64,000 bases of DNA from an uncultured Lachnospiraceae bacterium (GTDB lineage: Bacteria; Bacillota; Clostridia; Lachnospirales; Lachnospiraceae). The position numbers were made by a program, and so were the translations under genes. Location: assembly GCA_947086895.1 (NCBI GenBank), contig CAMUAR010000001.1:1-64000 (forward strand), given 5' to 3'. This document shows, in pieces, positions 1 through 64,000 of the stretch (positions are counted from its first letter, which is position 1; every line of letters begins with the position of its first letter). The notes under the pieces were generated by a model, which was not told the origin of the DNA, searched no databases, and saw only the letters and a list, made by a program, of their open reading frames with translations.

Positions 1-90
1 TTTTCCAAGAAAATCCTTTTCATTTTCCTCTTGACATATTACCAAATTGCTTTCTGAAATAGTGTAACATACCTTTTCTCAAAAATCAAT

Positions 91-157
91 GTACAGTTAT
101 CAAACATGTACTGCAAAAAAGTACAGTACTTGTAAAATCATTGTACGAAAGTATAAT
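91..157 (+). promoter_or_regulatory. Promoter of the radical SAM pair with repeated GTAC half-sites
   Basis: A -35 box TTGTAA (130-135) and a -10 box TATAAT (152-157) with 16 bp spacing precede the first radical SAM gene. Five GTAC tetramers sit at 91, 108, 121, 126 and 143, and 120-130 is an odd palindrome (AGTAC-A-GTACT). The sites bracket and overlap the promoter, as an operator array would. The regulator is not in the window. The 90 bp before this hold no visible gene. Confidence 0.55.
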
Positions 158-188
158 TAGTATAAACCACAGAAAAGGAGATGTGTTT

Positions 189-1088
189 ATGCATTATACA
201 GGAACGATTTGGCGACCGCCGTATGAAGCGGCATCACTTTTGTTAGAAGTAACGGCAGGCTGTACGCATCACAAATGCAAATTTTGTACCTTGTATCATG
301 ATTTGCCGTTCAAATTCAGAATGTCCCCTCTGGAGGATATTGAGTGCGATTTACAGGAGGTTAAAAGGGCAATGAAAGGCTGGAACAGTGAGCGCACCTG
401 TCGAGTGTTTCTGACGGGTGCCAACCCATTCGTTTTATCCTATATCAAATTAACTGCGATTGCAGAACTAATCCACAAGTATCTTCCGTCCGTAAAGTCT
501 ATCGGTTCGTTTGCAAGAATTACAGATATTACCACAAAAACTGATGAAGAACTTACTAAACTGCGGGCTTTGGGGTATGATGGTCTGACAATTGGAATAG
601 AAACAGGCGATGATAAAGCCCTGCGGTTTATGAACAAGGGATATACCTCTGCCGACATCATAGAACAATGCCAGAGATTAGATGCAGCAGGCATTCATTA
701 CAGTTTCTTTTACTTGGTGAGCATTTCTGGGGCAGGTCGTGGAGAGATTGGAGCAAAATTGACGGCTGATATATGCAACCAGATACACCCTACGCTCATA
801 GGGGCAAATATGCTTACGATTTATCCCGATTCTGAACTTTTTGCAGAAATACAGCGTGGGGACTGGCAGGAAGAAGGAGAAGTTGAAAAATACAAAGAGG
901 TACGGACACTCATTGAAAATTTGCAGATACCTACCATCTTTGCGGCAATGGGAGCTTCCAATGCGTACCAGTTTCATGGGCAGCTACCGAAAGATAAGAA
1001 AAAGCTGTTGGCGTTTCTCGATGAAATCATAGAAAATGTCAGCGAAGAAGAATTACAGAGGTATAGAAAAAGTGTTCATCATCTGTAA
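189..1088 (+). CDS. Radical SAM protein, first of two tandem paralogues
   Basis: A 299-residue protein with a cluster-binding motif at residues 25-33 (C-THHK-C-KF-C, spacing CX4CX2C rather than the usual CX3CX2C). It should bind a 4Fe-4S cluster and S-adenosylmethionine in the cytosol. A TIM-barrel-like middle follows with GIETGDD. The start at 189 is chosen because AAAAGGAG lies just upstream and the family opening TGxxWRPPYEA begins there; the in-frame ATG at 141 lies upstream of the -10 box. The next gene is 18 bp downstream and clearly homologous from end to end, so this is a tandem duplication in one operon. No partner gene indicates the substrate, so the reaction is unknown. Confidence 0.85.
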   Translation: MHYTGTIWRPPYEAASLLLEVTAGCTHHKCKFCTLYHDLPFKFRMSPLEDIECDLQEVKRAMKGWNSERTCRVFLTGANPFVLSYIKLTAIAELIHKYLPSVKSIGSFARITDITTKTDEELTKLRALGYDGLTIGIETGDDKALRFMNKGYTSADIIEQCQRLDAAGIHYSFFYLVSISGAGRGEIGAKLTADICNQIHPTLIGANMLTIYPDSELFAEIQRGDWQEEGEVEKYKEVRTLIENLQIPTIFAAMGASNAYQFHGQLPKDKKKLLAFLDEIIENVSEEELQRYRKSVHHL

Positions 1089-1106
1089 ATGAAAGGAGGA
1101 GCAATC

Positions 1107-1988
1107 ATGCACTTTACGGGCAGAACTTGGCGACCACCATATGAAGCACATTCAGTCATCATACAGGCTACTTCTGGCTGCACCTATCATAAATGCAAGT
1201 TTTGCAGCCTGTATAAAAACGAGTGCTTCCGAATGTCGCCTATGGAAGAATTTGAGGAAGATTTAGCAGAGATAAAAAGTTATCAGCCAAATGCCCGAAG
1301 GATTTTCTGGACGGGGGCTAATCCGTTCGCAATGAGTTATGAAAATCTCAAACTGCGGGCGCTGACGGTAAGAGACTATCTGATTAAGTGTCAGACAATG
1401 GCTATGTTTGCAAGCATCCGTGATATTAAAAACAAAGAGGTATGGCAGCTTAAGAAACTACGAGCAATGGGTATTAACGGACTGAGTATCGGTGTGGAAA
1501 GCGGCGATGACGAAACGCTTGCCCTTGCCAATAAGGGATATACTTCGGCGGATATTCTGGAACAATGCAGGAAATTAGACGAAGCAGGCATGGAATACTA
1601 CTTTGTTTATATGACAGGACTTGCGGGAAAAGGCGGCGGATACCAAAATGCAAGGAATAGTGCAGAACTGTTTGGTCGGCTTAATCCATACTTTATTTCT
1701 GTGGACTCTCTCACGCTTTTTCCAGATACGGAGCTGTATCTGATGACACAGCACGGCTTGTTTGTACCTGCCGAAGAAAAAGAGCGTATCCGTGAATTAC
1801 AAATTCTAATCAATAACCTAAATATACGCACACACCTATTTGCGAACACGGTATCTAATTTCACACCAGTAACGGCGTATCTTCCCTATGATCGTGAAAA
1901 GGTAACAAACGAGCTGCAATTTGTTTTAGATAACACGGATGAAATGGAAATGCAAGAGTATAGAAGAAACCTGAAGTCTTTAGGATAA
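1107..1988 (+). CDS. Radical SAM protein, second tandem paralogue
   Basis: A 293-residue paralogue of the preceding gene, again with a CX4CX2C cluster motif at residues 25-33 (C-TYHK-C-KF-C) and shared blocks WRPPYEA, FRMSP, TGANPF, GxEsGDD and NKGYTSADILEQC. Start 1107 follows AAAGGAGGA with normal spacing. It is co-transcribed with the first copy. Divergence between the copies suggests different substrates or a heterodimer, which is inference only. No SPASM or other C-terminal accessory cluster cysteines are evident. Radical SAM assignment is firm; the reaction is unknown. Confidence 0.85.
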   Translation: MHFTGRTWRPPYEAHSVIIQATSGCTYHKCKFCSLYKNECFRMSPMEEFEEDLAEIKSYQPNARRIFWTGANPFAMSYENLKLRALTVRDYLIKCQTMAMFASIRDIKNKEVWQLKKLRAMGINGLSIGVESGDDETLALANKGYTSADILEQCRKLDEAGMEYYFVYMTGLAGKGGGYQNARNSAELFGRLNPYFISVDSLTLFPDTELYLMTQHGLFVPAEEKERIRELQILINNLNIRTHLFANTVSNFTPVTAYLPYDREKVTNELQFVLDNTDEMEMQEYRRNLKSLG

Positions 1989-2028
1989 GACTTATAGGCG
2001 ATAATAAAAATTATTTTTTTAAGTAACA

Positions 2029-2061
2029 GCAGTTTACAGGTATCAAAAACCTGTAAACTGC
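2029..2061. terminator. Perfect 13 bp hairpin between convergent genes
   Basis: GCAGTTTACAGGT (2029-2041) pairs perfectly with 2049-2061 around a 7-base loop. It lies between the plus-strand radical SAM pair and the minus-strand purH-type gene, both of which end here. A clean U tract is missing on either side, so termination is likely but may be weak. Confidence 0.6.
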
Positions 2062-2073
2062 CATAAACAAATC

Positions 2074-3252
2074 TTAATGATGGAACAGGCGAATACCAGT
2101 AAACGCCATTACCATGCCGTATTTATCGCAGCAGTCAATCACCGCATCATCACGGATGGAGCCGCCTGGCTGCGCAATATATTTTACGCCGCTTTTATAC
2201 GCGCGCTCCACATTGTCCGAGAATGGGAAAAATGCGTCGGAACCACAAGTTACATTAGAAAGCCCATCCAGCCATGCGCGCTTTTCCTCACGAGTAAATA
2301 CTGCTGGCTTTTCCTGAAAGATTTTTTCCCATGCGCCATCGGCAAGTACATCTTCATATTCATCGCCCATGTAAATATCAATCGCATTATCGCGGTCTGC
2401 GCGCCCAAGCCCATCAAGAAACTTTAATCCCATCACCTGCGGAGACTGACGCAGATACCAATTGTCCGCCTTCTGACCAGCAAGTCTTGTACAGTGAATG
2501 CGCGACTGCTGCCCTGCTCCAATGCCAATCGCCTGACCATCCTTCACATAGCAGACAGAATTTGATTGCGTATACTTTAATGTAATCAGGGAAATCTTCA
2601 TATCCATCCGTGCGTTTTCCGGCAGTTCTTTATTCTTTGTCACAATATTAGAAAGCAGTTCATTGCCGCAATCTAATTCATTTCTGCCCTGTTCAAACGT
2701 AATTCCATACACTTGCTTTTGCTCAAGATTTGCTGGAATGTACGACGCATCCATCTGAATAACATTGTAATTGCCCTTCTTTTTGGATTTCAAAATCTCC
2801 AGTGCCTCCGGTTCATACCCCGGCGCAATAACCCCGTCGGAAACCTCGCGCTTAATTAAATTTGCTGTACATACATCGCACACATCAGACAGAGCGATAA
2901 AATCACCGTAGGAGGACATACGATCTGCGCCTCTTGCTCTGGCGTAAGCGCTTGCAAGCGGTGTCAGCTCGCCGAGATCATCCACCCAATAAATTTTCGC
3001 AAGTGTATCGCTAAGCGGCAGACCAACCGCTGCACCTGCCGGAGAAACATGTTTAAACGATGCTGCCGCCGGAAGTCCCGTCGCCTGCTTTAATTCTTTT
3101 ACCAGCTGCCATCCATTAAAAGCGTCCAGAAAATTGATATATCCCGGTCTGCCGTTCAGCACAGTTACAGGAAGCTCGCTTCCATCTTCCATAAAAATCC
3201 TGGAAGGTTTCTGATTTGGATTGCATCCGTACTTTAACTGAATTTCATTCAT
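2074..3252 (-). CDS. purH: Stand-alone AICAR formyltransferase (PurH-type domain)
   Basis: A 392-residue protein matching the formyltransferase half of PurH: it transfers a formyl group from 10-formyl-tetrahydrofolate to AICAR, the penultimate step of purine synthesis. Visible family features include the [11 protein letters not shown] segment with the Lys-His pair and the C-terminal PGGSIRD. The N-terminal IMP cyclohydrolase domain of bifunctional PurH is absent; that activity is supplied by the purO-type gene just upstream in the same unit. Start ATG 3252 is preceded by AGAGGA; the longer in-frame start lacks a ribosome site. A pseudoknot-like leader (3262-3324) overlaps the Shine-Dalgarno region. 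Confidence 0.93.
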
Positions 3253-3261
3253 AAATAAATA

Positions 3262-3324
3262 TCCTCTTTTCTGCGCTGCTTTTTTATATTCCAAGTTTGT
3301 GGATGCAGCGCAGACACAAACTTG
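3262..3324 (-). promoter_or_regulatory. Pseudoknot-type leader overlapping the purH ribosome site
   Basis: On the minus strand a perfect 10 bp stem CAAGTTTGTG/CACAAACTTG (arms 3315-3324 and 3292-3301 in plus coordinates) encloses a 13-base loop. Ten loop bases (TCTGCGCTGC) are perfectly complementary to GCAGCGCAGA at 3270-3279, two bases before the AGAGGA site (3262-3267). This is an A-B-A'-B' arrangement that could hide or expose the ribosome site. Related leaders precede the DUF4317 gene and the GNAT pseudogene. The rest of the gap to purO (3325-3483) shows only AT-rich sequence. Confidence 0.6.
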
Positions 3325-3483
3325 TGAGCAAAAAATTTTTTAGATCTTTCACTCTTTCCCCTTTTTTATTTGCCAACTGTCTTTTTACTATGGTATTTCT
3401 ACTTGTCCGTTTCGTTTTATTCTTCCGCTGTTTTATTGTCTTACGCGATAACACATTTTAAAAATGTTTTAAAATCGCTTTCT

Positions 3484-4194
3484 CTACACGTTTTTATTGT
3501 AAATTTTTGATTCATACTCTCCGGTTTCAATATCGATATAGCGCACAAACAAAGAAACTTTATTTTCCTCGTTTAAGCTGTTCCACAACATATCCCCAAA
3601 TTCCTGAATACTGCCGGAAATTTTTATAAGCTTTGGCTCTCCCTCAAAACTTGGCAGAGGATTTCCGTCATGCATATAGGTGTGAATAAAATGCCCTTCC
3701 CCTGCTTTTGGATTCTGATATGCAAATGTAAAGCGATTGCACGAAGAAGGATCGCCGTGATTGCTTTTTAAAATCGACATCGCATAATTATAGCCGTCCT
3801 CCAAATGCATAATACCGGAAATTCTCGGCGTATAATTTGGTGCGTCCGGCTCAAATTCCCGGCAGCGCAGCGACTGCTCAAACGTCATCTGAAAATCCAT
3901 GCCTTTATAAATCGTATCTGTCTGGTCTCCGTTCGTCACAATGGTTTTGTTGCCAAGCACCCGCACCGGCGCGTAGATAATAAGACTTGGATCCTCCAGT
4001 TTTGACGGGTCGAACGCCTGTGTGCGAATCCCTTCTCCATCTTCTACAAATACCCGGTTGCGGCTGTTCTGGCTTCTTCCCATAATAAAGTAAGCAGCAA
4101 CCGCCTTTGTTCCATCCTCCGACCGTCCAAGCACAATTCCTCTGCCTGGATACGCATTTCCTCTCAATTCCTGTTCCAGTGACAGCATGTCCAT
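3484..4194 (-). CDS. purO: IMP cyclohydrolase, archaeal PurO type
   Basis: A 236-residue protein resembling the PurO family (IMP_cyclohyd), which closes FAICAR to IMP, the last step of purine synthesis. Recognisable blocks are NAYPGRGIVLG near the N-terminus and the motif around NGDQTDTIY. The start at 4194 (MDMLSLEQ) follows GGAAGG; the longer frame runs into tandem repeats and is rejected. It sits directly upstream of the stand-alone formyltransferase, so the two replace a bifunctional PurH. A ZTP riboswitch and a 93 bp tandem repeat lie upstream. Family assignment is from recognised sequence; activity is inferred. Confidence 0.85.
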   Translation of the reverse strand: MDMLSLEQELRGNAYPGRGIVLGRSEDGTKAVAAYFIMGRSQNSRNRVFVEDGEGIRTQAFDPSKLEDPSLIIYAPVRVLGNKTIVTNGDQTDTIYKGMDFQMTFEQSLRCREFEPDAPNYTPRISGIMHLEDGYNYAMSILKSNHGDPSSCNRFTFAYQNPKAGEGHFIHTYMHDGNPLPSFEGEPKLIKISGSIQEFGDMLWNSLNEENKVSLFVRYIDIETGEYESKIYNKNV

Positions 4195-4247
4195 ATTTTC
4201 CTTCCTTTCCGCCGTAAAAAAACGGCAATCAATGAACCGATACATTA

Positions 4248-4478
4248 TTTGCATGTTGCGCAGCAACAAACTTTTTTGTGCGGACGTACAGCTTATATTG
4301 ATCGAATCGGGGAATGCTTTTCTCCTCGATTCGCGCGCCGTTTGCATGTTGCGCAGCAACAAATTTCCCCGTCAAATGTGCGGCTTATATTGATCGAATC
4401 GGGGAGCGTTTTTTCTCCTCGATTCGCGCGCCGTCCGCATGTTGCGCAGCAACAAACTTCCCCGTGTGGACGTGCGCA
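4248..4478. repeat. 93 bp tandem repeat, about 2.5 copies, in the purO leader
   Basis: Copies begin at 4248, 4341 and 4434 with an exact 93 bp period; the third is partial. Each carries TGTTGC-GCA-GCAACA and a hairpin of the form CGAATCG...CGATTCG with an inner GGAG/CTCC pairing. The array lies between the riboswitch terminator and purO, so it would be part of the 5' untranslated region. Near the purO start a further hairpin GCCGT/ACGGC is followed by the ribosome site. Confidence 0.85.
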
Positions 4479-4479
4479 T

Positions 4480-4615
4480 AAAAAAAGATCGCCCAGGCAC
4501 GCAAATAATGCATTCGCCCAGGCGGTCGGCATATCGTTTTTGTACGTTCCCCTCAGGTTACCCTGCTACAGCCCAGCAAACATTCCGGTCTCTGTTTTTC
4601 CGCCAGTCACGTACA
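4480..4615 (-). promoter_or_regulatory. ZTP (pfl) riboswitch with intrinsic terminator
   Basis: On the minus strand P1 is formed by TGTACG (4610-4615) and CGTACA (4541-4546). Just inside lies CGTGACTGGCGG, the hallmark 5' block of the ZTP/ZMP riboswitch, and GGGGAACG precedes the closing strand. The 3' block CCGCCTGGGC (4516-4525) follows. Its bases also pair with GCCTGGGCG (4490-4498) to form a terminator hairpin ending in a run of Ts (4480-4486). These riboswitches sense AICAR nucleotides (ZMP/ZTP) and turn on folate and purine genes. Here it precedes purO and the AICAR formyltransferase, which fits. Bases 4616-4813 hold no gene. Confidence 0.85.
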
Positions 4616-4813
4616 CTTTGCGTCTCTGTTCACAAAGTTTTCCCTAAATTACAAAAAACTTGTATCCCATAATGCGCTTTTTTAATTAGGAACATAAAAG
4701 CAGCCACAACCATTTACAAACTGCTTTAAAATATGCTATCCTGAAATTTATCTTACACGAAACTTTTGGAAATTGCAAGGTGTTTTTCCACAAAATACAG
4801 AATTTTACAAAAA

Positions 4814-6454
4814 CTATTCCACCCTCACTTGTATTACATGTCGGAATTCTGTATAGTCTGTAAAATATACGGTCGCCATCCCTGGTGTGCGTGCCTCGCT
4901 GTCCTCTTTCCCCTCCGTAAAACGATGGGCGGCAAATGCAGGACCCACTTTTATGGAAGAATTTTTATTTGACGCTTCCACCCAGGAATCTTTTAATACT
5001 AAAACTTCGTTGCCGCGCACAGCGAGATCAAGATGTTCGTTTGATATCCTCTCAATGCCCCCAAACGCCAGTTCAATACGCCACGGCGCACCAGAAACGC
5101 CCGATGTTATAATCTCCACATCCACACCGCCTAAAACATCGTGTACAGCAACATCGATTTCCATATCTGGTCCCTGTTTTTTCGGTCTTTTCGCATGATC
5201 CATCTTCCACCAGTCGCTCGTTTCTGGTGCTTCTTCAAACGGAAGATAGTACCAGCCGCGCATCGTCTGATGCAGCCGAAATACATCGCCGTCCTGCTGT
5301 ATCGTTTCTGCACGAAACGCGCGGTGTTCGCAAAAACTTCCCGCAATTTTCATCTCAAGCTTTATTGTTCCGTTATGAACGCAGAGAAAATTTGATTTTC
5401 CTCCCATCACAGTGTAGGTAAATCCTTGTTTTCTAACCCTTGCAATCCCTGACTCCCTGTAAAATGCCCGGTACTGTTTCGGTATTCCCACAAGCTCTGA
5501 CTCATAGTCCACAAGTTCTGGGTGATACATAAGCTGCATTAAAAAATCAGGAGAAGAAATCTGTTTTTGCTCCACCATCACAAAAATATAATTTGCCATC
5601 CCAATAAATTCTGGAATTTGATAGCGGACGCCAAGAAAAAGATATTCATAATAATAATCTTTTGGGAAAATCAGCAGGTCTTTGTCAAATCTTGTGGAAT
5701 TTGCGGTAAATATACTGTCGTCCGGTTCAAAATAGGTCAACATCATGCGCAGATTCCGAATTGCATACTGCTCATAAGAAGAATCTTCAAACGCCTCAGA
5801 AAGAGTTATCATAGCATCGTTGTTGATCCGATTATAATTTCCCGCAGATTTTTCAGAAAACTCGCCGTCCTCGCTGCAGTCAATTCCCTCTTTTAAATAT
5901 ATTTCAGCAGCGGACATCAGTTCTTTATCGGAAAATAATTTTCCGCAAATTGCAAGCATCGACGCGATTGCCCATCGATGATTCGGCGTGTGAAAACCGC
6001 CGCACAAAAGTCCTTTTGCTCCTAGATATACAAGATCTTCTACCTTCTTTTTTATTTTATACTCGTATTCTGTCCATTTTATATCTTTTCGACTGTGAAA
6101 ATATTCGACTACCGGCACTAACTTTTTTATACAGAACGCAGTGTCCGGCGCAGAATAAAAATTGCAAGTAATATAATCAAACAAACCATTTTCATGCTGA
6201 ACGCTCTTTATATAGTCAAACGCCATCAAAATTCTATCGTATAGTTCATTGGAATGATAGTAAACGGTATCTTTATTTAAATATCCCGCAATAAGATTTG
6301 ATAATTTATAAATTGTTGATTTTGCTTGATACACACCGTCTTCCTGTATAAATGCCCCGCAAAAAGGGCTTTCCCGATCCATATTTTGCAAATGCAGCGC
6401 ACGTATTACACGCTTGTTTGTATCTTCCACCATTTTTTTATAATGTTCCTTCAT
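4814..6454 (-). CDS. Predicted (alpha/alpha)-toroid plus beta-sandwich polysaccharide-active enzyme
   Basis: A 546-residue soluble protein without signal peptide. The N-terminal half is helical with toroid-like blocks (FDYITCNF, GGFHTPNHRWAIASM, GNYNRINNDAM). The C-terminal half is beta-rich, as in heparinase II/III-like lyases. The NHR histidine and GNYN segment are candidate active-site residues by analogy only. Start ATG 6454 follows CGAGGAATT in a repeated leader. It is the last gene of a cluster with a GH88/105 fusion and an MFS transporter, which fits cytosolic breakdown of imported uronic oligosaccharides. I cannot name a lyase or hydrolase family with certainty. Confidence 0.5.
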   Translation of the reverse strand: MKEHYKKMVEDTNKRVIRALHLQNMDRESPFCGAFIQEDGVYQAKSTIYKLSNLIAGYLNKDTVYYHSNELYDRILMAFDYIKSVQHENGLFDYITCNFYSAPDTAFCIKKLVPVVEYFHSRKDIKWTEYEYKIKKKVEDLVYLGAKGLLCGGFHTPNHRWAIASMLAICGKLFSDKELMSAAEIYLKEGIDCSEDGEFSEKSAGNYNRINNDAMITLSEAFEDSSYEQYAIRNLRMMLTYFEPDDSIFTANSTRFDKDLLIFPKDYYYEYLFLGVRYQIPEFIGMANYIFVMVEQKQISSPDFLMQLMYHPELVDYESELVGIPKQYRAFYRESGIARVRKQGFTYTVMGGKSNFLCVHNGTIKLEMKIAGSFCEHRAFRAETIQQDGDVFRLHQTMRGWYYLPFEEAPETSDWWKMDHAKRPKKQGPDMEIDVAVHDVLGGVDVEIITSGVSGAPWRIELAFGGIERISNEHLDLAVRGNEVLVLKDSWVEASNKNSSIKVGPAFAAHRFTEGKEDSEARTPGMATVYFTDYTEFRHVIQVRVE

Positions 6455-6525
6455 AATTCCTCGCATTCCGCCGCGTAAGCGGCATTTTCAATCAAAGGTT
6501 GAAAATTTTTAATTTTCCATCTTCC
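6455..6525 (-). repeat. 70 bp leader repeat, copy A
   Basis: This segment is nearly identical to 10133-10203, differing at about three positions. On the minus strand it contains GAAAATT-AAA-AATTTTC, an overlapping TTTTCAA/TTGAAAA hairpin, then GCCGC-TTAC-GCGGC, and ends with GAGGAATT just before the ATG. It therefore supplies the ribosome site of the downstream gene. The two AT hairpins are mutually exclusive. Related 3' ends occur upstream of 20406-20852 and 56646-57470. Confidence 0.8.
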
Positions 6526-6579
6526 ACGGGCGCAAAAAACCGCGTCCTCTCCTTTTTGCAATATAAAATAGTAAAAAAA

Positions 6580-7767
6580 CTACCATCCATTACAACTTTC
6601 ATTTGTGTTGACTTCCTGTTTTTTTGCACTTTTTATATACAGTACATACAGCAAATAAAATCCTGCCATGCTAACTGGAAAAATCATAATTCCGCGTCCA
6701 AATCCAACCGTATCAACAATTTTTCCAAACACTGCGTTAAATCCAATATCGAACAATGTCGCCGCACTGATCACCGCTCCGGTTGCCCCCGCAATAACAT
6801 TTGGCTTAAAATAATGCCGCAAAAGAAGCACCAGCGTCGGGTAAATAATCGATAAAAACAATCCCGCCACACTTACCAGAGCAAGCGCTTTGTCTTTACA
6901 GACAATTCCCGCAATATAAAACACGGCTCCGGCTCCGCCGAAATACAAAATACTGTTCTTCTCGCCAAGTTTTGATACCAGCGGAGAAAAAACAAGCCGC
7001 CCAACGGTCATACCGCCGAAAAACAGCGAATGATACATTGCCGAATCTTTCACGGAAAGCCCTGCCTCCTGGCTGCAATACATTTTCCACCAGTTTAAAA
7101 TCCCGTGTTCCGCAATAAAATAAAAGCCGAAAATCAATGTAAAAATTAAAAATGTGCGGCTTTTATAAATTTTTTCTATTTCTTTTCCACTTTGCTGTTT
7201 TTCCGAAATGCCTTTGGGAAATTCTACGCCGAAAAGAAGTACCGTTCCCACGACGCCAAGCGCAAGAAGAATAAGATTCACCAGCCGAAAATGCCCGTAA
7301 TTTGAAGCAAATCTTCCAACGAAATTCTGACTTGCGCTTGTGCCAATCCCCTGGGTGAAAAACAGCGTGTTTACAATCATACCGGCGCTTATTCCAAAAA
7401 ATGGCGTAGATAAAATATTAATCATTGTGTTCATCAGCGTTGAGGCTCCCATACTGACAAACATTCCGACAAGCAGACATACATAATGATCGGTTGCCAC
7501 ATAGAAAAGAAGTGCTGCCATCCATAAAATCAGAATGCCGATACATACCTTTTTCTTGTCAAAGCGATCCGCCATTCTGCTTCCAAACAGCATAAACACC
7601 AAATTCCCAATATAACTTACCGTAATCACCATGGAAACTTGGGATTTTGATAAAGAAAAATGTTCTTCGAAAATTTCCGAAAATATTCCTCTCATGGAAT
7701 CGCTTGCCCCAAGTCCAATCATAATACACATAAATGCAAGATATACAATTATTGTTTTCTTTTTCAT
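6580..7767 (-). CDS. MFS transporter, probable sugar or oligosaccharide uptake
   Basis: A 395-residue integral membrane protein with about 12 hydrophobic segments. A short charged motif after TM2 (GSRMADRFDKKK) matches the major facilitator cytoplasmic loop, and the middle loop is at about residues 190-205. Its ATG abuts the stop codon of the mgtC-like gene and its ribosome site GAGGAA lies inside that gene, so translation is coupled. Between a GH88/105 fusion and a lyase-like gene, carbohydrate import is the likely role, but the substrate is not shown by the sequence. Confidence 0.85.
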   Translation of the reverse strand: MKKKTIIVYLAFMCIMIGLGASDSMRGIFSEIFEEHFSLSKSQVSMVITVSYIGNLVFMLFGSRMADRFDKKKVCIGILILWMAALLFYVATDHYVCLLVGMFVSMGASTLMNTMINILSTPFFGISAGMIVNTLFFTQGIGTSASQNFVGRFASNYGHFRLVNLILLALGVVGTVLLFGVEFPKGISEKQQSGKEIEKIYKSRTFLIFTLIFGFYFIAEHGILNWWKMYCSQEAGLSVKDSAMYHSLFFGGMTVGRLVFSPLVSKLGEKNSILYFGGAGAVFYIAGIVCKDKALALVSVAGLFLSIIYPTLVLLLRHYFKPNVIAGATGAVISAATLFDIGFNAVFGKIVDTVGFGRGIMIFPVSMAGFYLLYVLYIKSAKKQEVNTNESCNGW

Positions 7768-8427
7768 TTAATTAATTTCCTCAATATAGTAAACACCTTC
7801 AATTTCGCCGAGAACTTCAAGCATCCGCGCGTGTTCTGTCCGGTGCGCCGCCTTTAAAAGCATCAGCGCGCCGATATGGTCTTTGTCCGTTTTCGCCTTT
7901 CCAAGCTCTAACTCCGAAATCTGAATTCCGCAGCTTTTTGCATGTTTTAAAAACTTGCCGATGCATGTAATGTCCGCCAATTCGACAAATATATAAATTG
8001 TGCGGTCGTTCGCATTGATGCGGCTTTCAAACACTTTCAATAAAGTATTTGCCAGCATACAGAGCACAGTTGTCACAATTCCGCCCGAATAAAATCCCGC
8101 GCCCAGCGCAATGCCAATACACGCATCCACCCAAAGCCCTGCGGCTGTCGTCAGCCCTTTAATTTTTTGCAGCCCGGTTACAAGAATTGTCCCAGCACCC
8201 AGAAAACCGATGCCGCTGATCACCTGCGAACCCATACGCGAAGCATCTGCCATCGGGTAGCGCTCACAGATATACTCGTTTGTAACCATTGCAAGCGCTG
8301 CCCCGACACAGACCAAAATATGTGTGCGAAGCCCTGCTGGTCTGCGCTTTTTGCCCCGCTCAACGCCCAGAAGCCCGCCGCACAAAAGCGCGAGCAGCAG
8401 CCGAAGCGTCACTTGCAATAGTTCCAT
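7768..8427 (-). CDS. MgtC/SapB family membrane protein
   Basis: A 219-residue protein with four to five N-terminal membrane segments and the family blocks GGLLGVERGKKRRPAGLRTH and GAGTILV, followed by a soluble C-terminal domain of roughly 80 residues. Start 8427 follows GGGAGGTGAG. It lies 7 bp after the GH fusion and abuts the MFS gene. MgtC-type proteins affect magnesium homeostasis or inhibit ATP synthase in pathogens; why one sits in a carbohydrate cluster is unclear. No magnesium riboswitch is visible. Confidence 0.88.
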   Translation of the reverse strand: MELLQVTLRLLLALLCGGLLGVERGKKRRPAGLRTHILVCVGAALAMVTNEYICERYPMADASRMGSQVISGIGFLGAGTILVTGLQKIKGLTTAAGLWVDACIGIALGAGFYSGGIVTTVLCMLANTLLKVFESRINANDRTIYIFVELADITCIGKFLKHAKSCGIQISELELGKAKTDKDHIGALMLLKAAHRTEHARMLEVLGEIEGVYYIEEIN

Positions 8428-8434
8428 ACTGCTC

Positions 8435-10132
8435 TCACCTCCCGTATTCCATAAAAAATAACATTGCGAGCGCCTGACCATAAGGCATAGATTTCAATTC
8501 AATGTTTTTATAAAATTCGCGGTTCTCGCGTCCCATCGGCGTGCCATAAGAAACCTGCTCTAAAATTCCATCGTCTGATATGTAAGAAAAAATAGGCATA
8601 ACCGCCCGTTCTGCCACCGCAAGGTACTTATCAGAAAGCAAACCGGTATGCACGCCGCGAAGAATCCCGTAAGCAAAACCGCATGTCGCACTCGCCTCCA
8701 CATAGGAATCTGCATCGTCGATCAGCGTGTGCCACATTCCATTTTCCTCCTGATATTTTTCAAGGCTGTCAACCTGATTTTGCAAAATCTCTGTCAACGC
8801 TCTTTTTACCGTCGGCGAGCAATCTGCCATCGATAAAAATTCTGGGATCGCAATGGTAATCCAGCAATTTCCTCTTCCCCAAAATGCCCCTGCAAAATTA
8901 TGCCGTCCAAGGAACGTCCAGCCGTGATACCAAAGCCCGCTCACCGGATCTTGCAAATACTTTGCATGCAGCAAAAACTGATACTCGGCCTCCTCAATAT
9001 AATCGCGCCGTCCTTCAATCCGTCCCATAACAGCAAGGAAAAGCACGGTCATAAACAACGTGTCGTCCCAAAGTTCCTGCTTATTTATACTGTCGGACGT
9101 TTTATGCTGAAAACCGCCTTCTTCTGTTCTTGGAAAATCCCGAAATATCCACTCTGCCGCCTGTCGGCACGGTGCAAGATACTCTTCTTTTTTCCGATAT
9201 TCCCCAAGCAAAGCCATAGTGAGAAACGGCGTCACCGTATTGACATTCAGTGCCGGGAATCCAATTTTAAGCTGTTTTTCATAGTACTCTGTCAAAATTT
9301 CTTCATATCGCGTTTCTCTGGTCTTTTCAAATAACTTCCAAAGCCCATACAAACCGACTCCCTGCGTCCATTCCCAATGCTGGTACTTTCGAATATCATC
9401 CCCCGCAAGATTGCGGCTTTTCATATTTTCCAAAAATACTTTATCGTCCTCATACAAAATTGGACAGAACGCCTCAACCAGACGAAGCAATTTCTGATTC
9501 ACCTTCTCATGCGAAATACCCTTTGCTGTTTTGCTGCTTTCCTCCGTTTTCGTGCCGTTTTCTAGAGCCTGCCTTTTTTTTTCGCTCTCTTTTAAAAAGC
9601 CTTTTTCCTTTAGCTCTTCCTCCAATTGGTGCAGCAGTTGAAGTAATTCCATCGGAGTTTTTACAATATAATCCGGCTGCCAGTCCGGTTCCTCAATTTC
9701 GTGAAAATAGCGCGGCGACCAGTCGAGCCAAACCGAGACAAATCCCTGTCGGTTTGCCCCCACAATATCTTTCTTTAAATTATTTCCAATCATTACAATG
9801 CGCGTCTGGTCTTTCTGTGTTAAACCAAGTTTCTGCATTGCGGTTTCAAACATAATCGGCTCTGGTTTTTGTTTTCCTACAACTTCTGATATTACCCACG
9901 CATCAAAACAATATCCAAGCCCGTTTTCGCGGTAAACATTCTGGAATGATTCCCACTCTCCATCTGCCACAAGCGCAATTGTAAATCCTTCGTCATGCAA
10001 TGTTTTTAACAGTAGATCTGCTCCCTCAATCAAATTTGCTGACGTCACAATTCCATTTTCATCAAAGATCTGGGATCCCTCATCGATAAGAGTATCACCG
10101 CTGTCTGTAAAAATAATTAGCTTCTTTTCCAT
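8435..10132 (-). CDS. HAD-like domain fused to a GH88/GH105 unsaturated glycuronyl hydrolase
   Basis: A 565-residue fusion. Residues 1-225 resemble a haloacid-dehalogenase phosphatase: FTDSGDT, where the second Asp of the usual DxD is Gly; a motif III lysine in GKQKPEP; GNNLKKD. A charged linker leads to residues 265-565, matching GH88/GH105 with WEWTQGVGLYG, DDTLFM (candidate catalytic Asp), WGRGNCWI and SATCGFAYG. GH105 enzymes hydrate and cleave the unsaturated uronic residue left by pectin or glycosaminoglycan lyases. Start 10132 follows ACGAGGAAATT. It is the first gene of a four-gene cluster. No signal peptide, so it acts in the cytosol. Confidence 0.82.
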   Translation of the reverse strand: MEKKLIIFTDSGDTLIDEGSQIFDENGIVTSANLIEGADLLLKTLHDEGFTIALVADGEWESFQNVYRENGLGYCFDAWVISEVVGKQKPEPIMFETAMQKLGLTQKDQTRIVMIGNNLKKDIVGANRQGFVSVWLDWSPRYFHEIEEPDWQPDYIVKTPMELLQLLHQLEEELKEKGFLKESEKKRQALENGTKTEESSKTAKGISHEKVNQKLLRLVEAFCPILYEDDKVFLENMKSRNLAGDDIRKYQHWEWTQGVGLYGLWKLFEKTRETRYEEILTEYYEKQLKIGFPALNVNTVTPFLTMALLGEYRKKEEYLAPCRQAAEWIFRDFPRTEEGGFQHKTSDSINKQELWDDTLFMTVLFLAVMGRIEGRRDYIEEAEYQFLLHAKYLQDPVSGLWYHGWTFLGRHNFAGAFWGRGNCWITIAIPEFLSMADCSPTVKRALTEILQNQVDSLEKYQEENGMWHTLIDDADSYVEASATCGFAYGILRGVHTGLLSDKYLAVAERAVMPIFSYISDDGILEQVSYGTPMGRENREFYKNIELKSMPYGQALAMLFFMEYGR

Positions 10133-10203
10133 AATTTCCTCGTATTCCGCCGCGTCAGCGGCATTTTCAATCAAAGGTTGAAAATTTTTAATTTTCCATC
10201 TTC
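10133..10203 (-). repeat. 70 bp leader repeat, copy B
   Basis: Near-identical to 6455-6525. It ends at the ribosome site of the HAD-GH88/105 fusion and contains the same two alternative AT hairpins and the GCCGC/GCGGC hairpin. Having two copies at the two ends of one carbohydrate cluster suggests shared control or a recent duplication of the element. Confidence 0.8.
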
Positions 10204-10278
10204 TCCTTTGCAGATTTTTATTGCAGTCTGCCAATTTATATTGTGCCGCACAAAACTTTTTAAATAAAAACTTAAGCC

Positions 10279-10410
10279 AGAGCGTGTCTGAAAACTTATT
10301 TCTACATTCTGCATATCTCAATTGGCAGGAGCTTTGCTCCCTTATTCGGCAAAACTCTCCTGCATAATGAAAACGCACAGCCCACAAAAAACAGTTCTCA
10401 GACACACTCT
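10279..10410. mobile_element. MITE-like element with AGAGCGTGTCTG terminal repeats
   Basis: The left end AGAGCGTGTCTGAAAAC matches the inverted right end (GTTCTCAGACACACTCT) at 15 of 17 positions; length is about 132 bp with no coding capacity. The same termini occur at 19761-19932 and 20012-20182, and a solo left end at 36962. The interior differs from the other copies. It lies in the promoter region of the carbohydrate cluster. Confidence 0.75.
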
Positions 10411-10904
10411 AATTTAAGTGTACATCGAAAAAGAGCTTTTCGCAATCTTTTCTTCAATATATTTTATACAATAATAACATTCTAAATTTCCTTGGAATCA
10501 ACACGGTTTTCAATTTATATATATTGTTTTATTTCAGCGGACAGCACTTACAAGCAAGACAGTAAGGTCACAGAAAAAAGAGCATTTCCACAATATTATT
10601 TGACATTCTTCATGCTCAGGGGCAGGAAATTTCTGCTGCTCTTAAATCCTGCCGCACACCATGAAAATCTCTGTGCTTTAAGAAATCTTTCTCCAAAAAC
10701 CGTATAATAAAAAATTGCCGAAAATCCATTGATTTTACAAGATTCGCTGTGCCATGAAAAAAACTAAAAATCTTCTCTGGAAAAAATACACAATATAAAG
10801 TATAATTAGGAGAACCTTTCTCTTTCTTATTTTCCTCCTTCATTGAAACTTGACTTTAAAAAACAATTGAGATAAGCAAAAGATTAATTCAGTAAATGAA
10901 AAAT
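10411..10904. other. Intergenic region between divergent units
   Basis: AT-rich sequence without a convincing gene. A minus-strand 75-codon open frame (10616-10843) has no good ribosome site or recognisable motif. A TATAAT at about 10802 could serve the DUF4317 gene but has no clear -35 partner. Confidence 0.5.
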
Positions 10905-10910
10905 AAGGGG

Positions 10911-10984
10911 TTGTGTCTGCACGCTGCAAAACCTGCGGCTTGACACAAATAATTTATGCGGGAAAAGCAACGCAGAAACGAGGA
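10911..10984 (+). promoter_or_regulatory. Pseudoknot-type leader of the DUF4317 gene
   Basis: Stem TTGTGTC (10911-10917) pairs with GACACAA (10942-10948). The loop carries TCTGC and GCTGC blocks that pair imperfectly with GCAACGCAGA (10967-10976), four bases before the GAGGA site (10980-10984). The sequence is clearly related to the leaders at 3262-3324 and 16771-16837, including the linker ending in ATGCG..AAA. The loop is longer here and appears expanded. Confidence 0.5.
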
Positions 10985-10989
10985 TTTTT

Positions 10990-12234
10990 ATGAACAAAAA
11001 AGATATCTTAGAATTAAAACGCCGTCTAAAAAAGACTCACTGCACCTTTACTAAAATGTGCGGATGCTATGTCAACTCGGACAAAGAAATTGTGCTTACC
11101 ATCGGGGAAACTTTTCTGAACCTTGCGGAAGAAGAACTTTACAAATACTTGGAGATTGCCGGAAAAACATTGTCTGGCACGGTAGGAAACAACCTTTTAG
11201 AACTTCCTTTTCCAAAGGAAGAAGAACAATCCGGCGGCAAACAGCAATTTTTTATGGGACTAAAAGAAAGTAAACTTCAAAACGATGCGCTTCTTGACAC
11301 ATTTTATCATCTAATTATTGACAATTACGATTATGTTGGAAACTATCTGATTCTGATTTTTCACGATGCCTATGATGTTATGAAAAAAACCAAAGATAAT
11401 CTTGACCTTGACGAATCCGAAGAAGTTTATGAATATCTGCTTGCCGCTGTATGCCCTGTCACGCTTTCCAAGGCTGCCCTTGGTTATTTCGAACAGGAAA
11501 GCCGCTTTGGTTCACGCCAGCGCGACTGGGTAGTCGGCGCGCCGGATGCTGGTTTTGTATTTCCTGCATTCACCGAGCGCAGCACAGATATTCATTCTGT
11601 TTTATACTACACGCGCGATACAAAATCGCCGCACCCGGAATTTATGGAACATATTTTAGGATGCCCGGCGCGCCTGACGGCAACGGAGCAAAAAAACACG
11701 CTGGAAGATATTGTGACCAGTGCTGTTCCTGACGATGAGCGCAGACGCGACCGCGTGTTGTATGATATTCATGAAACAATCCACGATATGCTGGAAGAAC
11801 GCGCGCTCTACGCGGAACCGGAACATGAGCCGGAGCCGATTCTTCTGACTGCACAGACAATCCAGGACGTGCTTGCCGCAAGCAATGTGCCGGAGGAGAT
11901 CGCCGCTCGTATCGGCGATTCCTACACCGAAACATTCACTGACATTCCTCCTGCTGCCGACTTGATTGTCGATAAAAAACTGCTTGCCGCCGGAGCACAT
12001 ATACGCAAGGAAGAAGAACTTATGGTTGAAGTGCAAAAGCTAAAAGATGAATTGGCAGCTGCAAAAACAACAGCTTCTGAGCCGGGTGCTTCCTCCTGTG
12101 AAGTTATTCTTACGGTCGCACCAGACAAAGTAGAACAAATCAGCGCTCAAGTGATTGACGGCAAACGTTGTATTATCATTCCTCTTAACGAGAACGAACA
12201 TGCCAGCGTAAATGGTGAGGACAATGTAATTTAA
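10990..12234 (+). CDS. DUF4317 family protein
   Basis: A 414-residue cytosolic protein of the DUF4317 family, recognised from MNKKDILELKRRLKK, the MCGCYVNSDKEIV block and the CP..L..TEQK region near residues 225-240. The C-terminal third has a short coiled coil (residues 340-355) and an acidic tail. No catalytic motif or membrane segment is visible and the function is unknown. Monocistronic: its own leader upstream and a bidirectional terminator downstream. Start ATG 10990 follows GAGGATTTTT. Confidence 0.85.
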   Translation: MNKKDILELKRRLKKTHCTFTKMCGCYVNSDKEIVLTIGETFLNLAEEELYKYLEIAGKTLSGTVGNNLLELPFPKEEEQSGGKQQFFMGLKESKLQNDALLDTFYHLIIDNYDYVGNYLILIFHDAYDVMKKTKDNLDLDESEEVYEYLLAAVCPVTLSKAALGYFEQESRFGSRQRDWVVGAPDAGFVFPAFTERSTDIHSVLYYTRDTKSPHPEFMEHILGCPARLTATEQKNTLEDIVTSAVPDDERRRDRVLYDIHETIHDMLEERALYAEPEHEPEPILLTAQTIQDVLAASNVPEEIAARIGDSYTETFTDIPPAADLIVDKKLLAAGAHIRKEEELMVEVQKLKDELAAAKTTASEPGASSCEVILTVAPDKVEQISAQVIDGKRCIIIPLNENEHASVNGEDNVI

Positions 12235-12442
12235 GCAGAATAATCAAACAAAAACATAAAAGCAAAAATATAGAAAATACGCTATCAAAACATAATAGCA
12301 AGAATTTTTATTCGTTTTATACATAAAATTATATTTTTAATAATTAGAAATACTTATATATTTTTATTTAAAAACAATATAAATTTTTGCGTGTTATATC
12401 AGAAACAGATTTTTAAAATACAATTTTTGTAATTGCGCCAAA

Positions 12443-12478
12443 AAAAGGTCGCTGCATACTACTTTGCAGCGACCTTTT
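12443..12478. terminator. Bidirectional terminator
   Basis: A 14 bp stem (12443-12456 with 12465-12478, core GGTCGCTGCA/TGCAGCGACC) is flanked by A and T runs, so it works on both strands. It separates the convergent DUF4317 and lipoprotein genes. The sequence between 12235 and 12442 is AT-rich with no gene. Confidence 0.9.
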
Positions 12479-12497
12479 GAATGGACACTTTTTTTAT

Positions 12498-13304
12498 TTA
12501 TGGCTGAACGGGAATCAATACTCCTAAGCTGCCCTCCGCATGAGAAAATCCAAAGGAACCTTCTGGGAAAACAATTTGAATATTACCCTCCCAAAAATAC
12601 CAGTTGACGGTATTTGCATCCAGCATACTCGAAACTTCCTGTTTTACAAGAGCATCATCGAATTCAAATTCTGAATAATTTTTATAAAGCTCTTCTACAA
12701 TCGCTTCTTTTTGTTGCTCATCCACTGTGATCACATCAGACAACTTCAGCTGCTCTCCAGTTTTGGCATTGAAATTATAAGAATCGGTATAATTATTCGG
12801 GTGCGTTCCTCCCTGCTCTTCCGTTCTTAATATCATAATACAGACAATATCCGCATCGCATCTTGTAATTGTAACACTTGTATCTCTTCCATACACCCAG
12901 GAAATCTCGCCCCACTCTTTTGCGTTTGTCTCCATCTCATCCAGAAATTCTTTGTTCTTTCCTTTCCATTCTTCATTGAGCTGGTCAGCGGCTGTAGACA
13001 AAGCACTATAATCGTCCCCTGTTACAGTAAATACCGGATATTCCGCATAAACAAGCTCCCTGCCTGATTCATCGGTTCTCGCCTCACGTACAATCTCATA
13101 AGAAACTACAGGTGCAGAACTATTTTTTGAATCGTCCTTAATATTCGGCGCAGCAGATGGACTACTCACATCGGGCGTATTTACAGGATTTTTTAAATCA
13201 GATCCCTCTGTGTCTTCCCTGTTCCCATCTTTGCTGCAGGCTGTAAACAACAAACAGGAAAACAACACAATACCAAATCGTTTTGCTGCATTTTTCTTTT
13301 TCAT
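12498..13304 (-). CDS. Lipoprotein with DUF3298/RsiV-like domain
   Basis: A 268-residue secreted lipoprotein. The signal peptide MKKKNAAKRFG followed by a hydrophobic core ends in the lipobox LFTAC with Cys at about residue 22. A Ser/Pro/Asp-rich linker (about 25-65) precedes a domain typical of DUF4163/DUF3298: EYPVF.. near the start, then GG.HPNNYTDSYNFNAKTG and a C-terminal beta-rich end. This domain occurs in the extracellular part of RsiV-type anti-sigma factors, but no membrane anchor or sigma factor is adjacent. ATG 13304 has a weak ribosome site; the upstream TTG at 13367 has a better one but would spoil the signal peptide. Confidence 0.8.
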   Translation of the reverse strand: MKKKNAAKRFGIVLFSCLLFTACSKDGNREDTEGSDLKNPVNTPDVSSPSAAPNIKDDSKNSSAPVVSYEIVREARTDESGRELVYAEYPVFTVTGDDYSALSTAADQLNEEWKGKNKEFLDEMETNAKEWGEISWVYGRDTSVTITRCDADIVCIMILRTEEQGGTHPNNYTDSYNFNAKTGEQLKLSDVITVDEQQKEAIVEELYKNYSEFEFDDALVKQEVSSMLDANTVNWYFWEGNIQIVFPEGSFGFSHAEGSLGVLIPVQP

Positions 13305-13435
13305 AAAAATAAGCTGCCAGAGCGCGTTTAAAAAATCGACAGCGCTTCCCCCTTTCCTTCTTAGCAAATATGTTTTATAAATGCGTTTTTTATTTTAACA
13401 CGCTGCTCACAAAAGAAAAGAGAAAACGGAAAATG

Positions 13436-13468
13436 TTCAGCAAATATTCAGCAAATATTTAACAAATA
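13436..13468. repeat. 11 bp direct repeat, three copies
   Basis: TTCAGCAAATA occurs twice in tandem (13436, 13447), followed by a diverged third copy TTTAACAAATA. It lies between helD and the lipoprotein gene, on the promoter side of the lipoprotein. Purpose unknown. Confidence 0.7.
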
Positions 13469-13485
13469 TGCAATATGATTCTTAT

Positions 13486-16014
13486 TTACTCACCATCAAT
13501 CAATTCTGTTAAATCACCTGTATGCAGAACTGCCAATTCATGCAGTGCGCGGGTTGCCGCTACATACAGCAATTTCGCATGTCCGTTATCCATCGGATAA
13601 TCTTTTTGGGTTGGCTGAAAAATCAACACTGCGTCAAATTCCAACCCTTTGGTATAATCAACTGGAAGCACCATAATTCCCTGACGAAATTCTGCGACTT
13701 CCAAATCGCTCTCTTCAATTTTGATCAACGCGCCAAGTTCTTTTGCTGTATTTGCCGCGCTCACTGCGTCGCGGCAGATCACAGCAATTGTCTCCAGACC
13801 GTCCTTCTGCCAGTTTTTCAGCAGTTTTACAGAAGCTTTATAAAGATCTTGTCCATTTTCATATCTGCGGACACATACGGGATTTCCATGCCGGATAATC
13901 GGCTCAATCGGGTAACTTGAAAAGGATCCATGCTGTAAAATTTTCTGGGCAAAATCAGAAATTTCTACGGTATTGCGGTAGCTTTTTGACAATACGCCAA
14001 AGGTATCTTTCGGATCTGTTAAAATTAAATGTTTCAGTTCTTCCCAATCTCCAAGCCCAAATCCAAAATGAATATTCTGTGATACATCTCCCATAATCGT
14101 CCAAGAACATCCCGGAATACAAAAATAAAGCACCGCATAGGCCATCATTCCAAAATCCTGCGCCTCGTCAATCACAATATGATGCGCCTCACGAATTCGT
14201 TCTGTTTCCTTTACGCGCTTATAAAGATAGGCAAGTGCTGCCAAATCGTACACATCACATTTTTGTTTCTGTACTTCTGCACGCTTTTTTTTGCCTGTTT
14301 TTCCATAAGAAGCTGCTTTCTGCGCATTATTTTTTGATGGATTCCCAATATTATTCCCGTCGAAAGAAATTTCCTGCGTCATGTTTTGCAATTTCAGGTT
14401 TTCGTCTGTTCTCTGACATTCTGACACATAACATTCCGATGATATATCGTTCTTCTTTGAAAATGCATACGCACAAAATTCATTATAAATTTCAAAAATT
14501 GGCTTTTTCCACTTTTTTGCACCAAATCTTCCCGTATACTCTTTTATAAGAGCGCGGCGCTCTTCTGGAGTGTAAATAAGATCTCTTCCGATCAGTTCAT
14601 TGCGCAGCTTTACCAATGTGCGCTCGTTCAGCCCGTCGATCTTTGACTGAATCGAAAGCACTGCATTATCCTTGCGGTAACGATTGATCTGCTCCTTCGA
14701 AAACAGAACTTCATCCTTAAAATAGATATCTTCCTGTAAAATATATTCGTCCTCCATCCGGTCACAATACTCCTGAAGCAGCTGAAACCATGCGAGTTTT
14801 CCTTTGTACGCTTCTGTTATATCACATGGAATAACCTCGTACTTTTTCTCATCCCAGTCCTCGTATAAAAGACGGATAAACAATTGTTCCATTGTCATCT
14901 GGCGCACTCCATGCACGTCAAGTTCCGGCAGAACTCCTGTAATATAATTTAACAAAATCCGGTTGCTGCCAATAATATAGAAGTCTTCCGGCTTAAAATC
15001 TTTGTCAAAGTTATAAAGAATATAAGAAATCCGGTGCATTGCAACGGTTGTTTTCCCGCTGCCCGCAACTCCCTGTACAATCATATTTCGATATGGTGAT
15101 TTTCGGATAATATCATTTTGTTCTTTCTGGATTGTCGCAATAATCTCTCCCAACACCGCTTCTTTGTTTTTTGCCAGATATTTTGTTAAAAGTTCATCGT
15201 TTGCCACCACTTCGGAATCATAGAAATCAATCAGCTTCTCACCGTCCAGCTCGTAAGTGCGTTTTCGTCTTAAATCAATCGTGTATGTCCTTCCTTTTGG
15301 CGCGGTATAACTGCACTCGCCAAGACCGTTTTCATAATAGACATTCGCGATCGGCGCGCGCCAGTCAACCACCATAATATGTGTGGTATCTTTCATCACG
15401 CCGCCTTTGCCAAGATAAAATGTTTCCTGTGAGCGCGTGGGAAGCCCTCCAGAACCATCCAGCTCCGTAATGTCAATACGCCCAAAATACGGCTTTTTCA
15501 ATGCCCGCATATTTTTTGACAACGCCAGTTTCATATTCTCGTTCATTGTAATGGTATTGGACAATTCCGTAAAAATCTCTGGGTCATCGTCGCGGTAACG
15601 CTCATACATATCTTTAATTTCCGCTGACATGCGCTGCGTTTCTTCCTCATAGATCCCAATATTTTTCTTAATTACACGGATACATTCCGCCAGATAGTTT
15701 TCTTCGTACTCCCTTTTCAGCGTTACATCCTCCACTTCATCGGTTGATGTTTTTTTTGAAAAATCAGAAGCAGCCACTTTTTCTGAATCAGCTTGTTCGG
15801 ACTGGATTGATACTTTTTGAAAGTTATCTGTGTTTTCTGACATATTTTCGTGTGGATGATGTAATGTCTTGGAAGAATTATCATCAGGTTGTAGTGCTGT
15901 TTGATAGGACTGTGATAATGCCTTTTTGGAATTGTCTGTGGTTTCTGGTGCGGTCTGGTGCGGATATTTGGATGCTTTTTGAAACTTTCTGTTTCTTGCT
16001 GTTTCGTTCGACAT
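13486..16014 (-). CDS. helD: HelD-like RNA polymerase recycling helicase
   Basis: An 842-residue UvrD/HelD-like ATPase. The Walker A motif GVAGSGKTT is at about residue 316, Walker B VIDEAQDFG at about 620, and later SF1 motifs include SKSYRNT and VAATRAL near the end. HelD proteins pull stalled RNA polymerase off DNA, using an N-terminal coiled-coil arm, here residues 100-145. Preceding it is an unusual Ser/Gln/Asn-rich stretch of about 95 residues with three degenerate repeats. A basic insertion lies near residues 545-605. Start 16014 follows GGAGGT. Confidence 0.9.
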   Translation of the reverse strand: MSNETARNRKFQKASKYPHQTAPETTDNSKKALSQSYQTALQPDDNSSKTLHHPHENMSENTDNFQKVSIQSEQADSEKVAASDFSKKTSTDEVEDVTLKREYEENYLAECIRVIKKNIGIYEEETQRMSAEIKDMYERYRDDDPEIFTELSNTITMNENMKLALSKNMRALKKPYFGRIDITELDGSGGLPTRSQETFYLGKGGVMKDTTHIMVVDWRAPIANVYYENGLGECSYTAPKGRTYTIDLRRKRTYELDGEKLIDFYDSEVVANDELLTKYLAKNKEAVLGEIIATIQKEQNDIIRKSPYRNMIVQGVAGSGKTTVAMHRISYILYNFDKDFKPEDFYIIGSNRILLNYITGVLPELDVHGVRQMTMEQLFIRLLYEDWDEKKYEVIPCDITEAYKGKLAWFQLLQEYCDRMEDEYILQEDIYFKDEVLFSKEQINRYRKDNAVLSIQSKIDGLNERTLVKLRNELIGRDLIYTPEERRALIKEYTGRFGAKKWKKPIFEIYNEFCAYAFSKKNDISSECYVSECQRTDENLKLQNMTQEISFDGNNIGNPSKNNAQKAASYGKTGKKKRAEVQKQKCDVYDLAALAYLYKRVKETERIREAHHIVIDEAQDFGMMAYAVLYFCIPGCSWTIMGDVSQNIHFGFGLGDWEELKHLILTDPKDTFGVLSKSYRNTVEISDFAQKILQHGSFSSYPIEPIIRHGNPVCVRRYENGQDLYKASVKLLKNWQKDGLETIAVICRDAVSAANTAKELGALIKIEESDLEVAEFRQGIMVLPVDYTKGLEFDAVLIFQPTQKDYPMDNGHAKLLYVAATRALHELAVLHTGDLTELIDGE

Positions 16015-16050
16015 ATCTACCTCCATAATAAATTTTTACGAGATTGATGT

Positions 16051-16096
16051 ATTGACACGAACCGCTGTCCATCCCACAGGCGGCACTATTGTCAAT
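16051..16096 (-). promoter_or_regulatory. Nested inverted repeat in the helD leader
   Basis: ATTGACA/TGTCAAT (7 bp) encloses CCGCTGT/ACAG(G)CGG with one bulge. It lies 36 bp upstream of the helD start. It could be an operator or a structured leader. The remaining gap to 16281 is AT-rich and otherwise featureless. Confidence 0.4.
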
Positions 16097-16281
16097 GTAA
16101 ATTCCCTGCAAAAATTATTATAGAGAAAATTTTAAAAAAGACTAGACTTTTCTTTTTATATATGTTAGAATACATAATATAGTGTACCTAGAAAGCAGTT
16201 TGGAGAATTTTTCAGACTGCTTTTAATATATTTATGTTTATATAATATCTTACTAAAACTATACCCAGACAAAAAGAAATA

Positions 16282-16764
16282 TTATAGCGTCAATCCCATA
16301 AGAATATACGATTCTTCCCTGATTGGAATAAAATTATTCTTTCTCCAAAAAGAATAGCTCTGCTGATTGCCTTTATCAACACCAAGACGTATTTCTTTAT
16401 ACCCCAACGATTTTAAATACATTATAACTTCACGGATAATTTTTGAGCCAATTCCTTTCCTTTGATAGTCTGTATTTGTCATAAACAAGCCAATAAAAGC
16501 AATTTCTTTTACTGGATAATCAAGAATCAAATCCATAATCGCAACCAATGATTTATCTTCAAAAAAACCAACATAAAATTTATCATCACAGCTTTTTTGC
16601 GGCGGTAAAGCAGTCATATCCTTCAATATACTTTCTTTTGTAACCAAAGGAGGATGATACTGATAAAAAATGTAGTTTTTTAACTCTCATTTGATATATT
16701 ATATCTATATCTTTTTATGTAATTTACGTACATAAAACTCTTTTGACAAAGCATTTACTTTCAT
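16282..16764 (-). pseudogene. GNAT acetyltransferase broken by two compensating frameshifts
   Basis: Read with corrections this is a GNAT N-acetyltransferase of about 160 residues. The N-terminus (MKVNALSKEFYVRKL) starts at ATG 16764 after GGAG, and the core runs from HPPLVTKES to the end, with acetyl-CoA loop QRKGIGSKI. An A5 tract near 16707 needs one more A, giving HKKDIDIIYQM, and the A6 tract near 16676 needs one less, giving KNYIFYQYHPP. As it stands the frame hits TAG after HKKI. Both indels are in homopolymers, so sequencing error or phase variation are alternatives to decay. Confidence 0.75.
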
Positions 16765-16770
16765 AATTTT

Positions 16771-16935
16771 CTCCATTTCTTCGCTGCCTTTTGCGCATAA
16801 CGAGTTTGTGTCAAGCAACGCGCAGACACAAATCTCGCGATTGAAAATTTTAATTTTCAATCTTATACCTGTATATATCGCAGGCAAGCCTTCGATACTA
16901 CAAATAAAGAGTTTGAAAATATTTTTCTTTCAAAC
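16771..16935 (-). repeat. Composite leader: 5' module shared with copy D, 3' pseudoknot module
   Basis: The gene-proximal part (16771-16837) has stem TTTGTGTC/GACACAAA extended by CGAG/CTCG across one mismatch. Its loop contains CGTTGC, which pairs with GCAGCG (16782-16787) upstream of the GGAG site. The distal part (16838-16935) has a TTGAAAATT/AATTTTCAA hairpin, a TATCG...CGATA hairpin and a GTTTGAAA/TTTCAAAC hairpin, and aligns with 20885-20985 upstream of another GNAT gene. The junction suggests modular exchange. 16936-17021 holds nothing recognisable. Confidence 0.65.
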
Positions 16936-17021
16936 CTGATCACCTTACCAACGATTATCTGATATTTTATTTAGTTTTTTGTATAAATATATTTATTTCT
17001 CTTTGTTTTAATTTCCGCTTT

Positions 17022-17261
17022 CTAAAACCATATTGACATAAGTAATGTGCCAGATATCATAAGCAAAAACCCTATCAAAGCCTTTTTACTCAAATGCTCT
17101 TTTAAAATGATATAAGAAAAAGCAACGGTTACTACAATACTTAATTTGTCGATTGGAACCACTACGCTGACAATACCATTTTGAATCGCATAATAATAAC
17201 ACAGCCAGGAAACTCCGGTTGCAAGCCCAGAAAGCGATATGTATGTTTCCATGTTTCTCAT
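17022..17261 (-). pseudogene. Truncated EamA/DMT transporter fragment
   Basis: A 79-codon frame encoding the C-terminal half of a four-helix EamA-type transporter: SGLATGVSWLCYYYAIQNG then PIDKLSIVVTV and two more hydrophobic segments. Family members of this class are about 140 residues, so the first two helices are missing. A stop codon directly precedes the ATG, and no upstream remnant is seen. A ribosome-site-like AGGT is present, so a small protein could still be made. Probably a deletion remnant in the same decayed area as the GNAT pseudogene. Confidence 0.7.
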
Positions 17262-17399
17262 CTATCTACCTGCTTTCTTTCAAATAAAACACTGCCGGAA
17301 AACTCTACATGTTTCAAAAGCTTTGTTATCTTTCACTCTTAATCTTTTAGGATAACCAGCTTATTCTGACATGTTTCATTTAATTTCAATGCGTTATGT

Positions 17400-18125
17400 T
17401 CAATATCCGCTTTTATTTTTTTGTTCAAATTTCCACAATATCAATTTCACTACATTATTCACAAATAAATCATATTCCTCTTTTGAAATGGAAATGGGAT
17501 TCACTATACTCTCATCCACTTTAGGTATCTGCCCCATTATCCTGATTTTTCGCGCAATACAACCATGTGGCAGATAGTCAATATAATCTGGAAATTCTTT
17601 CAGAGGTATAATCTCTGTCAGATATCCTGAATTTGGATGTTCCTTCAAATACTCTGCTTCCATTGTAAATATCTCATTCATTCGTGTATTTCGAGGAATC
17701 ACCTTTCTTACAGAATCCCAGTCTTCAGGATAGCCTCTGACCTTTTCCTTCCAATATTCATCCTCTTTGATTCTCCTGAAAACTGCTTTCACCCTGTTTT
17801 CATCACGAATAAACTTTTGAAATACAGCATCTGTGATCAAATGTGCGTAATAACCTAACAAAAATGCATGTTGTTCCTCCGATTTAATTTTACCTATACG
17901 TTTTCGTATATATTCTTCATAAAATAAATCGCCATCAGATATCGCTTTATCTTTTCTTCTCATCCAATGCGTGACTTCGCGGGACGGCGTATAAGATGTC
18001 CAATCTTCATTTTCTACATTACAGTCAGGAGCAATATTTCCCACACAAAACCCACGCCTATCTAATCCTCTTGTTTCTTTCATTATCTGATCGGCTATCA
18101 TAATATGTGTAACCCATGTGGCCAT
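17400..18125 (-). CDS. Zinc-dependent phospholipase C-like protein
   Basis: A 241-residue protein starting MATWVTHIMIADQI, followed by GFCVGNIAPDCN and LGYYAHLITDAVF. The spaced His and Asp residues resemble the zinc ligands of the Zn-dependent phospholipase C family (PF00882). No signal peptide, so it is cytosolic and probably not a toxin. Start 18125 follows GGAAAGG with 8-base spacing; upstream GTG/ATG starts are possible. It lies 29 bp after the deoR-type regulator and probably shares its transcript. Substrate unknown. Confidence 0.65.
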   Translation of the reverse strand: MATWVTHIMIADQIMKETRGLDRRGFCVGNIAPDCNVENEDWTSYTPSREVTHWMRRKDKAISDGDLFYEEYIRKRIGKIKSEEQHAFLLGYYAHLITDAVFQKFIRDENRVKAVFRRIKEDEYWKEKVRGYPEDWDSVRKVIPRNTRMNEIFTMEAEYLKEHPNSGYLTEIIPLKEFPDYIDYLPHGCIARKIRIMGQIPKVDESIVNPISISKEEYDLFVNNVVKLILWKFEQKNKSGY

Positions 18126-18154
18126 GTACATCACCTTTCCATCTTTGTATAACC

Positions 18155-18931
18155 CTACTCTTTATCTACAATTACTACCTCTACCCCTTTTTCTCTAAAT
18201 AGATCCAGTTCCTCCTCCAATGCATCCCAATCCGTAATCAACATATCCAGTCTTTCAGCTGGACTAATACTTACAATGGAATCAAACCCAATCTTTTCTT
18301 TGGGAAACAATCCGATTTTTCTCTTTGAACTGTCCATCACAGCATTCCAAAAAGGAATCGCGGATGTTTTTTGAATAGACAAACCAAAATCAGCCGAAAT
18401 TGCTGCCGCGCTGATAAAACATTTATCCACTCGCAGCTTCTTTATAATTTCAATCGCAATAGCATCATAACAATTTCCTTTTTTATCCATTTCCCCGCCC
18501 AATAATATAACAGAAATATTTTCCCTGTCCCGCAATTCCTCCGCAATCAAAATAGAATTTGTCACTACTCTGATCTTTAATTTATCAGGTAGATTTTGTG
18601 CAATAAAATAGCAGACGGTTACAGGAAAAAGAAAGATCACGTCATTGTTTTCAATCATTTTTATCGCCTTTTGAGCGATCAGAAAATAATTTTTCTTAAC
18701 TTCACCATAATCCTTAATCGTTAAATTTGCTGCTCTTGATGCAGCAACCTGGCGCATTGGCAATGCTCCGCCATGTGTCCTTTTCAACAATCCCTTTTCC
18801 TCCAGGATTCTCAGGTCACGTTTTGCCGACTCATAACTGACTGCAAATTTCTCTTGTATGTCCAAGGTACTAATACTCCCATTTTGCTTTAGCCACTCTA
18901 AAATAGCCTGATGTCTTTCTTCGATATACAT
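18155..18931 (-). CDS. DeoR/GlpR family transcriptional regulator
   Basis: A 258-residue repressor. The N-terminal winged helix (residues 1-55) has the DeoR signature around VSYESAKRDLRILEEKGLLKRTHGGA. The C-terminal sensor domain (75-250) resembles an isomerase fold and binds phosphorylated sugars in relatives; VTNSI, LLGGEMD and DKCFISA are typical blocks. Start ATG 18931 follows GGAGGTGG. Its own strong promoter has paired AACGTT motifs suited to autoregulation. The only co-transcribed gene is the phospholipase-like one, which is unusual for a sugar regulator. Confidence 0.9.
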   Translation of the reverse strand: MYIEERHQAILEWLKQNGSISTLDIQEKFAVSYESAKRDLRILEEKGLLKRTHGGALPMRQVAASRAANLTIKDYGEVKKNYFLIAQKAIKMIENNDVIFLFPVTVCYFIAQNLPDKLKIRVVTNSILIAEELRDRENISVILLGGEMDKKGNCYDAIAIEIIKKLRVDKCFISAAAISADFGLSIQKTSAIPFWNAVMDSSKRKIGLFPKEKIGFDSIVSISPAERLDMLITDWDALEEELDLFREKGVEVVIVDKE

Positions 18932-18952
18932 ATTCCACCTCCATTTTTCACT

Positions 18953-18981
18953 ATATTACCATTTTTATTAACGTTTGTCAA
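18953..18981 (-). promoter_or_regulatory. deoR promoter with AACGTT motifs
   Basis: Minus-strand TTGACA (18976-18981) and TAATAT (18953-18958) are 17 bp apart. Two AACGTT palindromes flank and overlap the -35 box (18970-18975 and 18981-18986), a plausible autoregulatory operator. Confidence 0.75.
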
Positions 18982-19131
18982 CGTTTATTACTGTTTTTTG
19001 GTATTATGTTATCAAAAGGCAATTAATGAGAACAGATTCCTTTAAAATTGAGTAGTGAAACGTTCCTCTCCACTACTCGCCGCGCGGCTTTTGGTGTATG
19101 GCTTATGCATGGGCCTGCACATAAAAAGCAA

Positions 19132-19162
19132 AATCCCATGGAAGCCGCGCTCCCATGGGATT
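19132..19162 (-). terminator. rlmH terminator whose loop pairs with a downstream segment
   Basis: AATCCCATGG pairs with CCATGGGATT (10 bp), followed on the minus strand by TTTTGCTTTTT. The loop AGCGCGGCTT is complementary to AAGCCGCGC at 19082-19090 (9 bp), about 41 bases further along the transcript. A second hairpin GAGTAGTG/CACTACTC (19050-19078) follows and holds GGAGAGG in its loop, but no start codon follows it. Confidence 0.7.
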
Positions 19163-19217
19163 AAAAATACAACTCTTATTCTTTTTCATTTCTAAGAACT
19201 TCTATTACTTTTCGCCC

Positions 19218-19700
19218 TTACTTGTGATATGGCTCTCCCTGGTTAATTCGAAATGCCCGGTAAACTTGTTCCAGTAAAATTACGCGCATCAGCTGATGTG
19301 GAAAAGTCATTTTCGAAAAACTAATCTTTTCCTTTGCTCTCGCAAGCACTTCCTTTGACAGCCCAAGCGAACCGCCGATTACAAAAACAATTTGTGATAT
19401 TCCGCGCGTGGCAAGCTTGTCTAATTTTTTTGCCAATTCCACCGAGGATAATTGCTCTCCTTCAATCGCAAGCGCAATAATATAATCGCCTTCCCTGATA
19501 CTCTTTAAAAGACGCTCTCCCTCTTTTCGCTTAATTTCCTCCTCCATCGCCGCGCTGATATCTTCTGGAGCCTTTTCATCCGCCACTTCTATAATTTCCA
19601 TGCGGCAGTATCTTCCAAGTCTTTTTTTATATTCTGCCACCGCATCCGAAAAGTATTTTTCTTTTATTTTTCCAACACATAAAATTGTGATTTTTAACAT
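19218..19700 (-). CDS. rlmH: 23S rRNA pseudouridine-1915 N3-methyltransferase RlmH
   Basis: A 160-residue SPOUT-class methyltransferase that methylates pseudouridine 1915 in helix 69 of 23S rRNA. Typical features are the opening [28 protein letters not shown], and the C-terminal [17 protein letters not shown], whose YHK end is characteristic. Length matches the family (about 159). Monocistronic, with its own terminator. Confidence 0.96.
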
Positions 19701-19760
19701 AATCTCTCACATTTCTTTTTAATACAAAATAAATATTTATTTTTTAACGATTAGATAATT

Positions 19761-19932
19761 AGAGCGTGTCTGAAAATTCAGATCCGTTTGTCAATCTGCC
19801 AAAACAAAAGAAACAATATAGAAAAATCCTACATGTTTTTTGTTTCTTTTGCAGAAAACAGAACCTTTTTCTTATTGCTGCATGGATTTTTTCCTTTTCT
19901 TTTGTGCAATTTTTATTTTTCAGACACGCTCT
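19761..19932. mobile_element. MITE-like element with perfect 16 bp terminal repeats
   Basis: AGAGCGTGTCTGAAAA at the left end is repeated inverted at the right end. Length is 172 bp. It is bordered by TTA/TAA. No transposase is encoded; a low-complexity open frame across it is not a gene. It is closely related to the next element 80 bp away. Confidence 0.8.
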
Positions 19933-20011
19933 AAATCAATATATTTCTTCCATAATATTTCTCTTAGAAAACAATTTAACTATTAAGAACTTATAAACTG
20001 GTGTTTTTAAT

Positions 20012-20182
20012 AGAGCGTGTCTGAAAATTCAGATCCGTTCGTCCATCTGCCAAAACAAGAGAAAAAATAGAGAAAAATCAAGAATATTTTTTTCTTCTTT
20101 TGAAGAAAATCCAATTATTTTTGTTCTTGTTTCATGGATTTTTCCTTTTCTTTTGTGCAGTTTTTATTTTTCAGCAGGCTCT
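20012..20182. mobile_element. Second MITE-like copy, right end degenerate
   Basis: Starts with the same AGAGCGTGTCTGAAAA and shares much of its interior with 19761-19932 (for example TCAGATCCGTT and GGATTTTTCCTTTTCTTTTG), in the same orientation. The right end has decayed to CAGCAGGCTCT. Bases 20183-20405 are very AT-rich with no gene. Confidence 0.75.
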
Positions 20183-20405
20183 AGTTAAAATACTGAAATT
20201 ATATAGTTATATTATAATATTTATTTACAACACTTTACAAGTTTTCCAAAACATTATCAATATAGAAATTATATACATAATAAATAATTACTTTTTAGTG
20301 TTTTAAATATTCTAATTATATATTTATTTTATTATATTTCTTTTTTTAACCATTTAAAATCAAAAACTTGTAAACGGATATTCAATAGAAACAAAAATCA
20401 CTGTT

Positions 20406-20852
20406 CTATTTTTCCATAATATAATTCGTCAAAAAAACTTCTCTTCTAATTACTTGCTGCTCTTTTATTACTTTATACCCTCTTTTCTCAAAAAATGGTT
20501 TTGCTGTGATCGAAGCATGTACTGTTATTTTATCGGTCTTAGGGGACTGCTCTAATTTATTACAAATTACAGTGGCAATTCCCTGTCTCTGGTAATCTTT
20601 GTGAACATATAGTTTATCAAGATATCCTGACTGGTCAATATCTCCAAATCCGACAATTATATTATCCTTTACAGCAACTATTGTATAATGTTCAGAAAAT
20701 AATTTATCCCATTCCTTTAAATCCACGCTTCCTGTCGCCCATACATCCAGCTGCTCGCTTGTATAATCCTTTGCATTTACTGTATGGACGGTCTGATAAA
20801 ATAATTCTGCCATACATCCGCAATCGGAAGATTTATATTTTCTAATAACCAC
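20406..20852 (-). CDS. GNAT family N-acetyltransferase
   Basis: A 148-residue acetyltransferase with the GNAT core: DKLYVHKDYQRQGIATVICNKLE is the acetyl-CoA binding loop and ITVHASITAKPFFEKRGY the following strand and helix. It probably acetylates a small amine or protein N-terminus; substrate unknown. GTG 20852 is chosen because AAAGGA precedes it at 6 bases; TTG 20873 is an alternative with a poorer site. The leader is a composite repeat related to those of the GNAT pseudogene and the carbohydrate cluster. Confidence 0.85.
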   Translation of the reverse strand: MVIRKYKSSDCGCMAELFYQTVHTVNAKDYTSEQLDVWATGSVDLKEWDKLFSEHYTIVAVKDNIIVGFGDIDQSGYLDKLYVHKDYQRQGIATVICNKLEQSPKTDKITVHASITAKPFFEKRGYKVIKEQQVIRREVFLTNYIMEK

Positions 20853-20985
20853 AACTTTTCCTTTCCGCTTCAAGTGGCATTTTTAATCAAAAATTGAAAA
20901 TATTTAATTTTATACCCGTGCAATATGTAAGCTTGCCTGCGATACTATATATATAAAGTTTGAAAGTATTTTTATTTCAAACTTT
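20853..20985 (-). repeat. Composite leader repeat, copy D
   Basis: The gene-proximal half (20853-20905) matches copies A and B in order (AAAATTAAA, ATTTTCAA..TTGATT, ATGCC.CTT..GCGG, GGAA), while the distal half matches 16840-16935. It ends at the ribosome site of the GNAT gene. Together with the copy at 16771 it shows modules being recombined. 20986-21147 is AT-rich without a gene. Confidence 0.6.
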
Positions 20986-21147
20986 TCGTCTCATCATGCA
21001 GAATATAAAGATGAGCAAAATAATTTCACTACATATAATAATATAATTTAATGTATTTATTATATATAGTGTTTTACTGTAATTAAATTAAAGTTTTGCT
21101 TATCTCTATACAGAATAGATTACAGCATTTTACAGATTTTTTAAAAA

Positions 21148-21663
21148 TCACACTTCAATATCAAACTTGTATGCTTCATCAATATAAATATAATCTGCTT
21201 TATATTTAATACATTTTTCAAGCATCTCCATATTGTCTTTGCGCACCATCTCCAGCGTACAATCTTTATCATCGCTGCGGTCTTCAATAATACTTGCAAA
21301 CTTTTTAATATCGCAAAAATGATTTTCAATATAGTTCTCACTCATAACCAGACAGTAAAACCGAATTTTATCTCGATATTCCTCTTCAAAATCTTCTGCC
21401 CATTCAAAAGGAATATAACATCCTTCCACAATAAGATTTTGATTGTTTTCAATGGCTGTCTTAATGATTTCACGCACAATCGGCCATAAATACTTTATCA
21501 ATGCTTCATCCTCACTTACGGGAGTAAGTGTTGTGTTGCCGCTGCGAATTAATCCCATCTTTAAATGATCTATGGAAAGATAGGGATATTTATATTTTTC
21601 AAGAAGTTTTTGGGCAAGTGCCGTTTTTCCTGTATGGGACGCGCCAGTTATTAAAATAACCAT
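21148..21663 (-). CDS. Small P-loop ATPase/kinase-like protein
   Basis: A 171-residue protein beginning MVILITGASHTGKTALAQKL with Walker A GASHTGKT at residues 7-14 and a DHLKMGL segment at about 34-40. It resembles nucleoside or small-molecule kinases of the AAA_33/zeta-toxin-like group. NLIVEGCYIPFEWAEDF and the acidic C-terminus are conserved-looking, but the substrate is unknown. Start 21663 follows GAGAGGAG; the longer frame overlaps the leader structure. Transcribed alone from a promoter about 260 bp upstream. Confidence 0.7.
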   Translation of the reverse strand: MVILITGASHTGKTALAQKLLEKYKYPYLSIDHLKMGLIRSGNTTLTPVSEDEALIKYLWPIVREIIKTAIENNQNLIVEGCYIPFEWAEDFEEEYRDKIRFYCLVMSENYIENHFCDIKKFASIIEDRSDDKDCTLEMVRKDNMEMLEKCIKYKADYIYIDEAYKFDIEV

Positions 21664-21668
21664 TTTTG

Positions 21669-21863
21669 CTCCTCTCTGTCCGCTTCTGCGGACACTCAAA
21701 TCAGGGAGGGTGAACACAACCTTATCTTCATTCTGCTGCGGAAACTACACTTATCTGCTGGAATTTCCAGGCGCAAAACATTCCAAATTCTGAGGTTAAA
21801 AACTTCACTTCTCAATCTTTACCTTCTCTCATATAGCATTCGAATCCGCAGAAATTTTGAGTG
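21669..21863 (-). promoter_or_regulatory. Long pseudoknot-type leader of the kinase gene
   Basis: In transcript order the minus strand carries CACTCAAA (21856-21863), TTCTGCGGA (21845-21853), then TTTGAGTG (21693-21700) and TCCGCAGAA (21684-21692). The first pairs with the third (8 bp) and the second with the fourth (9 bp), giving A-B-A'-B' topology ending 7 bases before GAGAGGAG (21669-21676). A local hairpin GTCCGC-AGAA-GCGGAC competes with the last helix. Confidence 0.5.
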
Positions 21864-21924
21864 CCAACTAACTGCTTTATTTCTTCATTATAGCACGAAT
21901 CAATTTTTATGTCTGTTCCTAACT

Positions 21925-21953
21925 CTTATACATCGATTCTATGTCAAAGTCAA
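21925..21953 (-). promoter_or_regulatory. Promoter of the kinase gene
   Basis: Minus-strand TTGACT (21948-21953) and TATAAG (21925-21930) are 17 bp apart. It would yield a leader of about 250 bases before the kinase start. The upstream stretch 21954-22304 contains no convincing gene. Confidence 0.6.
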
Positions 21954-22304
21954 GCCAAAAAGAAAATAACTTTTATCCTTTTCACAGACTATACAGTTTT
22001 CATCACAAATTTATAATCCATCTACTATAAATACAAATCCGAGCCTTATCTTTTAAAAATCAATACACAAAATGTTTAAATTTGAATATATTTTTTTGCC
22101 ATTTATCACTGACATCTTACTTATTTTCTGCTGTTTTACTGGATTTTCTGCACAAAAAAAGCGATTTTATACGGCTACAAATTGTTCACAAACTATTATT
22201 TTTCCCTTCATAATTTGCTCATATTTCTGGGATATAATAAAGACCAGAGATAGAAAAAAGCTAATTTCTTTTTTTCATACTCTCCTCCTCCCTTATATTA
22301 TAGT

Positions 22305-22333
22305 AAAAACCTTGGCATCTTGCCAAGGTTTTT
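22305..22333 (-). terminator. Terminator of the rex-to-CBS gene run
   Basis: AAAAACCTTGGCA and TGCCAAGGTTTTT form a 13 bp stem around a 3-base loop, followed by T-rich sequence on the minus strand, 8 bp past the CBS-domain gene. Confidence 0.92.
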
Positions 22334-22341
22334 TACATGCT

Positions 22342-23703
22342 TTAATCTTTTTCCTGCTCTTTTATCTTCTCTTCTGCCTCAGGAAGCTTTGTCACCCTGA
22401 CACGCAAGATCATTTTATCACGAATTTCAACCGACGCAAAATGAAATCCCTGATAATCCGCCTCAAATGCTTCTTCGTCCTGTGGTATATGGTCGAGAAT
22501 GGATACCATCAGCCCATTCAGTGTATCAAACGCCTCTTTTTCTTCCTCGCGAATTTGAATCCCTGTTTCATCTTCAAGTTCGTCCAAAGAAATCTCTCCG
22601 CTGACAATAAAACTGTTTTCTCCGCTCCGGCTGATTAACTCCTCCTCGTCATCATATTCGTCCTGTATATCCCCTACAATCTCCTCCAAAATATCTTCCA
22701 TTGTCACAAGTCCTGCTGTCTGTCCATATTCATCCGCCACAATCGCAATATGTACCTTTTTTTTCTGCATATCATGAAACAGTACATCAAGGCTCTGCGT
22801 ATCCGGCACAAAATATGGTTTTCTGGCAACTTCCACAAGCGGTCTTTTTCGAAGTTTCTGGTTTTGATACCATGTAGCGACATCTTTTAAATGCAGCACT
22901 CCAATAATATCATCCATGTTTTCACCGTACAGCGGAAAACGGGAATAACTCTCATTTAACATAAAAGCAAGTGCTTCATCGATGGACAGATCTGATTTAA
23001 TCGCCACAATCTTTGTTCGGTGCGTCATTACATCTTTTGTTTCTTTCTCGTCAAACTCAATAATATTGGAAATCATCTCCGCTTCTTCTGCTTCAAGTAC
23101 TCCCTGCTCATGCCCCTCGTTGACCATTGACATAATTTCTTCTTCTGTCACATTGTCCGCATCCGCCGCCTTCCGGCAGCCAACCAGCCACAAAAGAAAT
23201 TTAGAATTTTTTTCAAGCAAAAATACAAATGGTGACAGCAGACGATAAAGCAGCATAACCACTGGCGCAAGCGTGTAAGCAGAACGGTCTCCAAGATGTT
23301 TCGCCACCTTTTTCGGCACCAAAATCCCAAACAGCACCATCAAATACAAAATAAAAATTGTAATAACAACCATCAAAAAGGTCAGAGGAACGCTATGTAC
23401 TGTTTCCGTGGCAGAAAGCCCCTTGCGCAGTAATATCTGTATTCTTTGGTAAATATAAAACGAATATAGCATTCCCGCCAAAAGGCTTGCTGCTGTTACT
23501 GTAATTTCAATTACATTTTTATAATAATGCGGCGTATCCAGTAACTTTTTCAACCGTACTGCTTTTCGGTCGCCTTCCTGCGCCCGATGTTCCACTCCGC
23601 TCTCATTGACATTCCCAAATGCTTCCTCCGCCGCCGCGACAAGTCCGTTGATAATAAGCAGCAGCAAAATCATAATCAACCCGCTTATGGGATGACCTTC
23701 CAT
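22342..23703 (-). CDS. HlyC/CorC family membrane protein (DUF21-CBS-CorC)
   Basis: A 453-residue protein with an N-terminal DUF21 membrane domain (four hydrophobic segments, residues 5-180), a CBS pair (about 215-335, including DVMTHRTKIVAI and GLVTMEDILEEIVGDI) and a C-terminal CorC domain (about 350-435). Relatives export magnesium or other divalent cations. Start 23703 follows GGAAGGAG. It is last in the run after mazF, 34 bp away. Older annotations call it hemolysin; transport is the better supported role. Confidence 0.92.
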   Translation of the reverse strand: MEGHPISGLIMILLLLIINGLVAAAEEAFGNVNESGVEHRAQEGDRKAVRLKKLLDTPHYYKNVIEITVTAASLLAGMLYSFYIYQRIQILLRKGLSATETVHSVPLTFLMVVITIFILYLMVLFGILVPKKVAKHLGDRSAYTLAPVVMLLYRLLSPFVFLLEKNSKFLLWLVGCRKAADADNVTEEEIMSMVNEGHEQGVLEAEEAEMISNIIEFDEKETKDVMTHRTKIVAIKSDLSIDEALAFMLNESYSRFPLYGENMDDIIGVLHLKDVATWYQNQKLRKRPLVEVARKPYFVPDTQSLDVLFHDMQKKKVHIAIVADEYGQTAGLVTMEDILEEIVGDIQDEYDDEEELISRSGENSFIVSGEISLDELEDETGIQIREEEKEAFDTLNGLMVSILDHIPQDEEAFEADYQGFHFASVEIRDKMILRVRVTKLPEAEEKIKEQEKD

Positions 23704-23737
23704 AATGTATTTTCTCCTTCCAATCTCGTTTCCTGGA

Positions 23738-24085
23738 CTATGTATCAAGCGCAAAGCTGACGCAAAGTGCATGATCAATCCGCTTTAGGATATCTTGGTC
23801 CAGGTGACATACTTTTTCTTTTAACCTCGACTTATCAATTGTCCGCACCTGTTCCAGCAGGATAACGGAATCCTTCACGACGCCATATTTCTCGGCTGCA
23901 ATCTCGACGTGAGTCGGGAGTTTCGCCTTATTCATTCTTGAGGTAATCGCCGCGACAATCACGGTAGGACTGTGTTTGTTTCCCGTATCATTTTGGACGA
24001 TCAGCACCGGGCGGACGCCGCCCTGCTCCGAGCCGATCACCGGACGCAGATCCGCATAATAAATATCGCCTCTTTTTATAATCAC
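23738..24085 (-). CDS. mazF: MazF/PemK-family endoribonuclease
   Basis: A 115-residue toxin-family mRNA interferase of the NdoA type: [19 protein letters not shown] with the conserved Arg in [20 protein letters not shown], and the [18 protein letters not shown] block with the catalytic Arg. It cuts single-stranded mRNA at specific motifs. In Bacillus the same alr-linked locus has the antitoxin gene between alr and mazF. Here the 243 bp gap (24086-24328) has no antitoxin-like frame. Confidence 0.93.
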
Positions 24086-24328
24086 AACTACTCACTCTCC
24101 ATCTGCTGGCTTTTCCTGTATTATTTACCATTATTACTCTCCCTATACCGCAAGGCAGCATTTTTTTTGGCAGCCAAAGAAAAAATCAAAAGACCGCCTT
24201 ACTTTCCATCTCAACAGCTGACCTTTCAGACGCAATCGTATAAAATTATAAACTTTTTGCAACACGCATACTGACATCTTATCCCACAACGTTTTCCCGC
24301 TTTTGTCAAAACTTTTCGATTTCAAGTT

Positions 24329-25537
24329 TTAAGCTTTGTATGGAAACTCTGTTCTTACAAAAACGGGTTTTCCGCCTTTATAGTATATCCGCGGGACGCG
24401 CTTTGATATGCCGCAGACAAATTCATAGTTAAATGATCCTGCAAGTTCTGCTGGTTCTTCCACAGGGATAAACTTATTCTGATCTCTGCCGACCAACGTA
24501 ACGGTATCCCACTCTTTAACATTCGGCACTTCCGACACATCAATCATAAGCTGATCCATACAAACTCTGCCGATCACCGGCGCAAAACGACCGTGAACCA
24601 GCACTCGCCCTTTGTTGGAAAGCGCGCGCGGATAACCATCCGCATAGCCAGCTTGAACAGTCGCTACTTTGATGGAACGCTGCGCAATGTATGTTCCCCC
24701 ATAGCCGATCCTTGTACCTGCTGCAACTCTTTTTACAAAAGAAATATGACTTTTTAGTTCAAGAGCCGGGCAAAGTTCCAAGTTCTGCACATCAACCTCG
24801 CTGGAAGGATACAGCCCGTAAGTGCTGATTCCGCTTCTTACCATATCAAAGTACGCCTGCGGCAGATCAATAATCCCCGCGCTGTTTGCGATATGTTTTA
24901 CCGGCGGGCAAACGCCAGCTTTCTCAAGTGCAGAGATAAAGTTTTTAAAGTTTTCAAGCTGCTTGTACGAAGAATCTTTTTGCGCTTCATCCGCCTTTGC
25001 AAAATGAGAAAACAACCCTTCCACTACGATTCCCGGCAATTTATGTATCTGCACAATCTCCGCCAAATTTTTCTTTTTGCCGCAATAACCGATACGTCCC
25101 ATTCCTGTATCTACTTTAATATGTATCCGCGCCTGGCTTCCCTGCAAAACCGCCGCCTGGCTTGCCGCCTGCGCGCTGTCAAAATTAGATACTGTAACGG
25201 CAATCTCATACCGGACAGCCTCCGCAATTTCTCCCGGCGTAATATGCCCAAGTACAAGTATTGGTTTTGTAATCCCCGCGCGCCGCAGCTCAATCCCTTC
25301 CTCGACCATCGCGACGCCGTAAGCCGCTACAACAGGTTTTCCATTGTCCATAAGCTCATCAAATGCGCGTGCAATAGGAACAGCGCCATGCCCATAACCG
25401 TCCGCTTTGACAACTGCCATAATCTTTGTATCTGCCCCAACCCGCTTTTTTGTATTTAAAATATTGCTGCAAAGCGCATCCAAATCAACCGCCGCGTATG
25501 TGCGGTAATATCTTCCCTGATATGTTTCCTCTACCAT
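24329..25537 (-). CDS. alr: Alanine racemase
   Basis: A 402-residue PLP enzyme converting L- to D-alanine for peptidoglycan. The PLP lysine lies in MAVVKADGYGHG (about residue 43), the catalytic tyrosine in IGYGGTY (about 270), and VCMDQLMIDV is a C-terminal signature. Start ATG 25537 has a poor ribosome site; an upstream TTG at 25552 is possible. It follows acpS and nnr and precedes mazF, a common Firmicute order. Confidence 0.96.
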   Translation of the reverse strand: MVEETYQGRYYRTYAAVDLDALCSNILNTKKRVGADTKIMAVVKADGYGHGAVPIARAFDELMDNGKPVVAAYGVAMVEEGIELRRAGITKPILVLGHITPGEIAEAVRYEIAVTVSNFDSAQAASQAAVLQGSQARIHIKVDTGMGRIGYCGKKKNLAEIVQIHKLPGIVVEGLFSHFAKADEAQKDSSYKQLENFKNFISALEKAGVCPPVKHIANSAGIIDLPQAYFDMVRSGISTYGLYPSSEVDVQNLELCPALELKSHISFVKRVAAGTRIGYGGTYIAQRSIKVATVQAGYADGYPRALSNKGRVLVHGRFAPVIGRVCMDQLMIDVSEVPNVKEWDTVTLVGRDQNKFIPVEEPAELAGSFNYEFVCGISKRVPRIYYKGGKPVFVRTEFPYKA

Positions 25538-25642
25538 TTTATTTTGGCACAAGAGTGCCTACGCCTTCTTTCTTTTTCTCAATTGCAAACCGAATATTTT
25601 ATATTGTCTATTTATGCATTTTATTGTGTTTTTATAATAGTT

Positions 25643-27271
25643 TCACCAATAAAATGCCCGGAGAATATCTCCTGCAAGCATTCCTCTCTCACCGTATTCT
25701 TCCGCCGCTTTATCCCCTGCAAGACCATGCAGATACACGCCGAGTCTGGCTGCTTTTAATGTTCCAACACCCACGGACAGCCCGGCGATCATTCCAGCTA
25801 AAACATCTCCGCTTCCTCCTGTCGCCATCCCGCTGTTGCCTGATGTATTGATATAAATTTCTCCGTCGCCGACAACAATCGTTCTGGCATCTTTAAGCAC
25901 ATAAATTAGTTTCCTATTATATAGACATTGCTTTGCCGTGTCAACAAAATCCTCCACAATCTGAGAAACAGACCGCTTTGTCAGCCTTGACAGCTCTTTT
26001 ATATGCGGCGTCAAAACAGTTTTTTCCGGCAGCAGAACAGAGAGTTTTGCAAGTCTTTCTCTTAGCGGAAACTCTTCTTGGTTTTTATTTTCTATAAAAT
26101 TATCATCTTTTTTGAAAGGCACTGCAGATTGGTCAAAGCCATTCCATGTTCCATCAAGCCACATTGCCAATAAATTCAATGCATCTGCATCCAGAATAAA
26201 AGGTTTTTGTCTGTCTTTTAGCGCGGCAATAAGATTGGTCAAAGCATTTTTTGCCATGTCTTTTGTCCCTATTCCCGGTCCTGCCAACACTGCATCCGCC
26301 CAGTCCATCTGCAAATTCCAGAAATCTTTATCGCCGCCGTTTTCGGGTATTGCCTGCATCAGCGCTTCCGGCAGCATTTTTCCCACCATCTCAATACATT
26401 CCCGCGCCGAGACAAGTTTCACCAACCCGACGCCGCACTTGTATGCAGCGCACGCAGATAAATACGCCGCGCCAAAAACTTCCTTTGAACCTGCAAATAC
26501 CAGCACTTTTCCGTAAGTTCCTTTATTCGAGTACTGTTTTCTTGGCGGCAGCTCGTCAATATCCTTTTTTGTATAGGTAAAATAAGCATATTCCAACTTC
26601 TTTACCACTTTTTCAATCACAAACGGCGGAAATACAATATCAGTACATACTAGTCTGCCGCAATATTCTGCTCCGGGATACAAAAGCTGCCCAACCTTGC
26701 GCGCGCCAAACGTAACCGTACAGTCAGCCTGCACGCACACACCAAGACACCTGCCTGTCCCTGCGTGAACACCGGAAGGAATATCTACCGCCAAAATCTT
26801 CGCCTTAGACGCATTCATTCTCTCGATCAAATCGCGGTACTTTCCTTCTATTGTCCGCGACAGACCAACGCCGAAAATACCATCCACCAATATATGATAT
26901 GAAGCAAAGTCCAATTCCTTGTCTGTCCCGGAAACTTCCGGCACACTGCAGTTTTTCGCAATTTTTAACTCTGCTGCCGCAGTTTCGCACAACTGCGCCG
27001 AATTGTCGGCGGCATACAAATTGACGCAGTATCCTTCCAGATACAGAAGTCTCGCCGCGGCGATTGCATCTCCGCCGTTGCCGCCCGTTCCATAAACCGC
27101 CAAAATACGCGCCGTTTCCTTTTTTACAGAAAGCTTTTTTATAAGATATTTTACTTGTTCGGCAACCGCTTCCGCGGCTTTCTCCATCAAAACAAGAGCC
27201 GGAATACCAATCTGCTCGATCGTATACCGGTCAATCTGCTGCATCTGTTTTTCATCTACAATATAATCCAT
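25643..27271 (-). CDS. nnr: Bifunctional NAD(P)H-hydrate epimerase/dehydratase
   Basis: A 542-residue repair enzyme. The N-terminal YjeF_N epimerase domain (residues 1-215) has YGTGGNGGDAIAAARLL and DIPSGVHAGTG. The C-terminal ADP-dependent dehydratase domain (about 240-542) has AGSKEVFGAAYL, AGPGIGT, DADALN and the GSGDVLAGMIAG signature. It restores damaged NADHX and NADPHX. The gene starts 16 bp after acpS, whose end supplies its ribosome site (GAGAGG). Confidence 0.96.
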   Translation of the reverse strand: MDYIVDEKQMQQIDRYTIEQIGIPALVLMEKAAEAVAEQVKYLIKKLSVKKETARILAVYGTGGNGGDAIAAARLLYLEGYCVNLYAADNSAQLCETAAAELKIAKNCSVPEVSGTDKELDFASYHILVDGIFGVGLSRTIEGKYRDLIERMNASKAKILAVDIPSGVHAGTGRCLGVCVQADCTVTFGARKVGQLLYPGAEYCGRLVCTDIVFPPFVIEKVVKKLEYAYFTYTKKDIDELPPRKQYSNKGTYGKVLVFAGSKEVFGAAYLSACAAYKCGVGLVKLVSARECIEMVGKMLPEALMQAIPENGGDKDFWNLQMDWADAVLAGPGIGTKDMAKNALTNLIAALKDRQKPFILDADALNLLAMWLDGTWNGFDQSAVPFKKDDNFIENKNQEEFPLRERLAKLSVLLPEKTVLTPHIKELSRLTKRSVSQIVEDFVDTAKQCLYNRKLIYVLKDARTIVVGDGEIYINTSGNSGMATGGSGDVLAGMIAGLSVGVGTLKAARLGVYLHGLAGDKAAEEYGERGMLAGDILRAFYW

Positions 27272-27287
27272 CTAAAAATTGTTCCTC

Positions 27288-27659
27288 TCAGACATCTTCC
27301 CGTTTTTCTGCCACAACAAACGCCACCGCATACTCGCGCTCGTTTGAGATCGAAACATGAATACAATCTATTCCAAGCTCCGCCGCCTTTTTTTCTGCCT
27401 GCCCAAAAAGAAGCGCGTAAGGCTTTCCCGCCTTATCGCGCAGCACCTCAATCTCCTGCGGTGAAACCTTTCTAAATCCTGTTCCAAAGGTTTTTACAAC
27501 CGCTTCCTTTACAGCAAAATTGCCAGCCGCGCGCGCGGCGCAGGCTCCGATCAGTTCCCGCTCTTTTTCTGTAAACACGCGCTCTGCAAACCCTGACCGC
27601 AAGTACGCTTTTTCCATTCTTTTTATCTCGACAAGATCCGTCCCAATCCCAACAATCAT
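27288..27659 (-). CDS. acpS: Holo-[acyl-carrier-protein] synthase
   Basis: A 123-residue phosphopantetheinyl transferase: GIGTDLVEIKRMEKA with the metal-binding Asp, and NFAVKEAVVKTFGTG with the catalytic Glu and Lys. It transfers 4'-phosphopantetheine from CoA to ACP, activating the substrate carrier of the fab operon elsewhere in this window. It follows the coiled-coil gene by about 100 bp; the ribosome site is weak. Confidence 0.96.
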   Translation of the reverse strand: MIVGIGTDLVEIKRMEKAYLRSGFAERVFTEKERELIGACAARAAGNFAVKEAVVKTFGTGFRKVSPQEIEVLRDKAGKPYALLFGQAEKKAAELGIDCIHVSISNEREYAVAFVVAEKREDV

Positions 27660-27760
27660 ACAATACTTTTCGACTGCTCTGCGCAGCTCTTTACTCCATC
27701 ACCTATTTTCTGTGATAACTGCAAATCCAATCAAGCGTTCTTGCTCTGCAGTTACTATAT

Positions 27761-28384
27761 TTATGTCCCCTGTGAGTCGAGTTTTTCCATCAATTCCGGT
27801 CCAAGCACAGAATGGAGATAAACATACATTTTATCATTGCGCATCTCGCGATCCTGCTTTTCCAAAAGCTTATATTTTAATTCCTCGCGCAGTTTTGCAA
27901 TATCCGCATCCAGCTCCTCAACCCGCTCTTCATTATCCCGAAAACGCTGGTAACAGACGCGCGTACTCTCCAGCAAAAGCTCCGTATTTACCTCTCGAAT
28001 CCGGTACGGAAGCCCGGAAAGCTGCTCCTTGCGCTGCTCCATTTCCTGGTTTACTTCAAGAATCATTTTTTGATTCTGATCCAGTTTCTTGCGTTTTAGT
28101 TTTCCGACTGGCGTGTCGTCCGCATCCATATTTTCCACAATCTCCTGCATCATCTGAGATTTATAACGTTTTAATCCTTTTAGTTCATCCACTTGACGCC
28201 CCTGATTTTTCAACAATGTTCCAAGCTCTGCCACAAGCGATCGAATTGCAGGATTTTGCAAATGTTCTGGAAAAATCTCGTTCCACTTTTCATCCAAAAT
28301 CAAAATCGGTGCATTTTTATTTCGAAAATGTCGTTCAAATTCCAGTTCCAACGATTCTCCTTTATCATTTTTCCTCAAGTTCAT
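27761..28384 (-). CDS. Coiled-coil protein downstream of rex, function unknown
   Basis: About 207 residues, charged and mostly helical. After a short beta-like segment (APILILDEKWNEIFPE) residues 50-190 form long coiled coils rich in Glu, Lys and Arg. No catalytic motif, signal or membrane segment. It overlaps the 3' end of rex, so the two are coupled. The start is uncertain: ATG 28384 lies close to the GGGGAGG site, and a TTG two codons later is spaced better. The function is not recognisable. Confidence 0.75.
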   Translation of the reverse strand: MNLRKNDKGESLELEFERHFRNKNAPILILDEKWNEIFPEHLQNPAIRSLVAELGTLLKNQGRQVDELKGLKRYKSQMMQEIVENMDADDTPVGKLKRKKLDQNQKMILEVNQEMEQRKEQLSGLPYRIREVNTELLLESTRVCYQRFRDNEERVEELDADIAKLREELKYKLLEKQDREMRNDKMYVYLHSVLGPELMEKLDSQGT

Positions 28385-29045
28385 CCTCCCCTTTTTGTAA
28401 TATTCCCTCACGTCCATTGTTCGCATTTTTAAGTTTGTAGGACAAGCGCATCAAACTTTCCGCAAGGTGTACATTCTCTAATACTACCTCCGGCGGAAGG
28501 TTCAAGTCCGTCGGCGCAAAATTCCAGAACGCCTTCACCCCGAATGATACAAGCTCTGCTGCCACCTGCGGCGCGTTCTGTCTCGGTATTGTAAGCGCTG
28601 CAATATCCACGCCATTTTTATGGATAAAAGCTTTTAATTTCTCCATCGGCTGAATCTCCATCCCGCGGATACAGCGTCCAAATTTTTGCGGATCAATATC
28701 AAAAATTCCGCACACCCGAAATCCTCTGCGCTCAAAATCTGTGTAGTTTGCAAGCGCCTGCCCCAAATTTCCCGCACCGATAATAACAAGCCTGTTCCCT
28801 TTATCCAAACCAAGAATCTTGCCAATTTCAGAATACAAATATTCCACATTGTACCCGTACCCCTGCTGCCCAAACCCGCCGAAATGGTTTAGGTCCTGAC
28901 GGATCTGCGATGCCGTGACATTCATTTTCTCGCTCAGCTCTTTGGAAGAAATGCGCACAACGTCCTTTTCCAGCAATTCACCCAGATACCTGTAATATCT
29001 CGGCAGGCGTTTGATTACCGCAGTCGAAATACCTTTATCGTACAA
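28365..29045 (-). CDS. rex: Redox-sensing transcriptional repressor Rex
   Basis: A 226-residue regulator that senses the NADH/NAD ratio and represses fermentation genes. The N-terminal winged helix (residues 1-75) contains SSKELSEKMNVTASQIRQDL and FGGFGQQGYGYNV. The Rossmann domain has IIGAGNLGQAL for NAD binding (about 88-98), and the domain-swap helix lies near the C-terminus. TTG start 29045 follows GAGGAGG at 8 bases, and no ATG lies near. A Rex-like operator overlaps its promoter. Confidence 0.95.
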   Translation of the reverse strand: MYDKGISTAVIKRLPRYYRYLGELLEKDVVRISSKELSEKMNVTASQIRQDLNHFGGFGQQGYGYNVEYLYSEIGKILGLDKGNRLVIIGAGNLGQALANYTDFERRGFRVCGIFDIDPQKFGRCIRGMEIQPMEKLKAFIHKNGVDIAALTIPRQNAPQVAAELVSFGVKAFWNFAPTDLNLPPEVVLENVHLAESLMRLSYKLKNANNGREGILQKGEDELEEK

Positions 29046-29097
29046 AATTATGTCCTCCTCGCTGTTTCAATCTACCGTCAATATCTCTTAATTAGTC

Positions 29098-29126
29098 ATT
29101 ATAGTAGATTGTTAAGAAACTGTCAA
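29098..29126 (-). promoter_or_regulatory. rex promoter with candidate Rex operator
   Basis: Minus-strand TTGACA (29121-29126) and TATAAT (29098-29103) are 17 bp apart. The segment TTGACAGTTTCTTAACAA (29109-29126) matches one complete Rex half-site (TTAACAA) and part of the other, suggesting autoregulation. Confidence 0.7.
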
Positions 29127-29172
29127 TTATTTCGCTGTTACATTTTATATCCTTGTCGTGGTTTATTCCTTC

Positions 29173-29201
29173 TTGAAATTTCCCTTCTTTTCTTATATAA
29201 T
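29173..29201 (+). promoter_or_regulatory. pilZ promoter
   Basis: TTGAAA (29173-29178) and TATAAT (29196-29201) are 17 bp apart on the plus strand. Just downstream TGGCA...CTGC...GCAG...TGCCA forms a nested hairpin at about 29217-29244. Confidence 0.7.
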
Positions 29202-29276
29202 ATTAACGTAAAACCTGGCAGACTGCTTACAGCAGCAATGCCATTTATTTTTTACGGAGGTATCCATCAATATTTT

Positions 29277-29621
29277 ATGGAAGAAAAAAGAAAAGCAAAA
29301 CGCTTCAAAGTAAAACTTAACTTAGAAATTTCCTCTCTGTTTAAGCAGGACAATGTAAAAGTTAAAGATATTGAAGCCCCTATCACGGTTGTCGATATTT
29401 CAAGAGGCGGAATTGGCTTTCACTCCGTCAGCTGCCTTCCAATCGGTTATTATTTCAATGCATGTCTAAAAATTAACGAGGATAACGACGCGCGTCTATA
29501 CTGCGTTGTAAAAATTATACGCTCAACGAATCTTGAAAATATCATTAGCTACGGCTGCGAATTTATTGGGCTTGCCCCGGTATTTTCCTATATTTTCGAC
29601 GAATTGGAACAGGATGGTTAA
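29277..29621 (+). CDS. PilZ domain protein
   Basis: A 114-residue single-domain PilZ protein. The c-di-GMP binding signatures are both present: RKAKR near the N-terminus (the RxxxR motif) and DISRGG (DxSxxG) at about residue 42. It probably acts as a cytosolic c-di-GMP receptor; its partner is not indicated. ATG 29277 is the only suitable start, but GGAGG is 16 bases away, longer than usual. Its own promoter and terminator make it monocistronic. Confidence 0.85.
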   Translation: MEEKRKAKRFKVKLNLEISSLFKQDNVKVKDIEAPITVVDISRGGIGFHSVSCLPIGYYFNACLKINEDNDARLYCVVKIIRSTNLENIISYGCEFIGLAPVFSYIFDELEQDG

Positions 29622-29635
29622 ACCGTCCTGTTTTT
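29608..29635 (+). terminator. Terminator overlapping the pilZ stop codon
   Basis: AACAGGATGGT (29608-29618) pairs with ACCGTCCTGTT (29622-29632), one G-T wobble, followed by a T run. The loop is the stop codon itself, so the last pilZ codons form the 5' arm. Confidence 0.85.
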
Positions 29636-29730
29636 GCGCTCACAAGACCAAATAGCGCGAGAATTCAATAAAAAAACGATATTTCAACCAATTTTAAAAA
29701 ATGCAGTTTTGCATGTTTTGCGCTGCACTA

Positions 29731-29758
29731 TTGATTTCTCGCCGCTTTCTGTTATAAT
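29731..29758 (+). promoter_or_regulatory. Promoter of the purF-like gene
   Basis: TTGATT (29731-29736) and TATAAT (29753-29758) with 16 bp spacing, 80 bp before the start. No purine or ZTP riboswitch signature is seen here. Confidence 0.6.
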
Positions 29759-29838
29759 AAGAAAGCGTTTTGATACACTTGCGCCGTAGCAAAAACTATG
29801 GTACAACCAACAGCAAACATTATGGAGGAATATACAGC

Positions 29839-31248
29839 ATGGGCGGTTTTTTTGCAGTAGCCTCAAAAGAGGATTGTGTATTTGATTTGTTTTTTGGCAC
29901 GGACTATCATTCTCATCTTGGAACTAGACGCGGCGGTATGGCAGTCTACGGAAAGGACGGTTTCAACCGGTCGATTCACAACATTGAAAATTCTCCGTTC
30001 CGAACAAAATTTGAGAAAGATCTTAATGAAATGTCCGGCAACTGCGGAATCGGATGTATCTCTGACTATGAACCTCAGCCGCTTCTCGTCCGCTCGCACC
30101 ACGGCACTTACGCAGTCACAACCGTTGGAAAAATTTCCAATACAGATGAAATTGTAGAACAGATTTTCAGTCACGGCAATACACACTTTTTGGAGATGAG
30201 CGGCGGAGATATCAATTCAACCGAGCTTGTCGCCGCGATAATTAATCAGAAAGAAAATATAATTGAGGGAATTCAGTACGCTCAGGAGTTGATCAAAGGC
30301 TCTATGACGATACTTCTTTTAACCCCAAAGGGAATCTATATCGCTCGTGATAAAATGGGACGCACTCCGGTTGCAATCGGCAAAAAAGACGAAGCATTCT
30401 GCGCCGCATTTGAAAGTTTTTCCTATCTTAATCTAGGCTACAAAAATCACCGCGAACTTGGTCCTGGTGAAATTGTTGTTATGACTCCAGAATCCATTGT
30501 AACCGTTGCCGCGCCGGGCAAAGAGATGAAAATGTGTACATTTCTCTGGGTATATTACGGTTATCCGTCCTCTTCTTACGAGGGCATCAGTGTAGAGCGT
30601 ATGCGCAACAACTGCGGAAAACTTATGGCAAAGCGCGATAATGTAAAACCTGATGTTGTAGCTGGTGTTCCAGATTCCGGCACAGCACATGCGGTCGGTT
30701 ACTCAAATGAATCCGGCATCCCGTTCTCCCGTCCGTTTATTAAATATACTCCTACATGGCCGCGCTCTTTTATGCCGACAATGCAGACAAAGCGCAATCT
30801 CATTGCCAAAATGAAACTGATTCCTGTACATGATCTGATTCAGGATAAAAGTATGGTGCTGATTGACGACTCGATTGTGCGCGGCACACAGCTTGGTGAA
30901 ACAACAGAATTTCTCTATCAGAACGGCGCAAGCGAAGTACACATCCGCCCAGCATGTCCTCCGATTATGTACAGCTGCAAGTACTTGAATTTTTCGCGTT
31001 CTTCCTCGGAGATGGATCTGATTACAAGACGTGTTATCGCAAAACTCGAAGGCGACAGGGCAGGTGACGAGGAAGTACTCGCGCGCTACGCCGACCCGGA
31101 TTCTGCCGAGTACGCCGCTATGGTTGAAGAAATCCGCAAAGAACTCGGCTTTACCTCCTTACAGTTCAACCGCCTTGATGATATGATTGATGCTGTCGAA
31201 ATTGATCCATGCAAATTGTGTACCTACTGTTGGAATGGAAAAGAATAA
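29839..31248 (+). CDS. PurF-like amidophosphoribosyltransferase lacking the nucleophile Cys
   Basis: A 469-residue protein homologous to glutamine-PRPP amidotransferase. The C-terminal phosphoribosyltransferase domain keeps the PRPP loop VLIDDSIVRGTQ (about residue 340) and a Cys-rich end CKLCTYC resembling the iron-sulfur ligands of clostridial/Bacillus PurF. The N-terminal Ntn glutaminase domain is degenerate: the protein begins MGGFFAV, with Gly where the catalytic Cys should be, and the usual QHRGQE block reads SHLGTRRGG. It may use ammonia, need another glutaminase, or be regulatory. Start 29839 follows GGAGG at 10 bases. Monocistronic. Confidence 0.85.
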   Translation: MGGFFAVASKEDCVFDLFFGTDYHSHLGTRRGGMAVYGKDGFNRSIHNIENSPFRTKFEKDLNEMSGNCGIGCISDYEPQPLLVRSHHGTYAVTTVGKISNTDEIVEQIFSHGNTHFLEMSGGDINSTELVAAIINQKENIIEGIQYAQELIKGSMTILLLTPKGIYIARDKMGRTPVAIGKKDEAFCAAFESFSYLNLGYKNHRELGPGEIVVMTPESIVTVAAPGKEMKMCTFLWVYYGYPSSSYEGISVERMRNNCGKLMAKRDNVKPDVVAGVPDSGTAHAVGYSNESGIPFSRPFIKYTPTWPRSFMPTMQTKRNLIAKMKLIPVHDLIQDKSMVLIDDSIVRGTQLGETTEFLYQNGASEVHIRPACPPIMYSCKYLNFSRSSSEMDLITRRVIAKLEGDRAGDEEVLARYADPDSAEYAAMVEEIRKELGFTSLQFNRLDDMIDAVEIDPCKLCTYCWNGKE

Positions 31249-31254
31249 TAAATC

Positions 31255-31299
31255 GCTGGGACTGCTGCAAAGTAATTCTATTTTTGCGGCAGTCCCAGC
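31255..31299. terminator. Hairpin between convergent purF-like gene and gatB
   Basis: GCTGGGACTGC (31255-31265) pairs with GCAGTCCCAGC (31289-31299), extended by GCAAA/TTTGC after a bulge. It serves genes converging from both sides; U tracts are modest. Confidence 0.75.
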
Positions 31300-31310
31300 T
31301 GCTAATTCAA

Positions 31311-32753
31311 TTATCTTATGTGATTCTGTAAAGCTTCTTTTACCAGTGCATTGACTTTTCCCGGATCTGCCTTGCCTTTTAATTCTTTCATCGTCTGACC
31401 AACCAAAAATCCGAACACCCTTTCTTTTCCGCCTAAAAAATCTGCAACTGATTGTTTGTTCCTCTCAAACACACGCTCAACAGCTTCTTTTAACAAACGG
31501 TCGTCCTGCACCATCAAAAGCCCTTTTTCTTTAATATAAAGTTCTGGGTCGATATCTTCCCGGAATATTTTTTCAAAAACTTCTTTTGCCACAGTGCGGT
31601 TGATCTTTCCGCTGTCGATCAGCTCAATCAGCACAGCTAGTTTTTCCGGCTTTAATAAAAGTTCTTCCGCGTCCATTCCCGTTTCTCTCAGCAGCCGCAT
31701 TGTCTCAACCATAAGCCAGTTTGAAACTTCCTTTGGTCTGCCGCAGATCTCAACGGTCTCTTCAAAAAGATCCGCCATTTTTTTTGAACTGGTAAGAATT
31801 TTCGCATCATACTCTGGAATTTTATATTCCTTTTCATAGCGAAGCATTTTTGCTTCCCGCAGTTCTGGCTCACGCGCTTTAATTTCGGCAATCCATTCTT
31901 CGCTGATCTCAAGAGCTGCCAAATCCGGTTCTGGAAAATACCGGTAGTCCTTGGCGTCCTCCTTGCTGCGCATTGCAAAACTTGTATTCCTGCCGTCATC
32001 CCACCGTCTTGTTTCCTGTACAACGCTGCCGCCGCAACAAACCAACTCAATCTGACGTTTCTGCTCCGCTTCAATCGCGCGCGCAATCGCCTTAAATGAA
32101 TTCATATTTTTCATCTCGGTTCTTGTGCCAAATTCTTCTGCACCGATCTTTCGAACCGACAAGTTAATATCTGCGCGAAAAGATCCCTCCTGCATTTTAC
32201 AGTCAGACACGCCAAGATACTGTAAAATTAACCGAAGCTTTTCTAAATATGCAATTACCTCATCGACAGAGCGCATATCCGGTTCGCTGACAATTTCAAT
32301 CAGAGGAACACCGCACCGGTTATAATCCACCAGCGTACAGTTTTCCAGCGGGTCATGAATCAATTTCCCCGCATCCTCCTCCATATGGATTTCATGAATT
32401 CCGATCACTTTTTTTCCTGCGGTTGTTTCAATCTCAATACCACCATCCCTGCAAATTGGATAATACAGCTGCGAGATCTGATATGCTTTTGGCAAATCGG
32501 GATAAAAATAATTTTTTCGGTCAAATTTGCAATGCCTTGTAATTTTACAGTTTGTCGCAAGCCCTGTCGCCACTGCAAATTCCACCACTTTTTTATTTAA
32601 AACAGGCAGAGTGCCTGGCAGTCCCATACAGATTGGACAGCAGTGGGTATTTGGCAGACCGCCGAACTGTGTTGTACAGCCGCAAAAAATCTTGGTCTTT
32701 GTCGCCAGTTCTACATGCACTTCAAGCCCGATCACTGTTTCATAACTTTTCAT
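31311..32753 (-). CDS. gatB: Asp/Glu-tRNA amidotransferase subunit B
   Basis: A 480-residue subunit that binds misacylated Glu-tRNA(Gln) or Asp-tRNA(Asn) and phosphorylates the acyl group. The start has YETVIGLEVHVELATKTKIFC and the zinc-type cysteines (CGC, CCPIC). DYNRCGVPLIEIVSEPD is a family block, and the C-terminal helical YqeY-like tail (about 330-480) contacts tRNA. Start 32753 follows GGGGA. It is last of gatC-gatA-gatB, 158 bp after gatA; the gap 32754-32911 is AT-rich. Confidence 0.97.
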   Translation of the reverse strand: MKSYETVIGLEVHVELATKTKIFCGCTTQFGGLPNTHCCPICMGLPGTLPVLNKKVVEFAVATGLATNCKITRHCKFDRKNYFYPDLPKAYQISQLYYPICRDGGIEIETTAGKKVIGIHEIHMEEDAGKLIHDPLENCTLVDYNRCGVPLIEIVSEPDMRSVDEVIAYLEKLRLILQYLGVSDCKMQEGSFRADINLSVRKIGAEEFGTRTEMKNMNSFKAIARAIEAEQKRQIELVCCGGSVVQETRRWDDGRNTSFAMRSKEDAKDYRYFPEPDLAALEISEEWIAEIKAREPELREAKMLRYEKEYKIPEYDAKILTSSKKMADLFEETVEICGRPKEVSNWLMVETMRLLRETGMDAEELLLKPEKLAVLIELIDSGKINRTVAKEVFEKIFREDIDPELYIKEKGLLMVQDDRLLKEAVERVFERNKQSVADFLGGKERVFGFLVGQTMKELKGKADPGKVNALVKEALQNHIR

Positions 32754-32911
32754 AAAAATCCCCATTTCGAAATATTTATGCTTTTTTAATTTGCAGACAA
32801 AAAATCAGCACAGATATTGTTATTTCTCGCACAGACTTTTCATTATTTTATATATTTTTCGATAAATTTGTTTTTAAATTTTCTTTTTTTATATTTTTAT
32901 TATATATTTAT

Positions 32912-34396
32912 TTATATATTTTCAATGTGTTCTTTTTTATTTTGTATATTATATCGAGCAGAAAAACGGTATGCTTGTTCAAAATTGTAAGCAGCACGGA
33001 TAATATCGCTCTCACCAAACGGTCTGCCAATAAGCTGCATTCCTATCGGCAGACCGTTTTGATCTAACCCGCACGGAACGCTTATCGCCGGAAGCCCCGC
33101 AAGATTTACCGCCACTGTATAAATATCTCCAAGATACATTTTTAAAGGGTCCTGCAAGCTTTCTCCAAGTTTTGGCGCAGTGGTCGGCGCAGTCGGTCCA
33201 AGCAAAATATCATAATTGGAAAAAGCATTTTCAAACTCCTTCTTTATAACTGCCCGAACTTTCAACGCCTTATTGTAGTATGCCTCATAATAACCGGAGC
33301 TTAATACAAATGTACCAACCATAATACGGCGTTTTGCCTCCTCGCCAAATCCCTCGCTTCTCGTTCGTTTATAAAGTTCACCAAGGTCTTTCTCCGGCGC
33401 GCGGTAACCGTACTTTACTCCATCATAACGCGACAAATTTGAACTTGCTTCCGCGCACGCTATCACATAATATGCGGGAATTGCATACTCTGCTGTCTTT
33501 TGTTTAAACTCCTCCACAACAGCCCCTTTTTCGCGCAATAGCTGCGCGGCAAAAAGAACAGAATCTCTGACATTTTTATCAAGCCCATCCGAAAAATAAT
33601 CTGCAGGAATCCCTATTTTCATTCCCTTTATCCCATTTTTTATCGCTTCTTGATAATGGTACTGTCTCTGCGGCGCGCTTGTCGAGTCTCTATTATCGTT
33701 CCCTGAAATTACTTCCAGCACAGCCGCACAGTCCGATACATTCCGCGCAATCGGTCCGATCTGGTCAAGAGAGGAAGCGTAGGCGATAAGACCATACCGC
33801 GACACAACGCCGTAAGTTGGTTTGATCCCTGTAACACCGCAGTGCGCGCTTGGCTGCCGAACAGAACCTCCGGTATCCGAGCCTATTGCGGCATACGCCT
33901 CGCCTGCGGCAACCGCAGCGGCAGCACCGCCGGAAGACCCCCCTGGTATACGCGAGATATCCCATGGATTCTTTGTTGCTCCAAAATAAGAAGTTTCTGT
34001 TGTACTTCCCATTGCAAATTCATCCATATTTGCTTTGCCAATCAAAACAGCCCCCGCCTGCCAAAGCTTTTCCACAACCGCCGCGCTGTATGGCGGAACA
34101 AAGTTTTCTAATATTTTAGACGCGCATGTTGTTCTTACGCCCCTGGTGCAGATATTGTCTTTCACTGCAATCGGCACCCCGGCAATCGGCGAGGTATATT
34201 TTCCCGACCGAATCCCCTCCTGCACCTCGTCTGCCCGGACAAGAGCCTCTTCTTCCAGTACGGTAATATAACAATGATAAATTTTATCTTTTTCTTTTAT
34301 TGCGGCAAGCTGCGCCGCAACCGCCTCCCGAACAGAAACTTCGCCTTTTTTAATCCATCTGCCAAGTTCTATGGCGGCAAGATTTGTCAAATCCAT
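32912..34396 (-). CDS. gatA: Asp/Glu-tRNA amidotransferase subunit A
   Basis: A 494-residue amidase-signature enzyme that releases ammonia from glutamine and passes it to GatB. The catalytic triad is visible: Lys in PIAVKDN (about 79), cis-Ser in GGSSGGAAAAVA (about 154) and the nucleophile Ser in GSDTGGSVRQP (about 178). Length fits the family. Start follows AAAGGGG. The ten C-terminal residues are charged and asparagine-rich. Confidence 0.97.
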   Translation of the reverse strand: MDLTNLAAIELGRWIKKGEVSVREAVAAQLAAIKEKDKIYHCYITVLEEEALVRADEVQEGIRSGKYTSPIAGVPIAVKDNICTRGVRTTCASKILENFVPPYSAAVVEKLWQAGAVLIGKANMDEFAMGSTTETSYFGATKNPWDISRIPGGSSGGAAAAVAAGEAYAAIGSDTGGSVRQPSAHCGVTGIKPTYGVVSRYGLIAYASSLDQIGPIARNVSDCAAVLEVISGNDNRDSTSAPQRQYHYQEAIKNGIKGMKIGIPADYFSDGLDKNVRDSVLFAAQLLREKGAVVEEFKQKTAEYAIPAYYVIACAEASSNLSRYDGVKYGYRAPEKDLGELYKRTRSEGFGEEAKRRIMVGTFVLSSGYYEAYYNKALKVRAVIKKEFENAFSNYDILLGPTAPTTAPKLGESLQDPLKMYLGDIYTVAVNLAGLPAISVPCGLDQNGLPIGMQLIGRPFGESDIIRAAYNFEQAYRFSARYNIQNKKEHIENI

Positions 34397-34494
34397 ACCA
34401 ATCCCCTTTCCCGCGCTGTATGTTACACAATTATCTTATCGCAGAATATCTAATCCTGTTTTCTTTCCTCACTGTATATTGCATAGCCATTTTA

Positions 34495-34782
34495 TCACTG
34501 CACTGTCTTTGGCACTATAAAACAGCCGTCTTTTTTGACCGGCGCACTCGAAAGTAATTCTTTTCTGGAATCACCGTTTGTCACAATATCTTCCCGAAAT
34601 ACATTTACAGCCAAAAGTGCCTGAGATACAGGTTCTATATCGCTTGTATCAAGTTTATTCATCGTGTCAATATAGCCGAGAATTTTTGAAATGTCTTTTT
34701 TCGCCTTCTGTTTTTCTTCCTCGTTCAAAAACAGCTTTGCAAGTTTTGCTATATTATCTATTGTCTTATCTGAAATATCCAT
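34495..34782 (-). CDS. gatC: Asp/Glu-tRNA amidotransferase subunit C
   Basis: A 95-residue subunit that wraps around GatA and stabilises the complex: [16 protein letters not shown], the conserved [17 protein letters not shown] and the Arg-Glu-Asp segment FREDIV. Start 34782 follows GGGAG. It leads the gatC-gatA-gatB unit, with a 98 bp gap before gatA. Confidence 0.95.
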
Positions 34783-34830
34783 AATTATCTCCCATACCAA
34801 ATTTCCAACAATATAGATGCTTTTTTTCTT

Positions 34831-35040
34831 TTACTCTGGCAAATCCATATCTTCCCAAAATAGCTCGTCCAACGTCTTTTCCAAAACCTTACATATAGAA
34901 AGACACAGCCGGATTGTCGGGTTGTAATCTCCTTTTTCAATTTGATTGATTGTCTGTCTTGACACGCCGACCGCATCAGCAAGTCCCTGCTGCGACATAT
35001 CTTTTGCTGCCCGCGCGGATTTCATTTTCAGATTTTTCAT
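34831..35040 (-). CDS. Small XRE-type transcriptional regulator
   Basis: A 69-residue single helix-turn-helix protein with DMSQQGLADAVGVSRQTINQIEKGDYNPT, typical of short Firmicute regulators linked to small membrane proteins. Start ATG 35040 lacks a close ribosome site; GGAAAGGAGG lies about 45 bp upstream, so translation may be coupled to the preceding gene or start at TTG 35058. It probably autoregulates the pair with the membrane protein gene 82 bp upstream. Confidence 0.88.
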   Translation of the reverse strand: MKNLKMKSARAAKDMSQQGLADAVGVSRQTINQIEKGDYNPTIRLCLSICKVLEKTLDELFWEDMDLPE

Positions 35041-35122
35041 AAAATTCAACAGGCGCAAAAAGGGTTGTAATTATCCCAAACAGTGCCGTCCTCCTTTCCT
35101 ATTGACAAAAATTTTCTTTCGA

Positions 35123-35668
35123 TCAAACGTCCTCCTCTTCCTGTTCACAACGTCTGTTATATCTCAACTTAATATAAAAAGCTGTCATAACAACAGCTAA
35201 CATAATACAAGTGATTGGGTTTAAACAGGAAGAAGTCAATTTCCCGTCAGCAATAAGCGGCTCATGTTCTAAAATTATACGAACAACTCCAACGAAATTC
35301 ATCAGTTCAAGCGCCCCAAACGTCAATAAAAATACTTTGGTATTTTCATTCAGCGATATATAAGCATCTTTCCAGATACAGATAACTACAAATACAGTAA
35401 TAGAAATACAGATACCAAGCCAAAGTCCGGCAAACGACAGAAACATTTCTGTAAATTGTCCTTCCGCGAGCAAAAGGACAATTCCAATATACAGCAGCAG
35501 AACAAAATATGCCGTCTTATATGCCATCCCCTGCGCAATTTTTTGTCTTTCATCATAACGTTCTTTTAAACAGGACTTTTCTTTGTTGAGCCGCCGGATG
35601 ATGATCACAACAAAAAGACCAAACAAAAAACCACATAATACTCCAAGAATGTATGCTACATTTCCCAC
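35123..35668 (-). CDS. Multi-pass membrane protein paired with an XRE regulator
   Basis: A 181-residue protein with about five hydrophobic segments (residues 5-25, 48-70, 78-102, 118-138, 148-165) and an acidic tail (EQEEEDV). A central DERQK motif is common in this small-protein class. GTG start 35668 follows AAAGGAGG at 6 bases; a TTG 24 bp upstream would put the ribosome site inside the gene. A strong promoter precedes it. The function is unknown; such pairs are widespread in Clostridia. Confidence 0.75.
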   Translation of the reverse strand: MGNVAYILGVLCGFLFGLFVVIIIRRLNKEKSCLKERYDERQKIAQGMAYKTAYFVLLLYIGIVLLLAEGQFTEMFLSFAGLWLGICISITVFVVICIWKDAYISLNENTKVFLLTFGALELMNFVGVVRIILEHEPLIADGKLTSSCLNPITCIMLAVVMTAFYIKLRYNRRCEQEEEDV

Positions 35669-35737
35669 AAAACTCCTCCTTTTATCAGACAAGTATTGGT
35701 ATATTTTAACGAAAGGCTTTCTTACAAAGATATCTTA

Positions 35738-35766
35738 AGTATACATTCTTCTTTACATTTTGTCAA
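35738..35766 (-). promoter_or_regulatory. Promoter of the membrane protein/XRE pair
   Basis: Minus-strand TTGACA (35761-35766) and TATACT (35738-35743) with 17 bp spacing; the palindrome AAGATATCTT lies just downstream (35728-35737) and may be the operator of the XRE protein. Confidence 0.75.
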
Positions 35767-35833
35767 GTATATATTACATATAAATTCCAATATTTCCCTC
35801 TCTCACCATGTTCTTTATTGGTTCATATATTAT

Positions 35834-35950
35834 ACCATATCGTTCCGATATGGTTCTCTCCGAGGGATGCACACGATTCGCTTATGTATCTGTCCTCCTT
35901 TGGTCGGACGCGAATCGGCGCGGTAGAATATCTTTCGATATGGTTCTCTC
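35834..35950 (+). promoter_or_regulatory. Two-state structured leader of the DUF11 gene
   Basis: ACCATATCG (35834-35842) can pair with CGATATGGT at 35846-35854 (loop of 3) or with an identical copy at 35936-35944. The second choice would enclose an independent hairpin CGATTCGC/GCGAATCG (35874-35881 with 35910-35917). Both copies continue as TCTCTC. The mutually exclusive pairings look like a switch, though an operator pair is possible. The element ends about 100 bp before the start codon. Confidence 0.5.
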
Positions 35951-36056
35951 TGTGAAACGAATTGCTCTGCAAGAGTTATTAAAGCAATTTCAAAGATTGT
36001 TGTATTTTCGATATTGGTTTTCGCATAAATTTTTATTTCAAAGATTGGAGGCAATT

Positions 36057-36911
36057 ATGGCTACTTTTTATAATCAAGCTACACTTTCTTATAACGGCAA
36101 TACGACTACTTCAAATATTACTACCGGCGAACTGGTAGAAGTACTCTCCGCAAAAAAGCACGCGCTTCTTCCGGATTATGTCGCAGGCGATGCGGTTACC
36201 TATATTGTCACGGTGGTCAATTCCGGCACAGTGCCGTTTACCGACCTGACAATTACAGATGACTTAGGAAAATACGCTTTTGGCGGAACAGAAGTCACAC
36301 CGCTCACTTACGTAAATGGTTCAATAAAATACTACGTAAACGGCATACTTCAAGCTACTCCAACAGTGACCGCTGCGGATGACCTTGCAGTAACTGGAAT
36401 TTCTGTACCGGCAAACGGGAATGTCGCTATTGTTTATCAGGCGGCTGTAAACCAGTTTGCACCGCTTGCTACCGGAAGTATTATTTCCAACACAGCAACA
36501 GTATCTGGCACAAGTTTGACAAACAATCTTATTGCAACAGAACAAATTACCGCTGCGGATACTGCTATGCTTACCATCAGCAAATCCGTCTCTCCAACCA
36601 CAGTATCAGAAAATGGCCAGCTGACTTACACATTTGTTATTCAAAATAATGGAAATACACCTGCTACAGCGGCGGACAATGTTATTGTAACCGATACATT
36701 CAACCCGATTCTCGACCCGATTACTGTTACCTTTAACGGTACTGCATGGGCATCACCGACAAACTACACCTACGACGCCACAACCGGCGAATTTGCCAGC
36801 GTTGCCGGTCAAATTACAGTTCCTGCTGCCACTTACACGCGCGACGCTGCAACTGGCAGCCTGATTATCAATCCTGGAGTAAGTATTCTGACAATTACTG
36901 GAACAGTATAA
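36057..36911 (+). CDS. DUF11-repeat protein without signal peptide
   Basis: A 284-residue Thr/Ala/Val/Asn-rich beta protein. Two DUF11-type Ig-like repeats are visible: about residues 30-165 (VAGDAVTYIVTVVNSGTVPF) and about 180-284 (NGQLTYTFVIQNNGNTP). DUF11 proteins are usually secreted wall proteins, but this one starts MATFYNQATLSYNG after GGAGG with no signal peptide, membrane helix or sorting motif. It may belong to a spore coat or other non-Sec structure, which is inference. Monocistronic with a structured leader. Confidence 0.85.
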   Translation: MATFYNQATLSYNGNTTTSNITTGELVEVLSAKKHALLPDYVAGDAVTYIVTVVNSGTVPFTDLTITDDLGKYAFGGTEVTPLTYVNGSIKYYVNGILQATPTVTAADDLAVTGISVPANGNVAIVYQAAVNQFAPLATGSIISNTATVSGTSLTNNLIATEQITAADTAMLTISKSVSPTTVSENGQLTYTFVIQNNGNTPATAADNVIVTDTFNPILDPITVTFNGTAWASPTNYTYDATTGEFASVAGQITVPAATYTRDAATGSLIINPGVSILTITGTV

Positions 36912-36958
36912 AATAAAAGAAACATTTTATATGTAAAAGAAAGAAAAATATTTAAAAA

Positions 36959-37005
36959 CTTAGGGCGTGTCTGAAAACTTATTCGCGCCATCTGCGCGCC
37001 CTAAG
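36959..37005. repeat. Solo MITE end forming a hairpin
   Basis: CTTAGGGCG (36959-36967) pairs with CGCCCTAAG (36997-37005). The left part GCGTGTCTGAAAACTTATT is the same as the left end of the MITE at 10279, so this is an element remnant or shorter relative. Confidence 0.65.
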
Positions 37006-37100
37006 TCTTTATATAAAAATACTGCACAGCGGTATGAAAAAACGCTATAAAAATATAATGACCGCTCCGCAGCAAAAATACCAAATATATTTCAAGATAT

Positions 37101-37182
37101 AAAACAGGATGCTGCAAAACAATACTTTCCGCAACCAAGCCATCCATTGCAGAAATTTTACCATTATGCAGCATCCTGTTTT
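37101..37182. terminator. Long-stem terminator between DUF11 gene and accA
   Basis: AAAACAGGATGCTGCA (37101-37116) and its exact complement (37167-37182) form a 16 bp stem with a 50-base loop and A/T runs at both ends. It ends the fab/acc operon and the convergent DUF11 gene. Confidence 0.85.
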
Positions 37183-37215
37183 CCCTGTTAAAAAAATACG
37201 GATAAAATTTTTCTT

Positions 37216-38118
37216 TTAAAATTTTCGAAATCTCTGGTATCTCTCCTCAACGATCTGTGTTGGGGTTTTTCCATGATAGATCCGCAGAAATTCCAAAATT
37301 CCGGCGCGCAGTTCATCCGCAAGCAGCTGCATATTGTCCCTTGTCAAAACAGAAGAACGCTCCTGCTCTGTATTTTCTTGCTCTGTATCTGATTTGTACT
37401 CTTCAAGCTGCGCCGCTGCTTCCGTCTCCTCATCGGTAAGGGAAATTTCCGATTCTTCCCTCTCAATATTTTCCGCAAACACACGTTCCACCATACACAA
37501 ATTCTTTAAATCGCCCGCCGTAATTTTCATTACCTCAGCCGCCTCGTCCGCGCGCTTGCCATCCTTCCATAAAATCGATGCAAAACCTTCCGGCGACAAA
37601 ATCGAATACGTTGCATTCTCCAGCATCCATACTTCATTTGCAACCGCAAGAGCAAGCGCACCGCCGCTTCCGCCCTCGCCAATCAAAATCGAAAGTACTG
37701 GGACTTTCAGCGCGGACATTTCATAAAGATTGCGCGCAATCGCTTCCCCCTGCCCGCGCTCTTCGGCCTCCATACCGCAGAACGCCCCCGGCGTATCCAC
37801 AAAACATACGATCGGACGTCCAAACTTCTCCGCCTGCTTCATCAGGCGTAAAGCTTTGCGGTATCCTTCTGGATTTGGCATCCCGAAATTGCGCTTTAGA
37901 TTCTGCTTCATTGTGCGCCCTTTTTGTTCACCAATCACAGTCACCATAATTCCATCAATCTGCGCAATTCCTCCGACAATCGCGCCGTCATCCCGACAGG
38001 CGCGGTCTCCGTGAAGCTCCATAAATCGATCAAATATCCCGCTGATATAATCAATGCTTGTCGGGCGCTCGCCGCCGCGCGCTCGCTTCACCCGCTCCCA
38101 TGCTGTCAAATCCTCCAT
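37216..38118 (-). CDS. accA: Acetyl-CoA carboxylase carboxyltransferase subunit alpha
   Basis: A 300-residue crotonase-fold subunit that with AccD transfers the carboxyl group from carboxybiotin to acetyl-CoA. Blocks seen: [41 protein letters not shown] and [15 protein letters not shown]. Start 38118 follows GGGG at 6 bases. An acidic insert (about 218-250) precedes the C-terminal helix. It is the last gene of the fab/acc operon, 145 bp after accD. Confidence 0.96.
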
Positions 38119-38263
38119 AATAATCCCCATTCCGCATAGAATTCCGTTTAATCCTTATCGCAAACCAGCTTATAATCTCACTGAAAATCAAGCAGGAAAA
38201 GGATTTTTTCTGCGCTTTCCCCGCCGCGTTAAAAACAAAAACTTTCACTGTAAAAAATAAAGT

Positions 38264-39178
38264 TTAATCAATCTCAACCGCTTTTTGTGCTGCGCCGCTG
38301 TTATGCTGTCTGGTAGTATACATTTCCTGCGGCTTAACACCGCCGTTTGCCTCAATTAGAAAAGACAGAGTTTTTCTTAAACGATCCCTTCGCACAATTT
38401 TATCAACAAAACCATGTTCCAACAAAAATTCTGCTCTCTGAAATCCATCCGGCAATTTCTGTCCAATCGTCTGCTCAATCACGCGAGGTCCTGCAAAACC
38501 AATCAGCGCCCCTGGTTCGGCAAGAATTGTATCACCAAGCATTGCAAAGCTCGCCACAACGCCGCCGGTCGTCGGATCTGTAAGTACCGACAGATAATAA
38601 AGCCCCGCGTCCGAATGCCGCTTTAACGCCCCGGCAGTCTTTGCCATCTGCATCAGAGACACAATGCCTTCCTGCATCCTTGCGCCGCCAGAACAGCAAA
38701 AAATCACAACAGGAAGCCTCTCTCTTGTCGCGCGCTCAATCATGCGCGTCAATTTTTCCCCGACGATCTCCCCCATACTGCCCATCATAAACGACGACGC
38801 CATCACGCCCATCGCAGCGGGCATTCCGTCAATGCGCACAAAACCTGTAACAACCGCCTCGTCCACCCCTGTAATTTCGCGCATTCGCTCCAGCTTTTCT
38901 AAATAACCTGGAAATCTCAAAGGGTCTGAAACCGGAAGTCCTGTATCCCACTCGGTAAAACTGCCTTTATCCGCCACCATGCTGATTCGCGCTCTTGGCG
39001 GAACGCGGAAATAGCTCTGACAGTTCGGACAGATATGGTAATTGGCTACAATATCTTCCGAGTAGATAATCTCTCCGCATTTCTCGCATTTCCAGAAAAG
39101 ACCGTCCGGCACCTGCGGTTCTGCAAATGCGTCCGCCATATAGTCGTTCTGCCCGGTTCTTTTATTTTTTTCACCCAA
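38264..39178 (-). CDS. accD: Acetyl-CoA carboxylase carboxyltransferase subunit beta
   Basis: A 304-residue partner of AccA. The N-terminal zinc ribbon is complete (CEKC ... CPNC, residues 31-53), followed by the carboxyltransferase core with SSFMMGSMGEIVGEK, CCSGGARMQEG and LTDPTTGGV. TTG start 39178 follows AAAGGAGGG at 7 bases; an internal ATG at codon 14 is less well supported. 15 bp after accC. Confidence 0.96.
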   Translation of the reverse strand: MGEKNKRTGQNDYMADAFAEPQVPDGLFWKCEKCGEIIYSEDIVANYHICPNCQSYFRVPPRARISMVADKGSFTEWDTGLPVSDPLRFPGYLEKLERMREITGVDEAVVTGFVRIDGMPAAMGVMASSFMMGSMGEIVGEKLTRMIERATRERLPVVIFCCSGGARMQEGIVSLMQMAKTAGALKRHSDAGLYYLSVLTDPTTGGVVASFAMLGDTILAEPGALIGFAGPRVIEQTIGQKLPDGFQRAEFLLEHGFVDKIVRRDRLRKTLSFLIEANGGVKPQEMYTTRQHNSGAAQKAVEID

Positions 39179-39193
39179 CCCACATCCCTCCTT

Positions 39194-40546
39194 TTAATCC
39201 TCCTTACGGGCAAGCACTTCCTCCACAAAACCAGTATCAATACATCCCGCCGCAAATTCCGGCTCCGCAAGCAATCTCTTTTGAAAATCTCGGTTTGTCT
39301 GTATTCCTGTGATTTCAAGTTCCGCAAGCGCCCCTTCCATCTTTGCGATCGCTTCCTTGCGGTCACGTCCATAAGTCATAATTTTCGCCGCCAGAGAATC
39401 ATACATAGACGGCATTGTATAACCGGCATAAAGAGCCGTGTCAATGCGCACACCATTTCCGCCTGGAAGCTGAATGCTCTGAATTTTTCCCGGCGACGGA
39501 AGAAAATTTCGCTCTGGACATTCCGCATTGATCCGGCATTCGAGCGCATGTCCCCGCAGCACAATATCCTCCTGGCTCACACAAAGCTGCTCTCCTGCCG
39601 CAAGGCGAAGCTGCTCTTTTACGAGGTCAAGCCCCGTCACAAGTTCTGTCACGCCGTGCTCCACCTGAATGCGTGTGTTCATCTCAATAAAATAATAATT
39701 TTTATCGCGGTCCAAAAGAAACTCGATGGTTCCCGCATTGTGATAACCTGCGGCTTTTGCGGCGCGCACTGCCACATCGCCCATCTCGCGCCGCAGTGTA
39801 TCGCCAAGCGCCGCCGACGGCGATTCCTCGATCATTTTTTGATGCCTGCGCTGGACGGAGCAGTCACGCTCCCCAAGATGTACAACATTGCCGTAATTGT
39901 CCGCTAAAATTTGGAACTCTATATGCCGCGCATGCTCAATATATTTTTCAATGTACATGGAATCATCGCCAAATGCATTTTTTGCTTCCTGACTTGCCGT
40001 CTCAAACAAATGAACAAATTCTTCCGGCGCGCGCACAATGCGCATTCCCTTGCCGCCGCCGCCTGCGCTCGCCTTAATAATAACTGGATATCCAAAAGAA
40101 TCCGCAAGTTTTTTTCCAGGTTCCGCGTCAAAGATCGGCTGCGTTGTTCCAGGTACAACAGGAACCCCCGCCGCCGCCATGGTATTCCGCGCCGCCGACT
40201 TATCGCCCATACGGTCGATAATATCTCCCTCTGGACCCACAAACGTAATATTACATCTTTTGCACAAATTCGCAAATTTGCTGTTTTCTGACAAAAAACC
40301 AAAACCGGGATGAATCGCATCGGCGCCCGACGCTACCGTCGCGCATAAAATCCGTTCCATCTTTAAATAGCTTTCCCTTGCAGGCGCGTCCCCGATACAG
40401 ACCGCCTCATCTGCAAGTTTTACGTGCAGAGCGTCTTTGTCCGCCTTAGAATAAACCGCCACTGTTGCAATTCCAAGCTCACGGCAGGCGCGGATAATGC
40501 GAACTGCAATCTCACCGCGGTTCGCAATCAATAGTTTTTTTATCAT
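39194..40546 (-). CDS. accC: Biotin carboxylase
   Basis: A 450-residue ATP-grasp enzyme that carboxylates biotin on AccB. Blocks: KKLLIANRGEIAVRIIRAC at the start, HPGFGFLSEN, the glycine loop KASAGGGGKGMRIV (about 159-172) and EMNTRIQVEHGVTE (about 288-301). Start 40546 follows GAGGAAAC. Between fabZ and accD in the operon. Confidence 0.97.
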   Translation of the reverse strand: MIKKLLIANRGEIAVRIIRACRELGIATVAVYSKADKDALHVKLADEAVCIGDAPARESYLKMERILCATVASGADAIHPGFGFLSENSKFANLCKRCNITFVGPEGDIIDRMGDKSAARNTMAAAGVPVVPGTTQPIFDAEPGKKLADSFGYPVIIKASAGGGGKGMRIVRAPEEFVHLFETASQEAKNAFGDDSMYIEKYIEHARHIEFQILADNYGNVVHLGERDCSVQRRHQKMIEESPSAALGDTLRREMGDVAVRAAKAAGYHNAGTIEFLLDRDKNYYFIEMNTRIQVEHGVTELVTGLDLVKEQLRLAAGEQLCVSQEDIVLRGHALECRINAECPERNFLPSPGKIQSIQLPGGNGVRIDTALYAGYTMPSMYDSLAAKIMTYGRDRKEAIAKMEGALAELEITGIQTNRDFQKRLLAEPEFAAGCIDTGFVEEVLARKED

Positions 40547-40568
40547 TTTGTTTCCTCTTTCCAGGCTT

Positions 40569-40991
40569 TCAGCCAATCATAAAGGAAATCTCGCCCTCTG
40601 CAAAAACCTTGTCTTTGTCGTAGGCTTTCGCCATGCCAATTCCGAGCGGCCCCTTGCGCTTTGTAATCTCGACATCGAGAGTCAAAACATCACCAGGTAC
40701 TACTTTATTCCGAAAGCGCACCCGATTGATTCCTCCAAAATAAACTTTTTTTCCTTTGTTCTCAGGAAGTGAAAGGCAGATTACCGCGCCGACCTGCGCG
40801 AGCGCCTCCACCACCAAAACTCCTGGCATCACTGGTTCCCCCGGAAAATGCCCGACAAAATAAGGCTCGTTCATACTAACACACTTTTTTCCCACTGCAT
40901 GTTTGCCTGGCTCCAGTTCCTCGATCTGGTCAACGAGCAAAAACGGAGGCCGATGAGGTATAATTTCCATAATCTCCTTGCTTGATAACAT
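40569..40991 (-). CDS. fabZ: 3-hydroxyacyl-ACP dehydratase FabZ
   Basis: A 140-residue hot-dog dehydratase removing water from 3-hydroxyacyl-ACP. The active-site His and Glu lie in VGHFPGEPVMPGVLVVEALAQ (written here in family form; residues about 47-67). IIPHRPPFLLVD opens the protein. Start follows GGGAGAG. Placed between accB and accC, an ordinary clostridial order. Confidence 0.97.
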   Translation of the reverse strand: MLSSKEIMEIIPHRPPFLLVDQIEELEPGKHAVGKKCVSMNEPYFVGHFPGEPVMPGVLVVEALAQVGAVICLSLPENKGKKVYFGGINRVRFRNKVVPGDVLTLDVEITKRKGPLGIGMAKAYDKDKVFAEGEISFMIG

Positions 40992-41055
40992 TACTTCTCT
41001 CCCTTAATTCCTTCTAAGTTTTTTATAAATTTTTGTCTGCCGTTAGACCAGTGTG

Positions 41056-41535
41056 CTAGTTTGTCTTTACTTTTACAAGCTCCTGCTCAAAACCGACCAT
41101 CTCCTTGTTTTTTACAAGGATTTCTTCAACAATACCATCCAGCGGCGATTCAATCTCATTCATCAGTTTCATCGCTTCGACAATGCCGATCACCTGTCCT
41201 TTTTTCACCGTGTCTCCGACGCTGATGTACGGCTCTGCCCCCTCGCTTGGAGCTTCATAAAAAGTGCCGACCATCGGAGATGTAATATATTCCCCATCTG
41301 CTGCTTCTTTTTCAGCAGCCGCTTTCTCCAGCGGAACATACATCCCGCCGTTTTGAATGCCAGCATCTCCCGATGTCTGCACAATAACTTCTCTCGCCGC
41401 TTTCACTGCGCGGAACGTTTCCAATGCCGCGCCGCCTTCTTTCCCCTCGTCATCTGCCCGCACAGTAAATTCTATCTCGGTCAGTTCGGAATCGGAAACC
41501 GCCTTGATCAATGTTAAAATATCTTCTATTTTCAT
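41056..41535 (-). CDS. accB: Biotin carboxyl carrier protein
   Basis: A 159-residue carrier. The biotinylated lysine is in VEAMKLMNE near residue 124, within a C-terminal biotinyl domain (about 82-158). The first 65 residues match the AccB N-terminal domain, followed by an Ala/Glu-rich linker (65-82). It carries carboxybiotin between AccC and AccA/D. Start 41535 follows GTGAGGG. Confidence 0.97.
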   Translation of the reverse strand: MKIEDILTLIKAVSDSELTEIEFTVRADDEGKEGGAALETFRAVKAAREVIVQTSGDAGIQNGGMYVPLEKAAAEKEAADGEYITSPMVGTFYEAPSEGAEPYISVGDTVKKGQVIGIVEAMKLMNEIESPLDGIVEEILVKNKEMVGFEQELVKVKTN

Positions 41536-41604
41536 TTAAAAACCCTCACCGATCGAAATTTATACTGCAAATCCGCAATAAAATATAATTGCGGCAGCAG
41601 CAAA

Positions 41605-42843
41605 TTAACGATCTTCTTCAAACTTCTTGCACAAAAGCACCGCATTGTGTCCGCCGAACCCAAGAGAATTGCTTACCGCATAGTTCACTGGCATTTTGCA
41701 CGCCTCTTTGCAATAGTCGAGATCCATCTCTTCCTCGCTCTCGCAAAGCCCTGCTGTCGCGTGTACAAAACCTTCCTCAATCGATTTTACACAAACAATA
41801 AATTCCACCGCGCCTGCTGCGCCAAGCAAATGCCCAATCATAGATTTTGTAGAATTTATTTTTACCTTGTAAGCCGCATCGCCAAATGCTTTTTTAATCG
41901 CGCGCGTCTCGCACAGATCATTGATATGAGTCGCCGTTCCATGCGCGTTAATATAATCGACCTGCTCCGGTGAAATCCCCGCCTCGTTCATCGCCGCTGT
42001 CATTGCGCGCGCCGCGCCGTCCCCGTCTTCCTCAGGCGAAGTGATATGATATGCGTCCGAGGTTGCTCCGTATCCGACAAGCTCCGCATAAATTCTCGCA
42101 CCTCTCTGCACTGCATGTTCATAGGACTCCAAAACAACAATGCCTGCGCCCTCTCCCATCACAAAACCGCTGCGCTCCTTGTCAAATGGCAGGGAGGCTT
42201 TTTGCGGATCTTCCTCTGAACTCAGTGCAGTCAAAGCACAAAAACCTGCCACAGAAAGCGGGGTGATCGCCGCCTCCGTACCGCCGCAGACCATAACATC
42301 CGCGTCGTTTGTCTGAATCGCGCGGTACGCATCACCGATCGAATGCGTGCCGGTCGCACAGGCAGTTACAACATTCGTACATTTTCCCCGCAGACCATAA
42401 GCGATGGAAACATTGCCTGCCGCCATATTGGAAATCATCATTGGGATAAGCATTGGATTGGTGCGTTTTGGTCCTTTTTCCAACAACTTTGCATGTTCCC
42501 GCTCAATCGACTGAAGACTGCCGATTCCCGAGCCAATACACACGCCGATTCTTGTTGTATCTTCTTTTTCAAGATCAAGTTTCGCATCCTTGATCGCCTC
42601 TCCTGCCGCCGCGACTGCATACTGGCAGAACGGCTCCATACGGCGCGCTGCTTTTGCATCCATATACTTGGCTGGTTCAAACCCTTTTAACTGCCCTGCA
42701 ACCTTCGCCTTATATTCCGATGGTTCAAAATAAGTGATCGGTCCAATTCCGACAGTTCCCTTTTTTACATTGTCCCAAAACTCTTTTACACTGTTTCCGA
42801 CCGGGGTAACTGCGCCAAGCCCCGTCACTACTACTCGTTTCAT
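41605..42843 (-). CDS. fabF: Beta-ketoacyl-ACP synthase II
   Basis: A 412-residue condensing enzyme that elongates acyl-ACP with malonyl-ACP. Catalytic residues: Cys in VTACATGTHSIG (about 163), His in NAHGTATHIND (about 303) and His in MIGHLLGAAG (about 340). Start follows AGGAGG. Between fabG and accB. No fabH, fabK/fabI or acpP is in the window, so initiation and enoyl reduction must be encoded elsewhere. Confidence 0.97.
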   Translation of the reverse strand: MKRVVVTGLGAVTPVGNSVKEFWDNVKKGTVGIGPITYFEPSEYKAKVAGQLKGFEPAKYMDAKAARRMEPFCQYAVAAAGEAIKDAKLDLEKEDTTRIGVCIGSGIGSLQSIEREHAKLLEKGPKRTNPMLIPMMISNMAAGNVSIAYGLRGKCTNVVTACATGTHSIGDAYRAIQTNDADVMVCGGTEAAITPLSVAGFCALTALSSEEDPQKASLPFDKERSGFVMGEGAGIVVLESYEHAVQRGARIYAELVGYGATSDAYHITSPEEDGDGAARAMTAAMNEAGISPEQVDYINAHGTATHINDLCETRAIKKAFGDAAYKVKINSTKSMIGHLLGAAGAVEFIVCVKSIEEGFVHATAGLCESEEEMDLDYCKEACKMPVNYAVSNSLGFGGHNAVLLCKKFEEDR

Positions 42844-42868
42844 GCAAACCTCCTGACTGCCCTGATCT

Positions 42869-43609
42869 TTACATATCCATGCCGCCGTTTACCTGCAATG
42901 TCTGCCCTGTAATATAAGCGGCGCCCTCCGACGCCAAAAATGCAACCGCCTCGGCGACGTCTTTTGCCTGTCCAGCACGTTTTAGCGGAATCTGCGCAAG
43001 CATCCCGTCTTTTACCTGCTGCGGCAGCACGTCCGTCATCTCCGTCTCAATAAACCCCGGCGCAACGGCATTGACTGTAACACTGCGAGAACCAAGTTCG
43101 CGCGCGAGTGCTTTTGTCATTCCAATCATGCCTGCTTTTGCCGCACAGTAATTTACCTGACCGGCATTGCCGATGATACCGCTGATCGAAGCAATATTGA
43201 TAATACGGCCGGAACGCTGTTTTAACATCAGCTTTGCCGCCTGCTTCATACAGAGAAATGCTCCCTTCATGTTTGTATCAACCACTGCGTCATATTCTTG
43301 CTCGGACATTTTCAAAATCAGATTGTCCTTTGTAATTCCCGCATTGTTTACCAAAATATCAACTCTGCCAAATTCCTTTAGCGACTGTTCAAACAGTGCG
43401 GCAACTTCGTCTGCGTCAGACACATTTGCTTTCATAACAACGGCTTTTCTGCCCTTTTCTCCAATCTCTGCTGCGACCGCTTTCGCGCGCTCCTCGGAAC
43501 CGTTGTAATTTACAATAACATCCGCGCCATACTCCGCAAGCGTCAGCGCGATTTCGCGGCCAATCCCGCGCCCGGCACCCGTTACAAGCGCCACCTTATT
43601 TTCCAACAT
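42869..43609 (-). CDS. fabG: 3-oxoacyl-ACP reductase
   Basis: A 246-residue short-chain dehydrogenase reducing 3-oxoacyl-ACP with NADPH: GAGRGIGREIA (nucleotide loop, residues 12-22), NNAG at about 90, catalytic Ser in IASISG and Tyr-Lys in YCAAKAG (about 151-155). Start 43609 follows GAGGAG; the longer in-frame extension is upstream untranslated sequence. Confidence 0.97.
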   Translation of the reverse strand: MLENKVALVTGAGRGIGREIALTLAEYGADVIVNYNGSEERAKAVAAEIGEKGRKAVVMKANVSDADEVAALFEQSLKEFGRVDILVNNAGITKDNLILKMSEQEYDAVVDTNMKGAFLCMKQAAKLMLKQRSGRIINIASISGIIGNAGQVNYCAAKAGMIGMTKALARELGSRSVTVNAVAPGFIETEMTDVLPQQVKDGMLAQIPLKRAGQAKDVAEAVAFLASEGAAYITGQTLQVNGGMDM

Positions 43610-43725
43610 AGTTCTCCTCATTTCTGCACCACAGTGTATATTTGAAGCTTTTTCCGCATCCATTCTTTCTGCAAAGCAACAATACTGCGCAACTGCCAAT
43701 TTCTGGCTCTATTTTTCCGCCATTG

Positions 43726-44652
43726 CTATAAACTTTTTAACTCATCCAGCTTTTTTAGATCTTCCGCTTTATCGATATTGATTACCTCTTTGGTTCGGTC
43801 AATTTTTTTGATAAAAGAAGAAATTGTTTTTCCCGGTCCAATCTCCACAAACAGCTCCACGCCGTCCGCAATCATTCTCTCCACACACTGCTGCCATTTT
43901 ACAGGGGAAGAAATCTGCTTTGCAAGCAGACCGCGTATGTTATCCGTTTCTGTCACATACTCTGCCGTCACATTCGCCACATAAGGAATCTGAGGTTTGT
44001 TTATCGTTGTTTCCTTTAGTGCTTCTGCCAGTTTTTCTCCCGCCGGTTCAAGGAGCGGAGAATGAAACGGTCCGCTGACTTTCAGTGAAACCACGCGCTT
44101 TGCGCCAAGCTCTCTCAATTTTTCTGACGCCTTTTCCACCGCTGAAAGCTCACCGGAAATCACAAGCTGTCCTGGACAATTGTAGTTGGCAACCGTCACA
44201 ATACCGTCGGTCTTTTGACATGCCTGCTCGACGATTTCTTTTTCCATTCCAAGCACCGCTGCCATTCCGCCAACTCCCGGCGGCACAGCTTCCTGCATCA
44301 GCTGTCCGCGCAGGCGCACCAGACGAATCGCATCGTACAAGTCAAGCACCCCCGCTGTCACAAGCGCGCCGTACTCCCCAAGGCTTAACCCTGCCGCCGC
44401 ATAAGGGCAAATTCCAAGAGTATTTATTTTTGCAAGGATCGCTCCAATATCCGTAAGCATTGCCGCCTGTGTATATTCTGTTAAATCAAGCCTGTTATTC
44501 TCCTCAAAACAAAGTTCGCACATATCCATGCAAAGCAGCGCTCCCGCCTTGTCAAAAACTTCTCTGCTCTCAGAAAACTGCTGATAAAAGTCTTTTCCCA
44601 TCCCTGCATACTGGGCGCCCTGCCCCGGAAATACATAAGCTATCTTTTTCAT
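43726..44652 (-). CDS. fabD: Malonyl-CoA:ACP transacylase
   Basis: A 308-residue acyltransferase loading malonate onto ACP. Features: YVFPGQGAQYAGMGKDF, the nucleophile Ser in GLSLGEYGAL (about 91), RLRGQLMQEAV and the His in VSGPFHSPLL (about 202). Its ATG overlaps the stop codon of the upstream membrane protein gene (ATGA), so translation is coupled. Confidence 0.97.
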   Translation of the reverse strand: MKKIAYVFPGQGAQYAGMGKDFYQQFSESREVFDKAGALLCMDMCELCFEENNRLDLTEYTQAAMLTDIGAILAKINTLGICPYAAAGLSLGEYGALVTAGVLDLYDAIRLVRLRGQLMQEAVPPGVGGMAAVLGMEKEIVEQACQKTDGIVTVANYNCPGQLVISGELSAVEKASEKLRELGAKRVVSLKVSGPFHSPLLEPAGEKLAEALKETTINKPQIPYVANVTAEYVTETDNIRGLLAKQISSPVKWQQCVERMIADGVELFVEIGPGKTISSFIKKIDRTKEVINIDKAEDLKKLDELKSL

Positions 44653-45095
44653 GTTAATCCCCCCTTCCGCTTTTTTTCTACAATCGCCAAAAAGGAAAGC
44701 GCCACGACCGCCATAGTCAGCACCCCGTACAAAAAGCCAGAAACTGCGGCAGCTTTGCGTTTCACATTATTTACCCCAGCGTGAAGCCTCCCTCCTAAGT
44801 CTGTGCGGATCGCTTCGCCCCAGTCGTAAGACAACGGACTAATTGCCAGTCTGTGTTTCGACGCACGCCTCTTCTTTTTTCCTGTTCCCTTTTGTTGTCC
44901 TTGTCCTTGAATCACGTCCTGCTCCTTTTGTTGTTGCACAGATGCCTCAAAAGCATCGCGCCGCCAATTCTTCTCTCTGATAAAGGTCGCAAGCCAAGCC
45001 GCTCGCTTCCTCTCAAGATCCTGCTCCATAAAATCACCAGAAATCAGGTCAAGATCCATATTGCTCATCAAATCTTCCAGCATTTCCTCCGTCAT
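44649..45095 (-). CDS. Single-pass membrane protein after an ECF sigma factor, possible anti-sigma
   Basis: A 148-residue protein with an acidic helical N-terminus (MTEEMLEDLMSNMDL), a basic middle (GTGKKKRRASKHR) and one transmembrane helix near residues 117-138, leaving a short basic tail. It lies 48 bp after a sigma factor gene, the usual place for an anti-sigma factor, but has no zinc-binding anti-sigma motif. Its stop overlaps the fabD start. The role is inferred from position only. Start follows GGAAGGAGG. Confidence 0.6.
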   Translation of the reverse strand: MTEEMLEDLMSNMDLDLISGDFMEQDLERKRAAWLATFIREKNWRRDAFEASVQQQKEQDVIQGQGQQKGTGKKKRRASKHRLAISPLSYDWGEAIRTDLGGRLHAGVNNVKRKAAAVSGFLYGVLTMAVVALSFLAIVEKKRKGGLT

Positions 45096-45143
45096 ACGCA
45101 GCCTCCTTCCAGCGGTCTAAACGCCTGGCTGGTACACAGCGTT

Positions 45144-45707
45144 CTACGTCCAGCCATATCCTGAAAATTCCTCCCGAATACGCCCCCGAAGTCTTGACAA
45201 TTTTGTATCAACCGCATTTACGGTCATACCCATCGCAGACGCAATCGTTTTGGAAGATTGGAGATAAAAGTATTTGCGCAGCATTATTTCGCGCTCTTTG
45301 TCCGGCAGTGTTCGAACCACTTCATTTAAGCGCGCTGCTTGTTCTTTTCTGACAATCTGTTCCTCCACGCTTAGTTCCAAGTTCGGCACATTGTCCGCAA
45401 GCTCAGAAAACTCCCCCTGGCAGCAATGTTCCTCATGCCTTTTTACATCGCGCAGACGATTCAGCGCTGTGTTGCGTGCAATCACTTTCAGATAAGTTGC
45501 GAGCGACGCGCGGTCAAAGTCAAACTGCTGCACATTTCTCCATATTTTCAGGTAGGTGTCGTTGACACATTCCTCGATATCATCCTGACGGTTTCCAAGA
45601 ATGCCCTGGATAATATATCGAAGCAATTTCCCATACTTTTCTGCCAATGCAGCCATGCCCGCATTATCTTGTATACGGATTAGCTCAACGATCTCTTGTT
45701 CTATCAT
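45144..45707 (-). CDS. ECF-type RNA polymerase sigma factor
   Basis: A 187-residue sigma-70 family protein with region 2 (about residues 22-92, ending in YLKVIARNTALNRLRD) and region 4 (about 125-180, with LPDKEREIMLRKYFY and MTVNAVDTKLSRLR). Regions 1 and 3 are absent, as in extracytoplasmic-function sigma factors. It directs a small regulon. It is followed by the membrane protein and the fab/acc operon and lies 79 bp after pyk. Start follows TGGAGAT. Confidence 0.92.
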   Translation of the reverse strand: MIEQEIVELIRIQDNAGMAALAEKYGKLLRYIIQGILGNRQDDIEECVNDTYLKIWRNVQQFDFDRASLATYLKVIARNTALNRLRDVKRHEEHCCQGEFSELADNVPNLELSVEEQIVRKEQAARLNEVVRTLPDKEREIMLRKYFYLQSSKTIASAMGMTVNAVDTKLSRLRGRIREEFSGYGWT

Positions 45708-45786
45708 ATACGATCTCCAAAACCGCAGACAAAACTATTGCCAGAGCGAAATTTTGCCCGCATATTGTACTATACCCGAAAATTTA

Positions 45787-47205
45787 TCATATCTTGCAAA
45801 TTCTCATTACATCATTCACTGTATTATCTCCAATATCTGACGAGGTAATAACAATAATCGTGCTTCCTTTCTTTACAAAACCAGATTCTTTCGCCTTGCG
45901 CACCGCATAGTTAAACAATTTTTCCGGCGTGTCGATTTCGCGCGCCTGCACCGGATTCACTCCCCATGCAAGCTTTAACTGTCTTAAGCCCCCCTCCTCA
46001 ACTGCCGCCGCAACCACCGGGCAGGTCGGCTTAAAATCAGAAAGTATTTTTGCAGTTCTGCCGGTCTTTGTCACAACTACAATGGCGTCCGCCTTTAAAA
46101 ATTCGGATGCGCTGTAGGCGGAAGCACACACGGCGTTCACAACACTGCGCTCCGTCTTAATGCGGTCGCGCGCCGCATACTTGCTGTAATCGATCGATTC
46201 TTCTGTACTCTCCGCAATCTCCGCCATCGTCTTGACTGCTTCCGCTGGATATGCTCCCGCGGCGGACTCACCTGAAAGCATAATCGCGGTAGTTCCATCA
46301 TAGATCGCATTCGCCACATCGGATACTTCTGCTCTTGTCGGGCGCGGGTTCTGCGTCATTGATTCCAGCATCTGTGTTGCAGTCACAACAATTTTTCCCG
46401 CCTCATTGCACTGATTGATCATCACCTTCTGAATTGCCGGAATTTTCTTAAATGGTATCTCGACGCCAAGATCCCCGCGCGCTACCATAATTCCATCGCT
46501 CTCCGCAACAATTTCGGCAAGATTTTTTACACCTTCCCCGTTCTCAATTTTGCTGATAATCTGAATCGCCTCACCGCCGTTGTCTTTTAAAAACTTGCGC
46601 AGCTTTTTTACATCATCGACACTGCGCACAAACGATGCTGCGATAAAGTCTACTTTTTGTTCAATACCAAACAGAATATCTTCCTTGTCCACCGGCGATA
46701 TGTAAGGCATTGGGATGCTCATATTTGGAATATTGATACTTTTATGATTGCTGATTTTTCCGCCGTTGACTACTGTACAGATAATTTTTGTCCCCTTCAC
46801 GGCCGCAACCTTAAGCGCAATCTTTCCATCGTCAATTAAAATGCGGGTTCCCTCGCCCACATACTTCGCAAGCTTGTCGTAAGTCAGCCCCGCTCTCGTT
46901 TCATCCCCCAGCGTTTCTCTGTCCGCGTCAAGCGTAAATGTCTGTCCATTCTTTAGCATTGCCGAGCCGCCTGCAAAGTCTGCCAGACGAATTTCAGGTC
47001 CTTTTGTATCAAGAAGAAACGCCACTGGAACACCGAGTTCTTTGCTTACCTTGCGCACCCGTTCCATTCTTTCCTGCTGTTCCGCATGGGTGCCGTGGGA
47101 AAAATTAAACCTTGCACAATCCATTCCGTTTACAATCAATTTTTTGATCATCTTCTCATCGTCTACTGCTGGCCCTAATGTACAAATAATTTTTGTTCTT
47201 CTCAT
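45787..47205 (-). CDS. pyk: Pyruvate kinase
   Basis: A 472-residue glycolytic enzyme making pyruvate and ATP from phosphoenolpyruvate. Blocks: RRTKIICTLGPA, ARFNFSHGTH, LDTKGPEIR, the active-site segment IISKIENGEG and MVARGDLGVEIP, and the C-terminal domain ending ITSSDIGDNTVNDVM. It lacks the extra PEP-utiliser domain found in Bacillus. GGGAGG sits 1 base before an ATG at 47217 and 13 before 47205; 47205 fits the family start. Confidence 0.97.
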   Translation of the reverse strand: MRRTKIICTLGPAVDDEKMIKKLIVNGMDCARFNFSHGTHAEQQERMERVRKVSKELGVPVAFLLDTKGPEIRLADFAGGSAMLKNGQTFTLDADRETLGDETRAGLTYDKLAKYVGEGTRILIDDGKIALKVAAVKGTKIICTVVNGGKISNHKSINIPNMSIPMPYISPVDKEDILFGIEQKVDFIAASFVRSVDDVKKLRKFLKDNGGEAIQIISKIENGEGVKNLAEIVAESDGIMVARGDLGVEIPFKKIPAIQKVMINQCNEAGKIVVTATQMLESMTQNPRPTRAEVSDVANAIYDGTTAIMLSGESAAGAYPAEAVKTMAEIAESTEESIDYSKYAARDRIKTERSVVNAVCASAYSASEFLKADAIVVVTKTGRTAKILSDFKPTCPVVAAAVEEGGLRQLKLAWGVNPVQAREIDTPEKLFNYAVRKAKESGFVKKGSTIIVITSSDIGDNTVNDVMRICKI

Positions 47206-47518
47206 ACTAATAATCATACCTCCCTTTTCATAATTTACAGACTTTGCGCTGTAAGCACTTATGGAACTCTTTTCTTTTTTCTCTATCCCAAAGCATTTTA
47301 TGCCAAACGACATTGTGCGGTCAATAGATTTTTTGACATTTTGGCACAAACAATCAAGAATGCATGTTTCATACATTCCATAATGATACAAAGAAAGTAT
47401 AACCTTTTTGCGGCGAGATTGCAATTGCGGCATGAAGGATTTTGTGATATTTTTATAGAAAAGTATTATAAACAAAGCCGACTCACCCTACAATATTTTA
47501 GAGAAAGGAAACTGTATT

Positions 47519-47761
47519 ATGACCAGAACCATGGATTTTCGTATGTCCCGCGAGGGGTTAATGCAGGTAGGCGACACGGTTTCGCTTGCGGAATCCACGC
47601 TAAGCACGCTCGCCGGAACAATGTATTACTACACAATCACCCCGGCATTAGCCATGTCAAACAACACGCCAAAACGATTGAAAAATCTTACGGGCAAAGT
47701 TACAGATGTTGTTCCTTATGGAAGCGAATGGACGGTGACACTGGAAATTGAAGAACCTTAA
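47519..47761 (+). CDS. Small conserved protein, function unknown
   Basis: An 80-residue soluble protein (MTRTMDFRMSREGLMQVGD...) predicted to be mostly beta, ending VTLEIEEP. It follows AAAGGAAAC with good spacing and has codon usage like a real gene. No domain, signal peptide or cysteine motif is seen. It stands alone, divergent from pyk. I recognise it only as a plausible conserved clostridial hypothetical. Confidence 0.65.
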   Translation: MTRTMDFRMSREGLMQVGDTVSLAESTLSTLAGTMYYYTITPALAMSNNTPKRLKNLTGKVTDVVPYGSEWTVTLEIEEP

Positions 47762-47817
47762 ATAATCAAGCAGTAAAAAGATTTTTTCTCTCGATCTCTG
47801 CGCGCATAAAAAAAACG

Positions 47818-47861
47818 GGGCGCCGCAAAAACAAATAAAATTGTTTTTTGCAGCAGCCCCA
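47818..47861 (-). terminator. Terminator of the DUF1700-DUF4097 gene
   Basis: GGGGC/GCCCC and GCAAAAACAA/TTGTTTTTTGC form an interrupted stem; on the minus strand it is followed by eight Ts. It may also end the small plus-strand gene. Confidence 0.85.
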
Positions 47862-47902
47862 AGTATTATAATCCATTTAAATTCGGTTGTTCTTAACGCC
47901 AA

Positions 47903-49657
47903 TCAATCTGTGATGGAGAGATCTCCCGAAGTCATCTGGATATCCAACATACTTCCCTCCGCTCCATATCGGTGTATACCGTTGGCGGCATCATTCAGTT
48001 TTAAATCCTGATAGCGATACTGGATATCTCCGTGCGTGCTGACTCTTGCCGCAAAACCGTTTCCGCCATTTTTTAAATGGAAATGCACATCGCCGCTGCG
48101 CGTTGAAACCTTTGCCGCCGTATCGCCATGCTGCACAACAATAATATCTCCGCTCCCATTGGTAAGCGTCATTTCTCTGGATGTTCCCCTTATGCTCATA
48201 TCACCGCTGACCACGGATGTTTTTAAGATATCCGATTCCAATTTATCCGCGGAGATATCCCCGGAAATTGTTGTAACCAGCACTTTTTCTGCTTTGATTC
48301 CCACAATATCCGCATCGCCGCCTTTGCTGGATACTTTAATATTTTGCACGGACAGTTCTTCTGCTTTGGCATCGCCGCTCATGCTTTCCACATTAAGGAC
48401 GCCGCCGCGGCAGCCGAATGCTTTGGCATCGCCGCTCTTACTTGTCACAGCCGCCTCCCCAAATTCAGAATTTATCACCGAAGCGTCGCCGCTCATAGAA
48501 CGGCATGCTGCTTTCTGCGCCCTGACTTCTTTCATACTCGCATCGCCGCTCATTGTGGAAGCAAGCACATAATCAAATTTACTGTCCGCTATATCGACAT
48601 CGCCGCTCATAGATTCAAGCATACTGCGCTCTGCCTGCGCTTTTTGAAACTGAATATCCCCCGACATCGTTTTTAACTGCAACGTGCGAATTTTGCAGGA
48701 GCGCATTGAAATATCACTGCTCTTGCCATTGACAACCAGCGACTCCATCCATTCAGGAATCTTTAAGGACAGCTCAATCTCTGTACCTTCCTCAAAAATT
48801 CCGCCGAGAATTGTAAAATGATTTTTTCGCTGTACCTGCTCGTCGCGCTGGATATTCAAATAGATCGTATCTTTTGACTGCTTTCTCTCCAGCCGATAGA
48901 CAATCTTGCTGCCTGCGCTGCCTTCATTCTTATAATTATAGTGAAATGCGCCGTCTGTGGACGCTGTAATTTTAATATCCGCCGACTTGCTGTCAATAGA
49001 AATATGCCGTATTCCGTCCTCCTGATATAAAGTGCCGCTGCACTCCGCCATATATTGCTCGCCATCCATATCTTCATCGGGACTGTAATTATAGCGGTTG
49101 TTCTTAAAAAAATTGTCGAAGCTCTTGTTAAAATTAAAATCTTCAGAATTTCTGCCGCTTCTTTTTTCTCTGTACTTTGCAGCTTCCTGGCGTCTCTGGT
49201 AATCCGCTTCCTTCTCGTCCGTTTTTTCAAAGCCAGACATCCATCCCTCAAAATTTCCAAACGCCTTGTCAAAATAGCCGGACAGATGATTTAATCCGCT
49301 TGTCGCCGCATTTACCGCACTGTTTACAATATTGCTGATCTTATCGGAAAATTCTTTATTGTCCCAGTTATATGAACCTGAATGCTGCCCGGCGTTTTTT
49401 TTCTGTGTGTTCTGAGTATTGTCCGACGCGCTTTTTGCCCCTTTGCCATCTCCCGCCTTCTCGGAGATAAATTGACCAAGCTCCTCGACAAATTCATCAA
49501 CGCTGCCAAGTTCACTGATAATTTCTTCCTCGCTCCTGCCAGATTCCAGCGCGCGCTCAAAATGAGCCTCATAATCCTCCAAAATATCTCTCGCTGTATC
49601 CGGCTCAATCCCTTCCATTGCTTTTGACAGCTGTTCCATATATTCTTTCCGATTCAT
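47903..49657 (-). CDS. DUF1700-DUF4097 beta-solenoid protein
   Basis: A 584-residue protein. Residues 1-70 are a DUF1700-type helical domain (MNRKEYMEQLSKAM, DYEAHFERA, SVDEFVEELG). A polar, Gln/Asn-rich linker (70-200) includes amphipathic segments. From about 220 the DUF4097 region begins, and from about 330 there are some 13 repeats of about 18-20 residues centred on (M/K/I)SGD, expected to stack as a beta-solenoid. No signal peptide or membrane helix is visible, odd for a DUF4097 protein. It follows a PadR regulator by 46 bp, a standard pairing in Firmicutes; start 49657. Confidence 0.85.
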   Translation of the reverse strand: MNRKEYMEQLSKAMEGIEPDTARDILEDYEAHFERALESGRSEEEIISELGSVDEFVEELGQFISEKAGDGKGAKSASDNTQNTQKKNAGQHSGSYNWDNKEFSDKISNIVNSAVNAATSGLNHLSGYFDKAFGNFEGWMSGFEKTDEKEADYQRRQEAAKYREKRSGRNSEDFNFNKSFDNFFKNNRYNYSPDEDMDGEQYMAECSGTLYQEDGIRHISIDSKSADIKITASTDGAFHYNYKNEGSAGSKIVYRLERKQSKDTIYLNIQRDEQVQRKNHFTILGGIFEEGTEIELSLKIPEWMESLVVNGKSSDISMRSCKIRTLQLKTMSGDIQFQKAQAERSMLESMSGDVDIADSKFDYVLASTMSGDASMKEVRAQKAACRSMSGDASVINSEFGEAAVTSKSGDAKAFGCRGGVLNVESMSGDAKAEELSVQNIKVSSKGGDADIVGIKAEKVLVTTISGDISADKLESDILKTSVVSGDMSIRGTSREMTLTNGSGDIIVVQHGDTAAKVSTRSGDVHFHLKNGGNGFAARVSTHGDIQYRYQDLKLNDAANGIHRYGAEGSMLDIQMTSGDLSITD

Positions 49658-49703
49658 AATTTCCTCCATTTCCGACACTTTTACAATCGCTCTGTTCTGT
49701 ATG

Positions 49704-50021
49704 TCAATCTGCCTGCGGTTCAATCACGCGCTCCACCGCTTTTACAAATTGATACCATTCTTGTTTCATAATTCTCTGGTACTCTCTTCCTTCTTCCGTC
49801 AGATGATAGTATTTTCTCGCAGGTCCCTCGCCGGATTCCACAAGATAAGTTTCCACGTAACAATCATCCTTCAAACGTTTTAAAACAAGATACAGCGTCC
49901 CTGTTGCAATTACCATCTCTTTGGAAATCGCTTCTGTCAGCTCATATCCATAACAGTCGTTGTCCACAAGTTTTGACAACACACAGAGTTCCAACGCCCC
50001 CTTTTTGAATTGTGCATTCAT
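49704..50021 (-). CDS. PadR family transcriptional regulator
   Basis: A 105-residue winged-helix repressor: FKKGALELCVLSKLVDNDCYGYELTEAI, then GTLYLVLKRLKDDCYVETYLVE and the PARKYYHLTEEGREY wing. PadR proteins linked to DUF1700/DUF4097 genes usually repress the pair in response to envelope stress. Ribosome site GGAAAGGAATGGG. The 492 bp upstream contain no other gene. Confidence 0.93.
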   Translation of the reverse strand: MNAQFKKGALELCVLSKLVDNDCYGYELTEAISKEMVIATGTLYLVLKRLKDDCYVETYLVESGEGPARKYYHLTEEGREYQRIMKQEWYQFVKAVERVIEPQAD

Positions 50022-50513
50022 AGTTCATTCCCATTCCTTTCCCGAACTTTTTTCGATATTTTTTTGCCTGCAATTATTTTATAAAAAGTTTCTTTATACA
50101 GCACTTTTTAAAAAGTGCATAAAAATATATTGCAGTAACGACAATAGTACGACACTTATTCTAACTAGATTCTTTGTTACATATTAACACAAGCTATTAT
50201 TTTTTGCAATATACTTTTTGAAAATAAATATTAAATACCAAAAGTTTGTTTCTAAAATATAAAAATGACTTTTGTGGAATAACATTACATAACGAAAGGT
50301 TAGAAACTATATTTTTCGCAATCTGCTTGACATCTTTCAACAAATTATTTAACATAAAAGCCAAGGCTATATTATGTAAATTTTTCCATCTATGGAAAAT
50401 AATTCATTGTAAATTTTTGGAATGTGTTAGATTTATTTACAATTACGACAATTAAGAGAAAACTGCTTTTTTCTCAAAAACAGTAAACCTGCAGAATTAT
50501 AGGTAGGTGCATT
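50022..50513 (+). promoter_or_regulatory. Intergenic region with ibrA-like gene promoter
   Basis: Very AT-rich. A promoter TTGACA (50327-50332) with TAACAT (50350-50355), spacing 17, points toward the ibrA-like gene. A GAGAAAA/TTTTCTC hairpin lies 40-60 bp before its start. No SAM or other sulfur-related riboswitch signature is seen. Confidence 0.5.
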
Positions 50514-51833
50514 ATGAAAAAGAAATATCTTGGTATCAATGTTTATGAAGCATTCCAGGAACGTATGGATTATGTCTTTCAGGAATTTGACAATATCTAT
50601 ATTTCCTTCAGCGGCGGCAAAGACAGTGGTTTATTGCTGTACCTTGCGCTCGACTACATAAAAAAGCACAGAATCCGAAAAAAAATCGGCGTGTTCCATC
50701 AGGATTTTGAAGCGCAGTATTCTGTCACAACAAAATATGTAGAAGAAACTTTTGAAAAAAATATAGAATATATTGAACCTTATTGGGTCTGTCTCCCAAT
50801 GGCGACTCGAACTGCATTAAGTAATTATGAAATGTACTGGTATCCCTGGGATGATACAAAACAAGATATCTGGGTCAGACCAATGCCAAAAAAACCTTAT
50901 GTGATCAATCTGGACAATAATCCAATCTACTTTTACAAATACCGAATGCATCAGGAAAATTTGGCAAAACAATTTGGCCGCTGGTACAGAGAAATCAGTG
51001 GAGGAGGCAAGACAATTTGTCTGCTCGGTATAAGAGCATCCGAATCTTTACAGCGGTACAGTTCAATTATCAATAAAAAATATGGATACAACGGTTTGTG
51101 CTGGATATCCAAAATGTTCAAAGACGTCTGGTGCGGCTCTCCTCTTTATGACTGGAGTGTAAGCGATATATGGACTGCACATTATAAATTTGATTATCCG
51201 TACAACTCACTTTACGACCTATATTATAAGGCGGGTTTAACACCCGATCAAATGCGCGTCGCATCCCCGTTCAACGACTATGCCAAAGATAGTCTGCACT
51301 TGTATCGAATTCTCGAACCGGAAACATGGGTTCGCTTGCTTGGGCGCGTCAAAGGTACAAACTTTACTGCTATTTACGGCAAAACCTCCGCCATGGCATA
51401 CCGCAATATCAAACTGCCAGCGGGACATACATGGAAATCTTACACAGAATTTCTTCTCGGCACGCTTCCAAAAAAACTTCGCAAAGGTTATATTGAGCGA
51501 TTTAAAACCTCCATTAAATTCTGGCATGAAACAGGCGGCGGTCTGTCGGAAGAAACGATATTGGAATTGATTTCAAAAGGTTATAAAATCAGGCGCAACG
51601 GCGTATCCAACTATACGCTTGACAAGAAATCAAGGGTTATTTTTACAGAAAATATTCCAGATCATACCGACAATATTGTTACTACAAAAGACATTCCAAG
51701 TTGGAAAAGAATGTGTATCTGTATTTTAAAAAATGATCACGCCTGCAAATCCATGGGATTTGCCGAGACAAAGGTCCAGCGGGAACGCATTGAAAAAATT
51801 CGCAAAAAATACATCAGTCTGGAGGCGTTATAA
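50514..51833 (+). CDS. ibrA: IbrA-like PAPS-reductase-fold protein (DUF3440)
   Basis: A 439-residue protein with the PP-loop SFSGGKDSG at residues 31-39, typical of PAPS reductases, DndC and N-type ATP pyrophosphatases, followed by a DUF3440 C-terminal region. Conserved-looking blocks include LGIRASESLQRY (Arg for nucleotide binding) and PLYDWSVSDIW. E. coli IbrA with IbrB activates Ig-binding protein genes; the biochemical reaction of the family is not settled. Ribosome site AGGTAGG. The ibrB-like gene begins directly after the stop. Confidence 0.82.
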   Translation: MKKKYLGINVYEAFQERMDYVFQEFDNIYISFSGGKDSGLLLYLALDYIKKHRIRKKIGVFHQDFEAQYSVTTKYVEETFEKNIEYIEPYWVCLPMATRTALSNYEMYWYPWDDTKQDIWVRPMPKKPYVINLDNNPIYFYKYRMHQENLAKQFGRWYREISGGGKTICLLGIRASESLQRYSSIINKKYGYNGLCWISKMFKDVWCGSPLYDWSVSDIWTAHYKFDYPYNSLYDLYYKAGLTPDQMRVASPFNDYAKDSLHLYRILEPETWVRLLGRVKGTNFTAIYGKTSAMAYRNIKLPAGHTWKSYTEFLLGTLPKKLRKGYIERFKTSIKFWHETGGGLSEETILELISKGYKIRRNGVSNYTLDKKSRVIFTENIPDHTDNIVTTKDIPSWKRMCICILKNDHACKSMGFAETKVQRERIEKIRKKYISLEAL

Positions 51834-51834
51834 A

Positions 51835-52413
51835 TTGAAATTCACTAGTCCGGTATATCATGTTACAGCTGTGCCAATCGAAAAGATTGTGCCAAATACA
51901 TACAACCCAAATACGGTAGCACCCCCGGAACTTGCGCTGCTGTACGACAGCATCAAGGAAGATGGGTATACCATGCCGATCGTCTGCTATTATTCCTCCG
52001 ATGATGACAACTATATTATCGTTGACGGCTTCCACCGCTATCGGGTTATGTTAGAACACGAGGATATCTATGAGCGCGAGGGCGGACTGCTGCCGGTCTC
52101 TGTCATCGATAAACCGATTGCACAAAGAATGGCCAGCACAATACGCCACAACCGAGCGCGCGGCTCACACGATGTTGATTTGATGAGCAATATTGTAAGG
52201 GAACTGCATGATCTCGGCAGATCGGATACTTGGATTTCCAAACATCTTGGTATGGACAAAGACGAAATTCTCCGCCTCAAACAGATTACTGGGCTTGTTT
52301 CATTATTTCGTGATATGGATTTTCGCATGGCGTGGACGCCAGAAACAGATTTTGACGAATCCGAAGCGGAAGCGGCGGCGGCAGAAGATATAGAAACCGA
52401 ACCGTTTGAATAG
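51835..52413 (+). CDS. ibrB: IbrB-like ParB/sulfiredoxin-fold protein
   Basis: A 192-residue protein with a ParB/Srx fold: VPIEKIVPNTYNPN, then IVDGFHRYR (the GxHR motif, residues 65-68) and TIRHNRARGSH, followed by a helix-turn-helix-like segment (DTWISKHLGMDKDEI). TTG start 51835 follows GGAGGCG at 7 bases and lies right after the ibrA stop; an earlier overlapping frame is not needed. The acidic C-terminus (EAEAAAAEDIETE) is unusual. It forms a two-gene unit with ibrA, probably one complex. Confidence 0.82.
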   Translation: MKFTSPVYHVTAVPIEKIVPNTYNPNTVAPPELALLYDSIKEDGYTMPIVCYYSSDDDNYIIVDGFHRYRVMLEHEDIYEREGGLLPVSVIDKPIAQRMASTIRHNRARGSHDVDLMSNIVRELHDLGRSDTWISKHLGMDKDEILRLKQITGLVSLFRDMDFRMAWTPETDFDESEAEAAAAEDIETEPFE

Positions 52414-52462
52414 TTTACGCCAAAAACAGAACATATGATTACAAAATATATTTTATAAACAA

Positions 52463-52563
52463 AAAAGACTGCTGTAAAATATTTTTTTATAAGATCTTAT
52501 AAAATCTACAGAAATAGTTATGTTGCATCTTACAGAAAAATATTTGACTGCAGCAGTCTTTTT
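52463..52563. terminator. Bidirectional hairpin after the ibrAB-like unit
   Basis: AAAAGACTGCTG and CAGCAGTCTTTT form a 12 bp stem closing a long AU-rich loop, with A and T runs outside. It separates the convergent ibrB-like gene and the 85-residue gene. Confidence 0.8.
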
Positions 52564-52582
52564 AAATGTTAAAGATACTTTT

Positions 52583-52840
52583 TTATAAATCAAAATCAAT
52601 ATGGTAATCCTGCTTTTGCGTGTGAATAATCAGCACAGATAAGTTAAACTCATCTTCCATAATCTGCACTCTGTACTCATACCAGCAGTCTTCCTCCCGC
52701 TTTGACATCAGCACATACTCGCCGTTCTCCTTCCCTTCAATCTGGTCGGACAAATCGCTGTAAATTTCAAATCCATCCACTGGATCAGGATAACCGGACG
52801 CCTTAATTTTTTCTTCAATTGCTCGATATAATTCCTCCAT
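52583..52840 (-). CDS. Small acidic conserved protein, function unknown
   Basis: An 85-residue protein (MEELYRAIEEKIKASGYPDP...) with an N-terminal helix and a beta-rich C-terminus (YEYRVQIMEDEFNLSVLIIHTQ). Start 52840 follows GGGGGATG; the upstream in-frame ATG is weaker. Last gene after topB and the beta-helix gene. No recognised domain. Confidence 0.65.
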   Translation of the reverse strand: MEELYRAIEEKIKASGYPDPVDGFEIYSDLSDQIEGKENGEYVLMSKREEDCWYEYRVQIMEDEFNLSVLIIHTQKQDYHIDFDL

Positions 52841-52950
52841 AATCATCCCCCATGCCAAAACGCTTTCGCACCAGCATACAAACTGAATATCCAGCTCGGC
52901 TCCACAATTTAAATTTGTGACGCCCCGCCGCAAAACCAAAATCAAATCGC

Positions 52951-53622
52951 TTACGCTCTTTTTTCTGCGACCTCCCCAGCCTTCTTGTAAATACTGTTCG
53001 CCGGAATGCAGCCGCGCACTACGGACAACGGATATACATTGGCATTTCTGCCGACGATTGTCCCTGGATTTAAAATGGAGCCGCAGCCCACTTCAACGCC
53101 ATCGCCAACCATTGCCCCCATCTTTTTTAAACCTGTCGCAATTTCTTCGTCGGCATGAATCACGACAAGCGTTTTATCTGATTTTACATTGGATGTAATG
53201 GAACCTGCTCCAAGATGCGATTTATAGCCAAGGATGGAATCTCCCACATAATTGTAATGCGGCACTTGCACGCAGTCAAATAAAATCACATTCTTTAACT
53301 CCGTCGAGTTGCCGACTACCGCTTTTTCTCCGACAATCGCATTGCCGCGGATAAATGCGCAATGGCGCACTTCAGCTCCTTTTCCAATAATCGCCGGACC
53401 ATTGATGCACGCCGTCGGAGCAATCACCGCATCTTTTGCAGCCCATACATTCTCCCCGCGCTTTTCGTATTCTTCCTCCGAAAGCTCCTTTCCAAGCTCT
53501 AAAATAAACGTTCCAATCTCCGTCAGCGCTTCCCACGGATAAGTTATACTGCTTAACAGCTTTGCTGCCATCGTATGTTCCAGTTGAAATAAATTTTTAA
53601 TTTCCAAATCTTTTTTTTGCAT
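52951..53622 (-). CDS. Left-handed beta-helix (hexapeptide) protein, sugar-nucleotide transferase-like
   Basis: A 223-residue protein. After a helical start (1-60), hexapeptide repeats from about 65 to 200 form a left-handed beta-helix (PTACINGPAIIGKGAEVRHC, NYVGDSILGYKSHLGAGS, VGDGVEVGCGSILNPGTIVG). It resembles the acyltransferase half of GlmU and is often annotated as a UDP-GlcNAc pyrophosphorylase relative, but it has no pyrophosphorylase domain and no clear catalytic His. An acyl- or nucleotidyl-sugar role is inferred. Start 53622 follows GAGG. Confidence 0.7.
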   Translation of the reverse strand: MQKKDLEIKNLFQLEHTMAAKLLSSITYPWEALTEIGTFILELGKELSEEEYEKRGENVWAAKDAVIAPTACINGPAIIGKGAEVRHCAFIRGNAIVGEKAVVGNSTELKNVILFDCVQVPHYNYVGDSILGYKSHLGAGSITSNVKSDKTLVVIHADEEIATGLKKMGAMVGDGVEVGCGSILNPGTIVGRNANVYPLSVVRGCIPANSIYKKAGEVAEKRA

Positions 53623-53698
53623 AAAAAACCTCATTTCTGCATTGCTTTTTGTATGTGTAATTCAACGCTTCCCACAGAAAACTTCTTTCAAACACACT

Positions 53699-55966
53699 TT
53701 AATAATTTTTCGCAGTTTCCAAAAAACACTGATTTAGCTGTCCTTGATTGCCAAGCCCTTTCACGGCGTTTGTCAATTTTCCGACAAAATCCTCCAGCTT
53801 TTTTTGGTATTCATCCCTGCTGATTGTCCCTTCAGCAACATAAGTTAAACCTTTTTCCCAGCTTGCGGTCAGCTCTGCATTTAACAGAGAACGAATCGAG
53901 GCATTTACAACCTCAAAAATCATTTCTCCAATCTGCGTAGGCGTAATAATCTGCGTCTTTTTATTTAAGCCAAGATATCCTATCTTAACCAATTTGTTTA
54001 ATATCTCGGCGCGTGTCGCGCTTGTACCAATTCCGCTTCCTTTGATCTGCGCGCGCAGTTCTTCGTCTTCAATCAGCTGTCCCGCATTCTCCATCGCCAA
54101 AATCATAGAACCTGAATTATAACGTTTTGGAGGTGCCGTTTCACCCTCGCGGATTGTAAAGCCGTTCACTGGAAATTTCATACCTTTCTTCAGTTCTTTC
54201 AGCACTTCAAAAAAATCTTTTCCAAGGCTTACGCTTTCCGTCGAGTCCCCCTCTGCTGGGCTTGGCGCGCTGTTTGTCGGCGCAATCCCTTTCGCTGCAT
54301 CTGCCGGGACTGTCGTCTCCTTGCTGACTTCCGACTGCACACCGCTATTTCCACCGTTCAAAACAGAATCTTTTCCGGCACCCAACGCATTGTCTGGCGA
54401 AATGCCCGCCGTGCCTGTTCCCTGACCTGACGCATTGCTCTCCGCCGCGCCGCCTGCCCCGGAATCCTTCTTTTTCCCTGCATCTGCAACTTTTAAATAG
54501 CCTTCTTCCATCAACACCCGGAAACTTGCAAAAAAACTTTCCGTTTCTATCTTTACGGTAAGCGAAATTTTCTGGTAGACCGCGGGCGGATAAAAAATAC
54601 TTAAGAATCGTTTTACAATCGCCACATAGACGCGCTTTTTTAGAAGCGGCAGCCCGGAAAGCGCAGAAAATCCCTGCCCTGTCGGGATAATCGCATAATG
54701 ATCTGTAATCTGTTTATCATTGACGTAGCGCGTTTTTGCAATTCCTTTGTGCGATCCCGACTGCAAAATTTCATCGCAAAACGGCGTAAACTGAGACAGA
54801 GATTTTAGACCGCCGATATTTTTATGTATTTCCTTTGCCACTGCGGTTGACAGCACTCTCGCATCGGTACGCGGGTAAGTGACAAGCTTTTTTTCATATA
54901 ATTCCTGTACTACCGCAAGCGTTTCATCCGGGCTGATTTTAAATAATTTGCTGCATTCATTCTGCAATTCTGCCAGATTAAACAAAAGCGGCGCGTTCTT
55001 GTTTTCCTTTTTCTTTTCCAGTCCGACAAGCTCTGCCAAAAGCTCCTTGCTGTTGTTTGGCATCACTGCCTGATGGCTGTTTTTTCCGTTTTCTACAATT
55101 TCTCGGTACTCCGACTCAAAAGATAACAGCATTGCAATCAGTTCTTTTGCTGTCGCCAGTTCCTTAAATCCATTTTCTTTGTACAGTTTTGGAGACTGAA
55201 AATATTTCGAGCCGGAAACCGCGCGAAATTCCCCTTCCAGCTGGTGTTCCTTCACAAGAAATCCCGCTATGACACGGAAAAAAGGTGTTTTTACAAACGC
55301 GCGTATCTCCCGCTCCCGGCGCACTACCATACCAAGCACACATGTCATAACGCGCCCAACAGAAATTGCTGCCCGCTTATCGTTTTTCAAAAAGTTGCTC
55401 ACGGCATTCCCATATTTTAATGTCAGTACACGCGAAAAATTGATGCCCATCAAATAATCTTCCTTCGCCCGAAGATAAGCGGCATCCGACAAATTATCGT
55501 ACACGGAAATCGGCTTTGCATTGCTTATACCGCGCAGAATCTCCTCCTCCGTCTGCGAATCGATCCAAACTCTGCGCTTGTCCTTTGTGGCAGGCACTTT
55601 CGCCATCTGATCCACAAGGCGATAAATATATTCTCCCTCGCGCCCTGAGTCGGTACAAACATAAATCCGCTCAACATCTGCGCGGTTCAGCAACCCCTTC
55701 ACAATATTATATTGCTTGCTTACAGAAGGAATAACTTCATACTTAAATTCTTTTGGCAAAAATGGAAGTGTGTCCAGCGACCACCGCTTTAACTCCTGGT
55801 CGTAAACTTCAGGATAACTCATTGTCACCAGATGCCCGACGCACCATGTTACAACAGAATCTTCTGCCTCCAAATACCCGTCGCACCTCTTAAAATTTCG
55901 CTTTAATGCCTTGGCAAATTCCTGCGCCACACTTGGTTTTTCTGCGATATATAAATATTTTCCCAT
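53699..55966 (-). CDS. topB: DNA topoisomerase III
   Basis: A 755-residue type IA topoisomerase that passes single strands through a transient break. The Toprim domain (1-150) has YIAEKPSVAQEFAKAL with the catalytic Glu, and CTDSGREGEYIYR. The nucleophile Tyr lies in KLVTYPRTDARVL (about residue 390). A low-complexity insert rich in Gly, Ala and Ser (about 525-605) interrupts the C-terminal part of the core, after which GIGTSATRAEIL resumes the fold. No C-terminal zinc fingers. Start 55966. Confidence 0.93.
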   Translation of the reverse strand: MGKYLYIAEKPSVAQEFAKALKRNFKRCDGYLEAEDSVVTWCVGHLVTMSYPEVYDQELKRWSLDTLPFLPKEFKYEVIPSVSKQYNIVKGLLNRADVERIYVCTDSGREGEYIYRLVDQMAKVPATKDKRRVWIDSQTEEEILRGISNAKPISVYDNLSDAAYLRAKEDYLMGINFSRVLTLKYGNAVSNFLKNDKRAAISVGRVMTCVLGMVVRREREIRAFVKTPFFRVIAGFLVKEHQLEGEFRAVSGSKYFQSPKLYKENGFKELATAKELIAMLLSFESEYREIVENGKNSHQAVMPNNSKELLAELVGLEKKKENKNAPLLFNLAELQNECSKLFKISPDETLAVVQELYEKKLVTYPRTDARVLSTAVAKEIHKNIGGLKSLSQFTPFCDEILQSGSHKGIAKTRYVNDKQITDHYAIIPTGQGFSALSGLPLLKKRVYVAIVKRFLSIFYPPAVYQKISLTVKIETESFFASFRVLMEEGYLKVADAGKKKDSGAGGAAESNASGQGTGTAGISPDNALGAGKDSVLNGGNSGVQSEVSKETTVPADAAKGIAPTNSAPSPAEGDSTESVSLGKDFFEVLKELKKGMKFPVNGFTIREGETAPPKRYNSGSMILAMENAGQLIEDEELRAQIKGSGIGTSATRAEILNKLVKIGYLGLNKKTQIITPTQIGEMIFEVVNASIRSLLNAELTASWEKGLTYVAEGTISRDEYQKKLEDFVGKLTNAVKGLGNQGQLNQCFLETAKNY

Positions 55967-56152
55967 AAACCTGCTTTCCTGCTCTATCAATAAAATTCTT
56001 CTCTTTATTTTAACAACCAAATCTGTTTCACAATAGAAATTTTATGCTTTTTATTGCTTACTTTCCTAATAAAATAGAAAATTATCCACTGACTTTTAGG
56101 ATAACATAGAGCAAGATTTTCTGCAAGTAAAAAATCCTTGTACTTTTTTCAC

Positions 56153-56413
56153 CTAATTATTTTCCGGCAATTCTTTTTGCTGCGGCACTCGCACGTAAGA
56201 AACATGTTTTGGATCGCACGCAGAATAATTTTTATAATTTTCGCGCCCCTGCGCCAATGTCATATGATTTGCTCCGCTGTATTTGCCAGGAACATCCTCA
56301 AAAATATCATTCTCCCAAAAACAAACCGGGCAGATATCCCATAAAATATCTTCCTTTGTTTCTCCTTCCAATGTGAAATATCCGCAGCACTTGCACTGAT
56401 ATCTGTGTTCCAT
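56153..56413 (-). CDS. CPCC-family cysteine-rich protein
   Basis: An 86-residue protein with two Cys pairs, CKCC at residues 8-11 and CPVC at about 28-31, plus WDICPVCFWENDIFED and YSGANHMTLAQGRENY. This matches the CPCC domain family, probably zinc- or metal-binding, function unknown. In most members the first motif is CPCC; here it is CKCC. Monocistronic. Confidence 0.85.
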   Translation of the reverse strand: MEHRYQCKCCGYFTLEGETKEDILWDICPVCFWENDIFEDVPGKYSGANHMTLAQGRENYKNYSACDPKHVSYVRVPQQKELPENN

Positions 56414-56569
56414 TCTTCTTCCTACCTGTTTCGGATTTTTTGAGTTTATTCTATCACAAACACATACACAATTCCATCAATTTTTGCGGAACCTTTCTTT
56501 GCTTGTTTTCGTTGTTTGTTTGTGCTGATCTTGTTTTTACGGATTCTTTTATAAACCAATTTTTATTGT

Positions 56570-56599
56570 TTGACATTCTATATTTCTGCGTATTATAAT
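56570..56599 (+). promoter_or_regulatory. Promoter of the RNA methyltransferase gene
   Basis: TTGACA (56570-56575) and TATAAT (56594-56599) are 18 bp apart. The in-frame ATG at 56598 lies in the -10 box and cannot be the start. Downstream, 56618-56645 forms GCCG-CTTGA-CGGC followed by AATGCGAGGGATT, matching the end of leader repeats A and B. Confidence 0.75.
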
Positions 56600-56645
56600 G
56601 AAAGGAAGATTGTCCATGCCGCTTGACGGCAGAATGCGAGGGATT

Positions 56646-57470
56646 ATGCCGGAAACAACTATATTTAATAAAAATAATATATTCCAGAAATTTGAAGTGT
56701 TAAAAACAAACCGTAACAAGCGCTATCGCTACCAGGAATTTTTGGTGGAGGGAGTGCGCAGTTTAAATGAAGCGGTAAAAAATCACTGGGATATCCACTC
56801 ATTTCTTTACAATAAAAATAATTTATCCGACTGGGCAAAAGACATGATTCGCTCTGTTCCTACAAAGATGAATTATTGTCTGACTGCTGAGCTAATGCAG
56901 GAATTAAGCGGCAAGCAGGATACTTCCGAGTTAATGGCAGTGATTGGAATGCGTGAAAATAATCTCGCGGATATTCCGCTTTCAGACAATCCGCTGATCG
57001 TCTTATTCGACCGACCATCAAACCGCGGAAATCTCGGCACAATGATACGCTCCTGCGATGCGCTTGGCGCAGATATGCTGCTTCTTACAGGTCATTCTGT
57101 TGATCTGTACGATCCTGATGTTGTCGTATCGGCTATGGGTTCCTTTTTTCATACGCCGACCGTTCGGATTGAGGACAACAAAATTTTGTTTGATTATATC
57201 GCAAAACAAAAACGTACATACCCGGATTTTCTTATTGTCGGAACCACCGCACACAAGGAAATATCAATTGATGCAATAGATTTGACAAAACCGCTGATCC
57301 TTATGGTTGGAAATGAAACGATGGGATTAAACCGCGCATTTAAAGAATATTGTGATGTACTCTGCACAATCCCTATGTCCGAGACATCTTATGCGTCCTC
57401 TTTTAACGTCAGCTGCGCAGCCTCAATTATGATGTACGAAGCGGTAAGACAGCGGCGCAGTTTCCACTAA
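56646..57470 (+). CDS. TrmH-family (SpoU) RNA 2'-O-methyltransferase
   Basis: A 274-residue SPOUT methyltransferase. The N-terminal substrate-binding part (1-95) contains RYQEFLVEGVRSLNEAV. The catalytic domain has the three SpoU motifs: LFDRPSNRGNLGTMIRSCDA (motif 1), LILMVGNETMGLNRAF (motif 2) and IPMSETSYASSFNVSCAAS (motif 3, with the Asn variant). It methylates a ribose in rRNA or tRNA; the site is unknown. Start 56646 is forced by the promoter position and follows GAGGGATT. Confidence 0.9.
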   Translation: MPETTIFNKNNIFQKFEVLKTNRNKRYRYQEFLVEGVRSLNEAVKNHWDIHSFLYNKNNLSDWAKDMIRSVPTKMNYCLTAELMQELSGKQDTSELMAVIGMRENNLADIPLSDNPLIVLFDRPSNRGNLGTMIRSCDALGADMLLLTGHSVDLYDPDVVVSAMGSFFHTPTVRIEDNKILFDYIAKQKRTYPDFLIVGTTAHKEISIDAIDLTKPLILMVGNETMGLNRAFKEYCDVLCTIPMSETSYASSFNVSCAASIMMYEAVRQRRSFH

Positions 57471-57573
57471 AAAATAATTCGCATCAATAAATTTTTTGTT
57501 TGTACCAAAAAAACGGAGATTTAATAAAAAAGAATACTGTAAAAAATAATGCGGATGCACTTATTTTTTATAA

Positions 57574-57682
57574 GGCTGATTTGTGCCGAGAACGTCACAA
57601 ATCAGCCCGGATCCGACAAGAAAAACTGCATTCGCAGCGTTTTTTTGCGGTTTCTCAAACAGAAACGTTCTCGGAATGGAGG
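57574..57682 (+). promoter_or_regulatory. Pseudoknot-type leader of the LUD gene
   Basis: A perfect 12 bp stem (GGCTGATTTGTG 57574-57585 with 57596-57607) encloses a 10-base loop CCGAGAACGT. All 10 loop bases are complementary to ACGTTCTCGG (57665-57674), three bases before the GGAGG site (57678-57682). Between lies CTGC-ATTC-GCAG followed by a T7 run, which could act as a weak terminator. Same topology as the purH leader but with unrelated loop sequence. Confidence 0.65.
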
Positions 57683-57687
57683 ATACT

Positions 57688-58323
57688 ATGTCACCCAAAA
57701 AACAATACTACAAAAATCTTGCCGACAGTATTATAGAAAAGCTCAACCTGCGCGGCATGGAAGGTTATTACTGCAATGAAAAAGCGGAAGCTCTTTCCAT
57801 GGCAAAACAGTTTCTCACGCCTGGATGTTTTGTCTCGTTCGGCGGTTCTGTGACACTGGCGGAAATCGGACTGTCAGACGAACTAAAAAAATCGGATTAT
57901 ACTCTTTACGACCGTACTTCTGTTAATACTCCAGAAGAAAAATCTGCTATGTATGCAAAAATCGTTACATCAGATTATTATTTTATGAGTTCAAATGCAA
58001 TTACATTAAACGGCGAGCTGATCAATATTGACGGCTACGGAAACCGTGTTGCCTGTTTGATTACTGGTCCAAAACAGGTTATTATCGTCGCTGGAATGAA
58101 TAAGATTGTCACAGATGTTGAGAGCGGAATCGCGCGTGTCCGCAATATGGCTGCGCCGCCAAATACCGTGCGTCTCGGCAAAAAAACGCCGTGCGCCGAA
58201 CTTGGCCGCTGTGCAGACTGCCTTACGCCGGATTGTATCTGCTGCCAAATTGTTATCACACGCAAGTCCATTATTCCAAACCGCATTAAAGTGATTCTTG
58301 TCGGGGAAGAATTAGGGTATTAG
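57688..58323 (+). CDS. LUD (DUF162) domain protein, lactate-utilisation-like
   Basis: A 211-residue single-domain protein of the LutC/YkgG-like family: FVSFGGSVTLAEIGLSDELK, YDRTSVNTPEEK, SSNAITLNGELINIDGYGNR and a Cys-rich end (CAELGRCADCLTPDCICC). In full systems LUD proteins with Fe-S partners oxidise lactate, but no lutA/lutB genes are adjacent. The added cysteines could hold a metal or cluster. Start 57688 follows GGAGGATACT. Its 3' end overlaps the Fic remnant on the other strand. Confidence 0.85.
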   Translation: MSPKKQYYKNLADSIIEKLNLRGMEGYYCNEKAEALSMAKQFLTPGCFVSFGGSVTLAEIGLSDELKKSDYTLYDRTSVNTPEEKSAMYAKIVTSDYYFMSSNAITLNGELINIDGYGNRVACLITGPKQVIIVAGMNKIVTDVESGIARVRNMAAPPNTVRLGKKTPCAELGRCADCLTPDCICCQIVITRKSIIPNRIKVILVGEELGY

Positions 58324-58677
58324 GTATATCCCGGTATACTCCGCCTACCTGGATATTCTCCATCAAAAGGGCATGGATGTCCTTGACAATTTTTTCCTTT
58401 AGGGGCATTTTTTGCCCGATGCACTCCTTCACATAACGGAATGTCTTTTGATGGTTCACTGCCTCATAGATCTCACGCAGTGCCTTTCCCCCGATAAAAA
58501 TTCCATCCTCCAGCACCTTCGTCTCAATCAGGGACAGAGTATTCCCCTCAATCGCCGTGGAATTATGAGTATATTCTATTTCAAACGCCTGCTCAAAAGT
58601 AAACAGCGTAAACTCCGGGATAGATGTTTTGCATTGGCTGTACAATTCCTTTTTTGAAGCAACTTATGATAATCCAC
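58286..58677 (-). pseudogene. Fic-family N-terminal remnant, frameshifted and truncated
   Basis: The gene has an excellent GTG start (58677) after AAGGAGG, giving VDYHKLLQK, then needs one extra A in an A6 tract (about 58656) to continue as ELYSQCKTS and the Fic N-terminal region. EYTHNSTAIEGN carries the inhibitory motif (S/T)xxxEG that blocks AMPylation in class II Fic proteins. The frame continues through GGKALREIYEAVNH and ends at about GGVYR. The catalytic HPFxxGNGR motif is missing where the frame runs into the LUD gene, so the active core was deleted. Confidence 0.75.
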
Positions 58678-58791
58678 AAAAGTCCTCCTTATCTTTCCAA
58701 ATTTTCTCTTACAGTATAGCATATTTTTCCGCAATAGTAATTTGGAATTTTTATATAAAAACCGAAACAGCTGTATCTCTTATTTACTCTT

Positions 58792-60708
58792 TTACTCTTC
58801 ACTTTTTATCGCCGTGTTCTCCATATATTTTCTTTCCATCTGATGGCGCAGTTTCCTGTTTTCCACCGTGTCAAAAAGAATCGAAAAGTCATAATCCGGC
58901 GGATACAATTCTTTCGCTGCAACCACAAGCTTAACCCGTTTATGGTTGATCCATATTTTTTTATTTTGCAGCTGTACGCGCAGCACTCCCTTCTCGTCCA
59001 TCGGCTTACATACAATGGCAAGCTTTTTATCCGGGTAAACCATAACGCTGTCGCCAAGATGAAATTTCTCGCCAAGCTGTTTTGCCAATATCTGCTTTTC
59101 CTTTCTCTCTAATTTTGGTGCTGCTTCTTTTTTTATTTCCTGTACTGCCATGGAAAAATCATAATCGATTTCGCAGCATTTTTCTGTTGTATTGTAAGCA
59201 GCTCTCGCGGCATTTTCAAGCATAGTTTTCGGCATTCCAAGTTTTTCTGCAATATAAAATGCACAGCTTTCTCCAGCCTCTCCAAGCTCAAGATTGTAGG
59301 TTGGGCAGAGGGTTTCTTTATCAAATGCCATTCTTGCATTTTGTATGCCGTTTTGCTGTTTTGCGTACTGCTTCACTTCTGGATAATGCGTTGTAACAAC
59401 AAACAGCGCGCCGCTTTTTACAAGTTCTTCAAGAATCGCAACTGCCAGCCCCATGCCTTCTGTCGGGTCAGTTCCAGAGCCAAGTTCATCCATCACAATC
59501 AAACTGTCCTTATTGGTATGCCGCAAAATATCCAAAACATTTTTAATGTGCGCGGAGAATGTGGACAAATTTTCTGAAATACTCTGACCATCCCCAATAT
59601 CGCAGAGATAATTGCTTCTCATACAAAGATCCGCTTTTTTACAAGCGACATGCAGACCGCACTGCGCCATTAAGCACGCGAGCGCAACTGTTTTTAAAGC
59701 GACCGTCTTACCTCCCGTGTTTGGTCCGGTAATAACAATCCCTTTTATCTGACCTCCAAGCTCAAAATGAAGCGGCACGCAGCTTGTTTTTTCCATAAGA
59801 GGGTGTCTGCCGTCCTCAATTACAATTTTTCCGTCCAGATTAATGTCTGGTTCTGTCCCATCATACACAAGACTTATTTTCCCTTTTGAAAAAATATAGT
59901 CCAGCTTCTCAATCATTCTGATATTTTCGTGCATAATATCCGCAATATCTGCAACCTGCGCGGTCAATTCATACAGGATACGCCGAACTTCCGCCTCCTC
60001 GTCAAGCCGCAGAGCCACAAGTTCTTCATAATATTTTGCCACTGCCGCAGGCTCTACAAACACCGTGTTGCCTGTCGCTGATTTATCAACGACACTTCCT
60101 GAAATTCGAAATTTATATTCCTTTTTTACTGGGACGCAGATTCTCCCGCCTCGAATCGTACAAAAACAGTCCGACATAAGTTCTTTGTTTGCACGTATTA
60201 CAGCATCTGCTTTCTCACGCATCGCCTGCTCTGCATGTTCTATTTCTGTGCGCAGGGAACGAAGCAATTTTGTCGCGTTATCGTACACCGCGCCTCCGCG
60301 CACCTTGTACTCAATCTCTCCCGCCAGCAATTCCTGCGCATCCAGATTTTCTTCGTAGTATGGCAGCGATTGTGTCTGCCCCTTACATCGCACAAGATAT
60401 CCTTTTAACCGCCGCACTGCCACAAGTGCTTTTGCAAATCCTTCCAGTTCGCCTGCGCTAAGGCACTCTCCCCGCACCGCAGCATCTACCATTTCCTGAA
60501 TGCCAGTCAAAGAAACCAGCGGCGGATTTCCGTACTTTTCCAAAAGCTCCTTCGCTTCTGTTGTCTCACGCAGTTCAGCCCTAAGATCACTTTCTTTATG
60601 ATATGGCTCTGCTGACGCAATTCTCTTTTGCGCCGCCTGCGTCATAGCATAAACCGACCATTGTTTCTTCAATTTGTCAAATTCTAAAATAGGTTCATAG
60701 TGATACAT
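58792..60708 (-). CDS. mutS2: MutS2-like ATPase without Smr domain
   Basis: A 638-residue MutS family protein. The N-terminal core and clamp helices (1-290) include TGNTVFVEP, the Walker A motif is GPNTGGKTVALKT (about 325-337), Walker B VMDELGSGTDP (about 405-415) and THYPEVKQYA follows. A coiled coil and a small KOW-like tail (about 540-600) follow. Typical MutS2 is about 780 residues with a C-terminal Smr nuclease domain, which is absent here. MutS2 acts in ribosome rescue and recombination control. Ribosome site GGAGAAAAG. Confidence 0.88.
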   Translation of the reverse strand: MYHYEPILEFDKLKKQWSVYAMTQAAQKRIASAEPYHKESDLRAELRETTEAKELLEKYGNPPLVSLTGIQEMVDAAVRGECLSAGELEGFAKALVAVRRLKGYLVRCKGQTQSLPYYEENLDAQELLAGEIEYKVRGGAVYDNATKLLRSLRTEIEHAEQAMREKADAVIRANKELMSDCFCTIRGGRICVPVKKEYKFRISGSVVDKSATGNTVFVEPAAVAKYYEELVALRLDEEAEVRRILYELTAQVADIADIMHENIRMIEKLDYIFSKGKISLVYDGTEPDINLDGKIVIEDGRHPLMEKTSCVPLHFELGGQIKGIVITGPNTGGKTVALKTVALACLMAQCGLHVACKKADLCMRSNYLCDIGDGQSISENLSTFSAHIKNVLDILRHTNKDSLIVMDELGSGTDPTEGMGLAVAILEELVKSGALFVVTTHYPEVKQYAKQQNGIQNARMAFDKETLCPTYNLELGEAGESCAFYIAEKLGMPKTMLENAARAAYNTTEKCCEIDYDFSMAVQEIKKEAAPKLERKEKQILAKQLGEKFHLGDSVMVYPDKKLAIVCKPMDEKGVLRVQLQNKKIWINHKRVKLVVAAKELYPPDYDFSILFDTVENRKLRHQMERKYMENTAIKSEE

Positions 60709-60957
60709 TTCTTTTCTCCTTTTTCAATCAGCAATACCATATATTTCTAAAATCGTAACTATTTGGAATTATTCTTTCCGCATTGCCTTTTGCTTTTTCC
60801 ATGTATCTACATACAAACGTATATTATCAAACAGCAGTTTTCTATTCTTTTGCCGCACCATAATTTTAACGGTCTATCTTCAATAACTTGACACAGGGCT
60901 ATACGTAGCGTCGCCAGAACGGCATACTTTCCCTGCACGGGTCTTGTGCATAAAAAA

Positions 60958-61219
60958 GAGCATGACCATACATCATGCTCCATACCGCTAAAAATCCAGC
61001 CGCGAGGCATCTTGATTTCCACTATCACAAGCATAGATAAGGCAAATTCGGTCAGAACAAATAATCCCAACCGCAAGGCGCACTCTGCCCTCCAAAGGCA
61101 GAATAAACCTTCCAGCTATTTAATTCGCTGTATTTCCTTTTCCCACAATGCTTGTCATAAAAATACCTCATCTTTCTTTTTTATTTTTACAGTATACAAG
61201 AAAATATTTATAAATGCAA
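60958..61219 (-). other. Orphan transcription unit with 12-codon ORF and terminator
   Basis: On the minus strand TTGCAT (61214-61219) and TATACT (61191-61196) are 17 bp apart. A GATGAGG site precedes ATG 61158, giving MTSIVGKGNTAN then TAA (61120-61158); the same frame stays open for 43 more codons after the stop. A strong terminator follows: GAGCATGA/TCATGCTC (60958-60980) plus T6. The transcript would be about 235 bases. It may be a small RNA, a leader/attenuator of mutS2 (start 60708), or a decayed small gene. The stretch 60709-60957 has no other gene. Confidence 0.5.
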
Positions 61220-61281
61220 GAACAACTTTTAATTATTTTTATCTTTGTGGCATGGATCCTTTCAAACAACAACGATAAAAT

Positions 61282-61635
61282 TTATTCCCCTGTAAAATTT
61301 TCTTTGATTTTCTTATCCGTATAATAAAATCCATAAATCATAAAAGCTATGCCAATCAAAGTGCCAACTGCGATCGAACTGCCGACTGGAACTTTTAAAA
61401 CCAGCATTACAATACTTGCCGCAATCTCTACAAGAAACAGATAACCTCCCAAAGAAATCCAAATTTTGGGCGCAATGCTCTGCGCATAATCCCAGTGCGC
61501 TTGTGATTTTCTTGAAACTGGCGTATTGTATCCGTTCTGTTTACTCATATCAGACTGCGGATGCTTTTTTAAAAGCACTCCAACCAAAACCATAACAAAC
61601 GGCGCAATTAAATTTAACACTAACAATGCCTGCAT
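61282..61635 (-). CDS. SdpI/YhfL-family small membrane protein
   Basis: A 117-residue protein with three membrane segments (about 3-20, 58-78, 84-104). Between the first and second lies the SdpI-type motif KQNGYNTPVSRKSQAHWDYAQ (conserved core NGYxTPxSxKSxxxW). SdpI confers immunity to the SdpC toxin in Bacillus, but most small homologues have unknown roles. No toxin gene is adjacent. Start follows GGGGGAG. It is the last gene after dapF and dapL. Confidence 0.8.
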   Translation of the reverse strand: MQALLVLNLIAPFVMVLVGVLLKKHPQSDMSKQNGYNTPVSRKSQAHWDYAQSIAPKIWISLGGYLFLVEIAASIVMLVLKVPVGSSIAVGTLIGIAFMIYGFYYTDKKIKENFTGE

Positions 61636-61675
61636 TTATAATCTCCCCCTTTGAAAAAGCAAAAACTGCCCCCCA

Positions 61676-62893
61676 TTAGCCAAGCTTTCGGATTCGCTCA
61701 ACTGCTTTTACAGTATTCTCCTTTGAACCAAACGCTGTCAGCCGGAAATATCCCTCCCCGCTTGGTCCAAAACCAGAACCAGGAGTTCCCACAACATTGG
61801 CCTTTTCCAAAAGATAGTCAAAGAATTCCCACGACGTCATACTCTGCGGTGTTTTCAGCCAGATATACGGGGAATTAACGCCGCCGGACACTGTGTAGCC
61901 AAGAGATTTTAAACCGTTGTAAATAATCTTTGCGTTCTCCATATAATAGCCGACCATCTCTTTTACCTGCTGCTGTCCTTCCTCCGAATAGACCGCCTCA
62001 CCTGCTCTCTGAATAATGTACGGCGCACCGTTGAACTTTGTTCCATGCCGTCTTGCCCAAAGACTGTTTAACATTGTGCCGTCCAACAAAAGTTCTTTTG
62101 GCACAACCGTGTATGCAAGGCGCGTTCCAGTAAATCCGGCATTTTTTGAAAAGCTGCGCAGTTCAATCGCGCATGTTCTCGCATCCGCGCACTCGAAAAT
62201 ACTATGTGGAATCTCCGGTTCTGAAATGTACGCTTCATAAGCCGCATCAAAAATAATAACCGCCTTTTTCTCGTTGGCATAATCAACCCATCGCTGCAGC
62301 TGCTGTCTGGTAAGCGCAGAACCTGTCGGATTATTTGGAAAGCACAAATAAATAAGATCCGGTGTTTCGGCTGGCAGTTCCGGCGCAAAATTATTCTCTG
62401 CCGTACATGGCATATAAATTACATTGCTCCAGCGCCCGGTATTTGGATTATACTCCCCTGTTCTGCCCGACATAACATTGGAATCCACATACACCGGATA
62501 AACCGGATCGCAGACGGCAATTTTCGAATCCGCCGCAAAAATTTCCTGGATATTGGCAGAATCGCTTTTTGCCCCGTCGCTGATAAAAATTTCATCCTCT
62601 GCAATATCCACACCCCGTTTTTTAAAATCATGTTCTGCAATTGCGGAACGCAAAAATTCATAGCCGAGATCCGGCGCATAACCGCGGAATGTTTCTTGCA
62701 CTGCCATTTCGTCCACTGCTTTGTGCATCGCTTTGATAACCGCCTGAGGCAGCGGCAAAGTCACGTCTCCTATCCCAAGACGTATCACTTCTTTTTCAGG
62801 ATTCGCATTCTCATACTCTCTTACTTTTTTTCCCACCGTTGAAAACAAATAACTTCCCGGCAGTTTCAAAAAATTTTCATTTACTTTCGCCAT
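61676..62893 (-). CDS. dapL: LL-diaminopimelate aminotransferase
   Basis: A 405-residue PLP enzyme converting tetrahydrodipicolinate directly to LL-diaminopimelate, bypassing the succinylase or acetylase steps. Family blocks: [48 protein letters not shown] and the PLP-lysine segment [15 protein letters not shown] (about 268). Start 62893 follows GGGAGGG. Directly downstream of dapF, its pathway successor. Confidence 0.96.
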
Positions 62894-62944
62894 AATTTTT
62901 TTCCCTCCCTTTTCTCCGAGAAACATGTTTGTATCGCTTTTATC

Positions 62945-63889
62945 CTAAATATAATCCCCCTCAAATACAGTAACTGCCGGACCTGTCATAAATACATGCC
63001 CGCTGTCACGGTCGTACCGGATACGCAGATCTCCGCCAAGCATACGCACCGTCACTTCATGATCCGTGAAACCGTTTAAAATGCACGCCACAGCTGTCGC
63101 GCTTGCACCGGTTCCGCACGCCCATGTCTCGCCGGAACCCCGTTCCCACACTCTCATATTCACCGTTGAGCGGTTCAATACCTCGACAAATTCTGTGTTG
63201 ACCCGCTCTGGAAAAAAGACGTGATGTTCAAACATTGGTCCAACTTCGCACACTGGAAAGTCTTTTGTTGAATCGACAAAGACAACTGCGTGCGGATTTC
63301 CCATAGAAACCGCGGTTATCTGGTACTCCTTACCGCCGACAGCAATCGGCTGATCGACAACTTGCTCGCCTTTTATATTTACTGGAATCTGGGATGGATG
63401 AAATTTTGGAATTCCCATATCGACAGTAACTTCCTGCACGTATAATGATTTATTGTCTGTTCTTGATTTTTCTGTATGATCGGCAACTTCACCTGTCTTT
63501 GCTTTTATCTTTACAGATTCTTTATATTCTTCTGATGTTTCCATCGTTATTTGTTTTTCTCTGTTTACTGTAAGTTCCAGATACTTAATTCCCGCCAGAG
63601 TTTCAATCGCAAGACTTGTCTTATCTGTCATACTATGTTCATAGACATATTTTCCAACACATCGGATCGCATTGCCGCACATCTCCCCCTGCGTTCCATC
63701 TGCATTGTACATCTCCATAGTAAAATCTGCTTTTTCCGATGGTTTAATCAGTATCAGCCCGTCCGAGCCAACACCAAATCGGCGGTCGCTTATGCGCTTT
63801 GCAAGCTCGCCTGGATTTGATACTTTCTCGGAAAAACAATTGATATAGACATAATCATTTCCACATCCCTGCATCTTTGTAAATTTCAT
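62945..63889 (-). CDS. dapF: Diaminopimelate epimerase
   Basis: A 314-residue cofactor-free epimerase making meso-diaminopimelate. The two catalytic cysteines are present: GEMCGNAIRCVGKY (about 80) and TWACGTGASATAV (about 262). An insert of about 30 residues near 135-165 makes it longer than the usual 275. The second residue block reads MQGCGNDY instead of the usual HGxGNDF. Start 63889 (MKFTKM) is the family start; an upstream ATG at 63940 has GGGAGG too close. It leads the dapF-dapL-SdpI unit. Confidence 0.95.
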   Translation of the reverse strand: MKFTKMQGCGNDYVYINCFSEKVSNPGELAKRISDRRFGVGSDGLILIKPSEKADFTMEMYNADGTQGEMCGNAIRCVGKYVYEHSMTDKTSLAIETLAGIKYLELTVNREKQITMETSEEYKESVKIKAKTGEVADHTEKSRTDNKSLYVQEVTVDMGIPKFHPSQIPVNIKGEQVVDQPIAVGGKEYQITAVSMGNPHAVVFVDSTKDFPVCEVGPMFEHHVFFPERVNTEFVEVLNRSTVNMRVWERGSGETWACGTGASATAVACILNGFTDHEVTVRMLGGDLRIRYDRDSGHVFMTGPAVTVFEGDYI

Positions 63890-64000
63890 ATACTTTCCAG
63901 CACAAAAATCCACCGCGTTTATATCACGGAACCGTGCCATCCTCCCTTTATAAAATTATGTTTCAGCAATTACAAAGCCCGAAAATTTTGCGAATCTTGA

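Follow-up and report, generated by a model that had tools for sequence, protein, structure and literature searches.

In the 64,000-nt stretch of DNA that was analysed as a whole (the window), the gene of a LUD-domain protein is preceded by a leader in which GGCTGATTTGTG and CACAAATCAGCC form a perfect 12-bp stem, P1, around the 10-nt loop CCGAGAACGT (Table 1). All 10 loop bases find a Watson–Crick match in a downstream segment, ACGTTCTCGG (B′), which is followed by AAT, the Shine–Dalgarno (SD) motif GGAGG and, at 57688, the ATG of the LUD gene. The initial annotation of this DNA had described the stem, the loop and its 10-of-10 complement three bases 5′ of GGAGG, and reading of the sequence confirmed each of them. 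A stem of at least 12 bp combined with a 10-nt loop match occurred in 0 of 3000 dinucleotide shuffles, and a weaker combination (a stem of 8 and a loop match of 8) in 3 of 3000. The leader also folded 5.4 sd better than its shuffles, even when the pseudoknot was not counted. Pairing of all 10 loop bases without a linker is geometrically strained, and fewer pairs may form simultaneously. The run of seven T residues from which a transcriptional choice had been proposed is present in the 3′ arm of a further hairpin, P2, but the proposal itself did not hold: the run is not conserved, and other copies carry TTCTCTT at this position, which is still paired in P2. A transcription terminator at the run was rejected on the same ground.

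Table 1. Positions in the window of the parts of the LUD leader and of the related copies
Feature	Coordinates	Strand	Basis
P0, 5′-terminal palindromic hairpin of the element	57540–57570	+	MFE fold
P1 5′ arm, GGCTGATTTGTG	57574–57585	+	Sequence; family stem UUUGUG/CACAAA, extension covaries
Loop B, CCGAGAACGT, pairs with B′ in the pseudoknot helix (5′ strand)	57586–57595	+	Sequence and covariation
P1 3′ arm, CACAAATCAGCC	57596–57607	+	Sequence and covariation
P2 hairpin, with the T7 run in its 3′ arm	57613–57650	+	Covarying helix 3 of model R1
B′, ACGTTCTCGG, pairs with loop B in the pseudoknot helix (3′ strand)	57665–57674	+	Sequence and covariation
SD2 (GGAGG), SD borne by the element	57678–57682	+	Sequence; conserved in the family
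LUD-domain gene, passive host of the copy	57688–58323	+	Pfam LUD_dom, 158 bits
Class III copy before purH	3250–3326	−	73 bits with R2
Parts of the purH copy: P1 arms; loop; B′; SD	3315–3324 and 3292–3301; 3302–3314; 3270–3279; 3263–3266	−	
Class II copy; a 414-aa ORF follows directly	10904–10989	+	R2 search
Class II copy followed merely by a short ORF	16765–16838	−	Reading of the copy, R2 search
Class I-like copy, diverged; the pyruvate kinase gene follows	47279–47357	−	26.2 bits, E = 0.0165
Class I copy, diverged; an ORF follows directly	52846–52941	−	37.7 bits
Class II-like copy, weak; an ORF follows directly	53623–53687	−	31.7 bits

The LUD leader is one of many similar sequences in this genome. 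The pattern TTTGTG-N6-16-CACAAA matched 49 sites, compared with 3 for a reversed control. The second leader that the initial annotation had pointed to, at 3262–3324, proved to be real and akin to the LUD leader; it lies on the minus strand, before purH. Covariance models, which had been proposed as a check, were built for class I (R1) and for classes II and III (R2). R1 matched 37 sites of the genome at E≤0.003 and R2 matched 78 at E≤0.001; the two lists share no site, giving about 115 relatives. Among the copies examined, 34/37 (R1) and 40/43 (R2) lay in the sense orientation directly before an ORF. Among the loops of class I (the LUD type) are CCGAGAACGT and CCGRAGCGY, class II pairs the loop TCTGCGCGTTGCTTGA with AAGCAACGCAG, and class III (the purH type) pairs TCTGCGCTGCATC with GCAGCGCAGA; common to the three is a loop-complementary segment, then an SD, then the start codon. 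Near-identical copies of the LUD leader precede pheS, pheT, ispF and others, copies of the sister classes precede gyrB, dnaK and metG, and further hosts are ispG, coaD, truA, the homoserine dehydrogenase gene, argG-, metK- and mnmA-like genes, flgL and lipoprotein genes, all of these names being assigned from protein starts and LUD alone being confirmed by Pfam. A ZMP/ZTP riboswitch (51 bits) was observed at 4509–4620 on the minus strand, approximately 1 kb upstream of purH with its own class III leader. At another locus, L057, a T-box leader (1468–1715; 84.8 bits, below the gathering cut-off) lies 5′ of pheS with a class I element (1945–2054) between them, so that two leaders seem to be stacked on this pheS mRNA.

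The host genes bear directly on the proposal that the LUD leader senses a ligand related to redox or lactate metabolism. A compact, conserved pseudoknot beside the SD is found in several riboswitch classes, and the related leader on purH would suit a riboswitch with a LUD, redox or purine ligand that acts on the downstream gene via its SD. However, none of the 29 LUD homologue loci has the element before LUD, the roughly 115 relatives in one genome, near-identical copies of the LUD leader among them, stand before unrelated genes, and the sets of genes differ from species to species. Neither the element in the window nor its copies from other genomes matched Rfam, where no family reached its gathering cut-off, in agreement with the earlier remark that the leader is no named riboswitch. 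We therefore consider a ligand riboswitch highly improbable. Kinship with the TwoAYGGAY motif was also rejected, because it was seen in one copy only, at 22 bits against a cut-off of 43, and did not recur.

Class I copies consist, in order, of the hairpins P0, P1 and P2 (the last being shorter in some), B′ and SD2, the P1 loop pairing in cis with B′ just 5′ of SD2, and we take the structured element to be about 140–150 nt long. A long P0 palindrome is present in 75 of the 126 copies collected. R1 was built from 46 sequences obtained by pattern scanning of many Lachnospirales genomes. In the R1 alignment 98% of the loop × B′ cells are paired, a figure that is in part ascertainment, as is the invariance of UUUGUG/CACAAA, because both the pattern and a filter on the loop match decided which sequences were admitted. 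Less affected by this bias are P2, the P1 extension and the weak, diverged matches. Across the whole structure, 154 double-change cells were counted, compared with 52 in shuffles; P2, the P1 extension and the helix between the loop and the pre-SD segment all covary, and sliding the partners against each other abolished the signal. Within this genome, diverged copies with a 9-nt loop form 8.21 pairs with their own B′ and 7.51 with the B′ of other copies, a difference reached in 0 of 2000 permutations. A member of the same genus combines TCTGAGCGA/TCGCTCAGA with the stem TTTGTT/AACAAA, and another genus has the matched pair CCGCAGGCGC/GCGTCTGCGG. Since the loop and the pre-SD segment change jointly both within and between genomes, the pseudoknot is under selection. 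These comparisons of sequences thus support well a cis pseudoknot, and with it the H-type pseudoknot adjoining the SD that had been put forward for the LUD leader.

Folds of this kind might act at the DNA level instead, as single-strand hairpins recognised in transposition, with no role in RNA. P0 and P1 are palindromic, and the dispersal of the element and the occurrence of tandem copies fit this possibility as well. Selection for movement only, however, would not be expected to preserve the loop–B′ match in diverged, old copies, which keep it by private paired changes (CTGAAGCGT/ACGCTTCAG and CCGGAGTGT/GTACTCCGG), and we regard a function confined to DNA as quite unlikely.

The sequences upstream of the element point to where it came to lie. 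Of the 75 copies that have a clear P0 and whose upstream flanks are unrelated, 55 carry an SD-like motif (SD1) between −13 and −3 relative to P0, the background in windows further upstream being about 10 of 75 (p = 4e-32); for classes II and III, the upstream SD was present in 9 of 25, compared with 1–2. Because of this enrichment just upstream of P0, young copies have one SD on either side, and SD1 looks like the original SD of the host gene. At the LUD copy SD1 is not clearly recognisable, which could reflect decay. In the genus, the orthologues of ispG, coaD and pheS show a normal SD followed by ATG at the place taken by an element in the present genome. In the sister family, two sites occupied by elements in genome G066, one between fabD and fabG and one 5′ of a MATE transporter gene, read as an uninterrupted SD-ATG in the sibling G304 (...AAGGAGATCTAAAGC-ATG and ...CAGGAGGCGTAAC-ATG), the junctions having been read by eye from aligned sequences. 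In G201, the second unit of a tandem lies directly behind the SD of the first. Taken from one genome per species, these comparisons provide good support for an insertion site between the SD and the start codon. The approximate ends of the element are P0 and the SD2 region, and the SD on either side resembles a direct repeat, although a constant duplication could not be defined.

R1 matched 38 of the 250 genomes of the family that were sampled, some with dozens of copies, this being an undercount owing to the stricter filters used in the large R1 searches. It also matched genomes in a single sister family within the order, and had no match in the 397 other genomes drawn from across the phylum. 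Genome G137 holds 49 copies, and the seven that were read are near-identical. Many related copies at non-orthologous sites, together with empty sites in relatives, are what defines a MITE- or REP-like repeat, and it is solely from this distribution and the empty sites that we infer movement. Neither a transposase nor terminal repeats or a target duplication could be identified for the element. Mobilisation by the IS200/IS605 type (REP, PATE) was rejected, since Y1 transposases do not track the element: Y1_Tnp matches were absent from the copy carriers G003, G137, G201, G141, G238, G260, G224 and G103. A search of a plasmid collection returned no match to the element. A phage origin was likewise rejected. 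On viral contigs, 70 of the 71 pattern matches represent one coding sequence, and the three matches in the phage collection are unannotated faecal contigs, the two that were opened being marked unverified. Copies of the element do occur on faecal contigs deposited as 'Bacteriophage sp.' (L428, 1705–1809; L429, 2501–2582); L429 looks like a bacterial chromosome because its copy precedes an enolase gene. Several contigs of G304 (for example C32, C1, C5, C6 and C134) start 20–29 nt before a copy, suggesting that near-identical copies cause assemblies to break.

The same distribution weighs on the idea of a global cis operator, by which one trans-acting protein, sRNA or signal would govern a large translational regulon. 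In its favour, the UUUGUG/CACAAA core close to the SD is constant in many copies, and housekeeping genes are frequent among the hosts. On the other hand, the sets of host genes look arbitrary and differ between related species, two members of the genus have no class I copies, although class II/III copies are present in them, and the loops fit their own B′ rather than a common partner. We consider a global operator unlikely.

As a whole, these results are best explained by a dispersed, MITE-like structured element of Lachnospirales that lies between the SD and the start codon, supplies a new SD beside its pseudoknot and probably serves as a gate or relay; we favour this explanation and think it more likely right than wrong. 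The stronger version, in which a new class of bacterial mobile elements lives specifically between the SD and the start codon and rebuilds the ribosome-binding site behind a pseudoknot, so that translation of the host gene continues, coupled to the old SD or independent of it, seems to us evenly balanced between right and wrong. In the favoured explanation, the element would insert or recombine between the SD and the start codon, SD2 would keep the host gene expressed, and the folds would matter in the RNA. The element may affect translation as an SD1-coupled gate, a docking element or a block to RNase J, and a translational gate or relay on SD2 would be its most likely mode. Ribosomal 30S subunits recruited at SD1 would start at an NTG that opens P0, and the resulting ribosomes would unwind P0 and P1, so shifting B′ between a state held by the loop and one free to fold onto SD2; use of SD2 would thereby follow use of the native SD. 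In each class, the copies whose P0 is clear do have an NTG at its start. The pre-SD strand of class I can pair with SD2, at −6.0 kcal/mol in the LUD leader and −3.4 to −4.9 in shorter forms, and the duplex of B′ with the loop is worth about −16 kcal/mol. Since the pseudoknot would prevent this B′–SD2 hairpin, it may open SD2 in class I rather than clamp it, contrary to the first reading. Class III has no such hairpin. A B′–SD2 hairpin as a universal off state was rejected, being confined to class I, and no one switching scheme fits all classes.

The leader ORF that the relay would translate varies in frame and stop, and none was found in 53 of the 126 copies; this inconstancy weakens the relay, and the encoded peptide is probably of no importance. 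A conserved leader peptide such as VKNKLDSLFFTRLFVPERHK was rejected, as the frame is open in some families and lost in others and belongs to no NCBIfam or Pfam family. In many copies with a 9-nt loop (for example L170 and L187), P0 and P1 together constitute a 20-codon ORF (M/VKNKLDSLFFTRLFVPERHK), which gene callers may annotate as a protein.

Known structured leaders and repeats resemble the element in part. The small dispersed palindromic repeats and MITEs of bacteria, REP/BIME, ERIC, BOX and Correia, are likewise short, non-coding, multi-copy and folded, with species-specific subfamilies. Unlike them, almost every copy of the element lies in the sense orientation between an SD and a start codon and has an SD of its own and a covarying pseudoknot, and neither terminal inverted repeats nor a cognate transposase was found for it. 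The S15 (rpsO) leader, an autoregulatory pseudoknotted mRNA leader bound by its own product, shares the H-type pseudoknot that touches the ribosome-binding site, but leaders of this type are single, whereas the element is a gene-independent family. Translational attenuators of the erm and cat type have a leader peptide and a structure before SD2. The element resembles them in having SD1, a short ORF and a structure before SD2, but its leader ORF is conserved neither in frame nor in length nor in sequence. Viral exoribonuclease-resistant RNAs block bacterial RNase J1 in vitro (PMC5760640), and by analogy the element could be a 5′ stability element of mRNA whose ring-like pseudoknot stops the 5′–3′ exonuclease RNase J. 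Its gene-independent use and leader position agree with such a role, as does a hairpin loop that pairs with a downstream strand and could form a mechanical block. Yet no homology or other sequence relation to the viral RNAs (PMC5760640) was seen, the element sits before an SD, and the spacing of exactly 3 nt between B′ and the SD would lack an explanation; we give this alternative little credence.

A description of the family was not found in open-access PMC papers, and with respect to Rfam and this literature the element represents a previously unlisted kind of repeat. The LUD leader also illustrates that, when a striking leader is met at a single gene, the genome should be searched as a whole before a riboswitch is called. 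If the favoured explanation is true, more than 100 natural, matched pseudoknots would be available for studying how structure adjacent to the SD affects initiation. The ribosome-binding site from which approximately 3% of the genes in some gut Lachnospiraceae are translated would then have come with an inserted RNA element. This would be a novel means by which a repeat can insert where a gene is most sensitive and yet be tolerated, as well as a new source of leader regulation.
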